NCBI GenBank assembly: GCA_025526995.1
Contig: JAHLKG010000006.1
Coordinates: 744,001-808,000, forward strand
From: Powellomyces hirtus
Taxonomy: Eukaryota; Chytridiomycota; Chytridiomycetes; Spizellomycetales; Powellomycetaceae
Direction of reading: 5' to 3'
DNA length: 64,000 nucleotides
Made by a program: the position numbers and the translations under genes. Positions 1 through 64,000 of this stretch are shown in pieces. Within the stretch, counting starts at the first letter, position 1; the number at the start of each line of letters is the position of its first letter. A model generated the notes under the pieces. That model made no database searches. It worked only from the letters and a program-made list of their open reading frames with translations, and was not told where the DNA came from.

Positions 1-180
1 TCTCCGCCACCTTATGAAAATGATCCTGAACGCAAGCGAAAGCTCCATTTCCTTGAGCACTGCTCTCCGCATTACACGGTCCATCTAGGCGTACACAAGA
101 TGCGCAACCCAAACCATCACGCCAAGAAGTACTACAGCATTACTCCTGAAAGTAAGATCGAGTTCTTCCTGCGTTCATGA
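1..180 (+). CDS. 3' end of an unrecognised protein-coding gene (partial)
   Basis: Frame 1 is open from the window edge to a TGA at 178-180 and gives 59 residues ending KIEFFLRS. It is rich in His, Lys and Tyr and I do not recognise the family. A good splice donor (GTAAGA) lies at 152. Downstream, two frames between 204 and 590 read like protein (one contains the stretch AVVALKATCGFNALARL near 235-285), so the gene may continue through an intron of about 50 nt up to the poly-C tract at 570. No single phase-consistent path was found, so the true 3' end is open. The downstream part could also be a decayed coding relic. The 5' part lies outside the window. Confidence 0.45.
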   Translation, partial: SPPPYENDPERKRKLHFLEHCSPHYTVHLGVHKMRNPNHHAKKYYSITPESKIEFFLRS

Positions 181-1512
181 TTATTCCTGACTCTCTTCCG
201 TAGGCTAGGTGGGGAAGCATTGATACGAACCGCGCAGTCGTCGCCCTCAAAGCTACCTGTGGCTTCAATGCTTTGGCCCGTCTGGTGGGAAAGGGGTCGG
301 AAATCCTGGACCCCGTTGTTTCCCTCGCCTATGAAGACCACCTTCCAGCGCATGGATCCATACTGCAAGGACTTGTGGAACAACACGGAGAACAAGGCCT
401 TTCCGTATTTGATCCCCGTTCACAATGAGTTCTCAAACCTGCACCGGGACCTGGGAGACGCAAAGGACGGACACACATTTACTCTTCGCTCCGTCTGGAC
501 AAGTATAACGGTAACCAGCTTGCCTTGCCAGGAGAGAACCGTCGTCCGACCAGAGTCAAAGGGGCGGTCCCCCCCCCCCCCCCCGCGCTAATACTAGCGG
601 CATCCCCTCGACTCGGGGAGAACACGCATAATGAACATACTCACAACTCCTGAGGAACTCAACCGTCTGCTTGCATCTTCAAGATTCGTTGACCACACGT
701 TTTGGAGAGGAAAGCGGAATGATGTAAAGTATTTAGATGGTATACGGGAGGGTGTAGACGGGAGGGTGGATGGTTGAAGGTGAAGGAATGGAGAAGGGAC
801 GCGAGGGAAAGGCCCTGGTGGGATGGTGGGATGGTGGGGGAAGCCAGCAACGCGCGCCCCCCGCCGCGGCCCAATGCGCGTGGCCTTTGCTAAGCCAATT
901 TTTTTCTGGCCCACCTGAATTGGGAATGGCAGTCGGGGGACGGCGTTGGGAATGGCAGAAGAGATGGACGGGCGTTGGGGATTAGGGATGGACGGGATGG
1001 ACGGGCGTTGGGAAGGAAAACGGGCTAAGCTGGTCACGCCGAGTTTAATAGTTAAGGACCCATCCCCCGTCTGATTCATCCATCAAGGATGTGTACTCAG
1101 ATATGCCCCCCCCCCCCCCCCCGAACTGCCAAAGGAGATCAGAAAATATATGTAAACCAGTAGGTTTTTCTCATGATTGTATAACAATAAAAGAGGGGGG
1201 ATTCGCCAGCGTCGGGCAAAAGAGAAAGAGTAAACAAAAACGGAAAAGAAACAAGAATGTGAAAAAGAATCAAGACAAATATCGAAAAACGCAAAGTGAA
1301 TAAAAAAAGGGTGTGGGGGTGTGGTCGCATCTAAATTCCCGCACGGGGGGGCGTCGTGTTCCCCCAGGTTTTTTCTGATGGGGCTATGTGCTTTTTGGTC
1401 TATTTAGCAAGATAAAGTGTTTTGTTTCTGCTGCTGTGTGTAAGGCGGGCGGGAATTAAGACAAATGTGATATGATCAAAGTGGACGTTGACGGCTACAC
1501 CGCGGGGTGTTT
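181..1512. other. Intergenic, low complexity with homopolymer tracts
   Basis: After the possible extension of the first gene, this stretch holds poly-C runs near 570-587 and 1106-1121, and G-rich imperfect repeats of GGGATGG and GGACGGG type near 815-1010. ORFs here are proline-rich or low-complexity products of that bias. I see no supported gene. Confidence 0.6.
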
Positions 1513-3178
1513 TCATTTCCTGTTGGGTTCCGATGGGGAGGGGAGGGCAGACACGATATCAGTTGGTGGGGTAGTGGAGGCCGGGGATGAGGACGCCGAG
1601 GCGGAATGGGCCGCCGCAGCCGCCAGACTGTTGTTGTGGACGGCCTCGAGGAGCTGGGCGGGGATATCGAGGATGTGGCCCATGCGCTGGACTTTGGTGA
1701 CGAGGTACTCGTCACGGTCCTGGAGGCGGACGGCGGTGATGGAGGACGTCGACAGCGGGGATGGAGAGTGGGCGCGGGGTGGGGTGGCTGCGCGGCGCGA
1801 GGATGTGCTGGACGGGGCAGCGGGGGTGGATAGTTGATTTGCTGGAGAGGAGGGACGAACGGCCGAGGGTTTAGTGGTTGTGCCGTTGGCAGAGAGGATG
1901 GGCAGTGGCAGCGGGGAGGTCGAAGGTGACGAGGAAGCCGAGAGGGTCAGGTGGTCGATGGCAGCTACGGCGGCGTCATTGCCATCCGCAACACCAGCAA
2001 TTTCAGTGGCAAATTTGCGCCAGCTGGCGGGTATCATGGGCACACGTTCAACGACCTGCACGCCGTCAGATTGCAAATGACGCATCTTGTCCGGGTTGTT
2101 GGTGAGCAGGCGCACACGGTCAACGCCGAGATCGCGCAGCATGGCGGAGGCAATTTCGTAGGACCGGGCGTCTGGCGGGTGGCCAAGGAGGAGGTTGGCG
2201 GCCATGGTGTCGTGTCCGAGATCAATCAGGTTGTATGCTCTATGATAAGACGGCGACGGCAGAGAAAAAAGCGAAGAGGAATAAGAAAGGATCGCATGGG
2301 ATGATGTTGATGACGCTTTGCCTCTTTTTTTTTCCCCGTCAGATGGTCTGTTCCCCCACGGCAGCTTGACTTGACCTTTCGCCCCTAAAGGTCCCACTCC
2401 TCGCCTTCTGGTCTGCTCACCTCAGTTTATCTCTCAGACCGATTCCTCTGCCCTCCTGTTTGAGATACAGCACGACGCCTCGGTTGACTTTTGCCATTAT
2501 ACGCATGGCTTCCTCGAGCTGTTCGGCGCAGTCGCAGCGCAAAGACCGGAGCGTTTCGCCGGTAAAGCAGCACGAGTGTATTCTCACCAACGGCGGTTGC
2601 GGTGTTGACAAGGACAAAGAAGTGGGGTCCTCGTCGTCGTCGTCGTCGTCAGTAGCGTGACCGTTCTGTTGGCTATGGTGGTGGTGGTGGTGTCCGTTCA
2701 CGTGGTGCACTGTTTTCGTTAATGGTTGTGCTGGTGGTGGTGGTGTCGCAGGAGCAGCTACACCCTTGACACCCCTCAACATGCGTTCCCGGTCAGTGTC
2801 TCCCGGCCTGAATTCCTCCAACGAGGCACTCTGAACGTCATCTCCATAGACCAAGGCCAAGTGCTCTTCGTCGTCCCAGGTGTTGGTGTACAAGTGCAGG
2901 TAGCATATTCCGCCAAATTCGGATGGGATGCGGGTGCGGACTTGGCAGCGGACAGACAGAGGGGTGTCGGTTCGGGAGTTCAGGGATGGAGAATGCAGAG
3001 TGGTGTGGTTGTTGTTGTTGTTGCTGCGGTCCGGTTGTTGCTGGAGTGATGGTGGTGGGGTTTGCAATTGTTGGTCGGCGAAAAAGGGCGAGGGGGTGCG
3101 GGCGGTTGTAGAGGGGAGGATGAGAGGCGAGCCTTGCTCTGTCAACTGAGCAAGGAGATGTGGGGCATGTGGAACCAT
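1513..3178 (-). CDS. RIB1: GTP cyclohydrolase II (riboflavin biosynthesis)
   Basis: This enzyme opens GTP to 2,5-diamino-6-ribosylamino-4(3H)-pyrimidinone 5'-phosphate, the first committed step to riboflavin and FAD. Two exons, 3178-2421 and 2239-1513 (intron 2240-2420, phase 2), encode 494 residues. The substrate-binding start [10 protein letters not shown] is at residues 81-90. The zinc ligands are C204, C215 and C217 (motif SLRCDC), followed by [13 protein letters not shown], then [11 protein letters not shown] and [11 protein letters not shown] across the splice. The catalytic fold is complete, but the protein is longer than yeast Rib1 (about 345 residues). There is a Gln/Asn-rich N-terminus, an insert at about 140-195 with six His then six Asp, and a Ser/Pro/Ala-rich C-terminal tail. 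The insert sits between the N-terminal strands and the zinc loop, so it probably loops out. Confidence 0.93.
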
Positions 3179-4065
3179 TTGGAATGAGTAAGTGAGTGAG
3201 TGTGTATAGCAGTGCTAATTGAAAAAAGAAAAAAAAACTATATATATAAAAAGAGCAAGCACAGTGTCAATTCCAGCGGTGGGAGTGGGTGGGTGCTGTC
3301 AAAAGAACGCCTCCGCTTCCTTCCGCGTCTTCTTCAACAATAATAACAATGAGATCCATACAGGACTACGGTAGAATGATGGACCTCTCTTTACTTTACG
3401 CAGGTGGGAACGAAACCTACTTGGCCTCCTGTCCTTTCTTTACTTTAGTCCATCGATAAGAGCGACAGACGGAGGGATGAGTGAGTGACTGACAGCCAGA
3501 TACAGTAGTTGTGAGTCTCTCTCCTCCCTTTCCCATTAGTAAGACCCCGTAGGTACTACATCTAGCATGCATGTGTAAATCAAATCAAACGCTTCTTGTC
3601 TTCCCATCTTATTTCATGCGCTATACCGTGTGCTTTTCGAACGACACCCCGTCCTGCAATGCCCATGAAGAGCATCTCACACTCAGTGAAGAAATCCCGG
3701 AAAGGCTCCTTCAGCTTGAATGATATTTAGTAGACGGAGAATTTGACTGGTGTTTCCATTGCTCGTTGCAAAACACATCTTTGATAGCTTGTAGTTTGTA
3801 CATCTCTCGGTGGTATGATATGCCCCTCATTTAGTGAACAACCAGATCGCAATAATCGTCGCCTGCGCTTCCTGTCACGTGACTCGATACCAACAAGGCT
3901 GACATAAGCGGCCTCCACGCTGACCACTGGGACTACCATCTGCGGTTCACACTTTCCATTGCCATTGCACCTTGAATCGCTTGAGCAGATTGTAATAACC
4001 TGTTCAACTCTTCTCGACTTTCAAGCCCTCAAGCGAGATAGCCACAGCTCACCATACAACTCGTC
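3179..4065. other. Divergent promoter region between RIB1 and the OS-9 gene
   Basis: The 887 bp hold no supported gene. Next to RIB1 there is an A/T-rich block with TATATATA at about 3240. Short CT-rich and GAGTGAGT-like runs occur at 3180-3500. The right half is the likely promoter and 5' UTR of the OS-9 homologue. Confidence 0.5.
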
Positions 4066-6125
4066 ATGCGACCCCCATCGCTAGCGCTGCTTTTCGCGGC
4101 CCTCGTAGCCACATCATTAACCACAACCCACGCCATCACCACCGTCAACCCCTACACCGACCTCTTCGCCAACCCACAACACAACATCGTCTTCACAAAA
4201 CGGCTATCCACTCCCGAACAGGTGCAGGCAGTTAACAGCACGGGCGAAACCATCTCCATGAAAACAGCGTCAGGGCAGCAATTCTTGTGTCTGATGCCCA
4301 AAGTTGAGCAAAAGGACACGCGGGCCCTCCAGGAACAACAACGCGCATTGCAAAATGTCGACCCGGAACAACGCCTTAGTGTCGCCCGCCAGACCGCGGA
4401 AGATGCCTTAGCGACATCCAAGTTTGTCAGTTGCTTGTTGTTTGGGGCCGGGTACTGGACGTATGAGTTCTGTCCGCATTCCCATATTCGACAATTCCAC
4501 GTCATGTCCGAGCAAGAAGCTGCGTCGCTGACTGCGGCGCAGAAACTGGAGGCGCAGAACCAGAATTACTTTATCGGAAGGCATCAGCCGGACAATGAAG
4601 CGGACCCGGAGGATGGAGCATTGGTGGTGGTGCAGCAGGGCAATGCGGCCTACGTGAGGCAAAAGTGGGCGGGCGGGACAAAGTGTGATTTGAAGAAAGG
4701 TGCACCCAGAAGTGTCGAGATTCAGGTATGTTTCTCCTCCCCCAGACGGCATAATTCGCATATCGAGCCATATCACTCACTCTCATATCACCCCGCCAGT
4801 TTTACTGCAACCCCCAAGCAATCCAAGACCAAATCCTCCAAATCCAAGAAACATCCACCTGCAAATACCTCGTTGTGATCCACACCTCCCGACTCTGCCA
4901 CGACCCCGTCTTTGCCCCTTACTCCACCGACGGATCCACCAACGTCCGCTCAGTGCAATGCCACCCAATCGCTATCTCCTCGACCGCAACCAACAACCTC
5001 AAAACGGAACTCGACATTGACACCACCCTCGCCATGGCCGCGGAAGCTAATGGCGTGCCCGCCATGTCCCTCGGCACGATATTGAAATGGAAACGACAAC
5101 TCGATCAGCAGAACTTGCAGTTGCAGCACGGACCTGCCAAGCCTCAGGTGGCTGCCGCCGGCAAGCCATCCACATTGAAATCCTCAACTCTCGCATATTC
5201 CTCGGGCAACAAAAAGAAATACCCGACAAGAATCGATTTGGACGACGTGGTCATCAAAGGCCCCGACGACGGGACCTGGAACGACATCTTCCGCGACGCC
5301 GTCGCAGGCCTTAAAGAATGGTTGGCCGAAGGCGACCTGGACGACAACGGCAACGGTCTGCCCAATGGCGTTGACCCGAAAGCCGACCAGGAAGCCGTCC
5401 AGGCAAAGCTGAAAGATACATTCAACCGCGTTTACAACCAGGTCGCGGATCTCTTGGCGGACGGCGACCGCCAACAAACAGAAGCGGAAGAGCATGCCCC
5501 CCCGCCGCCGCCAAAACGACCGGCGCACGATAAATCAACCAAACCACAACCGGTCGCCGATACCCCCAAACCCGCCCAAAAACACCTCGCGGCGCACGAA
5601 AAAGTGTTCCGAACAACCGACAAGAATCAACCGGACCGCGAAAGCAAAGTCAGCTACGGCTCCGATCACAACGACCAACACGACAATGAAGTTGACGACG
5701 ACGACGACAACGACTTTCTCGCAGAATCCAACGCTGACTTTGCCAACAAAATCGCCGACCTGTTCAGCTCCATGCTGGAAACCATTGACGTAGACGAACT
5801 TCTCGCCGCCGACGACACCACCACCCCCGACCGCCCCGTCAGCAAAACGGACGAAAACGCTAAACAACCAATGAAGGGCGTCAAATGGACCATGCACCCA
5901 GACAAGGAGCATGACGAGGCCAACAGCAAGAAACCGCCATCGAAGAAAGCACCCTCAGTAGCAATGTGGAAGTTTGTCGATGGGAGAGCTGAAATCGTTG
6001 TCAATGGCAAACGACCGCCGGCGGACGATGCCCAGGAGAAGTCGGCCACCAGTAAGAAGAAGAAGAAAGATGCCGCGGCTGCAAAAGAAGCCGAGCGGAA
6101 ACATATTGTTGTGGGAAGACTGTAG
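4066..6125 (+). CDS. YOS9: OS-9/Yos9 homologue, ER lectin of ER-associated degradation
   Basis: OS-9/Yos9 proteins read trimmed N-glycans on misfolded proteins in the ER lumen and pass them to the Hrd1 ubiquitin ligase. Exons 4066-4725 and 4800-6125 (phase 0) give 661 residues, close to human OS-9. Residues 1-23 are a signal peptide ending THA. The MRH lectin domain spans about 120-275. It has the WxY motif (W131, Y133 in GYWTYEFC), Q143 (IRQFH), R215 (PRSVEIQ), and E237 and Y243 in QETSTCKY just after the intron, so all four sugar-contact types are present. The C-terminal half is charged and probably disordered, with Asp-rich and Lys-rich runs and a short hydrophobic segment IADLFSSML. It ends HIVVGRL, with no HDEL-type retrieval signal, unlike budding yeast Yos9. 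ER retention would then need a partner such as Hrd3. Confidence 0.92.
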
Positions 6126-6667
6126 TTAGCGGATATGGAGCGTGTGTTTTTTTTCTTCTGTGCTCCCCTCATGGCATTTTGTTTTTTTGCTGTGCTTGAT
6201 AGCATATCCGTTCTCACCCAATCGTAGTTTTGGCTTGGTTGACAAATCATGCACATGTAGCATTAACGTGTCGTCTCTTGGCTTGAATACCGCTGCACTT
6301 GGTAAATAGGCCCTTCTGCGTAACCTCGTAGATGTAGCAGTTGTACGGAGGTTTCTTCATATGAACCTCAGGCTTTTCAGTAACAGATTGTTACCCGCAT
6401 TCAAATCATGTACCTCTGTTCCTCAATGGGTGGATGTACGAACCAGAGACTACGGAGGGGGATTGAAGAGACCACATGGCGTATCTGCAAAAAGCTCACC
6501 AAACCCAGAGCGACAGAGGCAACAGTGCCAAAAGGGCGCTGCTGACGCACACCGGGGTGTTCAAAGCCTAAACTACACTACGCAAACAAGCATACCAGAG
6601 CTATCATCGGCGTCTGGAGAGACTTTTGTCAGTTTCAAGCGTCGCGGGCAACGAACCCTACAGTACG
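6126..6667. other. Convergent 3' intergenic region
   Basis: This lies tail to tail between the OS-9 homologue and U1-70K. No coding signal was found. A TTTTTTTTCTTCTG run at about 6145 is a plausible 3' UTR element. A GTATGT-like donor just before the U1-70K stop could extend that gene into this stretch, but I found no phase-matching 3' exon. Confidence 0.4.
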
Positions 6668-8545
6668 CTAAAGTACATACTTGTCTGAGCTCCTATCGCG
6701 CTCCCTTCGAGGACTCCTGCTCCTGCGCTCTTTCCGATCTGAGCGCGAAGAGCGTCGGTCGCCGTGACGGTCCTCACGGTCGCCCCGGTCGCGAGAACTA
6801 CGGTGTGTGTCCATAGGATCTCCGCGGGAGCTCGACCGATATGATGGCGCGTCCAGATCGCGATCTGGCTTTCCATGATCCCGTTCCAGTTTAATGCTGC
6901 CATAATCTCGTTCTGTCTTGATGCTTCCAGAATCGCGGTCCATTCTGATGCTTGGCCTAGGTCAGGATGTAAGCTAACAGATCGCACATGGACGTGAGAG
7001 TGATGCTTACCCTCGATCGGACCGGTCAGAGCGCTCGTGACGGTCTGAACGGTCACCGTAGCCACCTCCGCCGTAACCTCTCGGCGGACCGCTCCCGTAT
7101 CTTGACGAACTTCTTTCCGGACCTCTGTCGGAACCGCCCCCTCCGCTTCCGTAACTGCGTCGATCATAGCTGCCTCGAGGCGGACCGCTGCGGTATCCAC
7201 CATCCACGGGTGCACCACTGCCATAACCCCCGCCTCCGTAGCTTCCGTTGTATCCGCCGTGGAAACCACCACCACCTCCACCAGCATAACCGCCCTCTCG
7301 GCCACTCCATCGCTGGTTGACGTCATTTCCTCCCAAACGAGTTCCACCTAGACCGCCGCCGAGTCTTCGAGGTTTCCATCCCTTGACTGTTCGGCCTCGC
7401 TCCACGTCAACAAGCACTCGGCGGTCGTTCAACTTAAGACCGTCTCCTTCTTTGTATGCTGCTTTCATGTCTTTTTCGCGCTCGTATTCCACAAAAGCAT
7501 ATCCGCGCGACTTGTCGGTTGCCGGATCGGTCACAATACGGAGCTTTTTTTGTGATACAATGCAATGCATGTGCATGGAATTGTGGCAAGAAGTACGCGG
7601 TAACATATACGTACCCGGGGGAAAGGAGGACAAGCGTTCAATTTGAAGTTCCCTGCGGACTTACCCGCCAAAAAAATGCGAAGAACAAAAACGGCAAAAG
7701 CGCAACAACAATAACGCGGGGTTTCCCCACCCCCCAAATGGCGAGGTTGGCATGCGTCACTTACGCGCCAATTCCTTCTCATCTGGGGTGGCGTGCGTTG
7801 ACTTTACCAGATGCTTACCGTTTTGATAGGTCCAAACTTCTCAAATTCCCGCTTGAGCTCCTTTTCTGTTGTTTCATAAGACTTAAAACAAGTGAGAGGG
7901 TAAGTCTGATGCCGCTTTGCAGTTGAAATACAAATCCTCTTTCGTTCCGATGAGGAGTTTTCATCCGTCCGTCACCAACTTCCATACAAGCAGACACCGG
8001 GCAACTCTGCCGAGCAGACACTGTCGTCCTCCATCCAAGAAGGGCCTCCCGATAGCCTCCCAATCCGAGATCGTCGGGAAGTTTGCGCTTCTCGCTCTCC
8101 CAGATCTTCGCGTCCCGCACGTTGTGACACGTGATACTCACCAGGCGTGAAACAAACAGCGTTTTGTACGGATCACTGGAAACGTGCGGATCCTTGCTAG
8201 GGTCCCATATTTCTTTTCCCTTCTCAACTGCTTCTTTCGCCTTCTCCTCCCGCTCAGCTTTCTATTTACGTAACAACAACAGATCATCGGCATATCAGCT
8301 CACAATAAAAAAACGCGTAGACGAGTGACATTTGGAATCCAAACCTTCCGCTTCTTCTTCTCAGCTATGCTTTCGGTTGGGACGTAGTCCGTGTCGTGTC
8401 CCACGCATCGTTCGAGGAAGGCACCAATGCCGGAAATAGTGGCCCCGCGGCGCTTTGCGTGGTCACTGTCGAGGGGTTGCAAGTACGGGAGCGGTGGCCG
8501 AGGTGCAAATAGTTTGAGTAGATTGGGTGGTAGTTGTGCGGTCAT
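6668..8545 (-). CDS. SNP1: U1 small nuclear ribonucleoprotein 70 kDa (U1-70K)
   Basis: U1-70K binds stem-loop I of U1 snRNA and helps recognise 5' splice sites in the nucleus. Five exons (8545-8345, 8261-8142, 7881-7819, 7543-7011, 6956-6668) give 401 residues in continuous phase. The N-terminal U1-70K signature ([12 protein letters not shown], then LPYLQPLD) is at 5-25. The RRM spans about 98-180, with RNP2 TLFVSRL (101-107) and RNP1 RGYAFVEY (141-148). The diagnostic [20 protein letters not shown] follows. The rest is Gly/Tyr-rich, then an Arg/Ser/Asp-rich RS-like tail. The two RNP motifs sit in different exons and the introns cluster in the first half, in keeping with an intron-rich genome. 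Confidence 0.94.
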
Positions 8546-8855
8546 TGTGTCAGACTTGGAAGGGGTAGGTGATCTAGCAAATTGCAGATGGGAAGATATT
8601 CGGCCATGGAAGGAACAACCTTATGAAGGGGCCAAACCGCAAAAGCAACCGGCTGCTTTGCATGCATTAGCTGGATCCATCCACTCGTCATTACTAACAA
8701 ATATGGACATACTGGCAACACGTGACACTGCGCAGTGGATGCGCAGTTCTCTTGCTTTGCCACCGAACCGCATGGCGTGTCTGAGAAGCGGCACAGTGAC
8801 CGTGCGCGCAGTCCAAAGCAACGCAAAAAAAGGAGTTGCGCAGTTCCCGAAAGCC

Positions 8856-8864
8856 TATAAAAGG
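8856..8864 (+). promoter_or_regulatory. Strong TATA-box match without an obvious downstream gene
   Basis: TATAAAAGG is followed about 20 nt later by a pyrimidine-rich stretch (CCCCCTTCCTTTTTC), a core-promoter layout shared with the TATA genes at 24149 and 46073. The nearest plus-strand ORF starts at 9067. The element may drive a small or noncoding transcript, or be a chance match. Confidence 0.3.
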
Positions 8865-9260
8865 CGGCCATCCCCCGACTCCCCCTTCCTTTTTCTTTAT
8901 CCTTGCGCGGGAGCATATCTGCAGCTGTGAAGTCTTTACTGAGCTCAGATCGTTCGCTAGTTGAAAACTACATCCTTACCCCCGATTGGGCCCTGCCCGG
9001 TCGGAATTTTTGGAACCCCTTCCTCTATGAGGAAAAACACATTAAAATAAAAGGAAGAAAACATACATGAATGGAAAGAGTCTCTCAACTCTGCAAATGC
9101 TGCATCTGATTGACGATGCTATGCATGTTTCTGCAGAAGAAGCGTGTCGTAGTTGTTCTTCCAAGGGATTTGGTCCTGTGAGAGCGAATGCAAACAGACA
9201 CAGCAATGGTGGGGATGTGAATGCCAATGCCAAACGTGTCCAAGATGGGACGTTAGAGAT

Positions 9261-9550
9261 GATGGCAAGATTCCTTCGACATTTCCACTAACTGGCAAGA
9301 TGCAGAACATAGCACATACGAGATGGGCTGCGTCGTAGTAGGGTGCGACATGGAGGAGTTTAGTGCTCGTCGAATTCATATGTAATGCGTTCTGCATTCA
9401 TAGATGACAAGATTCCATGTCGACATTTCCACAACTGGCAAGATGCAGAACATAGCACATACGAGATGGGCTGTGTCGTCGTAGGGAGCGACATGGATTA
9501 ATTTAATGCTCGTCAAATTCATATGGAATTCGTTCTGCGTTCATAGATGA
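9261..9550. repeat. Tandem direct repeat, period about 143 bp, two copies
   Basis: The segment starting GATGGCAAGATTCC at 9261 recurs as GATGACAAGATTCC at 9403. The core ACTGGCAAGATGCAGAACAT is at 9291 and 9434. Both copies continue with a CATACGAGATGGGCTG block and a GCTCGTC-AATTCATATG block and end near TTCATAGATGA. A decayed third piece (GTCAAATTCATACGAGAC) lies near 9672. The copies differ at scattered bases, so the duplication is not brand new. Confidence 0.8.
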
Positions 9551-10189
9551 GATGTCGAGATGCATCTTGTTCTTGGCTGGCAGGCAATAAGCACCGGCCT
9601 CAACTACAGCAAAGAAATTATATTAGCCAGCATTGAAGCGTCATGTTTGAACTTCCACAGTGCAGTACTGGTCAAATTCATACGAGACCCGTTGTGCAAT
9701 CTGCCAGCAGCATCGAGATGAAAACTCCGTCAACTCCAACATCCGCATGTCGACTATGGAGCTGTGAAGAGAACCACTACTGGAATCTCAGCTTGTGATG
9801 GTCGTGTGAAAGGCCAAAACCTGAAAGGCAAAGGATGGGCTCCTGGGCACTTCAGGCTGCGTCTTATTCCATTGGCTGTGTTTTTGCTCTTGTCAACACG
9901 GCACGTGGGTACAGCAGAAACACCATTCTTCTCATCTATTTCTTTGGCAGTCTCTGGCAAGGCGAAGGCGGAAATTGAGAATAATCAAGCTTCGGATGGG
10001 GGAAGATTATGATTGAAGTCACTTTTATTTGTCAATAGTGACTATGTATGTGCATCTGTCATGGACCATCAATATACAGTATAGGGAACGGTTGTAGGAA
10101 GAAAACTAAGCTAAAGTCTCACACTATGTATATATGCAATGGGAAAGAGGGAGAATTAAGATTCATCCATATATTCGGAAGGGCGGCAT

Positions 10190-10741
10190 CTAGTAGTAAG
10201 TCTCGTACTGTTCACCGTAGTAGTCCGCGGTGGGGTATTCGTAATCGTCGGTCTCGTACTCATCGTCATAGTAAGAGCCATCACCCTCAACATCGTTGGC
10301 GGCACCGCTGAAGCGAGCGGACGCCGGGCGACGCTGGTTCCACCTCATGCCCTTGGGCTGGCCAGCCGCAGCCTGCTGCTTCTTCATCAATTCAGGGTCG
10401 ATGATGCGGATCGATCGGGCCAACAGCGGGTTCTCGTTAAAGTCGCCCTTTTGGATCGTGTTTTTGAAGATCCTGGTCGCACGGACACAGTCCTCGGCGG
10501 TGTAAAGGAAGAAGGTGAATTTGTGGTCCTTGACTGCTGCGTGCACGACACCGGCTTGTTTGAGCGGGTCGGGGTCGTCGTGGATGTTGAAGCAGCCCTT
10601 CATGTTGACATTGCCGTCGCCGAGGACTTGCACGTCGTGCTTGTGCGCGAGCTTGACTACGACTTGAGCTTTCTCGTGGTGGTAGGAGGAGGCGCTGGCA
10701 ACCGCGGCGAGAGCGAGAGTGAGGAGGGTTGTAAAGTGCAT
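10190..10741 (-). CDS. Small secreted protein with acidic Tyr-rich tail
   Basis: One exon encodes 183 residues. I chose the ATG at 10741 because it begins a clear signal peptide (MHFTTLLTLALAAVASAS) and lies about 150 bp below a TATA box; an in-frame ATG at 10885 would add a His/Thr-rich leader lacking that character. The mature part has one central Cys (MKGCFNIHDD) and one later (AEDCVRATRIF). The last 40 residues are dominated by Tyr, Asp and Glu (for example YYDDEYETDDYEY). I do not recognise the family. A Tyr-rich acidic tail could serve wall cross-linking or metal binding, but that is inference. Confidence 0.65.
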   Translation of the reverse strand: MHFTTLLTLALAAVASASSYHHEKAQVVVKLAHKHDVQVLGDGNVNMKGCFNIHDDPDPLKQAGVVHAAVKDHKFTFFLYTAEDCVRATRIFKNTIQKGDFNENPLLARSIRIIDPELMKKQQAAAGQPKGMRWNQRRPASARFSGAANDVEGDGSYYDDEYETDDYEYPTADYYGEQYETYY

Positions 10742-10890
10742 TGTTGAAGTGTTTTTCGGGTTGGGGTCGTGAAAGAGAAGTTGAGATGTGTTGGTGTGGT
10801 GTGAGAGATGTGTTGTGAGAGCTGGGTGTGCCGCGTGGGTGTGGGTGTGCTGTGTGTTGATGATGGGAAAGGAAGCCGATGCCATTCCCT

Positions 10891-10900
10891 CCTTTTATAA
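10891..10900 (-). promoter_or_regulatory. TATA box of the small secreted protein gene
   Basis: On the minus strand the sequence reads TTATAAAAGG, 150 bp before the chosen ATG. The intervening leader is C/A-rich (ACACAC, CATCTCTCAC), typical of a highly expressed fungal 5' UTR. Confidence 0.55.
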
Positions 10901-11988
10901 CATTTTCCATCCCTCACCAGCCGCCCAACAATTGATAAATGCTGAATGAATAGGCGGAGGGCACAAACAAGCTTTCGGAGCTTGAGCCTCCAGCCGCACT
11001 GCACAATTAAGCATAACCAATCGCGGTGATATCGTAGCTTGTCGTACAGACAGAGAATCTTCAGCACATCATCACATCGGACTGGCGAAGGTTGGCGGGA
11101 GCGACGTACGCGCGCGCTCGCGCTGACTCAGCAGCTTCAGCCCACTCGCGATGTTGGGAACTCAGCCATGGGATGAAATGATGAATCAGCCGAAAAAACG
11201 CAAAACAACAGCCGATACTCAGCATCGGAGGAATGTCAATCGGCTCAAAGATGCCAACTGACAGCCCTGGTCGGCAAAGCATCCCTTCAGCCTACACTGA
11301 TATTCGTTCAGCCATCAACGCAGCAGACGTCGTTGACAAATACAAGGAGCAAGCTGTGTCAGGCCGGGCATCGGTGGCTGCTGCTAAAGCAACAGCAGCC
11401 TTCAGCCAGCCTGATGGTGAAAATCTCCGAGCAAAGTCCCGAAGCTGAACGATAATGTACTCAATGTACCTAACCTGCACAGGGAGCGCATTTGCCGCGT
11501 CCGCCCGCACGTGCAACGCCACCAAGCAATGAATACTGCATTCCTGCGTGCTTTGCTCAATGACGGGGGTAGCCTTCTGCAGCGATGATGCTTTCTCCTA
11601 TCCCTTTGTTTTCAATAAGCCATTATGCCACACATATCAGAACTGCGAGCTGAAATGTTACCCGTGCCGCGTATGACAAACAGGCGAGCGAATCCCTAGG
11701 TTTAAGTTATCTTTGATTGCATGAGAAAGGCCGCGGAAGCTAAGCGCTTTGGGTTGCAAGTGGAAGGAGTGGAACTTTTTGACACAGATAGATTAAACGA
11801 AAGTAACGTAGTGCATTCAAAGGGCAAAAATTGCATAAGTTGAATGAGATGAGGTGAATGGGGGTGATGGATGTATTAAATACCATTTGTCGAATATGCA
11901 AAAGAACGAAACTTGGAGCATAAGAGAGTGAGAGAGACAGTAAAGATGGTTTTTGTTGTGGTCGCTGCTGTTGTTGCAATCTGATTTA
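10901..11988. other. Intergenic, no supported gene
   Basis: It lies between the secreted-protein promoter and the 3' end of the muniscin gene. A 71-residue plus ORF (11233-11448) with an Ala-rich stretch and its antisense partner are open, but no start context, intron or family supports either. Confidence 0.45.
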
Positions 11989-14795
11989 TCAGATTGCACC
12001 ATACTTCCCCGCCGAGAAGACCTGCACGACATCTCCAAGTTCCACCGGTGCTTTGATTCCTTCCGCAACGTTGCCACTGCTGCCCTCGGGGTAAGCACAC
12101 GACACCCCAATGTTGGACAACAGTGCGCCTGAGCACGTGAACCTGATTGCAACCGTTCCCGGGTTGGTAGCCTCAGTAGTATCCATCCTCGCAAGCAATT
12201 TCTGGGGTTCGTCGGCAGCCTCCTTGCCAACCTTGCCAACCTTCCACAAAACAGCCTTGCGTTCCGCGTTCCAGATACCGCTGGGTTTCGTCTGCACTCG
12301 AGAAATCTCGCCGCCGGCGTCTACAGGCACCAGGAACGACACGTCGGCGAGCGAGAGGCGGTCGCGCAGGAGCGGATTGAGCTGGTACACGAGCATCAAG
12401 GAGGTCTGTGTCGGTTCGCATTTCCATATTGGATGGACCAGAAGTGGCGCATGTTGTTTCGGGTCGGTGATTTTGACCTGATATTTGATGATGGGGACGA
12501 CCTGCATCCCGGCCTGTTTGAGGGCTCTCGAATTGATTTCAAATTGTTCAGGGTGTGATGGGTGCACGCGAGCAAAGGTTTCGTTGGGAACGGCCTGAGC
12601 CAGCTCAGCGTAATTCGAAATGGATATGGTGAATGGTTTGTCTTCATCAAGGTCGGCGAAGCTGAGTGGGGAAGTCAGAGAGACGTCTCCCATCAGCAGG
12701 AGCTTTTCAACCTCGTTTCCTCGGATCAAGACGTTCACTTGTTCTGAGATAGACGCGTGGACTCGAGCTGGTCGGCTTTCTGTTGTGGGTGAAGACGTGA
12801 ACGGGATGCTGTTGGCTCTGATAGGCATCAAAGACGGCATAGCAGAGATGAATGGAGGATCGTTCCCAAACAAATCTGACGAGGAAGGGCTGCCGTCGGT
12901 AGAACCCATGTGCATTGTCATTCGTTTTTGAGCGAGGCTGCCGGGTGCTTTGTTTTCCTCCGCCGACAGGGAAATCCGACGGGATCCGCGCTTCGCCAGA
13001 CGCGTCGGGTTGGGTCCTAAGACATTTTGGAACTGCCGCAGAGCTTTGTTGGCATCCTCGGGGCTTTCTACGATGGACTCGCTTCGGATGGCAACTTTTA
13101 TTCGCGACGCAGTGGACGTGCTGCCCGCTTCCTCTTCATCGTCAGCGATAGCAGCGCCGGCTGCAGACGAGTCCCATGCCGCGCTTATTGATGTCGGTGG
13201 GATAGTGTACCCTTCTTCATCGACTGCCGGCGTCTATTGCGGTTATGTTAGGAACGAATGAGCCTGGCGTTCTGGCACTGAGCGGCTGCACTTACCATTG
13301 CCGAAGGATATATTCCGTTTGTTGGAGCGTGATCAGAGGCTCCGGACACGTCTGGCAATATTTGAACTGAGTTCTCTCTCGAAGTGCTGTCGAATCAGCA
13401 GACGTCAGATCCTGTACTCATCCAATTGGCACAATGAACCGCCCTCCACTTACGCATTTGAGCTCCCGCCATCTGCCCCAGCAGAGATCGCAAGGCCTGT
13501 GCCATCGTTGTTGCCCTTTGTGGAGCAAAACTTGGTAATGTCATCTGCAACATCAAAGCTCATAGTCGCTGCGAGAACACCGTCAGATATCTGCGTTGAA
13601 CGATTAGACTCGTAGCAGGCGTGTCGTATGGCATGCAGCATGTGAACCTACTGCGCTCTTGGCACTCTCGTGTCGGACCGCGAGGTCCGCATACTTTGCG
13701 AGAGTCTCTTTCAAGGCGGTCAAGCGTGATTCATCCATACGTTGGAATCGCTACATTTGGGGCAATGGTTTAGTCTCCAAGACCAAAGGCTTGCGGCACA
13801 ACCGCTGAGACTAACCTCAAATGCCTCCGTTGCTTGTGGAACCCATTGGTCTTTCGCGGCGTCCTTTGCAGCCGTAGCGTCGGCAGTCTTTTTGTCTGTA
13901 TAAGGCACTGTCAGTACAACATACATGCCGACATTGAAGGAGTGTGGAGATCGCGCAACTTACCAGATTTGGCGGAGGCGGCGCTTTTTTTCGCTTTTGC
14001 GGTTGCCTGAAGGATCCAAGAGAGTCAGCTCTGTAGCCTCGCGGCCAAAATCACAAGTGGAATGCGCGCGAACCTTGAGATACTTGACAATCTTATCATC
14101 ATAATCTTTCGTAGATCGTCCAAATTCACTCTCGTACTGTCGTAAAAGGACTAATGAGAACTGGGCATTGAGGTTCAACCGCAGCTTTTCGTGTGTCTAC
14201 CTGCTTCAATTTTGACCAATCAGGATCGGTGTGGGCTCGGCTACGTAATGGGCGTTCCATCTTTTCAGCCAACTCTCTCGCAAAAGAAACGTGCAGTGCC
14301 GCAACCTCGCCGAGGGAGCTGGCCAATTGTTCCCAGACATTCTGGAAGGTTCTAACAACAGATTGCCCCGTATGAACAACCACATTCAAACAAAGGAAGA
14401 GCCTTAACGAACACACCCTGTGAAATCCTTGTCCAGTGGCCCCAAGGTATGCTTCTTGCCCAGTCGTATCAACTCGGTCGCGTATTTCTCCTCTACCGCC
14501 GCTCTATGTGGGACAATTCCAAGCAGAAATGCAGCGTCTATGTGTCAGAACGGCGGACGCAGCGATCGCAAGCGGACAATCCTTGCAGCTTAATGACAAA
14601 CGGACCTATCTCGAAAGTAGTTTGCAAGCTCGTCTTCCAGCTGCAACCCAGTTTTCAGCCGCTTGCTGATTAGTTCGGCGGACTCTTTCGGCTTATCCAA
14701 CTGGTAGACGTAAAGAACATATCAGCGACGGAACAAAGACCACGATTCGATATCGAAGAATGACATACGCTAAATGCTTCGACGAAGCGAGCCAT
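11989..14795 (-). CDS. SYP1: Muniscin: F-BAR plus mu-homology endocytic adaptor (Syp1/FCHo)
   Basis: FCHo/Syp1 proteins bend PI(4,5)P2 membranes with an F-BAR dimer and gather cargo and adaptors with a C-terminal mu-homology domain at early endocytic sites. Eleven exons in continuous phase (14795-14769, 14700-14606, 14503-14417, 14351-14201, 14136-14074, 14006-13964, 13895-13816, 13750-13652, 13590-13454, 13386-13296, 13233-11989) give 705 residues. The F-BAR part (about 1-270) shows AELISKRLKTGLQLEDELA, AVEEKYATELIRLGKKHTLG and RLTALKETLAKYADL. A Ser/Pro/Asp linker with EEGYTIPPTS follows, then the mu-homology domain (about 440-705), ending SAGKYGAI. All but one intron fall in the F-BAR half. 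The domain order is complete, with nothing missing. Confidence 0.93.
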
Positions 14796-15075
14796 ATGTG
14801 CGTTTTGCTGTGCTGGCCTTTGCTTGTCTCCTGCCTGCAGAAGGTAATGTCTGCCTTTTTGTTCAGTTTCTGCGTTGTCACCAGCGGGTTATTCCAATCC
14901 TGTCAGCAATAACATTTGTGGATTTGTGCTGTCAGCCTGTCAGCAGCGGCTTGGGCTTTGGCGGCACAAACGCGTCTCTCGTCGTTTCTTGCGCTGAGAC
15001 CTTCAGTCGACAAAATCTCCCCTCGTCAGCTCTGCACCCTCTTCTCATAGTTCCTTCGTACTCGTTTGCTCAAGC

Positions 15076-17622
15076 ATGACCACCGTTCTATTCCAGGGCA
15101 GCGCTGGATCACACTCAGTGCCGCCCTACTCCCACCCGTCCCAGCCCATCTCAACTCTCAGCGTCAAGAACTCTCCTGGAAACCCAACCAAACTCACAGA
15201 GCTGTTTTCTGGCTTCGCAGGTATACTGTATACAACTTCCTCCTGCTCGTATATTCAAATGCTGAACTAGGGCCAACTCTCACCACTCTCACCTTTGAAA
15301 GGCCTACTTCGCATCATCTACGATGCTCCCACGGCGATCCGCCTCCGCTTCGAGTCTCAAAAGCATGCACTCGCAGCGATGGAAACCATCAATCAAAGCA
15401 TGAACATGTTGGCTGTCCTTGCTGACGCAGACTATGTCGCACCGCCTCCACGGGCAGGCGCAGACAAGAACTCCTGCATCATCCTGATCACTCTTCACTG
15501 GTGGATGTCCTCATCGCACATGGCAGAAATGCTCCGCAACTTCCCAGGCCTCATGACGGTATGGACTTGTCACGAGACCGATCGATGCATGGCATTGTTT
15601 GTGAACAAGTTCCAAGCCGAAGAGGCGGCTTCGTATCTCAACTTCAGATCTTCGCTTGTAGCGCAGCAGGCTCATAATCAGTGTCACTGCCAGATTTGTA
15701 CAGCTGTCGAGCGCGGCAGAGACTTTTCATGCGTTCAAAGGCATGAATTGGGTGCTATCGGGGATCTCAACCCAGATGCAGCTGAATTTGTCCCTGGAGG
15801 GGTATCCCTTACAATCGAAGATGTCACACTCGGTGAAACTCAAACTTATGTTGTGGAGCGTCCGACGCCCATGCCTGGCTCAGAGACATCTGATAACAGC
15901 GTTGGTATGGCACAAGCAGCATTGCCGCTGGATGTTAGGATTGGCTCTGTGGAGAGACGGCTTGCCGCTGCCTCTTCAATGGCTCCAAATGGAGAAGGCA
16001 AAGACGCTGTGATGGTGCGGGAGCACATCTTGAAGCAGTTTCAGAAGAATCTTGTCAAATCCTACACTGAACGCATCCGTGATCTTGAGACTCGCATCGA
16101 AACGTTGCAACAGGAAAAACTGCAAAGAGAACGTGAAGCGCTGAAAGCGGCAGCCGCCGATGGGCAACTGGACGCAAATGTTACTATCGCCAACCTGGAA
16201 CAAAAGCATGAAACGTTGCAACAGGAGAAGGCTCATACTGGTCGGAACGATCAAGGTGCTGATGAGACACACCGGTCGCAAATTAGGCCCCGCGATCAGA
16301 GCATCGAGGAGCTGCGGAAGAAAAATCGAGCCCTCCAAGAAGAGTTAGATCAAGCGCGCGAGACTGACTTTATTCACCAGGCAGAGATTGTGCAGCTCAA
16401 TGTACGGAACGAAGGTTTGGTAAAAAGAGTCACAAATCTGCAAGAGGAACTGGCCGCTGGCGCTGACCGGGAAACCGGGACCAAAGAGATATCAGACGTT
16501 GTAGATACCCTCACCCTCCGCAATAAGGATCTCGAGACGAAGGTGCGTAACCTGGAGGCCGAGCTTCGAGAGGCGGCTCAGAACGAGGCTGAGCTGCGGA
16601 AGCAGATCAGTGCGTTGCATGACGACAACGACCAAAGAGCTTTCTGCAATGGGGAGCTAGAAACTGAACTAGCTGACGTCAAGCGCCAGCTCAAGGAGGA
16701 AACAGCTACGCTAGACGCCCAAAATGCAGAGCTCGACTCTCTTCTGCAAGAGCAAACCACGAAGAAGATAAAGCTCGAAACGATAGTTGTTACCCTTACG
16801 TCGGAGAATAAGGAGATGCAGTTACAATTGGATGTCCAAGATGCTCGATTGAAGGAGCAACAGATCGCAAGTGACGCTCGAATTGCAGAATTGGAGTCAG
16901 CTCAAGAGAGACTGGCGGTTCAGGCCCGGAAGATTGCCGACGAACGCAACAAAGTGATCACAGGCCTTCGAAACGAGCTCAAGGCAGAGGAGGAAGAGCA
17001 CGACAAAGCTGAGGCAGCGCTCAAACGCGAACTGGAGGCACAGAAACGCGAGCACGAGGACATCGTCGCAAAAGTACAAAGAGAACGTGACGCGCAGAAA
17101 GTGGCAGCCGCCGATGGCCAGCTGGATGCAAATGTTACTATCGCCATCTTGGAGCAAAAGCTGAAGAAGGCAAACGCGGCACTTCAGTATGCCGAGGCTC
17201 GTCAGGCAGACATACCTCTCCTTGCCGAAGAAACAATTGCAAACCTTCGTCACGAGCTCGAGATGGCGAAGGCTACGGCCCAAACTCAGGATGTCCCCGC
17301 CGCCGTCCCGACCCGCACCCAGAAGCACGACGCATCGGACCTCATCGCCAAGCTCCAGAAAGTCATGCCGAACCTCAAAAGCCTGCAACAACGGCCCCAA
17401 TCGGTTCCCGTCAATGAAGCACTGGCGGCAGCCCTCATGGAACGCATCGTCAACGAAGCCTATAACCGCTTGTTCAACGCTGCAAAGGCCAAGGAAGTAC
17501 TCCAGGACCGGGGACTGGACCCGCGCGACTATCCGATCCTCGATGTAGAGATCATGCAGGAGGCGGCTATGGATGCGGCGTTCAAGCTCAGGAAACCAAA
17601 TGGCCGCGTGTGCGTTTGGTGA
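15076..17622 (+). CDS. Protein with two degenerate RRM-like folds and a long coiled coil
   Basis: Exons 15076-15220 and 15302-17622 (phase 1) give 821 residues. The N-terminus has the strand/helix order of two RRMs without canonical RNP aromatics. The first is about 27-80 (TLSVKN, KLTELFSGF, LLRIIYD, TAIRLRFES, HALAAMETI). The second is about 110-165 (CIILITLH, MAEMLRNF, MTVWTCH, CMALFVN, AEEAASYL). From about 285 to 720 it is an almost unbroken heptad-rich coiled coil. A 90-bp segment is duplicated inside it (16130 and 17077), repeating AAADGQLDANVTIA. A folded C-terminal segment ends KLRKPNGRVCVW. The family is not recognised. The layout suggests a scaffold that binds RNA or a protein helix; this is inference. 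Confidence 0.75.
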
Positions 17623-18108
17623 TCTAACCCTTCCTTTCCTTGCTGTTGGTCCATGTTTTTCACAGTACCCTCCCCCGATTCATTCCCGTATTATTTCCAC
17701 TCTGAGAGTATACCCCCCCTTTGTTGGCGTAGAGTGTTTAAGCGCATTTGCTAAAGCTATTTGGTCCATCCCCCTTCCCTTTGGTCCCCTATTATCACAT
17801 GCTTGTGCACCTTACCTTCCACGGCGTATTGTATTCCCCTTCTTTGATGTGTACAACAATATACTCACAGCAACGGCGGTTCTGGATATCATCCCATGCT
17901 TTTTTCCTTTCTCCATGAACTATGCGCATCTGTGTTTTGTTATAATCTTTTTGATGAAATGGTACTGTGGCAGAAAAGTTCTGTGCGTGCGCACGAGTCT
18001 AAAAGACTCGATTTGGTTTTTTTTTTCTTCTCTATCGAACTGTCCCCGTGCAGGGATGCTGGGGGTGTTGTCGCGGGGGGGGGGGGGGGGGGGAGGGTGT
18101 ACTGTTTG
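17623..18108. other. Tail-to-tail intergenic region with poly-G tract
   Basis: It separates the coiled-coil gene from the 3' end of the RecQ gene. A run of about 20 G is at 18075-18093. The 410-residue plus ORF across 17573-18805 is mostly antisense to RecQ and is not taken as a gene. Confidence 0.5.
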
Positions 18109-22659
<4,551 letters not shown>

Positions 22660-24349
22660 AGGTGGGAAGCCGACACGTATTGGAAGCTGTCAAGTGGGAA
22701 TGCTTTGCGAATGGGGGTAAGAAGAAAGAGAAATGACAAAAGGCAAGGAAGGTGGGAGAGGCCAGTGAATCGTCGTGCTAGATTTGAGCAAGGGCACTTT
22801 GTCCCGAAGTGGCTTAATGGGACAAGCCACACAACGCACTTGCTTATGTCAGGAAGACACGTTACCAACATAAGTGACACAAACGAGAGCCTCCCACATC
22901 AGCCAATACGATACGAGCATCGCATCGGAATTAAGCAATGCTTCAAACGTCCTTGCAACATTGATTGACAGGGACCAAATAGGTAAACCATGAATCCCGG
23001 GTATTGTTCCTATGCAAACGCTGCCGATTGACTATCGCCGATTGGAGGTTTCCGCTGGGTAGTTCGCGCGCGCATGGCGGCGTTTGACTTTTGTCCACCA
23101 TATGCGAACTGCACGGGCAAAAGACGGTTCAGCTGAGCTCGGCTTCACGGCGTAGCCGTTCGTTGTGGCCGTGCTTTGATGGGACATCCGAAAAGCGAAT
23201 GGAAGAGAAAGGGCCATCAAGCGACGGCGTAACCGTTCTCTGTGGAATTCCAAACGAGAATTGCACGGGCAACGCCCCACGCGGCGGCCGCACAGTCAAA
23301 TCGGATTGCGCGGTAATCGTAAGCTGAAACGGGGGCTGTGGGTTCGGAAAATTCTTGGCTTGCTGCGCTGTCCTTCTAGTAATAGTGATTATGGAACCAT
23401 TGCCCTTCTGTTGTGATAGTAACGCCAGGAACGTTGTCGTGCGAGTACGACATGTGCGCAGTGCACTTGGCCTGGGGGCGGTGTGGCATCATGAGATGTC
23501 CCGTGGACAAAAAAGGAAAAAGGAAAGGGAACACAAAGCAGAATGTTCAGTGTGGCCATACCAGTCAGTTTCAGGTTGTGGTTATAGACCTCCTGATCTG
23601 GGCCGCGCAGTAGCCAAGCCCCACGCGCGTTACAAATGTTGGCTTCGGAGGCTCGAAACAAGGGGCTCTGATGAAAGGAAGACGCGTTTTTCGCGTAGCC
23701 CCTTCTGTGCGACCGCAGCAGCGCGTGTTGCTCCGCCCCCGGTTCGGCCACCTTCTGAATTGCATGTTCTTTCCACGAACGAACGAATTGCCTTCAAACC
23801 TGCCCCCAATACACAATTCTTGGGCGGAAGCGGGAAACCGGGACGGGAGTAGATGCTACATGTAGTCCGTCCGGCCCCTCGGTTCAGGCATATTTGATTG
23901 CATTGGGCGGTTTGAGGGGGCGTTCAGGGGGTGGATGATTGCCAGAAGGATCGGCGCAGTAGAAAACACGCTTTCCTGATTCTCGGCCGCACGCATGGGC
24001 GCCTGGACTGTTCTCCCTTGCGGCTCTCCTTGTGGTGGCCCCCTTTGACTCTTCCTTCGTTATTATTGCCCCCCCCCTTGCGCCGTGCACGCAGGAGTCT
24101 TCTCCCTCAGTCTTTGCGACGAAACGCACGGCGCACTTTCCTCATAGATATATAAACCAATCCCCTCGCCCGCCCCGCCTGCCCTCCTCGTTCGTTGCCT
24201 TCATCCTTCCATTCCCTTCCTTCCATATTCTATTCCCCACGCTCTTTCTTCCTTTGGTCCCTCCCCATCCCAATTAACCCATCCCAATTAAACTCGCCCC
24301 TTCCTCATCCCATCCCATCTCATCATCCCCCCATCCATCACCAATAACA
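22660..24349. other. Divergent intergenic region, 1.7 kb
   Basis: No supported gene between RecQ and the GPI-anchored protein. ORFs at 23355-23852 (+) and its antisense have no introns, domain or start context. The last 200 bp are the CT-rich leader of the GPI-protein gene. Confidence 0.5.
24149..24156 (+). promoter_or_regulatory. TATA box of the GPI-anchored protein gene
   Basis: TATATAAA lies 194 bp before the ATG and is followed by a long C/T-rich leader (24160-24345). This is the usual arrangement of strongly expressed fungal wall-protein genes. Confidence 0.55.
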
Positions 24350-25371
24350 ATGCACGCCACATTCGCTGCCTCCCTCCTGGTCTCTTCGATGGCCGCGTCC
24401 GTCATGGCCCAGTCGGCCCCGTATCTGGACGGCACATGGAAACAGATCCAGCCAGAGGTCATCAACTGTGGACCCGATATCCTCGTCGACGACTTCAGCA
24501 ACCCGCGTCAGGGTCGTTTGCCGCTGCAGGGTGAGACTGCCGACAGGTGGCTCGACTTGCTGGGTGGTGACTATGGAAAGTCTGGAGTCGGAATGGAATG
24601 GTCCATCACCACGGCGGGTGCTGCCCTCACCCCAACGTCCAAGGAAGCTTTCTTCTTTTTCAAATTGGTAAGTTGACCAACTTTTTGTGTGTGTTGTAAT
24701 TTGAATGGTCTTGGCTCGGCTGGGAAAAACGTCAATTCTCATCCCATTCCCGCTCTTTGCAGGATGCCGGAGCGTGCTACGACCTCACCAGCATCAACTC
24801 GCTCGTTTTCGACGTTGTTGCCCCTGCCGGCTCCAACTTTGCCATGGGTCTGACACAAAAGACGCCCGACTGCAAGGAGCGTGTCGGCGGTGAAACCGGC
24901 ATCTCCGACTCGCCCTACGTCGACCTCACAAAGTACATCACCCCCAATGGCCAGAAGCAGACCGTCGTCCTGCCGTTCCAGGACATCAAGGGTGCCGGTG
25001 ACAAGCTGTTTGACTTTGCCCACCTCAAGGACGTGACTTTCATCAACTGGACTCCTCCCAACGTCGAGACAGTCATTTCCAACATCCACATGCGTCGTGC
25101 CTGCAACGGCAACGGTCCCACCGGAACCAACACCACCGTCTCGACTGGAAGCAGCCCCGGCGCCGTTCCTCCCCAATCCTCGCCCACCGCCGACGCGACC
25201 CCCGCCCCCTCGAGCACCACCGATCTCGGAGCCACCGCAACCGCCACCCCGTCGGACGCTGCCTCTGCCAATGCCGGCACTGAACCCAAGATCCCCAACG
25301 GAGCCCAGGCTCTGGCCATCACCGGTTTGGGTCTGTCGGCACTTGTCGCTGGTGTGCTTGCCTTGATCTAA
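24350..25371 (+). CDS. Secreted GPI-anchored wall protein with a beta-sandwich domain
   Basis: Exons 24350-24667 and 24763-25371 (phase 0) give 308 residues. It has a signal peptide ending SVMAQ (1-21). A globular domain (about 30-215) shows DDFSNPRQG, a central Cys pair region (GACYDLTS, KTPDCKER) and alternating strands ending in ISNIHMRRAC, most like a jelly-roll carbohydrate-binding fold. A Ser/Thr/Pro/Ala-rich stalk with NTTVSTGSS follows (about 220-285). The C-terminus (AQALAITGLGLSALVAGVLALI region) is hydrophobic with no charged residue after it, the mark of a GPI-attachment signal. No catalytic residues could be assigned. It probably sits at the outer membrane face or is linked to the wall. 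Confidence 0.8.
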
Positions 25372-25821
25372 GTGCCCTGCTTGGATCACACATACCCCCT
25401 CCCACTTTTTGCCAAAATCCCACCGCCTCGTCGTTTTTGCCCCACCTAGACACATTTTCCCGTTTTGATTTGTTGTATCGGGAAACCCATACAGGCATCC
25501 TTGGCTTGCCCTTATTAATCGCACTTTCCCCCATGTGTATGTACATTTTTTTGTCTCTTATCTTCCATAAATAGTTGTAAATCCTCGTTCTTGGTCTTGT
25601 CTCCAACCGAACATGACTCATGTTTCACTTTCATTTATCATGTCTCATGATTGACTTTCCAATTATCAATTCTCATGTGAAAGAACACATGTATCTTGAA
25701 ATTCTCCGGTAGGTCCGAGCCACCGTTCGATACACCCCCGCCGCACTTTGGAGGCCGGAAGCATGTTCCTTTTTGGTGCTTCCTTCCTTTTCCTTTTCAT
25801 TAATCATAATGTTCCAAAGTT
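25372..25821. other. 3' flank of the GPI-protein gene
   Basis: AT-rich 3' UTR-like sequence with ATAAATAG near 25567 and repeated CATGATT/ATCATG motifs at 25610-25680. No gene seen. Confidence 0.4.
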
Positions 25822-25910
25822 CATTCTCGCGGCCGCGTCTATTGCGCCACATTTCTGTCACGTGCTGTCGAAAGGAGTGTGAGGTGAGTCATCTACTGAC
25901 AGCAACTCAC
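25822..25910 (+). repeat. Left copy of an 89-bp direct repeat bounding a 2.3-kb island
   Basis: It starts CATTCTCGCGGCCGCG and ends GTCATCTACTGACAGCAACTCAC (read here in two parts). The right copy is at 28184-28270, in the same orientation, with about 10 differences in 89. Confidence 0.8.
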
Positions 25911-26242
25911 CTGCGTGCCCCTCATGTAGTTCAATACATTTGCGATACACTGGCCGAGAGAGGGGTTGTTTCCACATCTGCGTCCAACGCCACAATTGCG
26001 CGCCAATTACGTCGCCTGAAGGCGGATGTGCCCTCAGGCACTATAGTTCCTTCAATCCAATGTGTATCGCGAAGGCTCAAAATATGCACGCAAGGTTACT
26101 GTGGGTATTGGGTGGGGATGTCGAGTCTCATATATTTGAAGAGAAGATAGCATGGGCTTACGGAACCGACTAGGGGAGGGATGAACTACGTAGACAGACA
26201 CTGATCCGAACCCGACCTAGCTACCCTGGCTACCCCAACCGA
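25911..26242. other. Left part of the repeat-bounded island
   Basis: This 332-bp stretch runs from the left direct repeat to the zinc-finger-like gene. A plus-strand ORF that began before the repeat (25773) stays open across it to about 26150, but nothing supports it as a gene, and no promoter, repeat unit or RNA gene is visible. Confidence 0.35.
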
Positions 26243-26719
26243 CTATTCCGAGCAGCCGCGACGCCACGTATCGTGCGCGTCATCCTTCTTACTACGGGTA
26301 TGGCCGTTTACGCTATTGCCCTTGCTCCAGCTGGAGTGGCAACCGGGCACCGGGCACAGGTGACCCTTTGTGATTTCAGTCACGGAATCGAGGACGCTTC
26401 TGAGAAGGTCGATGAGCTCGTCCATTTCATCGGCGCCACGGCGGCGGTTGTAACGTCCCTTGCCGAGTGTCTTGTGGATTGCAAGAATGAGGGTCAGCGC
26501 CTTGGTGATGCACTCGTCCGCTTTCACGACATGTCGCTCTTGCGCTTTAACGGATTTCTTGACCGTTTTGACGTATGAGAATACGTTCTTTATGTCGGCG
26601 TAGGGCGACGACGAACCGGCCGGCGAACGGGAGGACGAGCGAACAGGCGCTGGTGCCGATTCGGGTTCGCTGTCATCGGGGTCCGAATGAGGAGAAGAGG
26701 CGCGAAAGTTGACACGCAT
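26243..26719 (-). CDS. Hypothetical protein with a C-terminal C2H2-like zinc knuckle
   Basis: An intact 158-residue ORF in the repeat-bounded island. The N-terminus is Ser/Pro/Asp/Glu-rich. The middle (about 45-115) is predicted helical (VKTVKKSVKAQERHVVKA, then MDELIDLLRSVLDSVTEI). The C-terminus has CPVPGC, then His at +13 and +22 (NGHTRSKKDDAH), a C-x4-C-x12-H-x8-H spacing near classical C2H2 fingers. It could be a small DNA-binding protein or a domesticated or element-encoded gene. It lies next to tandem repeats and inverted-repeat elements, which fits a mobile origin but does not prove it. Confidence 0.5.
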   Translation of the reverse strand: MRVNFRASSPHSDPDDSEPESAPAPVRSSSRSPAGSSSPYADIKNVFSYVKTVKKSVKAQERHVVKADECITKALTLILAIHKTLGKGRYNRRRGADEMDELIDLLRSVLDSVTEITKGHLCPVPGCHSSWSKGNSVNGHTRSKKDDAHDTWRRGCSE

Positions 26720-26921
26720 GTTGATGGTGCGGTGGCGGGGGCTTGAAAGGAGGGTCCGGGGACGAGGCTTTCAAGCGAGGGCCGGTGAGTACTGAAACAT
26801 GGAGGGGGATGCCGCGGCGACCGCTTCTTTTAAGTTGCGAGGCAGCCAACATACCGTAGCCGCTCGATAGATTGGAAACCATCGGGTCGCGAACTGAGCA
26901 TATGACTGAGCATCCTACAGT

Positions 26922-27224
26922 AGGTGACTGAGCGACAAGCCCGGTTTATGTAAAAGTCTGGCAACGTGCGCACAAACTGTTAAACGTCCAACAACTTTTT
27001 ACATGGTGACTGAACATAGGTGACTGAGCGGCAAGCCCGGTGTATGTAAAAGTCTGGCAACGTGCGCACAAACTGTTAAACGTCCAACAACTTTTTACAT
27101 GGTGACTGAACATAGGTGACTGAGCGGCAAGCCCGGTGTATGTAAAAGTCTGGCAACGTGCACACACGCTGTTAAACGTCCAACAACTTTTTACATGATG
27201 ACTGAGCATAGGTGACTGAAGATA
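26922..27224. repeat. Tandem array, 96-bp unit, three full copies plus a partial
   Basis: The AGGTGACTGAG unit start recurs at 26922, 27018, 27114 and 27210, exactly 96 bp apart. Copies two and three are nearly identical and copy one differs at a few sites, so the array is recent. Because 96 is a multiple of 3, an 87-residue minus-strand ORF stays open across it; this looks like a by-product, not a gene. Confidence 0.9.
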
Positions 27225-27323
27225 TCATAGGGGACAAATCGGCTCCATATTACGCCAAATCTTGGGGCTATTGGGCCCCCGCCCGAAGCAAACAGAATGA
27301 TGAATGATAGAACATGGACAGTA

Positions 27324-27735
27324 TCCTGGTGGCCGATTGACTTCGCCAGGGCGCGCGAGCGTTTTCGACATAACAGGCCAAATTCGTTTAGACATCTGGC
27401 ATTTATCTTCACCATTGTCAATTGACCAATTTCACGCAAACTACAAATTGAGATCCCCATTTCACCATTTCACCATTTTGCCATCTCAAAGCGACGAGCA
27501 GTCTCAGATTCAGTGAGGGCTTGGTGCATGACTGACTTGATGATTTTCTCCCTTATGTCATTGGGAATGCGGTTGTTGCGGCGGGGCTTTGTTGAAGTGA
27601 GGGACCAAGAGATGGTGAAAATGAATTTCTCGGGATGGTGTTATGAACTGCTGCTTGTCGAAAGCAAGCCACTTCTGCCTGCCAAAATGTTGATGTCATT
27701 CTGCCGTTGTTTGATTGGTCAATCGGCCACCAGGA
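27324..27735. mobile_element. MITE-like element 1 (412 bp) with TA target duplication
   Basis: The ends form a perfect 18-bp terminal inverted repeat, TCCTGGTGGCCGATTGAC at 27324 and its complement ending 27735, flanked on both sides by TA (27322-27323, 27736-27737). A TA duplication is the hallmark of Tc1/mariner-type transposition. There is no transposase ORF, so it is non-autonomous. Confidence 0.7.
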
Positions 27736-27834
27736 TACAACCCCGTTTCATTTTAACATGCAGTCCGCTTTCGGCTGAACCACTCTGTTGGTCTCGCTTA
27801 CCGCGGTTGTGAGTCGAAATTACATACTTGTATA

Positions 27835-28125
27835 TCCTGGTTGCCGCATGCTTTCGCCCAACAGCCGTTTTTCGCGCGGCGCCGGTGGTTTCGCGCGCTG
27901 TTTCGCGCGAATGCAGTTTGATCTGTAATTTGTGGCCCATCTGCTGAGTCCCTCAATGCTGTCTGTAGACCAGGCCCAGGACCATGGGCGCCGCAACGAA
28001 CCTGTTTTTGCGCTTGCACGAAAGGATCTCATTGGCCATGCGAAAGTTAACAGCATTCGCGCGAAATCATCAATTAAAAGCGCGAAAGCTAACGGCCGTT
28101 GGGCGAAAGGATGCGGCAACCAGGA
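27835..28125. mobile_element. MITE-like element 2 (291 bp), same end sequence family
   Basis: The left end TCCTGGTTGCCGCATGCTTT pairs with the right end at about 28085-28125 over roughly 37-40 bp with 2-4 mismatches, again flanked by TA. The first 12 bases match element 1 except one (TCCTGGTKGCCG), so one transposase may move both. Subterminal TTCGCGC/GCGCGAA motifs recur at least six times inside. Confidence 0.7.
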
Positions 28126-28183
28126 TATCAGACGCGTCAATGGTCTCGTTTTGAGATACCAGTTCCCCCGTCTTAAAATGAAA

Positions 28184-28270
28184 CATTCTCGCGCCGCGCC
28201 TCTTGCGCCACATTCCTGTCACGTGCTCTCGAAAGGAGGTGAGGTGAGTCATCTACTGACAGCAACTCAC
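28184..28270 (+). repeat. Right copy of the direct repeat bounding the island
   Basis: Same orientation as 25822-25910. Shared blocks include TTGCGCCACATT, GTCACGTGCT, TCGAAAGGAG and GAGGTGAGTCATCTACTGAC. It ends 98 bp before the start codon of the E2 gene, so it may also overlap that promoter. Confidence 0.8.
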
Positions 28271-28367
28271 TGTTTCTGAGAACCCATTGGGATTGACAGC
28301 TTCTCCGTCCCCATTCCCACCACATCCCCCCCAGCGGTGGTAACCTGGGCTTCTAGACTGAAGAAAT

Positions 28368-31052
28368 ATGAGCGATCCGTCCATCCTCAGGTTGCAAAAG
28401 GAGCTGCATGACCTTCAGGTACCTACCACTTGTCCCCTCCTTTTTTTCGTCGCAGAGGAATGTTGATGCTGCCCGTTTTCGCATGCACAATAAAAGAAAA
28501 GTCCCGAACGACATTTCCAAATATGGTATGGCATGCGGCAGAATAGTGGGGTTCTCAATCAGTCTGGATGGCTTGATGTAATGGTGGCACCATATAGGTT
28601 TGACGATAAGAATATGAAACATGTGCATGCGCTCATCACCGGGCCACCACATACCCCATATGCGTGAGTATGCGCCGGGGGGGTGGGAGCAGACCTTTTC
28701 GTTCCTTCACTTTTTTGTTTTTTGGTTCCTCACAGATCGTTGCCTTCATGTGTTTACAGGTTGGGCATGTTTGTATGTAGTTTGTCGTCTTTGGATGAAG
28801 CGGGGAACGAGAATGTTGACTATTTGACTCGCGCGTGGGCATGCAGGACTTTGTCTTCAATATTGGCGACGACTACCCGCAGAGCCCGCCCAAAGTCAAC
28901 GCGATGACAACGTCGAATGGGCGCGTGCGGTTTAACCCGAATATATATGCAACGTAGGTGGTTTTGTGGGTGTGTGACATGTGGGGGTTGGATATGGCTA
29001 ATCTTTGGATTGTAGGGGCAAAGTGTGTCTTAGGTACCTCGGGGATGGTGTTTGCTTGATGATGCGGTGCGAGATAGTAACTGGTTGTTGAATGTTGCTG
29101 CGTTGGGGTGCTTAGCATTCTGGGGACATGGTTGGTGTTGAGTTTTTGTTTTGGGGGGGATGCTGAGGAGAGAGACTGACATGGTGACTTGGCGACGTAG
29201 GGAAGGCAATGATGGGGAAAAGTGGAGCGCTGCTCATGGGCTGCTGTCTGTGCTAGTTTCAATCCAATCCCTTCTGTCGGACAATCCGTATCACAACGAG
29301 GTACGTTTGGGATACCATTCTCGACCTTCGATGTCTGCGGAAACCCTGCACCCCAATACTCATGGGGGGACACTGCTTAGCCAGGACACGAGAAGGAGAA
29401 GGATACCTCGATACTGTCTTCTTACAACGCCAAGCTGGTGCATGGTACGGGGTTGCTGGTCAGTGAATCGCTCAGGCTACGAGGACGAGAAACTGATGTT
29501 GGGATGCCGGTGCGCCCCTGTTCTAGAGACCCTCCGAGTGTCAGTGTGCGACCGGCTGGAAGAGTACATGGGCTGGAAGACCCCGGACGTTAAAGTGGAC
29601 GGCTTGAACGTGACGCGACAGTTTTGCACGTGTCGCGCAAAGAGCCCGTTCGTTGATGTCACCAAGAACATGTTCCTGATGTGCGTATGCGAAAACGCCA
29701 GGCCAGGAGTCTTCCTCGTGGTTTCGGAAAAACTCAGTCGGATTTCGGATTTCTTCCCCCCCCCCCCCCCCCATCTATCAGGTACAAAAACTTGTATGAC
29801 GATATCATTGACACGCAGTCAAAGGATCGAAAGGACGGAACGGGTGGGTGTTTCTTTCAGCAACGAGCCGACGGGAGGGGATGGGGGGGGGGGGATACGA
29901 CGTTTTATTGAGACTTTTGGGGTCCGCGGGGTTTTGTTTTTCAGCGTTTTACATGGCGAGATTCGAGCATCCCAACAACCGAACGGAAGGTGGGAGCCCA
30001 AACATGTTTTTTTGCAATTTTTTTTTTCTTTTTTTTCGGATATCTCGTAACCCAGTTGTTGGCGATTAGGGAGTTTCCAATATGCGGCTATTCGAAAGCG
30101 GCTCAACGACCTGCAGACGGCCTTGCTTGACGAGCCCGTGAAATGGATAGCGTGAGGGCACAGTTGTGTGGCGGGGGAGCTGTTGTGTGGAAAATCGCGC
30201 GCGACTTACCCACTGTGGAGAGTTTTCTCTCGTTTTATTTTTAGTGAGTCGGAAATGTGGATGAAAAACGAGACGACGACATGGAGTAATCTCAAAAGCC
30301 AGGTAATTCAAGACCGGGGCGTGTGTGTTGTTGTGTTTTTTGGTGGGTTGACGTTGACGAGATGATGATGATTTTTTTTATTTTTTTTTTGCTTTTTTTT
30401 TTTTTGCAATAGTACGAACAAATCAAAGCGTCCATGCGCTACGACACGTCGATTTTGATTGATCTGGAGGGTGGAAACCCGTTTGCGTGGAATCTCGCAG
30501 GTGTGGGACAAGACCCCTGACGACTCGAGACGACACACAACCAGCACACACGCCGCCCCGGCCGCAAACAGTCGCGGACTCGTGTGTGTATTAACGAGAA
30601 CCCCCCCCTTTTCTCTCTCTCTCCTTCTCTCTCGCCCCCAGTGATCAAACTGCCCAACACGTACGACGGCGGCGTGTTTCGCGCGCAGATGGTCTTCCAC
30701 GACGCGTTTCCGGACGTGGCGCCGCGCATCCGGTTCCAGAGCGAGGTCTTCCATCCGCATGTGTCCAAAGACGGGATCCCTTATATTCGGTGCGTGCGTG
30801 GAATGTGTCGACACAGGGTTTTGTGTGTGTGTTTTTTCTCACTCGCTCTCGCTCGCTCTCGTTAGAGTGCACCGCCCCGACAATGTGCGCGAGTACCTCG
30901 ACGCCCTCGGCGCGCTGTTTATGCGCGACCCGCTCACGGACCCCACCACGCACCTCAACCTCGCCGCCACGCGCATGTGGTTTGGCACCCGCGAGATGCG
31001 CCGCGACTTTAACCGCAATGCGAGGCGCTGTGGGCAGAAGACTTTGGAGTAG
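28368..31052 (+). CDS. Tandem E2: UBE2Z-like ubiquitin-conjugating enzyme fused to an E2-variant domain
   Basis: E2 enzymes carry ubiquitin as a Cys thioester for transfer to substrates. Sixteen exons (28368-28418, 28542-28663, 28760-28772, 28847-28953, 29016-29033, 29116-29130, 29201-29300, 29381-29444, 29527-29680, 29782-29843, 29945-29989, 30070-30151, 30245-30302, 30413-30500, 30642-30789, 30866-31052) keep phase throughout and give 437 residues. Domain 1 (about 1-270) matches the UBE2Z/BIRC6 class: [36 protein letters not shown], active-site C102 in TGKVCLSILGTW, and [13 protein letters not shown]. Domain 2 (about 285-437) keeps the fold ([26 protein letters not shown]) but has Pro/Tyr where the Cys would be, like UEV or AKTIP proteins. 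Three exons are only 13, 18 and 15 nt. A TGA at 30153 is bypassed by splicing at GC/GTGAGG, which fits the phase on both sides. Confidence 0.87.
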
Positions 31053-31850
31053 TGGGTGAGGGGGCGGGGGGCGAGTAAGGGGGGGGCGGGGGGGGGGGGG
31101 GGGGGAGGGGTTGTGGTTTTTGTGGATGGTGGGATTTGGGATTTGGGATTTCGGTTGTGTTGTGTTGTGTTGTGTTGTGTTGTGTCGTTGCATGTGGGGT
31201 GTGATTTGTTTCTGTGTTTCTGTGTATACATATTTTCGATATCGATGCTTGGCTATATATATATATATATTCCGTCTTTTCCCCGTCGCTGCAGTTCAGG
31301 CAGTCTCCGAGACCGAGACCGAGACCGACTCACCCCACTCGGCGAATGGAACGCGCCTCGATCCATGTGAATAGGTTGGGATATACACGGTTATTATTAT
31401 CGACACGGCGGGTAGGAGAGCGAGCGAGCGAGAGGCGGGCCGAGATGGAATACAAAACGGAAAGATCAAAGAACCAAAGTCGTGTACAACAAAACAGTAG
31501 AGAGAAGACGTGTGTACGTGTGTTGTGTGTGTGCGTAGGACTACTAGCCCCCCTCGTTTAGGATTATTATTATTATTATTATATTTCATGTTGCGTGGTG
31601 CGTGGGCCATCCAAAAGCCAGAAAGTGGATTTGTGACCATGGTGCACGGTGCGGTGTGATGGTGGTGGGATGAGAGATATCATGAGATTTGGGATGGATG
31701 GGGGGAGAGGCGCTAGCACGAACACGACACAAAAAGGACAAAAAAACAAACAAAAATATAAATGAAAGCTAGGTGGTGGTGGTGGTGGTGGTAGTGGTGT
31801 GCAAGTGGGTGGGTGTCTGGGTGTATGGGTGGGAGGCTCGAACGATTTTT
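31053..31850. other. Convergent intergenic region with simple repeats
   Basis: Contains a long G tract (about 31080-31107), a (TTGTG)n run at 31153-31182, (TA)n at 31253-31271 and (ATT)n at 31562-31580. There is no coding signal; 3' UTRs of the flanking genes lie here. Confidence 0.6.
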
Positions 31851-33482
31851 CTACAAGGCAATCTGGTTGATAATGTCCTGGTTTTTGGATTTCGCAATCT
31901 CGTCCTGCTCCTCCTCCTCGTGCTCCTCGGGGTAGTCTTCCTCAAGGGTGGGGTTGAATTTGCGCGAGCCCTTGGGGAGGAACGTGGTGGCGAAAATAAT
32001 GACGCCCGCACAGGTAAACGTGATTCCGGCAATGTTGCGGAAATACGTGTCGACGCGCGTGTCCTTTGGCAGGCCGTCGAGCCAGTTGCCAATGACGGGC
32101 GACACAATCGCGTACGCGACAATGTACGTCACGTACAAAAACGCCATGACGGCGCCGAGGGCCGACACCTTGGGGTTCGTGTTCTTGAGACGCGACACGT
32201 GCGACTGGATAAAGGCCGCGAGCGACACGTCCCCGGCGGCCCAGCCAAACGAAATCGGGACCAGGATCGCAGCCAGGATCCAGGCGGCGCCCAGGGGGGA
32301 CGTGCCGAGCGATTCGGGCGTGCGCTTGTAAAACACCCACGCAATCGACAGCGTGACAGCGTCAAGACGGAGCCATGGTAGCGGGGTCTTGATGACTGTG
32401 GTAAAGAGAAAGACAAAGACGGCGCCGAGGAGTTCACCAAAGTTGGAGCCTCCGACCATGATGGAGCCGTAGGCCGATTCCTTGAGCACGAGTTTGGCAT
32501 AGTTGGCGGCGAGACCGTTTTCGAGGTAGCGGTGGAGAACGAGCGGGAGCGAGTAGCCGAGAATCAACCACGAGAAGCGACGGTGGGTGAAAATGATGCG
32601 TCCGCCCTCGAGGATCGAGGCACCAAAGGCAGCGAATGCGGAACCAACGGCGACAAGAACGTTCCTGTTGCCGTCACGCATCGTGCTCATGCCGGCGTTG
32701 GCGGCCGTCTTTGGGATGGTGATGCGGGACCAGAGGGCGGCAGCAATGGCAAAGGCGATGGGGGTGGCAATGGGGGCAAAGGCCTTGCCCATGCGCAGGG
32801 CCATAAAGGTGGCAAAAAAGGCGCCGCTGGTACCGCCAATTTCGTACACAATGTGCACAATGGAATCCATCCGTTTCAGCTTGAGGACGTTGCCGCCCAC
32901 AATGTCGGCGGGGATGATGCGGCGAATCAGCTCGACCATGCCGTGGGTCAAACCGGAAAAGGTGAAAATGACAATGACGAGGCGCGAGTCCCAGGTGCCG
33001 GGGATGGCCTTGCCGGTCGAACTCTGCTGCGGGCTCTTTCCGCCCGTGGCGGCCTCGAGAATCATGCCGACGGACGAGACAATGCCGAACACGACAATGG
33101 CAAAGGCAAGGACGGTTCGGGTGGGGAAGCGGCGCACCAAGGGGGCAATCATGATGGAGCCGATACACTGGGCGGCCTGGTTGAAGCCATCGAGGTAGCC
33201 GGCGTACGTGTAGGTCTGGGAGGCAAAGTTTTTGTCGAAGCGGTCGAGCGCCAGCGCTTTGATTGTACCGTTGAAAGACTCGAGTCCAAACTTGTAACAC
33301 ATGATGCCGAGGACATAGAACAGAATGTTGCGTTTCTCTTCGTAGGAAAAGGGCGGGACCTTTGGCGGGGCGACGGTGCTTTTCTCGAGGTGCGACGACG
33401 AGGTGACCATGTTGTTGGAGTTGTGGGAGTTGTGGATGGGGTCGGCGGCGTCCCGGTCGAGCGTAGTGGACGACAACGACAT
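31851..33482 (-). CDS. Major facilitator superfamily membrane transporter
   Basis: A single exon of 543 residues with about 11-12 hydrophobic helices separated by short charged loops. Examples are FYVLGIMCYKFGLESFNG at the start, then TRTVLAFAIVVFGIVSSVG, LVIVIFTFSGLTHGMVELI and AWILAAILVPISFGWAAG. The start at 33482 gives MSLSSTTLDRD and a short polar N-terminus. An upstream in-frame ATG (33656) would add a Pro/His/Thr leader across the TATA element, so I rejected it. The C-tail is acidic (EEDYPEEHEEEEQDE). Loop motifs do not identify the substrate. It has no introns, unlike almost all neighbours, which could mean gene transfer or retroposition. Confidence 0.8.
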   Translation of the reverse strand: MSLSSTTLDRDAADPIHNSHNSNNMVTSSSHLEKSTVAPPKVPPFSYEEKRNILFYVLGIMCYKFGLESFNGTIKALALDRFDKNFASQTYTYAGYLDGFNQAAQCIGSIMIAPLVRRFPTRTVLAFAIVVFGIVSSVGMILEAATGGKSPQQSSTGKAIPGTWDSRLVIVIFTFSGLTHGMVELIRRIIPADIVGGNVLKLKRMDSIVHIVYEIGGTSGAFFATFMALRMGKAFAPIATPIAFAIAAALWSRITIPKTAANAGMSTMRDGNRNVLVAVGSAFAAFGASILEGGRIIFTHRRFSWLILGYSLPLVLHRYLENGLAANYAKLVLKESAYGSIMVGGSNFGELLGAVFVFLFTTVIKTPLPWLRLDAVTLSIAWVFYKRTPESLGTSPLGAAWILAAILVPISFGWAAGDVSLAAFIQSHVSRLKNTNPKVSALGAVMAFLYVTYIVAYAIVSPVIGNWLDGLPKDTRVDTYFRNIAGITFTCAGVIIFATTFLPKGSRKFNPTLEEDYPEEHEEEEQDEIAKSKNQDIINQIAL

Positions 33483-33564
33483 TGTGGGAGTGGGAGTGGG
33501 AGTGTGTGTGTGTGTGGGTGATAGGGAGGGAAGGGGGGGGGGGGGGGGCGGAGTGTGTGGGTGC

Positions 33565-33572
33565 TTATATAT
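33565..33572 (-). promoter_or_regulatory. TATA-like element of the MFS transporter gene
   Basis: The minus strand reads CATATATAAG, about 85 bp before the ATG. A G tract of about 13 bases lies between the two, on the plus strand. Confidence 0.45.
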
Positions 33573-34599
33573 GGCGTGGGTGCATGGCAGCACGTTGCCG
33601 GCGCGTGCTTGATGCGCAAAGTGTGGAGAAAGAGAAAAAACATGGCACTCAGTCACACACGTGCGGTAATCTTTTGTAATGAGTGAAACACGGTGCCCAT
33701 ATCGCTCGCTCGCCTACATGTAGTATCGATATCCATCAGTCGCCCTGCCAAGGCCAAGCAACAAGGAAAGGAACGAACGAAGGAACGGAAGGGGGCGCCA
33801 TCCACTCAGTCACTCACTCATACCTACATGTAGCATCTGTCCACTCACGCACCGCCAAACTGCAACGTGCCCATGATTCAATTCCCAACGTGCATGCACG
33901 CTCCCCGCTGATTGGTCCGTCCGTCCTCCCCACACTCACGTGTCTGCCTCTATCGATAGATGTGCGATTGCGATGGATGGATCGTCTTTCTGTCTGTCTG
34001 GAGAGCACGTTGCTTGCACACCCACGTGATGCCACATGACTCCCCTCTCTCCTCTCTCTCTCCCTTGTCACATGGGATGCGCTCATGTAATCCTACTTGT
34101 AGTCTTTACACATGACTGCTATCCATAGTGCACCCTGCATTCAGTATCAAGAGAACGGACGGCTGAATGAAGAGTCTCTCTACAGTATCTTGGCCTCCAT
34201 CAGTCACTTTACTCTTCTGTGTATGAACGACCCGTCGTTTTGCTTTCCCTGCACTAGGTCTGGACCCGCCACTTGCTTCCAGAGTCTTTATCCTACCTCA
34301 ACAAAATAAGGGCTGCGACAAACAAAGTCCGCAATGTATATCCTGTGTAGGCCTGACGCGTCGGTCCAGCCGCCCCGCCGCCACTGTCTTCCTTTCCATC
34401 TATAAGCCAGTTTGTCTACGCCGTTTGTTAGTTCCACCCGCAATAGTCGGGCTCCCGGCCATTCACCGCCTGCCTCGGCTGCTGCCGCCTCTGATTGCGC
34501 CAACCCCATGTAGCAGTTTCGCCCCTGACGGCCGGCTCGGGGCTGCAGTTCCTCCAGGTCCACTTGACCATCTCGGAATGTAGTCGCGCCTCACCGCCC
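33573..34599. other. Intergenic region with recurring CTACATGTAG palindromes
   Basis: No gene seen. It holds two copies of the 10-bp palindrome CTACATGTAG (33714 and 33824) and several GTCACTCACTC/CACGTG motifs upstream of the MFS gene. Confidence 0.45.
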
Positions 34600-35130
34600 G
34601 GGGGCGTTCCGGCTCATGGCCCCTGATCTTAACCGTCGTGGAGCCCTCCACCTGTTCCACAGCGGCAAGGCCGACCAGGTCATGTATGAAGCCACAAGGG
34701 GCCCCAACACGCTTATGAATATGCAGATCGACGAAAACGTGGTCCTGTACACGGCGAAATACGAGCACCTCTGGAATTCCGGCAGCATCTTCACGGTCAA
34801 GAAACACCAAAGGTTCTCGCAGTGCAAACTACCCGAAAGCCATGGCCAAATGAAGGCATGCATCGATCCCCAACGCCTACGCCGTCGGCGACGGCAAAGG
34901 CTGGTTTGCAACTGCATCAAGGGTTTGCGATGGTGTTGAAATCCCCCAAGGCTGCATCTGCCCTCAGTGCCGTGACCCCGCACGCGTACTGGACCAAATG
35001 CCAAAAGTGGGGCCCGGCGCCGGTGACTGGAAATGGGGCTTGGGGAGAACGAATGCGTCAGAGCCCTCAAGTCCCGCCGCTAATCAAGAACAGAAATATC
35101 CGACATCAAACAAGACAGCGTAGACCGCTT
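34600..35130 (+). pseudogene. Probable gene relict, family unknown
   Basis: From 34616 the plus frame shows strong coding-type third-position bias (for example NVVLYTAKYEHLWNSGSIF near 34730-34800) for about 80 codons. The signal then moves to another frame at about 34868, reading PNAYAVGDGKGWFATASRV and later QGCICPQCRDPARVLD, up to a TAG near 35122. I see no GT/AG pair that joins the two frames, so a frameshift is likely. No family is recognised. The antisense ORFs look like shadows. Confidence 0.4.
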
Positions 35131-35990
35131 CGTCACATATGTAGATAGATTTTAGCAGCCATTTTAGGCCAGAATGCATACAGCAATACATGGCCACGTC
35201 ACCCCCAAGCGCAGTGCGCAAACAGATTAGTGTGTTCTGATGAAAATGCTGTGACCCTTCTCCCAACATCTCCTCAGGAGAACATGTAGTGCAAAAACAC
35301 CCCTTCCCGAAGTCGGCAAACGCAACAAGAAATAGCAGCCGGTGTCAATAGTCGCAATCTCTGCCGCTCAGAGTTGCGTAAATCGGAGGCCATTCAAGAA
35401 TGCTCGACGCTCGCTACCCCACACAACATTGTGTTTGGTTTTCAATCTCACACAGCGCTTGTCCGTTCACGAATTCGCGTCCCCCGAACCATCAGATGAG
35501 ACATGTTTGTTTGCAACATTGCCGGGTTTATTTATCATAAGGCTCCACCGTCCTCAGAACCCCCCGCAAAGAACCCCTGAACATTAGACGTGGCCTTTAG
35601 ACCCTGCTTGCGCTAGAAATTGGAAGGGGATAGCAGCGCATATGAGAGGATCGAAAATAAACAAAGCATATGCGGACAGCGGTAGAGATTGCCAGGGGGA
35701 GCGTTATGACCAAATTCTCTCCCATTCACATAGGGATGGATGGGGAAGGTGAGTTGACAATGACTGCTCCAAAGTGTTAGGGCGGCCCTATTCCATCATG
35801 GTGTCTAACGCTACACAGGGTGACAAAAGCCGCCAAGACGGCAGTCGGGGGGCAAAATCCCAGGTGGGATCCTCACCAACGTTTCCAGCATTGTTACAGA
35901 TCATCGCTTCGAAACGACCGCATTGGGGATTCCAGAATAGACCAAAAGCAAAATCACTATCAAATTCGTATGTATATATATAAACCCTGA
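35131..35990. other. Intergenic, no supported gene
   Basis: The stretch between the relict and the CK2 alpha stop has only short ORFs without family signal, and an AT-rich 3' UTR-like segment with TATATATATAAA near 35972. Confidence 0.4.
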
Positions 35991-37208
35991 TCAAGCATTG
36001 TCTTGACCAGGCACGTAGCCCTCCGGTCGTACCGGATCAAAGTAGGCATGCATCATGGCTTCTTGTGGTGTTAGGCGATCCTGGTGGTCGTACTTCAAAA
36101 GTTTGTCGAGGAAATCGAGAGCTTCGTCCGAGATGTAGCGCTCGTTCTCGGGAGTAACGAATCTCCTCCACGGCCGGCGGGGATATCTACAGGGTTACGA
36201 AAAACATATGAAGCCAAATGCCTAGATGCAAAATGCACACAACACATTCCCTCACCTTCCGAGTATCGAGTCGAAACGAGGGTCCAATTGAATTCCGTAT
36301 TTGTCAATGTAAGCAAAGAGCTCCTCGGTTCCCAAAACCTTTGCTATTTTGACGAGCTGATCGTAGTTGTCGTGTCCATGGAAGAAAGGTTCTTTCCGGA
36401 AGATCTGATGATGAAGAAGCCAAATTAGCAGCAGACGCAGGTGATATCCCCAACCACAAGATTATGATTCTTACCATGCTGGCAAACATGCATCCCAAGC
36501 TCCACATGTCCAAAGAATAGTCGTACTCCTGGAAATCCACCAGCAATTCTGGTCCTTTGAAGTACCGCGAAGCTACTCTCACATTGTATTGCATGTTTGG
36601 GTGATAGAACTCGGCCAAACCCCAATCGATCAGTCGCAACTGCTTCTTTTCGTGGTCAATCATGACGTTGTGAGGCTTGACGTCGCGGTGCATGATTCCG
36701 CGAGAGTGGCAAAAGTCCAGCGCTTTCAGCAGCTCAAAGATATAGTACCGAACTTCCAGATCGGTGAGCCTCGGGTACAGAACTTTGAAGTCCACGTTGT
36801 TGATGTGTTCAAAGATCAGCGCGGGAGTTTTCGACTGCGGATCTCTCACAATGTCCAGCAGACCGATGATGTTTGGGCCGCCAGCCAGATTCTGCAAAAT
36901 CTTGATTTCGCGCTTTATCTTCTTCTTCTTAACCGGCTTCAGCACCTTTATGCAGCACTTTTGGTCGTTTGCCACATTGACCCCCTCGAACACCTCAGAA
37001 TATTTTCCTCGCCCAACCTTCTTCACAATCTCGTAATTGTCTTGCAGGCTGGATATAGAGTTTAAGACGTTTAGCATCAACCTCAAGCCCCCCAAAAGAC
37101 ATAGCCCAACCACAAGACGCACCTCCACTGCAGATTCATGTTTTCATAGTCCCAGTAATCCTTTGACCTCTCCAGACAGGCATTTGCATAAACCCGCGCG
37201 ACGCTCAT
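35991..37208 (-). CDS. CKA1: Casein kinase 2 catalytic subunit alpha
   Basis: A constitutively active acidophilic Ser/Thr kinase of nucleus and cytosol. Exons 37208-37123, 37048-36475, 36404-36256 and 36186-35991 give 334 residues in phase, the usual CK2 alpha length. It begins [20 protein letters not shown] and has the CK2-specific glycine loop [11 protein letters not shown], the basic cluster [20 protein letters not shown], and DWG in place of DFG ([10 protein letters not shown]). Next come [19 protein letters not shown], the helix [17 protein letters not shown] and the C-lobe end [16 protein letters not shown]. Every catalytic residue is present. Confidence 0.96.
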
Positions 37209-37716
37209 GGCTGGCTGTCTGCTTTTGATCCCGAATCAGTTTTCGCCCGCAGCCCGGGTGAGTTCCACACCCTCCTGTGTCCTATGCGCCTGATAGTGTT
37301 TTGTTTCCGAACCACGGTTCCGCAATCCGTCGAACGATAATGGAAAGTTGTTCTCCCACGGCGTTCAGCGGAGGACCGTTGCTCGGCCGCGTTGGGAGAG
37401 TTTTTTGGGTGCTCCGTCTCGTGCGACTTCAACTTGCTTCTGACTCAATCCACACAATCTAGCCAATCAAGCCATGCACTCCTTCAACTAAATATAGGCA
37501 GCATGTGATGTAGTGGCTGTGTAGTCAATCATCTCCTTTGTTGCCTGGCATGGGTGGCACAGTCATGGGGAAGCAGATCCTTCTTGCTTTGCTTTGCGCA
37601 AACGACAACCGCGAAGAACGACGACGACGACGACAAAATTCGACAAATCGCAGGAAAAGTGTGCCCCTCCCCTCCCCAACCTTTCCGTCTCACTAGCAAC
37701 GACCGAAACTCACAGC
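37209..37716. promoter_or_regulatory. Shared divergent promoter of CK2 alpha and eIF3m
   Basis: Only 508 bp separate the two start codons. No TATA box is evident for either gene. An ACGACGACGACGAC run at 37620 and a CT-rich stretch lie just before the eIF3m ATG. Confidence 0.5.
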
Positions 37717-39437
37717 ATGGCTGCCACAAGCGTTGCTTTCTTCTCCGGGGACCAGTCGGCTCTCGAGCTCGCCAACTACATTGGAACTGCTAAGGGACAG
37801 GACCCAGAAACAGGCGCTTTCTACCTGTCTGCAAAGAAGCTGCTTGCAGAGGAGAAATACACCGAAGTCCTCACCCAGTTTGCTGATGAAAGCGTGTCTC
37901 TTTTGGCCGCCGACGAAAAAGGTACAGATAACTGCGAGCTCGCGACCCGGGAACAAATTGCGAAAAGGAGGGTCGGGCAACGATGTCAGTGATGCTGGAC
38001 GAAACGAGAAGCCTGTGGATGGTTCACCAAGGTGCTGCATGCGCCTGTCGGGATTGGGGGACGCGAAGCAGCGGTTGGAGGAAAGAAACTGTCGGAAGTG
38101 GAATTTGCATGTGATGGAAATTGCTGGGAGATCAGTGGAACTTACAGAAGAGTAGAATTCTGGCTCTGAAAAGAAGGAAGCTGACCCGATGATATCCCGC
38201 TCATTTACACAGACTTTGAGCCTATCTACAACCTCCTCATTGCCCTCATTAAGGATGCTCAACCGGAAATCATCCCAAAGCTCGCCAAAAGCATCACTCT
38301 GCCCATCGTGAAAAGCTCATCCGAGAAGGCTCACCTCAAACTGAAAGTGTGAGTGCTACGTTGGCGTTTGCCGCAAGTGACTGTTTGGTTGGCGATGATT
38401 TCAATCGGTCCGTAGCTTATATGCACTCCCCCTTTGTTAGCATGTCCAACCTGTACAACAACGTCGAGAGCAACTCTTCTGTTCGCTACGACATCTTTAC
38501 CGCCATCATCAACGTCGCTGCGCAAAGCGATGAACTCGAAATCATCACCCCACACCTTCTTTCAGTTGACTCATGGTTGGCGGAATGGGGAGTCGGCATC
38601 GCTGAAAAGCGAGCTTTGTATCTCCTCCTCAGCCAGAAGCTTGAGGCCAGCTGTGACTTGTGAGTGGATACAGGATACTGTCCGCATGCTAGAGTCTCCG
38701 GGATCTTTTCTCATGTTCTGACTTTTAGCAAACGGGAAGCTTACGAGTTCTTGTTGAAATATCTTGCAACGTACGACAGCGATGCCAAGTCGGCAGCCGA
38801 GGCCCAGGAGCACGCACTTCGTTCTGTCAAAGCTGCCATCAGCATACCCACCGTCCTGGACTTTGACGACCTGCACAAACTGTCCACGGTTCAAAACCTG
38901 AAATCCACAAAGCACTTTGAGCTGCTCGCCATTTTCCTGGAAGGCAGCCTCAAGCAGTACCAGGCATTCGTTAAAGCTAACCCGACATTCGTTCCTGAGC
39001 AAGGTGAGCTATATGATGGACACAGAATCTCATCGTAAGAGACAAGCACTTATTTACCATCCATAGGTCTCTCCGAAGAGGACAACTTGACAAAGATGCG
39101 TCTTCTGTCCATGGCATCTCTTGCCGCTAACAACGTTCAGGGCGAGGTTGCCTACAACACCATTGCTGAAGCTCTTGACGTGCCAATTGACGAAGTCGAG
39201 ATTTGGGTTATCAACGTGATCCGAGCCGGTCTCATAGACGCCAAGATGAACCAGTTGAAGCAGACCGTCGTCATCAGCCGATCGGTACACCGTGTATTCA
39301 CCGACAATGAGTGGAAGTCTCTGCAGGAGAGACTAGGCGCCTGGAGAACAAATCTTAAGGACGTTCTGCAGGTCATCGCGAATGCGAAGCTGATGGCTGG
39401 TAACAATGGTGCAACCGTTGAGGCTGTCATACAGTGA
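37717..39437 (+). CDS. Translation initiation factor eIF3 subunit m (PCI domain)
   Basis: eIF3m is part of the PCI/MPN core of eIF3, which binds the 40S subunit. Exons 37717-37921, 38213-38348, 38441-38659, 38729-39003 and 39067-39437 (phases 1, 2, 2, 1) give 401 residues. Helical repeats fill the first two thirds (PIYNLLIALIKDAQPEI, VMSNLYNNVESNSSVRYD, AEKRALYLLLSQKL, REAYEFLLKYLATY). The PCI winged helix follows at about 280-380 (MRLLSMASLAANN, AEALDVPIDEVEIWVINV, AGLIDAKMNQ, RSVHRVFTDNEWKSL). The gene is complete. Confidence 0.92.
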
Positions 39438-39816
39438 AAGAGTGATTCAGTGCTCCCTGAGCGATGGACACAGATTCCTTCCCTTTTCCCATTTCCCACC
39501 TTTCATTTTCTTCGTGTTTTGCTAGCGAGATAGTAAATAGCATGGAGATAGACGCGGCAGTCTATATCATAGGATCTAGAAAGAGAACCATCATGGGCTT
39601 GGTGGTTGCTCTGCTCTATTTTTGTAAATCATACTATTTGTGCCCCGATACTTTCAGCGCGCTTCTTCTGGATTGTGTGTTGAGAGAGGACAGGTTTTGA
39701 CAGCATGCGTACGTGATCAAGTCGCGCATAACGTAAGCTGATGAAGTGGGCGTCAATTTTGGGCTCGTCGAACCTATGTGTGCCGCGTCAGCTGGTCTTA
39801 CAGAAGATATTCAACG
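39438..39816. other. Short intergenic region between eIF3m and the disordered-protein gene
   Basis: This 379-bp stretch holds the 3' UTR of eIF3m and the upstream region of the next plus-strand gene. Small ORFs only; nothing supported as a gene. Confidence 0.4.
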
Positions 39817-41655
39817 ATGGAAACCAACGCAACAGAAGCTACTTCCGCTCACGAAGCTGCCCGAGTATCGCGCCAGTCCAGCGTCTACGAAGATGCCCAT
39901 TCAAATGAAGCGTCCAATGATACGCTCAATCAGGCTCCGCGCAACCGACAGCCGTCGCGTGATACGGAAGCAGAACGATCTGTAGGCGCGGACGAAGAAT
40001 CTGTTGGCAAGAGCAGTAGCAGCACCAACAACAACAACACTGATGCGGGTCCTAAACTCGCTGGCTGGAACTCGGACGACAGGGTCGATGAAGAAGACGA
40101 GGACAACGATATTGAAACCAAGGACGACGAGAGAAATGCCGACCAGAGCAAAAAGAAAGTTCCCGCTGAAGAAGTGAAAGACCGGGAAAAGTCACCTGAA
40201 CCGGAGCCACCGAAACGACCGATTATCCTCGACATTGTCAATGGCACCAAACAGGACGACAAAACTAAAGCGGTGTCCGACAATCGCCCCGCCTACACGG
40301 CTCCGTTCCAGCATCCCACCAAACCCAACAAGTTCATTCTCCGCAATCCATGGGATAATGATACTGTTGAACTGGACTGGGAAGCGGAACGGAAGGCGGC
40401 GGCTGATTTTTATGCTTTGCATGTCACCAACGCGCCGTCGTTCAAGGGATTCGTTCATGCCCCGGGTAGCAGCACGGGCACGGCAGAGGAGGCGCAAAAA
40501 CTCCCCGCGGAGAGAAGGCCGTCTTTGGCGGTTGAACTGGTGCCGGCATCCTCGGCCCCGCTTACGGAAGAGGAAAAAGCCGCGGGCGGGTTCGCGATGG
40601 GCCCGTTGTTGCCGCCCATGTTTGACTTTTTACCAGAGAACGGTGCGGAGCCGGGCAAGCAACAGCAGGGGGCTGGCCATGCGGAGGGCTCCGGATCAAA
40701 AGCTCAGAAGGCTGGAGCACCTAGGGCTCAAAACCCGGTAGGGCAGGGAAAGAAGCCATTGCCGCCAGCGCCGAATGCGGGGTTGCCCTCGCAAATTCAA
40801 CGACCTGCCCAGCCGCCCCAGCAGCAGCAGCAGCAACATCAGGGGTCGCAGGAACAGTCATCAGCGAAGAAGCACTCCTCATTCGAACAGGAAATGCTCG
40901 CCATATTCGACACTGTCCGCTACTCCCACCTGCCAGCAGGAGCCCCAACACCGTCCTCTTCCTTCAAATCCACCAATCCGCTCACAGAGTCGGTCAGAGA
41001 TAAATTGCCCCCACCCCCATCGACGGCCGCCACCATCAACAAACCTTACACACCCGCAATCCCGCCCCCCAAGCGAAACCCGCCACCACCACCCGCCGTG
41101 GCTGGTGCTGCTCCGAGCTCAGCTGCGTCCTCCTCCTCCTCGCAACATGGCGGACAGCAGCCGCAGCAGCAGAAGCTCAAAGGAGAAGGTCTAAAGGAAG
41201 CTCGTCAATCCCTCGACGCAATCCAAATGGCCGCCCTCTCCCTCGCGGCGAATCTCGAAGTCATCAACGCGTTCGACCCCTTAAGCAACAGCAACTCGCA
41301 GCCCAAGCAGCAGCAGCAGCAACAACCCGCAGCACCGGCAGCGGCTTCGACAACAGCTACCGGGCCCGCACGGGGACCCAACATCATCACCCCAACCGTT
41401 CTGTCCGCCAAACGGGTTCAAGTCACCCCCGCCAACCGCCCCGGCCCGCAAGTCGGCGCTTACACCGCCACCACCTCCTGGGGATCCGTCATTGAGATGC
41501 CGCGGATCGCGAGAGGGAAGAGCAGTGAAAAGTTGGCGAAACAGGCTCAGCAGCAGCAGCAGCAGCAGCGGCAGACTGGGGGGAGTAATAGCAATCTGGG
41601 CCAGGAACAGCAGGTGGATCGGGATGCGCAGAAAGGAAAAGGGATTGCGGGGTAG
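39817..41655 (+). CDS. Large intrinsically disordered protein, family unknown
   Basis: A single open exon gives 612 residues from the ATG at 39817 (METNATEATSAHEAA). An in-frame start 39 bp upstream reads non-native and was not used. The composition is Gln, Pro, Ser, Ala and acidic, with CAG-rich poly-Gln runs near 40820, 41307 and 41547. One ordered island near residues 155-215 reads PTKPNKFILRNPWDNDTVEL then DWEAERKAAADFYALHV, which may be the conserved core. Short helical stretches (KEARQSLDAIQMAALSLAAN) occur later. Low-complexity and phase-separation-prone regions suggest a regulatory or scaffold role; this is inference. Confidence 0.65.
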   Translation: METNATEATSAHEAARVSRQSSVYEDAHSNEASNDTLNQAPRNRQPSRDTEAERSVGADEESVGKSSSSTNNNNTDAGPKLAGWNSDDRVDEEDEDNDIETKDDERNADQSKKKVPAEEVKDREKSPEPEPPKRPIILDIVNGTKQDDKTKAVSDNRPAYTAPFQHPTKPNKFILRNPWDNDTVELDWEAERKAAADFYALHVTNAPSFKGFVHAPGSSTGTAEEAQKLPAERRPSLAVELVPASSAPLTEEEKAAGGFAMGPLLPPMFDFLPENGAEPGKQQQGAGHAEGSGSKAQKAGAPRAQNPVGQGKKPLPPAPNAGLPSQIQRPAQPPQQQQQQHQGSQEQSSAKKHSSFEQEMLAIFDTVRYSHLPAGAPTPSSSFKSTNPLTESVRDKLPPPPSTAATINKPYTPAIPPPKRNPPPPPAVAGAAPSSAASSSSSQHGGQQPQQQKLKGEGLKEARQSLDAIQMAALSLAANLEVINAFDPLSNSNSQPKQQQQQQPAAPAAASTTATGPARGPNIITPTVLSAKRVQVTPANRPGPQVGAYTATTSWGSVIEMPRIARGKSSEKLAKQAQQQQQQQRQTGGSNSNLGQEQQVDRDAQKGKGIAG

Positions 41656-41937
41656 GATCTGGGTATGGAGGGCAGAGTGTAGGAATGTATTTGTATTATT
41701 TCTAAAATGCGAGCAGTCCACGTTCCAGTGGTTTTCCCAATGACGTTTCAATAATGTCTTTTGTGATCAAAATGCTCGAATGGTGTATCTGCATCATTCT
41801 TTGGCCTTGCGACGCTAACATCCCCCGCAGGAGTGAAGGGTGGCGCACCGTATGGTGTGTTTGTACACATGTATTTACAAAAACAAACTTCCAAATATGA
41901 AGCAACGTCTGCCTAGGCAATGAGAGGTCAAGTTGCT

Positions 41938-43376
41938 TTACAATCCGACCGACTTCATTAACATCTCGGGGTAGCGTAGGCCCGCAACTCCGATTGAATC
42001 AATAATGTCCCGGATCTGTTTCTCTTCTTGGGGAGATAGAGTCACCGTGGCCGCCTTCACGTTCTCTTCCACATACTTTGTGTTCTTGGTGCCAGGGATC
42101 GGGATAAAGTCGTCACCTACAGCACGCGACCCTGAATGTCAAAAAGAGTCCCAAGCAGTATCCCAGTCGCTGTCATTGAGTCAAACATCTGATTCTGACA
42201 ATGCCTACCTTGCGCCAAAACCCACGCCAACACCAGCTGCGCCGGCGTCACTCCCTTCCTATTCGCCAGTTCCTCCACCTTATCCACAATCTTCAAGTTC
42301 TTGGCAAAGTTCTCACCCTGGAACCGTGGGAGCCAGCGACGGATATCATCCTCAGCAAGGTCCTCGAACCGCTTGACTTGGCCCGTGAGAAAACCTTTGC
42401 CGAGGGGAGAGAATGGAATAATTGCGACGCCCAGTTCTCGCGCTGTTGAGAGGATGTTGTTGTGCTCAATGTCGAGCGTCCAGGGGCTGTGGGGAGAGTT
42501 ATCAGTGTTAGTAATTGATCGTAGCAGGTTGTTAACTCGGCGGCTTAACCCATATACTCGTTCATCATTACCTGTATTCCATCTGGATTGCAGCAATGGG
42601 GTGAACCGCATGCGCTTTCCTCAAAGTCTCCGCTGAGCATTCCGACAATCCTAGAAATTTGACCTTGCCCTCATTCACCAGCTCCGCCATCGCACCGACC
42701 GTTTTCTCAATTGGCCTACCAACCCAATCGCCACCACTCAAAATCAGCAATCGAGCCCATCACCCAACAGCGCCTTTGGACAACTTACACATTGGGATCC
42801 ACGCGATGCAGATAATAGAGATCGATGCAGTTGACACCGAGCCGGTCCAAACTCGCTTGAACAGCTTCTTTGACGCGTTCCGGCCGGGCGTCGACGATTA
42901 ATCCGTCGGATCCCAGCCCCACGATGCCAAATTTGGTGCATAGGAAGACCTCGGATCGACGGGTTTGAAGGACTTTGGCGAGTAGTCTCTCGTTTGCTCC
43001 GTCGCCGTAGCTGGAGTATACAAGATGCGAGGAATTGGAGTGGGAATTGTTATTAGGGCTGGCTGATCCCTGAGGATGCAGGAGACTCGGACATGGATGC
43101 GAGATACTCACAAATCGGCAGTATCCCAAAACGTGCACCCAAGATCCAACGCGCGGTTCAGCGCTCGGACCGACTCTTGTTCTTGCCCTTCACGGCTGCC
43201 GTATCCGTGACTCCTATTTCCCAGTAAAAAATCCTTGCCCGTTACTACCATGGACAGCCAGTTCAAGCAAATGCAAATGATCTTCTGACATACATTCCCA
43301 TGCATCCTAGACCGATCGCAGATACAAGAGGTCCGTTACGGCCGAGACGACGGTGGGAAAGTTTGGTGGCAGTCAT
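41938..43376 (-). CDS. Aldo-keto reductase, NADP(H)-dependent
   Basis: Six exons (43376-43294, 43213-43112, 43010-42789, 42715-42572, 42486-42209, 42116-41938) give 335 residues in phase. The sequence follows the bacterial/fungal AKR13-type pattern: [20 protein letters not shown], then FWDTADFYGDGANE with catalytic D58 and Y63, Lys in LCTKFGI and His in YYLHRVDP (complete D-Y-K-H tetrad). Next are [31 protein letters not shown], and [18 protein letters not shown] for NADP binding. Such enzymes reduce aldehydes or ketones in the cytosol; the substrate cannot be read from sequence. Confidence 0.92.
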
Positions 43377-43470
43377 TTCTTGTGGTTCTGATCAATCAAA
43401 GAGTTGTTTTTTTGGCAGAAGACAGGCTTGATGCGGATGCGGGAAGCACTCGGGCCATCTGTAGTTATAT

Positions 43471-43761
43471 ACCAGCCAAGCATTGACAGAACTGCAGCAA
43501 GGAGGAAGACAACAGGGAGCCCACGCTTTATTGTGGAGCAGCGGTACAGTACAACCACAGTGCACATGCGAGAGTGAGTATTACTAAAACATCCCCTCCA
43601 TTCTTTTACAGCCCCGTATCATTCAACATCACCCCAGGCAGGCATAACCATTGACAGCATTGCAGCAAGGAGGAAGGCACCAGGGAGGGAAGGCCCACGC
43701 TTTATTGTGGAGCAGCGGTACAACCACATTGCACATGCGAGTACAAACAAGGGATTACTAA
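43471..43761. repeat. Tandem duplication, period 168 bp, with membrane-segment ORFs
   Basis: A block starting CATTGACAG at 43481 recurs at 43649 and includes GCAGCAAGGAGGAAG, GCTTTATTGTGGAGCAGCGG and CACATGCGAG. On the minus strand both copies encode the same segment (LYRCSTIKRG followed by FLLAA), inside ORFs at 43373-43567 and 43619-43870. The second ORF also has a helical stretch, MLSNLGELVSNPLFVLACAM. This may be a duplicated last exon of a membrane protein or a relict. Confidence 0.55.
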
Positions 43762-44399
43762 CCAGTTCCCCCAGGTTACTCAGCATCCCACCGGAATTCC
43801 GAAGTGGGGTGTGGATGTCATTGGCGAGGTCCTGCATCGATGTGACATATTTGACCCCGCAACTTTGCAAAACACATCTGAACCATTACTTCTTTCACCA
43901 ACCCAACCAGTTGATGTGAACGCTGCAACTTGCACCGTGACATATTGGTCAATGGGACCCAAGACTTTTCGCGACCCGAGTCTTCATATGACCGCGCGAT
44001 GCAAATGGCGGAGCAGGCCAGACTTTGCATGAACACAGAGTTGATAACTGATATAACACAAAGCGGTGTAGAACGCGCACCGTGCAATGCCTCACCTCCT
44101 GACCGTATATTGTTGGGCCTCCGCGCAACAAGTTGTGCAGTCACATCACCTACCAATGCGCCCGGGGTCCAAATGCACGTCCGGGGGATGAATTGCCAAT
44201 AAGGAATGAGCCTAGTTTATCGAAAATACGATGTCAAACAGCCTCTGCTCTCAACCCCCTTCGTCCGACTTTGACAACACAGACCACGGCAATCCACCAA
44301 GAACTTTGTAGCGCTCCAGCACCACATTCCCGGTGAAGGTGATGTTCAGTTCACGTTAAGCAGCTCGCTCAGGTACACATGACGACGCACTTGTTTCGC
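43762..44399. other. Intergenic between the 168-bp duplication and a coding relict
   Basis: This 638-bp stretch contains the start of one of the membrane-segment ORFs and several short ORFs on both strands. None shows a family match or a consistent splice pattern. Confidence 0.3.
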
Positions 44400-44885
44400 C
44401 TAATCCCACATGTTCGCCTTCGCCACTTTTTGTGTATCTGAGAATCGGAAGACCACGCTAGTAGAGTGCGCGTTCGTGCCATGTAATAGGGGTTCGACTC
44501 CATCTACAATATACCGTGTGTCGGGCGACTCGAGTTCGGGATAGTACGAATTCTGGCAACCGCTTGTGACCAACCCCCTCCTGATGAGATATCTCACAGG
44601 TCTAGGCGTGGTTCTTTCATAGACGATGACGGGATGATTGTAGCCTGTAAGAATCTAGCACATATACAGCGCGCAAAGAATGACTTCCCGATCCCTTCAG
44701 CACCTCCTGGACCAGGACAGCAAACGGGTCAGTGTGGTGGTCTTTAGCGGTGAGAGTTCTGAACGCTGCCGCGGCCAATTCCTGACATTCACGCACCAGA
44801 ATCTGCGAACGGTAAGGGGCCGATAGCCCACAATGCTATCCCCGGTTTGAAGGTGAGGCCCTTCTGTTCATTGTAGACTACGTCT
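44400..44885 (-). pseudogene. Coding-like fragments of an unrecognised gene
   Basis: The minus strand has protein-like stretches in different frames: KGLTFKPGIALWAIGPLP near 44830-44880, LVRECQELAAAAFRTLTAKD near 44730-44800, and SPDTRYIVDGVEPLLHGTN near 44470-44530. Some junctions resemble splice sites (acceptor TTCGCAG at about 44800), but no complete phase-consistent model emerged. It may be a poorly resolved small gene or a decayed one. Confidence 0.25.
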
Positions 44886-46072
44886 CGTTTCCTTTACAAT
44901 GGCAAGGCAACGGGTGACAAGTTGGCACCTGGAGCTAAGCCACGCCGCGGCCTCGTTGCCGGCATCTCCCACCAAGTGTCGCCTGCCCACATCTGCATCG
45001 CCGGAGGAAGGCCGAGGACTCGGCGGGGAGCATGATGACGCTCAGAAGTCGAATGGTGTACTCTAACGAAAACGTGTGACGAAGCAGGCGCTCCATAGAG
45101 ATCGTACAACGACGAGTAGGTGTCATCAGAGGAGGCCAAGTGTACTGACTGTACACTGGCAGTAACGGCAGGCGACCCGGCCATCCCAGTGATCCCATGT
45201 TTTGAACGGGGGAGCGGAGCTTTGCAGTAAATACTTGTCGCATGGTATACTACGTTTCGGGATCCTTCTCGCATGTGCATCTTGTGACAGCATGGCGCGC
45301 CGATGTTGTGGCGTTGCGGCAACCACATAGATATCGTGGGGGCAGTGTAATTAGGTGCCAGTGTAAACACGTGCTAGCAAGTGCGAGGTTTCGTTCATTA
45401 GCATACATGCTGTCATCGTTACAGTCAACAACTTGAATGGGTTGCTGTTAGATATGAGCAACATCGAAGGTCAACCTCGTACATGTGTCGAGTTATCACG
45501 CGCGGTGTAGAGCATGGAAACAAACATGGTGAAGTGGAGCTAAAATTCACGAGTGTGAGGTTGGAAGAGATGGCACAACCCTCGGTCAACAGTTTGAGTA
45601 TCGCAGACGGGCTAGTTGTATCATGCTTGTGTGTAGATTTAAAATAAATGACTTCGTTTTTGTTGGGTGGGCAATATGATGTGACAAGATCTGAGTACGT
45701 TGATGTGCTCGCACTTTATGCACCCATCCCGTGTGTACGTTCGAAGGGTTCATCATTGAAGAGTGGAGTTTGTGCCCTTTCAGCGCCACTGGCAACCAAA
45801 TATGTACGGAAATCCATCGTTCATGAGTGGGGTGCGAAGGCTTCCCAGCAGCCAATGGCAGCTATCCCATGCTGCAAAGTGCGGGCTCAGGATCCCAGAT
45901 GTTGTAGAAACGGAGCTGTCTGTTCGCCATGCCGCCTTCGTGAAACATGACGGGGAATGACAGTGGGTGGCAGAGAAATCACATGCATGATGTTAGTCAC
46001 CGGAACAAGACATCCTGATGCAACCCGCATGGTCGCCAGAAGTCCGCATCTGAAACCGCTTGGCGAAAAATG
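44886..46072. other. Intergenic, no supported gene
   Basis: Both strands hold open frames near 44890-45370, with competing protein-like reads and no splice structure. The rest up to the ML-gene TATA box is unassigned. Confidence 0.35.
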
Positions 46073-46080
46073 TATAAAAG
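46073..46080 (+). promoter_or_regulatory. TATA box of the ML-domain protein gene
   Basis: TATAAAAG lies 102 bp before the ATG, followed by a C/A-rich leader. Confidence 0.6.
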
Positions 46081-46174
46081 CCCAGAGCATGGGCTTCCCT
46101 CAAAAGACCAGCATCCACACAATCTCCTGCATTCCCCACTACTTGCCTTCACTCCACCACGAGTCTCTCATAAA

Positions 46175-46841
46175 ATGCACTTCAAAGCCCTTCCCATTGT
46201 CCTTAGCGTGTTCGCATCTCTGGCCGCGGCTGCTCCAGCCCCCTTGGCGGATGAGGTCGCTTTCGAGGCTTGCCCCAACAAGCCCACCGGGTTCCTGACC
46301 CTCACCGGCGCCGAAATTGTGCCCCTCCCCGTCGTGGCTGGTCAGAATGTCACCATTTCCCTCCAGGTAAGGCTCGAAGTCTCGGCTTCGACGCCGCAAG
46401 GATGAGCTGCGCGACGATGATCTGACCCAGAATCTCATATCCCCTTCCCAATTTGCTTCTAATAGGGCACCACCGACCGCGACATTGTCCAAGGTGCCAA
46501 GGCTGTTGTCAAGGTCGGCCTTATTCCCGGGTTCCCTTTGTACACGTTCGACCTCGACATCTGCGAGCAAGCCCCCAAGCAAGGTCTGGCATGCCCCATT
46601 GCGCCCGGAGCCCAGAGCATCTCTGCTACGCGCGAGGTGCCCGCTGTCCCTGCAGGAACATACAGTGTCACCATCGACGCTACCAACGGAGACGGTGAAG
46701 CGTAAGCGTTTAATATTTGCACCTGTGTGTTGTTAGGCTGGGTTACTCCGTCCCTTTGAGACTGACATCTGTTTTCCCCACTCCCTTGCTTCTCTTAGTA
46801 TCACCTGCGTTCAGGGTTCCCTTCCCGTCGCCAGAGCCTAA
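46175..46841 (+). CDS. ML-domain (NPC2-like) secreted lipid-transfer protein
   Basis: ML proteins are small beta-sandwich carriers of sterols or phosphatidylglycerol/inositol; the fungal form is the PG/PI transfer protein of vacuole or secretory pathway. Exons 46175-46366, 46466-46701 and 46799-46841 give 156 residues. It has a signal peptide (MHFKALPIVLSVFASLAAAA). Cys occur in FEACPNK, LDICEQ, LACPIAPG and AITCVQG, enough for the family disulfides. Other ML features are VKVGLIPGFPLYTFDLDIC and VPAGTYSVTIDATNGDGE. The length matches the family. Confidence 0.88.
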
Positions 46842-47580
46842 GAAACCCAGTACGACTCCTTTCTGCACCTCGTAATCCCCTTGGCATAATTTCTAGATCT
46901 GGACAACAAACTTTAGAGCAAGGTGGTGGCCGAAACCTGGAAGGGATCGTTACATGTGGTCAAGCTGTTTGCAGTCAATAGATCAACGTACTTTTAGATC
47001 TGCATCGCATCTTTTCGTATGAGGCCAATAGAAACTAGATGATTAAATACGACATTGACACGCACAAAATCGTATTTTCATTGGTTTGATTGTGGTGGTC
47101 GGAACAAGCAACGCAACTTCACCTTGATGACATCTCACCGAGGGTTGCAGGATACTGAGATCGCAAGCAGCCCCGCAAACCAATGCAACAATTAAAAAAA
47201 AATTTGATGTTTCCTGCAAGCGGAGAACCGGACTTCCCAGCCTCTCGACATTGACGACCTGTGCCATCTACCATGTCGCCCCTATGACTTTGCAAGCGCG
47301 GATTAGCTTTAAACCGTTGTGATGTTACTGATGATGGTGCGCGGATCAGCCAGAGGTCAGAAAACCGGCGGAATTGGCGTTTAGTCGCGCATTGTTTAGG
47401 TAATCAACCCACGCTTTTTGACAGTATTCTCAAGCGCGTCTCAGTCGGGAAACAGAGTTAGTTTTTACTTTTTTCCACTTTCAATTGTGACAATACAGCC
47501 GTTCTCTTTGTTGCAGGCATCCCAGAATTGATTCAAAAACCACAGTGCTAGTCCAACAACTGCGACAGAGATTCACAAGA
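46842..47580. other. Intergenic upstream of the peroxidase fusion gene
   Basis: No gene seen in 739 bp. AT-rich, with no clear TATA box near the 47581 start; CTTTTTTCCACTTTC-type pyrimidine runs lie at about 47465. Confidence 0.45.
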
Positions 47581-50500
47581 ATGGCTAGAATACTGGTTTT
47601 TCTTTTTCTGATAGGAGCGGCTGGAGCCGCAAGGCATCTGAATGGCAAAGAGGTATAGAAACGTATGACATTGTAATCGGGAGCAGGAATCTCATCCAAG
47701 TTCCCACACAGAACAATGCCGCACATCCTGACTGGGGTTCTTACGGCGAGACTCTTGGTCGAGCTCACGGGCCTGCGAGATACGTGGACGGTGTCTCACA
47801 ACCCATCGGCACTGGCAATTCTTCATTTCCAAGCGCACGCTTTGTGTCCAACGTTGTCATGGGGAGCAAAGGAAGTGATATTCCAAACACAGAGCGGATA
47901 TCACACATGTTAGCGTTCTGGGGCCAGTTCATGGCTCATGTACGTAGTCCGCGGTGTTCTATGGACATGGGATGACGTTTGAAGGCGGCAATTCAAACCC
48001 CAGCTTACCGTCTGCGGACATTTAAATGTGTAGGACATGATTCATGTGGAAAACAATGCCTCGGAACGGTTCGATATACCGGTACGGAGGATGTCATGTA
48101 GCATGTCACTGGCTGAGTTTCGATGCTCAAGTTTTCTGATACAGATACCTGCGGGTGATCCGGTGTATGATCCAGGGGCTTCCGGTCAAGTCACAATGAA
48201 GTTCACCCGAATTAAGCACGCCATCGATCCCATCACAAATGAGCGCCAATTTCACAACCACCAAACGGGATGGATCGATGCTTCGCAAGTCTACGGCGCG
48301 GAGGAAGATCGTCTTGTAATGTTGAGAACCTTCTCCGGTGGTCTGATGCGGACGTACAAGAACAATCTCTTGCCGTTGCGGCCAGAGAACACTCCCGACA
48401 TAATGTTGGGTTTGAAGCCCCGCACGTTTCTTTCGGGGTAACACGTTGTACGATTCCGTGCTTTGCCCTCAACACCCATGTTAACTGACTTACCTATGTT
48501 TCATTTATCACTTCAGCGACTTACGTGCCAATGAGGTAATGCTCAAGAGCGCCAGTCTCGCATCTCATGTCACTTCCTAAAGCTTTGAGGCTTTTGTAGA
48601 ATCCCGCGCTTCTATCCATTCAAACATTGTTTTTACGAGAGCACAACCGCAGAGCAGCGCACTACGCGAAGCTGCATCCTAATGCCACCGATGAAGATCT
48701 ATTTCAAATGACGAGGATGTGGGTTATAGCGTGCGTACAGAAGATTACGTACACGGAGGTATCCTATCGAGTAGCCTACACGAGCGCAGATCTTTGCTGA
48801 TTTTGGTGCGTTAGTACCTGCCGCGACTACTAGGGCAGCAACTGCCACCATACAAAGGCTATAATGCATCCGTTGACCCAGGTGATAAAAGCGTCAAGTT
48901 GCCGTTTTTCCTGGCTTCCTGACGTCTGATGTCCTTTGTCTCTCCAGCAATCGACGTGCTGTTCATCGCGGCCTCGTTCCGCTACGGGCACAGCGCAATC
49001 AGTTCGATCATCCCCCGTCTCGATGACAAATGGGCGCCGCATCCAAAAGGCCATCTAATCCTTCGAGATGCTATCACAAATCCCACCTCCGTGCTGGAGG
49101 ATGGGATTGAACCGATCTTACGAGGTCTGGTCACACAGGTATGTGGTCATAGCCAGGCGTACTCCTGCTTACTGTGCTCATGTCCATGTCTTGGTGGTCT
49201 CAAGCTGGAGCAATCGTCGGATGTGGTTTTGGTGGATGATCTCAGAAATTTTATGCCGGGGCCTCCATTTGGGCTGAGCCCACAGTTATTCTTTGATCTG
49301 GCAGCCTTCAATATCCAAAGAGGCCGGTACGTTTCAGGGTGCAATCTTTTGGCACTATGATTTGCTTATTTGTGCATTGCGCAGTGACTTTGGTCTTCCC
49401 AGTTACAACGAATGCAGAAAAAGTTTTGGAATTCCCAAAGTATATGCGTAAGTGGCAGTGACGCTGAACGTATTACAATGTATCTGCCTGGTCATTAAAG
49501 CCGCTGCCTTTCCTCCGCGACAACAGTTTTGCTGACATCACCTCCGATGAAACGCTTCAAAAAGCATTATTTGATGGATATAATGGAAATATTGAGGATA
49601 TTGAGCCGTACGTGGGGGGACTAGCCGAAGACGTAAGCAATGGGCTGCTCGGGCCCCTTTTCAAAGCTTCAATCACAGATCAGTTTACACGTTTGCGTGG
49701 TGAGACACTATTCTCAATATCGTACAGCACTGGTGCCTTCGACTGCTGACATTGATCTGACTTACAGACGGAGATGCTTACTGGTACGAGATCCCGGGTG
49801 TTCTCAACACCCGTGACTTTGAAGATCTTGGCAACGTGTCGCTTTCACAAATCATACTCTGGAACACGAACATTGTCGCTTTTCCAGAGAGCTCTTTCAC
49901 GTATGGATTGGCGGGCTTCGTAGTTGAATCGCAGAGTTTCATCATTTTGCACTAATTTTGATCGTTTTTTGTTACGTGAAGTTACGCAGATGCGAGTCAA
50001 GTTGACAAGTTACGGGGCGTATCCTCTTCAACTTCAGGGGGCACCACCTCAATTCAGGGCTCCATACCTCAAATTGTTCAGTTGACCACGGGACTACTCC
50101 TGCAGTATCACATTGACGTCGAATCCAGTACGGTGGAGTTTGTGCTGGCGTCCAACTATAGTGGCTGGTACGTGGATACACCATGTCATTTGGCAGTGAG
50201 TATTTTGTAAACCCTCATGACTTTCTTCACATGATACAGGTTCGCTTTCGGTCTCGGTAACAGCATGGCGGGCGCAGACATCTACGCTGTATATGAGGAT
50301 GGTGATGGAACTTGGACCGTTCATGATTTGCACGCAACAGCGCAAGCGCAGGTCGGTGGCGCTTGACATCTTGATGGATTCCCACAGAATCACTGATGCA
50401 TGCCCTGCACAGCCTCCCACCGATGTCAGTCAGGGTTGCACGAATGATATAACCGACGTCACAGACGTTTCTGAAGCCTGGTATTCCACGCGTGCCTTCT

Positions 50501-53447
50501 CCTTCAGCAGGAAGTTAAATACGGGAGATGCGTGTGATCGAGAAATCAGCGCATCAAGTGCCACGCTCCCTATTATCTTCGCGTATTCAACCGATGCGGT
50601 TAATCTGGCGTATCACGGAAGCAAGCGATTTCAGTCAACTCTCAACTTTTACTCTGGTGTCGGCTCCAGCGGGACTTCGGGTGTCAGTATCGTTACATCG
50701 TCGTCAAAGAGTCTTACGCTTTACTTCCTTGTGTATGTCCTTTTCAGTCCTTTGACATTGATTTTGCGGCGGTTGTGTCGCTTCCTAACGTCATCTCAAA
50801 ACTAAGCAGTTCTGATCACTCAATTTTCTGAATAGGTGGCATGCGGTGGATATGATGTTCTTGCTTTTCTTCATCATTCCAATCGGAATATACGTTGCAC
50901 GATATGGTAAAAGAGTGGATCTCTGGCTCTTCTGGCATAAGCTCTGCATGGTAAGCTCCTTAGTTCCATCGATGACGCATGATTTGCTACCAACGGTGTT
51001 GTGCACTTCCAGGGTGTTGCTATCGGAGAATTCGCGTTCACAGTGCGATATACGATAATGGAATTTGAGCACTTCAAATCCCAAATTCAAGCGTATGATC
51101 ATATCAAACTAGGGATAGCAACAGCCACGTTTGGGTTGGTGATTGGATCCGCCGGATATCTGGCACAAATGGACTGGAAAGTGCTAGCGAGATATTCTCA
51201 AGGGTTGAGGCTATTTCACAAGATTGGATCCTATACCCTATATTTCGCAGGTATGGTTGTATGGTTATACGGGGCTTGGTTCACCTCTTTTTTAGGAACT
51301 ACTGTCGCTGACCTCCATCTCATGCTCAAAGCCATTTTTAATGGCTGGTTAGGGGTTCAAGATTTGGGTAAGCAAGAGGTTTAAATCATTTGACAAATTT
51401 CTTCACTATTGCTCATCACCTCGGTACAGCTGCGCGTTACGGGTCAACAAGCAAAGTTTGGCCGATGTTGTATATGCTATACTTTGCCGTGCTCGCCATT
51501 ATTCTACTCGGTGTGAACTCCCTCAACGTATATCTGGCAAAGTTTGTCCAGCGCTTAGTTGCTGTGCTCACGAAAAGTTGGTTGGGGAAATGGATGGACA
51601 AAAACTACAATGATGATCCCGCGGCGGTCGTTCAATTGACAGAAAGTGTGCAGGTGAAAGTGCCTGGCCAAGAGATGACTTTGGAAGCCTTTGAGAACAG
51701 CTGCGTAGATGGGCGCTCATGGACCATCGTTGGCGGGTACGTGCTTGTCATCACCATCGGCTAACACTTACCCGCGTTTGCTTAGTTCTGTTATATTCTT
51801 ACTTTCAGATTGATCGTTGACTTGAGTGGATACATGGATCAGCACCCAGGTGGTCGGCGCCTACTCGAAGATTATGTTGGGATGGATGCCACGAGCGCAT
51901 TTATGGGTCACTTGAAGAATGGTCACAGACACAGTCGATTTGTAAGTTAACTATATACGTGCTTTTGAAACTGAATGAAATCTGATCATCTGTGTAATTT
52001 GTCACACAAGGCTATGAACAAGCTTAGCACCTTTGTCATTGCATCGCTGCCCAAGGCAGAAGTGAGCGATGTGGGAAGATCCATCTTAAGCTTGACATCG
52101 CAGCGGCCCCGTAGACGAAGTGTCACCTCGGGCATAGCCCGGGAACCTTTTAAAGATTTGAGTTTCAACGAGAGTGGGCTCAGGACCCGTCGAGGATCTA
52201 AGCAAGCGGGCGGCCTTAAGATTATAGCTACGTCGCAGATGACACCGCTTCCGCCTACGTCACCGTTATTGACACAGGCGAGCGAGAAGAAAGGCCAATC
52301 GACAAAAAGCGTATTGCAGCCTCCATCGGTGTTTGTGAGCTCGATCATCTCTTCCACGGAACCGTCACAACTAGATAGAGCTACTTTGGTTGAGAAAACA
52401 ACCGTCACCGCTTTTCATGCCGCGAGACCTGTTAGAAGGTTCCGATTTCGGTTCCCAGAAGCTACACCAGTTGATATTGAGCCTGGCGATGGAGTGACTC
52501 TCCGGTATGGTACTGGACAGTCTGCATCATTAACTTTGATTTTGACTAACTCCCTCACGCCTACAGACTTGAAGATCAATCTGGAACTACACATGTTCGC
52601 GAATACACGCCGATCCAGTGCTCTGTTAACGATTGCATTGATTTGTACATCAAGGTTAGTCTCACTTTGGGAACACTATTGGTGCCATTCAGAAACAGCT
52701 CCAACATCTCTTGCAGATATATCCAGCAGGGCGTGTTACAGCACCTTTGGATGAGCTTGTCATTGGTGACACGGTGGAGATGAGCACGCCCCGATCGCAT
52801 GTGTCATTGACCAATCCTAATTCCGAAGACGGCTGTTATCCAAACGTGGTCATGATTGCAGCTGGCACAGGTATGGCTTTCCACCTCTATGCGGAGTGAC
52901 AACCTCACACCTAACCGGTCGCTCTTGTTCAGGGATTACGCCAATGCTCCAGATGCTAACATTTTACGTGGAAAATTGTACTCGCCGAACGCAAGGCTCG
53001 GGTCCCCGCTCGACCCAAGCTTCACGAGCCCCATTGGCGTCCAACATGCGGCTGATGTGGGCCAACCGATCAGAAGAAGAGATGTTTTTGGCTGCAGAGT
53101 TGCGCTCCATGGAGTTGTCGTGCGGTGGTTCTCTGCGGATATCTCACATACTCTCAACACCCACCCCGACATGGACGGGTCCAACGGGGCGAGTAACACA
53201 GCAGCAAGTCAAAGATATGCTCCCAGACGATTTACGGTTGTTGCTTCGCGAACCACCCGTGGCCCCACCAGGACAAGACGAGGATCTTGAAGGAGGAGGA
53301 GGCTCGTTAGGAATCACCGGGGCGATGCTCACCTATGATTGGGACACCATCTCGATTCTGATTTGTGGGCCGCCCGGGTTCAACACCACTGTTGTGGACA
53401 TCTTGAACGGGCTTTCCATACCCGACAGAATTGTAAATGTACTCTGA
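47581..53447 (+). CDS. Multidomain haem peroxidase - DOMON - cytochrome b561 - cytochrome b5 - FAD/NAD(P)H reductase
   Basis: Twenty-three exons in unbroken phase give 1448 residues (47581-47652, 47712-47939, 48034-48081, 48145-48437, 48517-48535, 48600-48758, 48815-48881, 48948-49138, 49205-49326, 49385-49447, 49527-49699, 49768-49900, 49982-50167, 50240-50351, 50413-50732, 50836-50950, 51013-51367, 51430-51736, 51809-51941, 52011-52504, 52567-52654, 52717-52870, 52933-53447). After a signal peptide comes an animal-type peroxidase (about 25-520): distal H100 (FWGQFMAH), R233 (LFLREHNR), proximal H310 (FRYGHS), RGRDFGLPSYN. DOMON (about 535-710) has axial candidates M594 and H690. Cytochrome b561 (about 730-985) has H731, H763, H797 and H836. 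Cytochrome b5 (about 960-1040) has H1000 (HPGG) and H1029. The reductase (about 1155-1448) has REYTP (FAD), AAGTGITPML and CGPPGF (NAD(P)H). Topology implies peroxidase and DOMON outside, flavin inside. The likely role is passing cytosolic electrons outward to feed peroxide chemistry; the substrate is unknown. Confidence 0.88.
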
Positions 53448-53634
53448 AACAAATCGCTGAAGCAGCCTGCAACTCCCGGGTCTTTCTCCTGTGGAGTTAT
53501 TGATAATGACTTCGCCAACGCGTTGCATGCGCCACAAACCATGTTTTCGGGACCGCGACCGAGGTTTTCCAAAGTCCCGGTACCGGTAATTCGCTTGAGG
53601 TTGTGCAGCCTGTTTGTGAAATTGTAAATGCAAA

Positions 53635-54976
53635 ATGGTAAGTCTGCTTGGACCTTCGCAAAATACATTTGTCGTCGGGTCCATGACCAGCATCTGCCCA
53701 GACTTCAGCTCAACTGCCGTCCACCCAGCACCAATCGCCAGCCGCGCCCTGGCAAAAAGTTGGCGTATTTTGGGACTATGAGGTAGACCATGCAAATGCC
53801 TCCCGTCACTGGCTTGACTTACAGTTTGGTAACGATCCAGAACTGTGATATACCAAGGTTGGCGAGATGCTGGCTATGTAATTCCAGTGATTAACGTGTC
53901 TGGAACTCTTCGAATGTGTTGTCCCTAGTGACATGTCGGGGCCAGCGGTGGTGAACAAACTACGGATAGTATTGAGACATCTGGGACAGATTGTACTATT
54001 CAAGGTAACCAGAGTTGTTGACTTAAGTCAGCGTCCGGGGTGGCTAGACTTTCTGACCACCCTATGATTGGCAGTCATATGTAAGATTATCTAGCAGCAC
54101 TCCGTCGACCGAAGAGGGTCTCAAGATGCAGAGCGAGCTCAGTTTGTCGGGTGTTTCGCTGATGCTGTGTCCACCGCGGGGAAAGAAGATGACAGGTATG
54201 AATACCAAACACTGAACGGAAGCCGACCATCCACTGACTTTTGGCGTCATGTCGCAGCCGATCCCATCATCATCGCTGACATGATGGCTTTCGCCCTCGA
54301 CAACCCAGCACCAGCTGTCATCGTTCTCATTTCTGGCAACGGCGATTTTTCATACGCGCTCTCTCTTCTGAATGGGCGACAATACACAATCCTGGTCGTG
54401 ATCAAAGACAACGCCCCAGATGTCCTGCAGTCAGCCGCGACGGCAGTGCTGGACTGGAGACTGGATGTTCTAACCTTGGCATCCTCTTCGCGAGTTGCAC
54501 CGCCTACTTGCTGTCCAAATCACAGCCCAAAAGCGATGCCCGCGAAATGGACAACGTCTGAAACACCTGGACAGCACCTCTTTGAGTACCCAGATACCGC
54601 TCACGTAACGGGCCCTTTATTTGCAGATGACGAGCGTCATCCCTATATTTTAGGCGTTAGCTCGAGCAGGAGGGACTTACCGTCAAATTCAGGGACCTTA
54701 TCGCCCCTCCTGGCCAAAACGAGTGGAATTTCGGCACCATCGTTCAATGGCTACTACAAAGACCTGGTCGCCGTTCTGCGTGCCCTCATTAGTGAAGGAC
54801 AGCCTCGACCCTTGCGGAGCACTGTCGGCCTTAAATTGCTGCAAGGGGACCCAAAAATCTACAGCCGGGCAACTGGACCCTCAAGCTTCAAAGAGTATGT
54901 CAAAGCAGCTCAGGATAAAGGGCTCGTCGAGCTGGGTGGTGAGGGAGGGAACGACTGGATTTCTTTGACGCCCTGA
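53635..54976 (+). CDS. NYN-domain nuclease-like protein with C-terminal LOTUS (OST-HTH) domain
   Basis: NYN domains are PIN-like RNase folds; LOTUS domains bind RNA or helicases, as in animal MARF1. Exons 53635-53637, 53702-53782, 53841-53857, 53929-54004, 54075-54195 and 54258-54976 give 338 residues. The model puts the first intron directly after the ATG and uses a 17-nt exon; both are supported by phase and by conserved motifs on each side. The NYN part (about 20-155) has GVFWDYENC, DMSGPAVVNKLR, LSGVSLMLCPPRG, IIADMMAFALDNPAPAV and SGNGDFSYALSLL, keeping the acidic residues. LOTUS is at about 258-336 (VLRALISEGQPRPLRSTVG, SFKEYVKAA, DWISL). It is paralogous to the loci at 55458 and 60312. 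Confidence 0.85.
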
Positions 54977-55457
54977 TGCTTCATGGAGTCAACGTATCAA
55001 TGAAAGCTTTACTTTGTGTCTAGCTGTCGTGTGGGACCTACCGATGAGACTACTTGAGATTTAGGATACATACTAAAGTTACAAGCCTGACGCAGAGACT
55101 GTGTCAAACCATGGTTGTGTAAAAGAGGCAGTGAGACGAACGGCGTAATAGTACGTCTGTTCAAGTCTTTCTCTAATGTCAGCAGTGTTTGTGATCCATG
55201 CGGCAGCTATTTCGATTCAAAGAATCTATCCTGCTGCTCCACTTTCTTTGGGCGATTGAGAATTCGAAGCCCTTCACTATGGTTACGAGGTAGACTTGAG
55301 TTGAGCGCGACGTCGCCAACAAGTTCCAAGAACGAATCATTGCATTGCGATCCCATTTAGATGACCAAACTCTAAGCTTTGCTCGATGATTTTGGACCGC
55401 ACCCGAAGCCGAATCTTTCCTCATTTCAAAGTCAGTGATGCTTCAGCCGCTGCTGCC
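54977..55457. other. Convergent intergenic region between two NYN genes
   Basis: No supported gene; 3' ends of the plus-strand NYN-LOTUS and minus-strand NYN genes face each other here. Confidence 0.5.
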
Positions 55458-57524
55458 TCATATCTTCTCAGGTGCACTGCAGGTCTCATCCACGATTTTG
55501 ACTCGTGCATCAAGGCAGTCGTCAAAATCGAAAATGACATCTTTCTCCTCCCAGCGGAGTGACGCCTTGCACATGGAAAAGGTCGCATTCGATGGCTCAT
55601 CCATGAGCGGCACTTCAGCCACCGTCAGGGGTTCATCAACCAGCATTTCCACATCTTTGCATGGACCTGAAGCGACCTGCACGTCTGTTATCTCCACCGT
55701 CGCATTAGATTGTATGGCGGGAGCTAGAATAAGCAGGACGTGAGCTGTCCTCGGCGCACCATGACTTAGTAGCTCCGATTATATACCTGAGGTTGCAGTC
55801 ACTTCTGTCTCCTCATTTGCTGGCCGTGATGATGTTGTGGGCAGTGTGTCCACTGCATTCATTGCGTATGTCACCGGCTCCAAACCTACATTCACCTGGC
55901 AATATTCTTTGCTCGTTCCTGAGCTGATTGCATCGTTTTTGCACGAGGTTTCAGTAACACAACCAACTTTGTCATCGGAAGGCGCATCAGAATGTGCCGG
56001 CATGAATTCGGCAGACGATTCAACCAGCGAACTGTCCTCCGTCCACGAGTTAGGTTGTGAGTTGCAGCTGCACTCGTTTAGATGCTCACAATGCTCATCC
56101 TGAACTGTCACAGCGGCATCATAGTCTGCATTGCGAGAACTGTGTGGCGAGTCCTCAGTCTTGTGTGCTCGGTTGTAGCTTGATGCAGCTTTCACGTCGT
56201 ATTCGTCTGGCCGATCCACCGTTGTTTGGACCTGCATATTGCTCAGCTCTGACTTGATGAGAGTGTGAAGGCAATCCACCTCCGTTTTCACAGCTGTGGT
56301 CTGGGGCGTCGATGGCTCAGGCAAATGTACATCTAACGTTGCGCCGACCACCGAGTCCCCTGATTGTGCTGTGTCCCGATTCGCTGTCGGCAGGCTCAAC
56401 TCGACACTTGTCCGCACGAGCTCTTCATTTACTGTCAAAGTGACCTCATGTTCGATATGTGATTGTTCCTGTACTTTTTTCCCGGGAATTCCCCAAGACC
56501 TCGGCGGGACATGTGGGCTGTCAAGCCTGTTTTCCGTCGCTCCACCGCCGGTTTGCGATGCTTCCTTCTTGAGCGACGTTTTGCCAGCACATGACGCAAT
56601 GAAATCCAATTCTGACTTGACAATCGTTTTTCTCAAGTTGACCGGCGATTGAATCCTGGTTGGTGAGTTCTTGTCCGACAGCCCTTGCTGACCTTTCATA
56701 CCAACCATCTGATCTCTGACGGGAAATGTGCCCATCATAGGTGCAGCGTTTGCACCCTCCCCTTGGAACCCTTTGCGCGGATCCAGAATGTCCTGTCGCC
56801 AAGCCAGCACATGCGTGGCCCCAGTGCGCAAGACGACCGGTGCGGATACATTGTTCACGACCACCAGAATGGTGTATTGACGAGCGTTCAAGAGAGATAG
56901 CGCATATGAAAAATCCGCGTCTCCCGAAATCATAACGACAACAGCCGGTGCCGTGTTGCAGATCGCAAAGGCCATCAAGTCTGCCACAATCATTGAATCC
57001 GCTACAAGTGAAGTATTGGTGTGGCATCGATGTAAATACCCGGCCCTTGACAGAAAAGCGTGGATCGCGTACCAGTTTCCTTTCTACCTCTGGGCGGACA
57101 CAGGGTAAGAGAGACCCCAGAGAGATTTAAGTCATTTTGCAACTGTAACGAGACCTCCGTGAGGGCTATGCCCGACTTCTCCAGGTACGCCTACATGTAG
57201 CTCATAAATACGGGAATGAGGGGCAACACTGGCCCACCGCAGTGAGTACCTTGAACATGACAATCTCACCAAAACACCGGAGAGAGTTTCGTATTCTACT
57301 CACTAGGTCTGAACCGGACATTCCCCTGAAGATGCACGCGACATTAGAAAGCAATGCGCACCCGTCAACGAACGAAGACTCAAACCTGGGAGGGCAGCAG
57401 TTCTGCAGCCATTTTGTCAGTGAACGAATGACCAATGTGTGAGGTTTGAGCCACACGCAGATAGCAAAGGTGTCGATACCTCATAGTCCCAGAAGATGCC
57501 CACTTTGCGCTGACATGATGGCAT
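55458..57524 (-). CDS. NYN-domain protein with long acidic disordered tail
   Basis: Exons 57524-57480, 57402-57386, 57325-57250, 57190-57088, 57001-55787 and 55723-55458 give 573 residues. The NYN domain fills the first 155 residues: VGIFWDYENC, MSGSDLVSRIRNSLRCFGE, SGVSLTLCPPR, MIVADLMAFAICNTAPAV, SGDADFSYALSLL, with all acidic positions present. Exon sizes and phases match the NYN-LOTUS gene exon for exon (including the 17-nt exon), so the pair arose by duplication and inversion. The tail (about 160-573) is Ser/Thr/Asp/Glu-rich with no LOTUS domain. A short hydrophobic/acidic stretch, KDVIFDFDDCLDARVKIVDE, lies near the end. The sixth exon depends on one phase-1 splice; without it the protein stops at residue about 488. 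Confidence 0.8.
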
Positions 57525-57904
57525 GGAATGCATTCGGGAATTTTAGAAATGCCAGAGAGAGAGAGAGCTGTTTGAGAAAGAGAGACGAGGGGGTTGCTAT
57601 AAGTAGGCAGCGCGTCTCGTTTCCGATTCATTCGACCGCACGAGAAAACACTTCAAGGGTTTCAGGACGAACGAACGACGCAGGCAGGCAGGCAGGCAGG
57701 CAAGGTCAACGAATAGTCAAAAGGCGAACCCGTCTGATCTGATCTGATCTGATCTGGTCCGACCTCTGTGAACAGAACGGGAGGAGAGAAGGAAGTAAAA
57801 AAAGGGAGAGTCTAAATTCCAGTCGCCTGGCCTTCGTAAGGATTTCTCTTCCTGCCGCTTGCCGCTCGCTCGCTCGCTCGCCTCTCGAACCGCACTAGCC
57901 CACA
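57525..57904. promoter_or_regulatory. Divergent promoter of the NYN gene and the GT61 gene, with simple repeats
   Basis: This 380-bp region carries (GA)n at 57554, five CAGG units at 57680-57700, four GATCT units at 57734-57755, and GCTCGCTCGCTCGC at 57866. They probably lie in the 5' UTR of the GT61 gene. Confidence 0.5.
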
Positions 57905-58794
57905 ATGCGGCGGCCGCTAGAAACCCTTTGGCGGGGTTGTTCCCGTTCTCTGTTCTACTTGGTCGTGGCTTTCGGAGTCATGTTGTTCTTCTCCACAGTG
58001 TACATTTCTCGCCACAGCGCCCGCTCGGAGCATCAGCAGAGCTTGACCATCACTGTGCCTGTCAGCAACAACAATGACTTTTCCCGCATCCGCTGCACCG
58101 AACCCCAATCCCTTAAGTCGTCCTGCCATGCTCAGAACGTTTGCTACAATAATGACCATCTGGTTGTGTATTCGGATGACAAGGAGCTCCGTCGCCGGTT
58201 TGATGGCCAGTCGTTTCTTCTGGGCCCAATGCACCGACAACCGTTGCGGCCAGACAGGTTGAAGGGCTGGCACTACGATTATGAGTTACGGGTGCGTGCG
58301 CGTCGCACCCTCTGCAATTATCAAGGAAAGGTACTAAAAGGAGGTCTCGTCATATCATAGATGACGACCCGCGTGCAGCCAAACCATGCGGCGAAACGCT
58401 CCCAAATGATGTTTGTTGACGAACAGGTAAAGCTACAGATCATTCGCAGGCCCAGCGCGTCGCCTCACGTTCTTCGTTGTCCCTTTTGATAGGTTTTGAT
58501 GATTGGAATGACCGGGTTTGGCCATTATGTGAGTGATGGTTTATTACCTGGGCTTCAGATATCCTTGCTTATGCATGTGGGGTTTTCCTGTAGGGTCATT
58601 GGTTGATGGACGCCGTGGCGCCAGCTTTTCATATGATGCGCCGCTGGGCACGGCTCGACTACAATTCCCGGATATGGATGAAAAAGAGACAGCCAGACCA
58701 AACCCCTCAATCCATGGCCGACGGTTGGACCAGGTACTTTTCCTGTTGAACTTTGTGACGACATACCAGGCAAGGGAGTGAAGAGGTACCAACG

Positions 58795-58831
<37 letters not shown>

Positions 58832-59787
58832 TTTTTGTCTAGTCTTGCCAAACACGGCTTGGAAACCATGGAAGACTACGTTGAGCGGGCCGAAAAGCAG
58901 GGCAAAATGCTGTGCATGCGTAACATTATGTGGGGCGTACAAATAGGTGCTTTCACTGAGACTTACGATTACTATGACCATTTCGCTCTCCGCGATTGGT
59001 GAGTTCTCTGTCCGACTTTCCGATATGTATCTCGACGTTGACATGAAATATTTGCAGGTTTATACAAAACATGGGGGTAAGTGATGGGGCTAACGCACGT
59101 CTTCCGGAGCTCAAGGTGCCAGCTCATTGTTTTCTCTAGATCAAAGTTCCCTCACCCACAAGACCGAAGCTCCTCTTTACAACACGGCCATGCCCGCAAA
59201 GCCGTTGTATTGTTAATGAGAGCGAGCTTATCGCAATGCTTACAGAGAATTTCGGGGATGTGATGGACATCGAGCTGGTCAACTTTCAAGGGATGAACCT
59301 CCGCCAGCAAATTGAGGCCGTACAAGGGGCCACGATCCTGATGGGCTCAAGCGGAACCGGTACCCACAACGGCATATTCTTGAGAAACGGTAGTGCTTTG
59401 GTGGACATTGTCAGTGATACTGTAAACGTGGGCCAGGTGGCTTCGGAATACTTTGTCAATGCGGTAAGTTGGCTGCACTCATGAATCCCTTTGTCAACAT
59501 TGCTTCTTACTTGTTGGCCATAGCATATCTGCAATGCCAACTCGCCGTCGGTCATTTTGTGCCACCCTATGTACGAGAAGCCGGAAACCAATTTGACACG
59601 GACGGAACTCATAAACCACACCGATTGGATCATGGTTCGGAGCCTTCCCCTACGAGTACACCTGCGCCGCATGAGACTGACTGTAGAAACCTCAATCCTG
59701 AATCATGGCTTGAATGAGGAACTCATCAACGAGATGTTGACCGCTCAGATCTCAGAACGTGGCCATGCATATAAGTTTTGGTCTTGA
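57905..59787 (+). CDS. GT61-family (DUF563) glycosyltransferase, type II membrane protein
   Basis: GT61 enzymes are Golgi/ER transferases that include EGF-domain O-GlcNAc transferase and beta-xylosyltransferases. Exons 57905-58330, 58379-58426, 58493-58528, 58594-58733, 58843-58998, 59058-59076, 59140-59463 and 59524-59787 give 470 residues. A short cytosolic N-terminus is followed by one membrane helix (about 16-36, LFYLVVAFGVMLFFSTVYI). Lumenal motifs are FGHYGHWLMDAVAPAFHMM, RPKLLFTTRPC, ATILMGSSGTGTHNGIFLRN and SALVDIV, the GT61 catalytic-end signature. The acceptor sugar or protein cannot be told. A (TA)n run sits in the fourth intron (58798-58828). Confidence 0.88.
58798..58828. repeat. 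(TA)n microsatellite in a GT61 intron
   Basis: About 15 TA units lie between the splice donor at 58734 and the acceptor at 58842, in a 109-nt intron. Confidence 0.9.
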
Positions 59788-60311
59788 AGAGCTTTCGACC
59801 GTGATCCATCGGCTACCTGAGAAAACCGTTCATGAGGCATTTATACCGCCGCGAGGTCAGATCAACGAAGGGATTCGAAAGCGCTCAGCCGGGCGGCTCG
59901 GTTCAACGGAACTCGACAGTTTTTTTGGCCGTTAAACGAACTCCCATTCTGTTGGGTTAGCCTATCTAGCCATTCTAGATGGGCTAGTTTTCATAGCGCG
60001 GGCTTCGTTACTTTATAGATGCCGGCGTAGCGCCGGCAATTTTGTGACATTAGTGGAAGCGTTGAGCTAGTCTTACCATTTGATAGATGTGCGTCACTAT
60101 ACATGAAACACGTGCAGGAGAATGGGAAGAGCGAGATGTGGCAGATGTGGCTTGTGGTCAACGCGTTTTGACAGTTTTGACAGTGCGACTGAACCTTCTC
60201 ATACCGTACCCCAATTGTCCAGATCCAAAGTCGACAGTCTTTTTAACACCCGCCATGGCGGATGTACATAAAGACATCCTAGTTCTTCATCAGCCCGTGA
60301 CCAGAACTATT
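59788..60311. other. Intergenic with two hairpin-forming sequences
   Basis: GCCGGCGTAGCGCCGGC at 60021 is a near-perfect 7-bp stem hairpin, and GCCTATCTAGCCATTCTAGATGGGC-type symmetry occurs at 59960-59985. A TTTTGACAG direct repeat is at about 60166. No gene is supported. Confidence 0.45.
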
Positions 60312-61022
60312 CCGGAACCAGCACACCAACCACCTGCTCAAAAAGTTGGCTTATGATGCAGCTCCTCACTGCCTCTCCTGACTGCTTGGATCTGGTCCTA
60401 TGCTATCCCAAGGTTGGAGAGGGGACAAACGTGTCTGAAACCGTTAGAATTTGTGTTGCCCGCGTTACAGAGACATGTCGGGTACAGCATTGGTGGACAA
60501 GATACGGTCAGTGCTGAGCCATCTGGGGGAGGTTGTACTGTTAAAGGTCATGACGTGCCATTATCCATGTCAACATTCAGCTGTCCTGATGTTTGAAATG
60601 TGATGAGTAGACATATCTGAGAAGGTGGGGCAGCACCTCGTCCTCAGAAGGTGATCTGAAATTGCAGCGCGAGCTCAATGGGGCGGGCATCACGCCGATG
60701 CTCTGTCCACCGCGCGGAAACAGGAGAATCAGATATGTGTGCTTGCACATACCATTTAACCACCGCTAATCCCTAAATGCTGTTTTGCAGCCGATTCCAC
60801 CATCATCGCCGACATGATGGCTTTTGCGCTCGACAACCCAGCACCGTCCGTCCTCGTGCTCGTCTCTGGCGACGGCGACGTTTCGAACGTCGGTCTCGCA
60901 GTTGACAAAGCGACAGTACATAGTCCTGGTTGTGGTCAATGGATACAGGGCCTCGGTGGCTCTTCAGACGGCCGCGACGATAATGCGGGACTGGAAATTG
61001 GATGTGCTGTACACCGAGTTTA
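60312..61022 (+). pseudogene. Broken third copy of the NYN gene
   Basis: Pieces in the same order as the intact paralogue: QKVGL at 60340 (the FWDYE catalytic segment is lost), RDMSGTALVDKIRSVLSHLG at 60470, ELNGAGITPMLCPPRG at about 60665-60715, ADSTIIADMMAFALDNPAP at 60791, and SGDGDVS at about 60865. Then the frame changes and the match resumes as KRQYIVLVVVNGYRAS at about 60908 and RDWKLDVLYTEF at about 60990. Acceptor sites still precede two pieces. Loss of the first catalytic Asp plus the internal frameshift make a working nuclease unlikely. Confidence 0.75.
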
Positions 61023-61645
61023 AAAGCTACAAATGCCGAACGATATTTACTACATCCCAAACGTCAATTCCAGCACCCGCATTTTCAAATGGCAGGATCA
61101 CGGTCGTTCACTGTGACCTTTGCGTGTATCGTCTCACAGCCGCATTGAGTCATGACCGTTTGCATTCACGTCCGCTTGTTTTCCACCAATCCAGTGTATC
61201 TACATAGACGCAGTCTCTACGTGGCATTCATGCCGCGTTCTGTGGATTTTCGGTCTAGTCCGCTTGACTTCCACCATTCCCATACATCGACATGACCGTT
61301 TTTCGAGACGGCCCAATTCATGACCAACTGCATTCTACCATTGGAGAACAGGCAGGTTTCCGGGATTGACTCGCGTGGTCCATGCTTTGTAGGGTCCACC
61401 CGAACGGGACTCCGCTTGGTTTGACTGACACATTCCGGACAAAGTCTGTTCTGGACACTAAGTATATGCGGTAAGCGATTAAAATGAATGCGGCATGTCG
61501 CATTTCTGCCCGGAACATAAGAATCTGAGCCTATTGACAATACCAATTCCTACAGGGGACGCATCACTTTGATACACTTTTCTTTCGTTAAACACAGATT
61601 TTCTCTTCATCTAACTCTTATGTAACTTGTCGGATTCAGAAGCCC
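61023..61645. other. Intergenic with short dispersed repeats
   Basis: ACATGACCG and GTCCGCTTG...TTCCACCA motifs recur at about 61150-61200 and 61255-61300, perhaps a decayed duplication. No gene is supported. Confidence 0.35.
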
Positions 61646-63841
61646 TCACTCATCCACACCTAGCAAATCGAACCGATTGATCTGCCCACCCACAATGAAC
61701 TCCTTCAACATCTCCACGTCCTGGATCTCTTCTTGTTTTCCTTCCTGTTGCGCCATAGCCCTATGAGAACCACGCTGGATGATGTCGGACAATGCAGCAG
61801 TAATCCGTTCCGCAGCGCTCTTGGCCCCAAACAGATTCAGAGAACCAGGGCCAAGCTCGAGTGTTGCGTAGCCGCCGGTGAAGAAGAGAGGGAGGGTTGG
61901 GTGTTGAAGGTCTAACAAACAAAAGGAATGAGTTGTCGAGATGCGCTAGAGGGAGATGATTCCCTCAGGAGGTACCTTGAGTCAGAACGGGAAGACCATT
62001 AACGAGCTCAATGGGATGTTCGCGGAGAAGGGTCTTGAACATTGGTTCTTTTGACAAGTCCATGACGCTTCATTAATTAGCGACATTAGCATCTGGTCAT
62101 GCCATAGCGAAAGACATTTGAAGCTGCGAAACCCACTTTCCCGTTGCCATCCAAACCGCATCAAACGTGTCCTCGCCCATGTTCTCCTCGAATGTCTTTT
62201 TGGTACATGTCTCACAACTACTCTTCGTTGGCAATCTTTCAAAAACAACTTCCCATTTCTTTGCCTCATCGTTCCATTGTGCAGATTGAACTGTTTGACA
62301 CGCCCGCAACTCGATACGGTTTTGCGAGACAAGATTTTGTACGTCACGAAACACTTCAGGAGTGAGGGAGCCGCCTTGTTTTGCCGTTTGGATCATGGAG
62401 AGCCGCGCTGGAAGTCGAGTGACATATGTTTGAGCGGCTTAATTGTGAGCAGATATCGACGGGAATATGAAGCGACTTACTGGCTGGATCCTTCTCGCTC
62501 CAAAATTTAGCGAAATGGTAGAGCCGATGTCTTCCTACCCAGGGCAAGGATATGTCAAATTGCTTGATACGGATGTGGGTTCGCGATGCCAAGGTAACCT
62601 GCAAAGGACAAAGAAGTTGTTATCGCTCAAAGCCTTTAAGAGAAGAAGGCCACGATGAAAATAGCATGGTCTGATCACAAGCAAGCTATTCACACCTTGT
62701 CATATGCTCCAGCCGCCTTCTTTGCCAAATGTCCAGCCGTCAAGCCTCCACCCACAATCAAGAGCTTTTTCTGTTTGTTCAGGTCCTTTCCTCTCCCTAC
62801 TAATCCGGGGCAGCATATCTCACAGGCCCTCTCATAACCGCACCATGACGCGATGTCGCTAGAATGAAGCAGCGTGTCGCGTGGGAACGAGGTCTTGGGA
62901 ATCGCATGGAAAAACGGCGGGTAGTTTGGAATGTTGGTGTGTCCAATGCTCACAACTACCGCTTTGGCATGAACAACCCGGGCTTGGGAAGGTGATGAAG
63001 CGTCCTTTACGGCGAGGGTAACTTTCATCCCGCCGTTTGCGTCCGCTGCAAGATTAATCACCGAAGCCTTGAGTAGTAGCGACTGAAGGGAATGTTTGTG
63101 GACGAGCTTGTCGCATAGGTCATTGAAGAGTGCGGTGCTGGGGACGTAGAAGGAGGTGTGTTGCGAAGCATTGAAGGTTCGCTTGCCACGACCACTTTTT
63201 GCGCTGTAGTGAGAACAAGTAGTAAGATGGGGCGCTCTGTACATGATGCTGTCGAGTGTGTTGCACCATAAGATGGCCTGTGACCATACCCTTCCCGGCT
63301 CCCCATGCCCTTCTCCAGGAAACCGACAATCTCAGTGATTTCTTCCGTGCGATTCCGCGAATGCGCAAAGGAGCGGAGTGCTTCCGGGTCCGTCCTGACG
63401 GAAAAACACGTGTCAAAAATTGAACGGAGAACAGACAACAACATTGCCCCCCATCTGCCCTTACGCGTCGGGAGTCATTTCAACGGGACTTCTCAAACAG
63501 TCGATACCAAATTCAGTAAAGCTCTTCTTCCATCGTGTCATCCAGGAACCATGAGGATCTACTACAACAACGCCGTCAAGAGGATCTCGCACGTTCGTTC
63601 CATCTGTGGCGGGAGCTTCACCAGGAGTCACCCGCCGAACGTGATGATGGCGGTGATGGATCCTCGAATGCTCAATGTCCGAATACGTTGTGGAGGGATG
63701 ACGAGTGCAAAGACGGGTCAAGAGAGTCAGACTGTGTGGGCCTGCGCCAATGACCAGGAGGTTGTAGGGCTTTTCCTCAGAGCCAAAGGCGACGGCGGGC
63801 TGGATTGAGCCGCCGTGAAGAGGGGACGACGACGGAGACAT
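61646..63841 (-). CDS. FAD-dependent N-hydroxylating monooxygenase-like protein
   Basis: Seven exons (63841-63465, 63394-63290, 63203-62696, 62598-62481, 62437-62137, 62067-61976, 61911-61646) keep phase and give 588 residues. An N-terminal FAD-binding Rossmann motif is at about 27-45 (LLVIGAGPHSLTLLTRL). It is followed by PHGSWMTRWKKSFTEFGI and the long substrate/FAD domain (RGKRTF, SFYVPSTALFNDLCDKL, VVVSIGHTNIP). A second dinucleotide motif for NADPH is LLIVGGGLTAGHLAKKA. Late signatures are AVWMATGN and FFTGGYATLELGPGSLNL. This is the layout of L-lysine/L-ornithine N-monooxygenase-like flavoproteins, which hydroxylate amines in siderophore or related pathways. No NRPS or transporter lies beside it, so the substrate is open. 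Confidence 0.82.
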
Positions 63842-64000
63842 GGTCTTGCAGAAATTTGTGATAGTTAACCCCAACGACAACAGTTATGGAAGGACGCAGG
63901 CAGACCAGGTGAGCGGGCAGTGGGGTGAGATGCCGGGGCCCCCGTAACCAGGGAGGGACTCACTCGCGTCATCTTAACCAATAACTGGGGAGGGACCCAC

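Follow-up and report, generated by a model that had tools for sequence, protein, structure and literature searches.

To our knowledge, the dual oxidases (DUOX) represent the one well-known design in which an animal-type peroxidase is united with a membrane electron chain. In these proteins the peroxidase is N-terminal, the flavin-driven haem chain crosses the membrane on a ferric-reductase core of the NOX type with its NAD(P)H side inside, and EF-hands are present. Cytochrome b5 reductase 4 and nitrate reductase combine an FAD/NAD module with a b5 domain. The CYBDOM proteins (HYP1, CRR and SDR2/FRRS1) possess a DOMON domain with Met/His ligands followed by a cytochrome b561 with four histidines. 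Within this group the plant protein HYP1 moves electrons across the plasma membrane, with ascorbate as donor and metals being reduced, according to the accessible part of the report (PMC10784544). In the accessible literature, DOMON-b561 proteins are described as passing electrons to ferricyanide and to ferric and cupric compounds. Regarding the peroxidases, the accessible part of PMC4932444 describes the distal pocket of lactoperoxidase (LPO) as lined by Gln105, His109, Arg255 and Glu258.

The window analysed here is the whole stretch of 64,000 nucleotides from Powellomyces hirtus (contig JAHLKG010000006.1), and the features of the gene are given in Table 1. An earlier note on this DNA had read the locus as 23 exons encoding 1448 residues. 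Resplicing agreed that these join in phase, but the exact model was wrong, with one in-frame intron within helix 4 of b561 having been kept as coding and adding 27 residues to that helix. As this insert is missing from the NCBI protein P0001 (heme peroxidase, Powellomyces hirtus) and from its relatives P0002 and P0003, the gene was assigned 24 exons and 23 introns. The corrected splice is letter-for-letter identical to P0001, with introns of 56-103 nt of which all 23 are of the GT-AG type. Dynamic-programming splicing over-predicted introns; a hand-curated model was used and then corrected from P0001. An alternative intron at 49440..49500 was rejected; P0001 has 49448..49526.

Table 1. Features of the fused peroxidase gene (positions within the window)
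Feature	Position	Strand	Details	Basis
Whole gene	47581..53447	+	24 exons, 1421 aa, one reading frame	Spliced; identical to P0001
Hydrophobic N-terminus, signal-peptide-like	47581..47640	+	Residues 1-20	Hydropathy, window 2-20
Animal-type haem peroxidase domain	47632..49880	+	Residues 18-516, exons 1-12	PF03098 (An_peroxidase) 1.3e-136
Distal helix	47925..47939	+	Q96, A99, H100; align with LPO Gln105, Asp108, His109	Alignment
Distal Arg and Glu (GDLRANE)	48524..48535	+	R217, E220; align with LPO Arg255, Glu258	Alignment
Proximal His	48989..48991	+	H310; aligns with LPO His351	Alignment
DOMON cytochrome domain	50094..50616	+	M594 (50265), H690 (50614), likely haem ligands	PF03351 6.4e-15
Cytochrome b561 core and helix 5	50713..51533	+	H731 (50840), H763 (50936), H797 (51100), H836 (51217)	Family profile
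Intron overlooked in the earlier note	51251..51331	+	81 nt, in frame, inside b561 helix 4	Comparison with P0001
Cytochrome b5 domain	51681..52025	+	HPGG H973 (51843), H1002 (51930)	PF00173 3.9e-11
NADH-cytochrome b5 reductase-type FAD/NAD module	52425..53444	+	REYTP 52598, GTG 52864, CGPP 53364	PF00970, PF00175

A Pfam domain search was run on the 1448-residue translation with a threshold of E<=1. It placed An_peroxidase, DOMON, Cyt-b5, FAD_binding_6 and NAD_binding_1 in this sequence, which agrees with the modules claimed in the earlier note. The complete order, in a single intact gene on the + strand, is a signal-peptide-like start, peroxidase, DOMON, b561, b5 and an FNR module of the NADH-b5-reductase kind. 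It could be argued that the locus yields two products, a peroxidase and a CYBDOM-b5-FNR protein, which come from two genes or have been joined by an annotation artefact. Retention of intron 12 (49901..49981) would bring in a stop at 49955 that ends the peroxidase, so a peroxidase-only product is possible, and the relative P0121 was modelled without a peroxidase. Against this, the identical order is found in many lineages, in three more loci of the same genome and in P0025, a TRINITY transcript ORF of EukProt which aligns over 99% of the 1448-residue query. A split into two genes between 49900 and 50413, the outcome named beforehand as contrary to a single gene, is not borne out: at least ten proteins among the matches listed, P0025 included and P0001 not counted, span 86-100% of that query. 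In addition, the peroxidase half and the reductase half split the chytrid proteins into matching sub-clades, the reductase tree having weak deep branches. Separate products are considered highly improbable, and at the level of sequence the fusion of a peroxidase to a membrane chain in one gene is real.

The peroxidase domain matched the PDB chains 8s6c, LPO and DUOX1. The PF03098 domain, the proximal His and the distal Gln, His and Arg used to judge family membership are all present. While distal H100 and proximal H310, both named in the earlier note, were recovered in the splice and in the alignment, the distal arginine had been wrongly placed at R233, which sits in LREHNR (48636-48638); it is R217 that aligns with LPO Arg255. 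The distal Gln/His/Arg/Glu and the proximal His are shared with lactoperoxidase, myeloperoxidase and peroxinectin A, which differ from this protein in having Asp beside the distal His (Ala, A99, here) and in lacking a fused membrane chain. In LPO, Asp108 and Glu258 are the haem-ester acids, a mark of the mammalian branch; only the Glu (E220) is kept here.

For the membrane chain, the proposed ligands M594/H690, the four b561 histidines and both b5 histidines were all found in the splice. A single-sequence PDB search with the DOMON domain gave one chance match only. The protein did not match the Pfam b561 model (PF03188) at E<=1, and b561 was assigned from a family profile built with 21 members, whose best PDB matches are cytochrome b reductase 1 (5zle, 2.4e-8) and a plant ascorbate ferrireductase (4o6y, 4.3e-6), and from the match of 19 of these 21 members to PF03188 at the same threshold (best 3.4e-11). 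As regards ascorbate as a possible cytosolic donor, basic residues are present near helix 4, with no clear alignment by eye to the HYP1 K/R positions, which were taken as named in the accessible part of the literature. The FAD and NAD(P)H modules were confirmed by FAD_binding_6 (PF00970, 5.7e-11) and NAD_binding_1 (PF00175, 4.1e-14); both motifs are present and the best PDB matches are NADH-cytochrome b5 reductases. Cytochrome b5 reductase 4 and nitrate reductase are among these matches and have the same module type, but here it is membrane-bound, below a b561-DOMON-peroxidase stack. The acidic E of ANRSEEEM in the reductase aligns with the D of ANQTEKDI in CYB5R3, a position which we take to select NADH.

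The resemblance to DUOX suggested in the earlier note, with a membrane core other than NOX, is borne out. The N-terminal animal-type peroxidase, the flavin-driven haem chain through the membrane and the inside NAD(P)H side are alike, whereas b561, DOMON and b5 stand in place of the NOX core and the reductase is of the NADH-cytochrome b5 reductase type. No Ferric_reduct (PF01794), FAD_binding_8 (PF08022) or EF-hand family was detected in the protein by Pfam at E<=1. NAD_binding_6 (PF08030), scoring 20.3 bits, stays below its cut-off of 22.2; it passes in relatives P0003 and P0016, over the NAD region shared with NAD_binding_1. The protein is DUOX-like in layout and is not a DUOX. Unlike DUOX, the chytrid-type fusion is found in zoosporic fungi and algae, where the DUOX design is repeated on an unrelated membrane core.

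This shared layout, the intact distal His, Arg and Glu of this member and the DUOX1 peroxidase domains among the PDB matches would also fit a DUOX-like source of H2O2, in which the chain would reduce O2 outside to superoxide/H2O2 and the peroxidase would spend this peroxide on oxidising wall tyrosines, halides or other extracellular targets. Such a function is considered unlikely, given that the NOX core is absent, that DOMON and b561 bind each of their haems through two protein residues, such haems not being known O2 reducers, and that the genome already has NOX/ferric-reductase-type membrane domains at about eight places (10 matched stretches). Three of the four paralogues also lack the distal His and Arg.

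Of the 120 database matches listed, 30 join a peroxidase to DOMON-b561. Twenty-five of these 30 also carry b5, usually with FNR, and belong to chytrids, Blastocladiomycota, a green alga, a brown alga and unnamed protists. By Pfam, a peroxidase, b5 and an FAD or NAD domain are combined in 21 of the 120 matches listed, P0001 included, so the domain order is not as unknown as had been supposed. No description of peroxidase-DOMON-b561-b5-FNR proteins was found in the literature searched, and the chain is never mentioned in the source names among the matches ('heme peroxidase', 'peroxidase', 'Peroxidase mlt-7', 'DOMON domain-containing protein', 'hypothetical' and 'unnamed'). Searching with the reductase half gave 4 proteins and a six-row alignment 6, most known members being missed, so that these numbers are not a measure of frequency; the metagenome protein P0123 (ABC/b561) was set aside from the reductase-half matches.

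Ligands were counted over the 30 fused proteins, leaving out P0122 and the fragment P0121. The chain ligands are nearly invariant: DOMON Met in 30/30 and His in 29/30, the b561 histidines in 30/30, 30/30, 30/30 and 29/30, and, over the 25 long forms, the first b5 His in 25/25 and the second in 22/25. The proximal peroxidase His is present in all 30. At the distal His position, 19 proteins have His, seven a different residue and four a gap; at the distal Arg position, 23 have Arg, six a different residue and one a gap; the distal Glu is substituted in many fused proteins that retain His and Arg, and P0024 has lost the distal His independently.

A tree of 27 of the 30 fused peroxidase domains (P0019, P0029 and P0088 were left out of the peroxidase trees as incomplete) placed them in one group with support of 100/98, apart from the sampled bacterial and invertebrate domains. 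The 29 unfused rows were picked by hand among matches similar to this protein, the tree being built without DUOX or mammalian peroxidase, and the labels are our own: 'bacterial' (19, several of them unnamed metagenome proteins) and 'animal' (8, with P0071 unnamed). The b5-FNR tail is missing in five of the 30 fused proteins, which indicates that the NADH supply is not constant. On another tree, using every second of 71 unfused rows (36), its presence required two changes, and it must have been gained or lost more than once.

With regard to topology, the hydrophobic start and the loops predicted to be inside, which have more K+R in 25/25 long forms, fit the outward electron flow suggested in the earlier note. 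The peroxidase domain probably faces outside. It is suspected, with about even confidence, that the protein exports electrons at the expense of NADH, with an extracellular peroxidase haem as the last station, and so works as a self-reducing peroxidase. At the cell surface or in a secretory vesicle, electrons would pass from cytosolic NADH to FAD, cytochrome b5, the two b561 haems, the DOMON haem and finally the peroxidase haem, where they would reduce oxidised peroxidase intermediates and provide an NADH-paid H2O2 sink, or alternatively let the haem react with O2. By family the other haems have two protein ligands. The peroxidase haem has one and sits below an intact distal pocket, which makes it the only obvious site of H2O2/O2 turnover. 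The gene, its modules and their order, the ligand residues with their conservation, and the relatedness of the fused proteins are seen in the sequences; we infer the use of NADH over NADPH, the bound cofactors, the outward flow, the role of the peroxidase haem as acceptor and what it does there. H2O2, O2 or a metal could be its final partner.

Since plant DOMON-b561 uses ascorbate and reduces metals, as far as the accessible report describes, the peroxidase could be a neighbour of the chain and not its acceptor. In a rival reading the chain would reduce extracellular Fe(III)/Cu(II), with the peroxidase as an accessory head guarding against Fenton chemistry of Fe(II) and H2O2. The reduction of ferric and cupric substrates by HYP1 (PMC10784544, accessible part) and the gene C1 of the same genome, which encodes DOMON-b561-b5-FNR without a peroxidase, are in line with this. 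As general differences from the present protein, HYP1 draws its electrons from ascorbate, and the CYBDOMs have neither b5-FNR tail nor peroxidase head, as far as the accessible sources go. What speaks against an accessory head is its retention in both fungi and algae; in 24 of 25 pairs compared it also shows higher conservation than the reductase half, the reductase stretch including loose linkers. Metal reduction with an accessory head is regarded as improbable, to the same degree as the DUOX-like source of H2O2.

The genome contains four fused peroxidase genes, this one and three at further loci with the same module order. The three sister genes have lost the distal His and Arg and belong to a chytrid sub-clade that lacks both residues, retains the proximal His and the chain ligands and, in most members, has gained a His at the position just before the lost one (WGxxxHxD). 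Peroxide chemistry is thus no constant feature of the fusion, and the sister genes probably use the same chain for a different purpose, for example to reduce O2 or metals. Returning to the self-reducing peroxidase, a wider reading is put forward tentatively, and with less confidence than the exporter itself: the wiring of a peroxidase to a transmembrane flavin chain would have been invented a second time, independently, with NADH electrons going straight to the extracellular peroxidase haem, which would consume H2O2 at a cost to the cell or activate O2 without added peroxide, accompanied by an old chytrid duplicate line with this changed haem site. Direct feeding of a peroxidase haem by a membrane chain is hereby made a testable question, for which the sub-clade without the peroxide-cleaving residues but with the chain ligands offers a natural control. 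Judging by the C1 gene, such a chain seems to be of use even where no peroxidase is attached. It should also be noted that DOMON-b561 pieces (C18, a candidate), the C1 gene and the full fusion occur together in this single genome; with C1 and C18 present, it seems that an existing electron exporter has received the peroxidase as its extracellular head.

The fusion gene of the window encodes a peroxidase domain joined to DOMON, b561, b5 and an FAD/NAD reductase module (FNR). A hand reading of the locus reproduced the earlier model of 23 exons and 1448 residues with no inner stop, although that model had missed one intron. Compared with the NCBI copy of the protein, P0001 (1421 residues, annotated as 'heme peroxidase', Powellomyces hirtus), the 1448-residue translation differed solely by an extra 27-residue stretch within b561 helix 4, which is encoded by an 81-nt in-frame intron and is likewise absent from the relatives P0002 and P0003. 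With this intron removed, the 24-exon translation equals P0001 letter for letter, and all 23 introns of the corrected gene have GT-AG borders. This identity assigns the window to P. hirtus (Chytridiomycota, Spizellomycetales) or to an organism with the same form of this protein. It should also be noted that retention of intron 12 would leave a secreted peroxidase with a short tail and no membrane chain.

The module order put forward in the earlier note was recovered with Pfam as An_peroxidase, DOMON, Cyt-b5, FAD_binding_6 and NAD_binding_1. The fusion protein by itself gave no Pfam b561 match at E<=1. When a profile of the b561 segment from 21 family members was compared with the PDB, cytochrome b reductase 1 (Dcytb) and a plant ascorbate ferrireductase scored best, and PF03188 was recognised at E<=1 in 19 of these members. 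In an alignment to lactoperoxidase (LPO), Q96, H100, R217, E220 and H310 correspond to Gln105, His109, Arg255, Glu258 and His351, with LPO residue numbers counted by us from the sequence alignment. In the LPO structure, Gln105, His109, Arg255 and Glu258 surround the distal pocket, and His351 adjoins the haem (PMC4932444). R233, previously proposed as the distal arginine, is another, conserved arginine, the counterpart of Arg255 being R217. The position of LPO Asp108, one of the two acids making haem esters, is occupied by A99. The remaining proposed ligands are present, namely DOMON M594/H690, the four b561 histidines (H731/H763/H797/H836) and b5 H973/H1002. Residues 1–20 are hydrophobic, and a simple hydropathy scan of this member picks out three of the five helices that homology predicts. 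In all 25 long forms, i.e., fused proteins continuing into b5, K+R content was higher in the loops assigned inside than in those assigned outside, and these assignments would therefore place the peroxidase and DOMON outside and b5 and FNR inside.

The proposed electron route would run from NADH through FAD, b5, the inner and outer b561 haems to the DOMON haem. The closest relatives of the reductase module are NADH-cytochrome b5 reductases, and b5-FNR would substitute for, or supplement, ascorbate as electron supply. The peroxidase haem is taken as the putative working end of the chain because, of all the haems, it alone should offer an open coordination site; its reduction by DOMON is a proposal. 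The plant DOMON-b561 protein HYP1 is reported to take electrons from ascorbate and pass them through the plasma membrane to ferricyanide and to ferric and cupric compounds; in its model the outer b561 haem and the DOMON haem lie 20.9 angstrom apart (PMC10784544). The layout of the fusion family is like that of the dual oxidases (DUOX), whereas its core resembles that of the DOMON-b561 (CYBDOM) proteins; DUOX are characterized by a NOX core and EF-hands (PMC9524095, PMC9421330 and PMC3591440). DOMON-bearing ferric reductases (PMC3591440) and a sponge NOX with b561 helices (PMC9524095) are kindred ideas with cores unlike that of the fusion family. No description of a peroxidase-DOMON-b561 fusion was found in literature titles and abstracts, a coverage comprising few subscription journals and not the 2007 survey of DOMON domains by Iyer and co-workers. 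The family is thus undescribed as far as the literature was searched.

This redox fusion family is real and conserved. A protein search scored 8000 sequences, with 853 above threshold and 120 listed. Among the matches listed, alignment showed PF03098 joined to at least DOMON-b561 in 30, of which 25 run on into b5 (23 with an FAD motif) and five go no further than b561. Judged only from Pfam annotation, 21 of the 120 listed carry peroxidase, b5 and an FAD or NAD domain, 18 of them also DOMON. The named sources of the fused proteins are chytrids, Sorochytrium (Blastocladiomycota), the green alga Cymbomonas and the brown alga Discosporangium, alongside EukProt and metagenome entries; a later search added P0122 (Phlyctochytrium). 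A peroxidase-domain tree separated 27 fused rows from 29 unfused rows chosen by hand (by our labels, 19 bacterial, 8 animal and 2 other), the dividing branch having 100/98 support; this favours a single origin of the peroxidase-DOMON-b561 join within the sampled rows. On a separate tree, the b5-FNR tail requires at least two changes. Five other proteins (P0004, P0005, P0009, P0010 and P0012) have a tandem pair of animal-type peroxidase domains and a T9SS sorting tail, P0005 being from Saprospiraceae.

Across the 30 fused proteins the chain ligands are near-constant and the distal pocket is variable. In both trees, a branch with 100/100 support unites Polychytrium, Obelidium, Entophlyctis and two Geranomyces rows, all of which lack the distal His and Arg. 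WGxxxHxD, with the His one residue ahead of its usual position, occurs in four of these five rows (not Polychytrium) and in P0088 (Nowakowskiella), and the proximal His is present in every member lacking the distal pair. Since the reductase-half tree also clusters these five rows, with P0029 and P0088 (93/88), both halves were probably passed down together. The peroxidase/reductase identity ratio was 0.99–1.42 in this sub-clade (10 pairs) versus 1.32–1.77 in the other group (15 pairs); peroxidase identity near or above that of the reductase indicates that the sub-clade's head is not freely decaying.

Within the genome, PF03098 matched five loci. The full module order was found at the window and on contigs C5, C9 and C16, the last three assembled from tblastn pieces rather than a spliced model; all three have lost the distal His and Arg and retain the proximal His. 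The fifth, an unfused locus on C21, was read by us as a candidate alpha-dioxygenase or linoleate diol synthase. The C1 frame has a hydrophobic start (by eye) and an SH3 domain (PF00018, 2.9e-8) set inside its NAD region, which hints at protein-controlled electron export; its b561, FAD and SH3 scores were above Pfam cut-offs and those for DOMON, b5 and NAD below. The C18 locus is a candidate plain CYBDOM. A lone NAD-module fragment on C2 is probably a decayed partial copy, and no other modules were found in the 9.5 kb read around it. The ferric-reductase/NOX membrane domain gave 10 matching stretches in about eight places.

Coordinates of the fusion gene, its neighbours in the window and related loci in the genome (G000)
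Feature	Location	Strand	Content
Fusion gene	window 47581..53447	plus	peroxidase-DOMON-b561-b5-FNR
Intron missed earlier	window 51251..51331	plus	fourth b561 helix
Intron 12	window 49901..49981	plus	stop at 49955 if retained
ML-domain gene	window 46175..46841	plus	PF02221
NYN ORF	window 54095..54976	plus	PF01936
NYN ORF	window 55779..57083	minus	PF01936
C5 fusion	L012		distal helix WGLFMHSD, fits WGxxxHxD
C9 fusion	L009		distal helix WGLYLHID, fits WGxxxHxD
C16 fusion	L010		distal helix WGSVVHSD, fits WGxxxHxD
C1 frame	L035:817-3756	minus	980-codon single frame; DOMON, b561, b5, FAD/NAD reductase; no peroxidase
C18 locus	L036 about 3107-4460		DOMON and b561 pieces, both below Pfam cut-offs; no other modules found
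C5 b561 match	G000:C5:483129-483419 (L038)		29.5 bits; 280-codon frame
C2 fragment	G000:C2:1702576-1702989		C-terminal NAD module; 42-44% identity to window protein; in-frame stop

Another cytochrome b561 match lies on C5. Directly upstream of the fusion gene is a secreted-looking gene with a lipid-binding ML domain, and just downstream are two opposed ORFs with NYN domains, which are alike by eye and perhaps represent an inverted duplicate.
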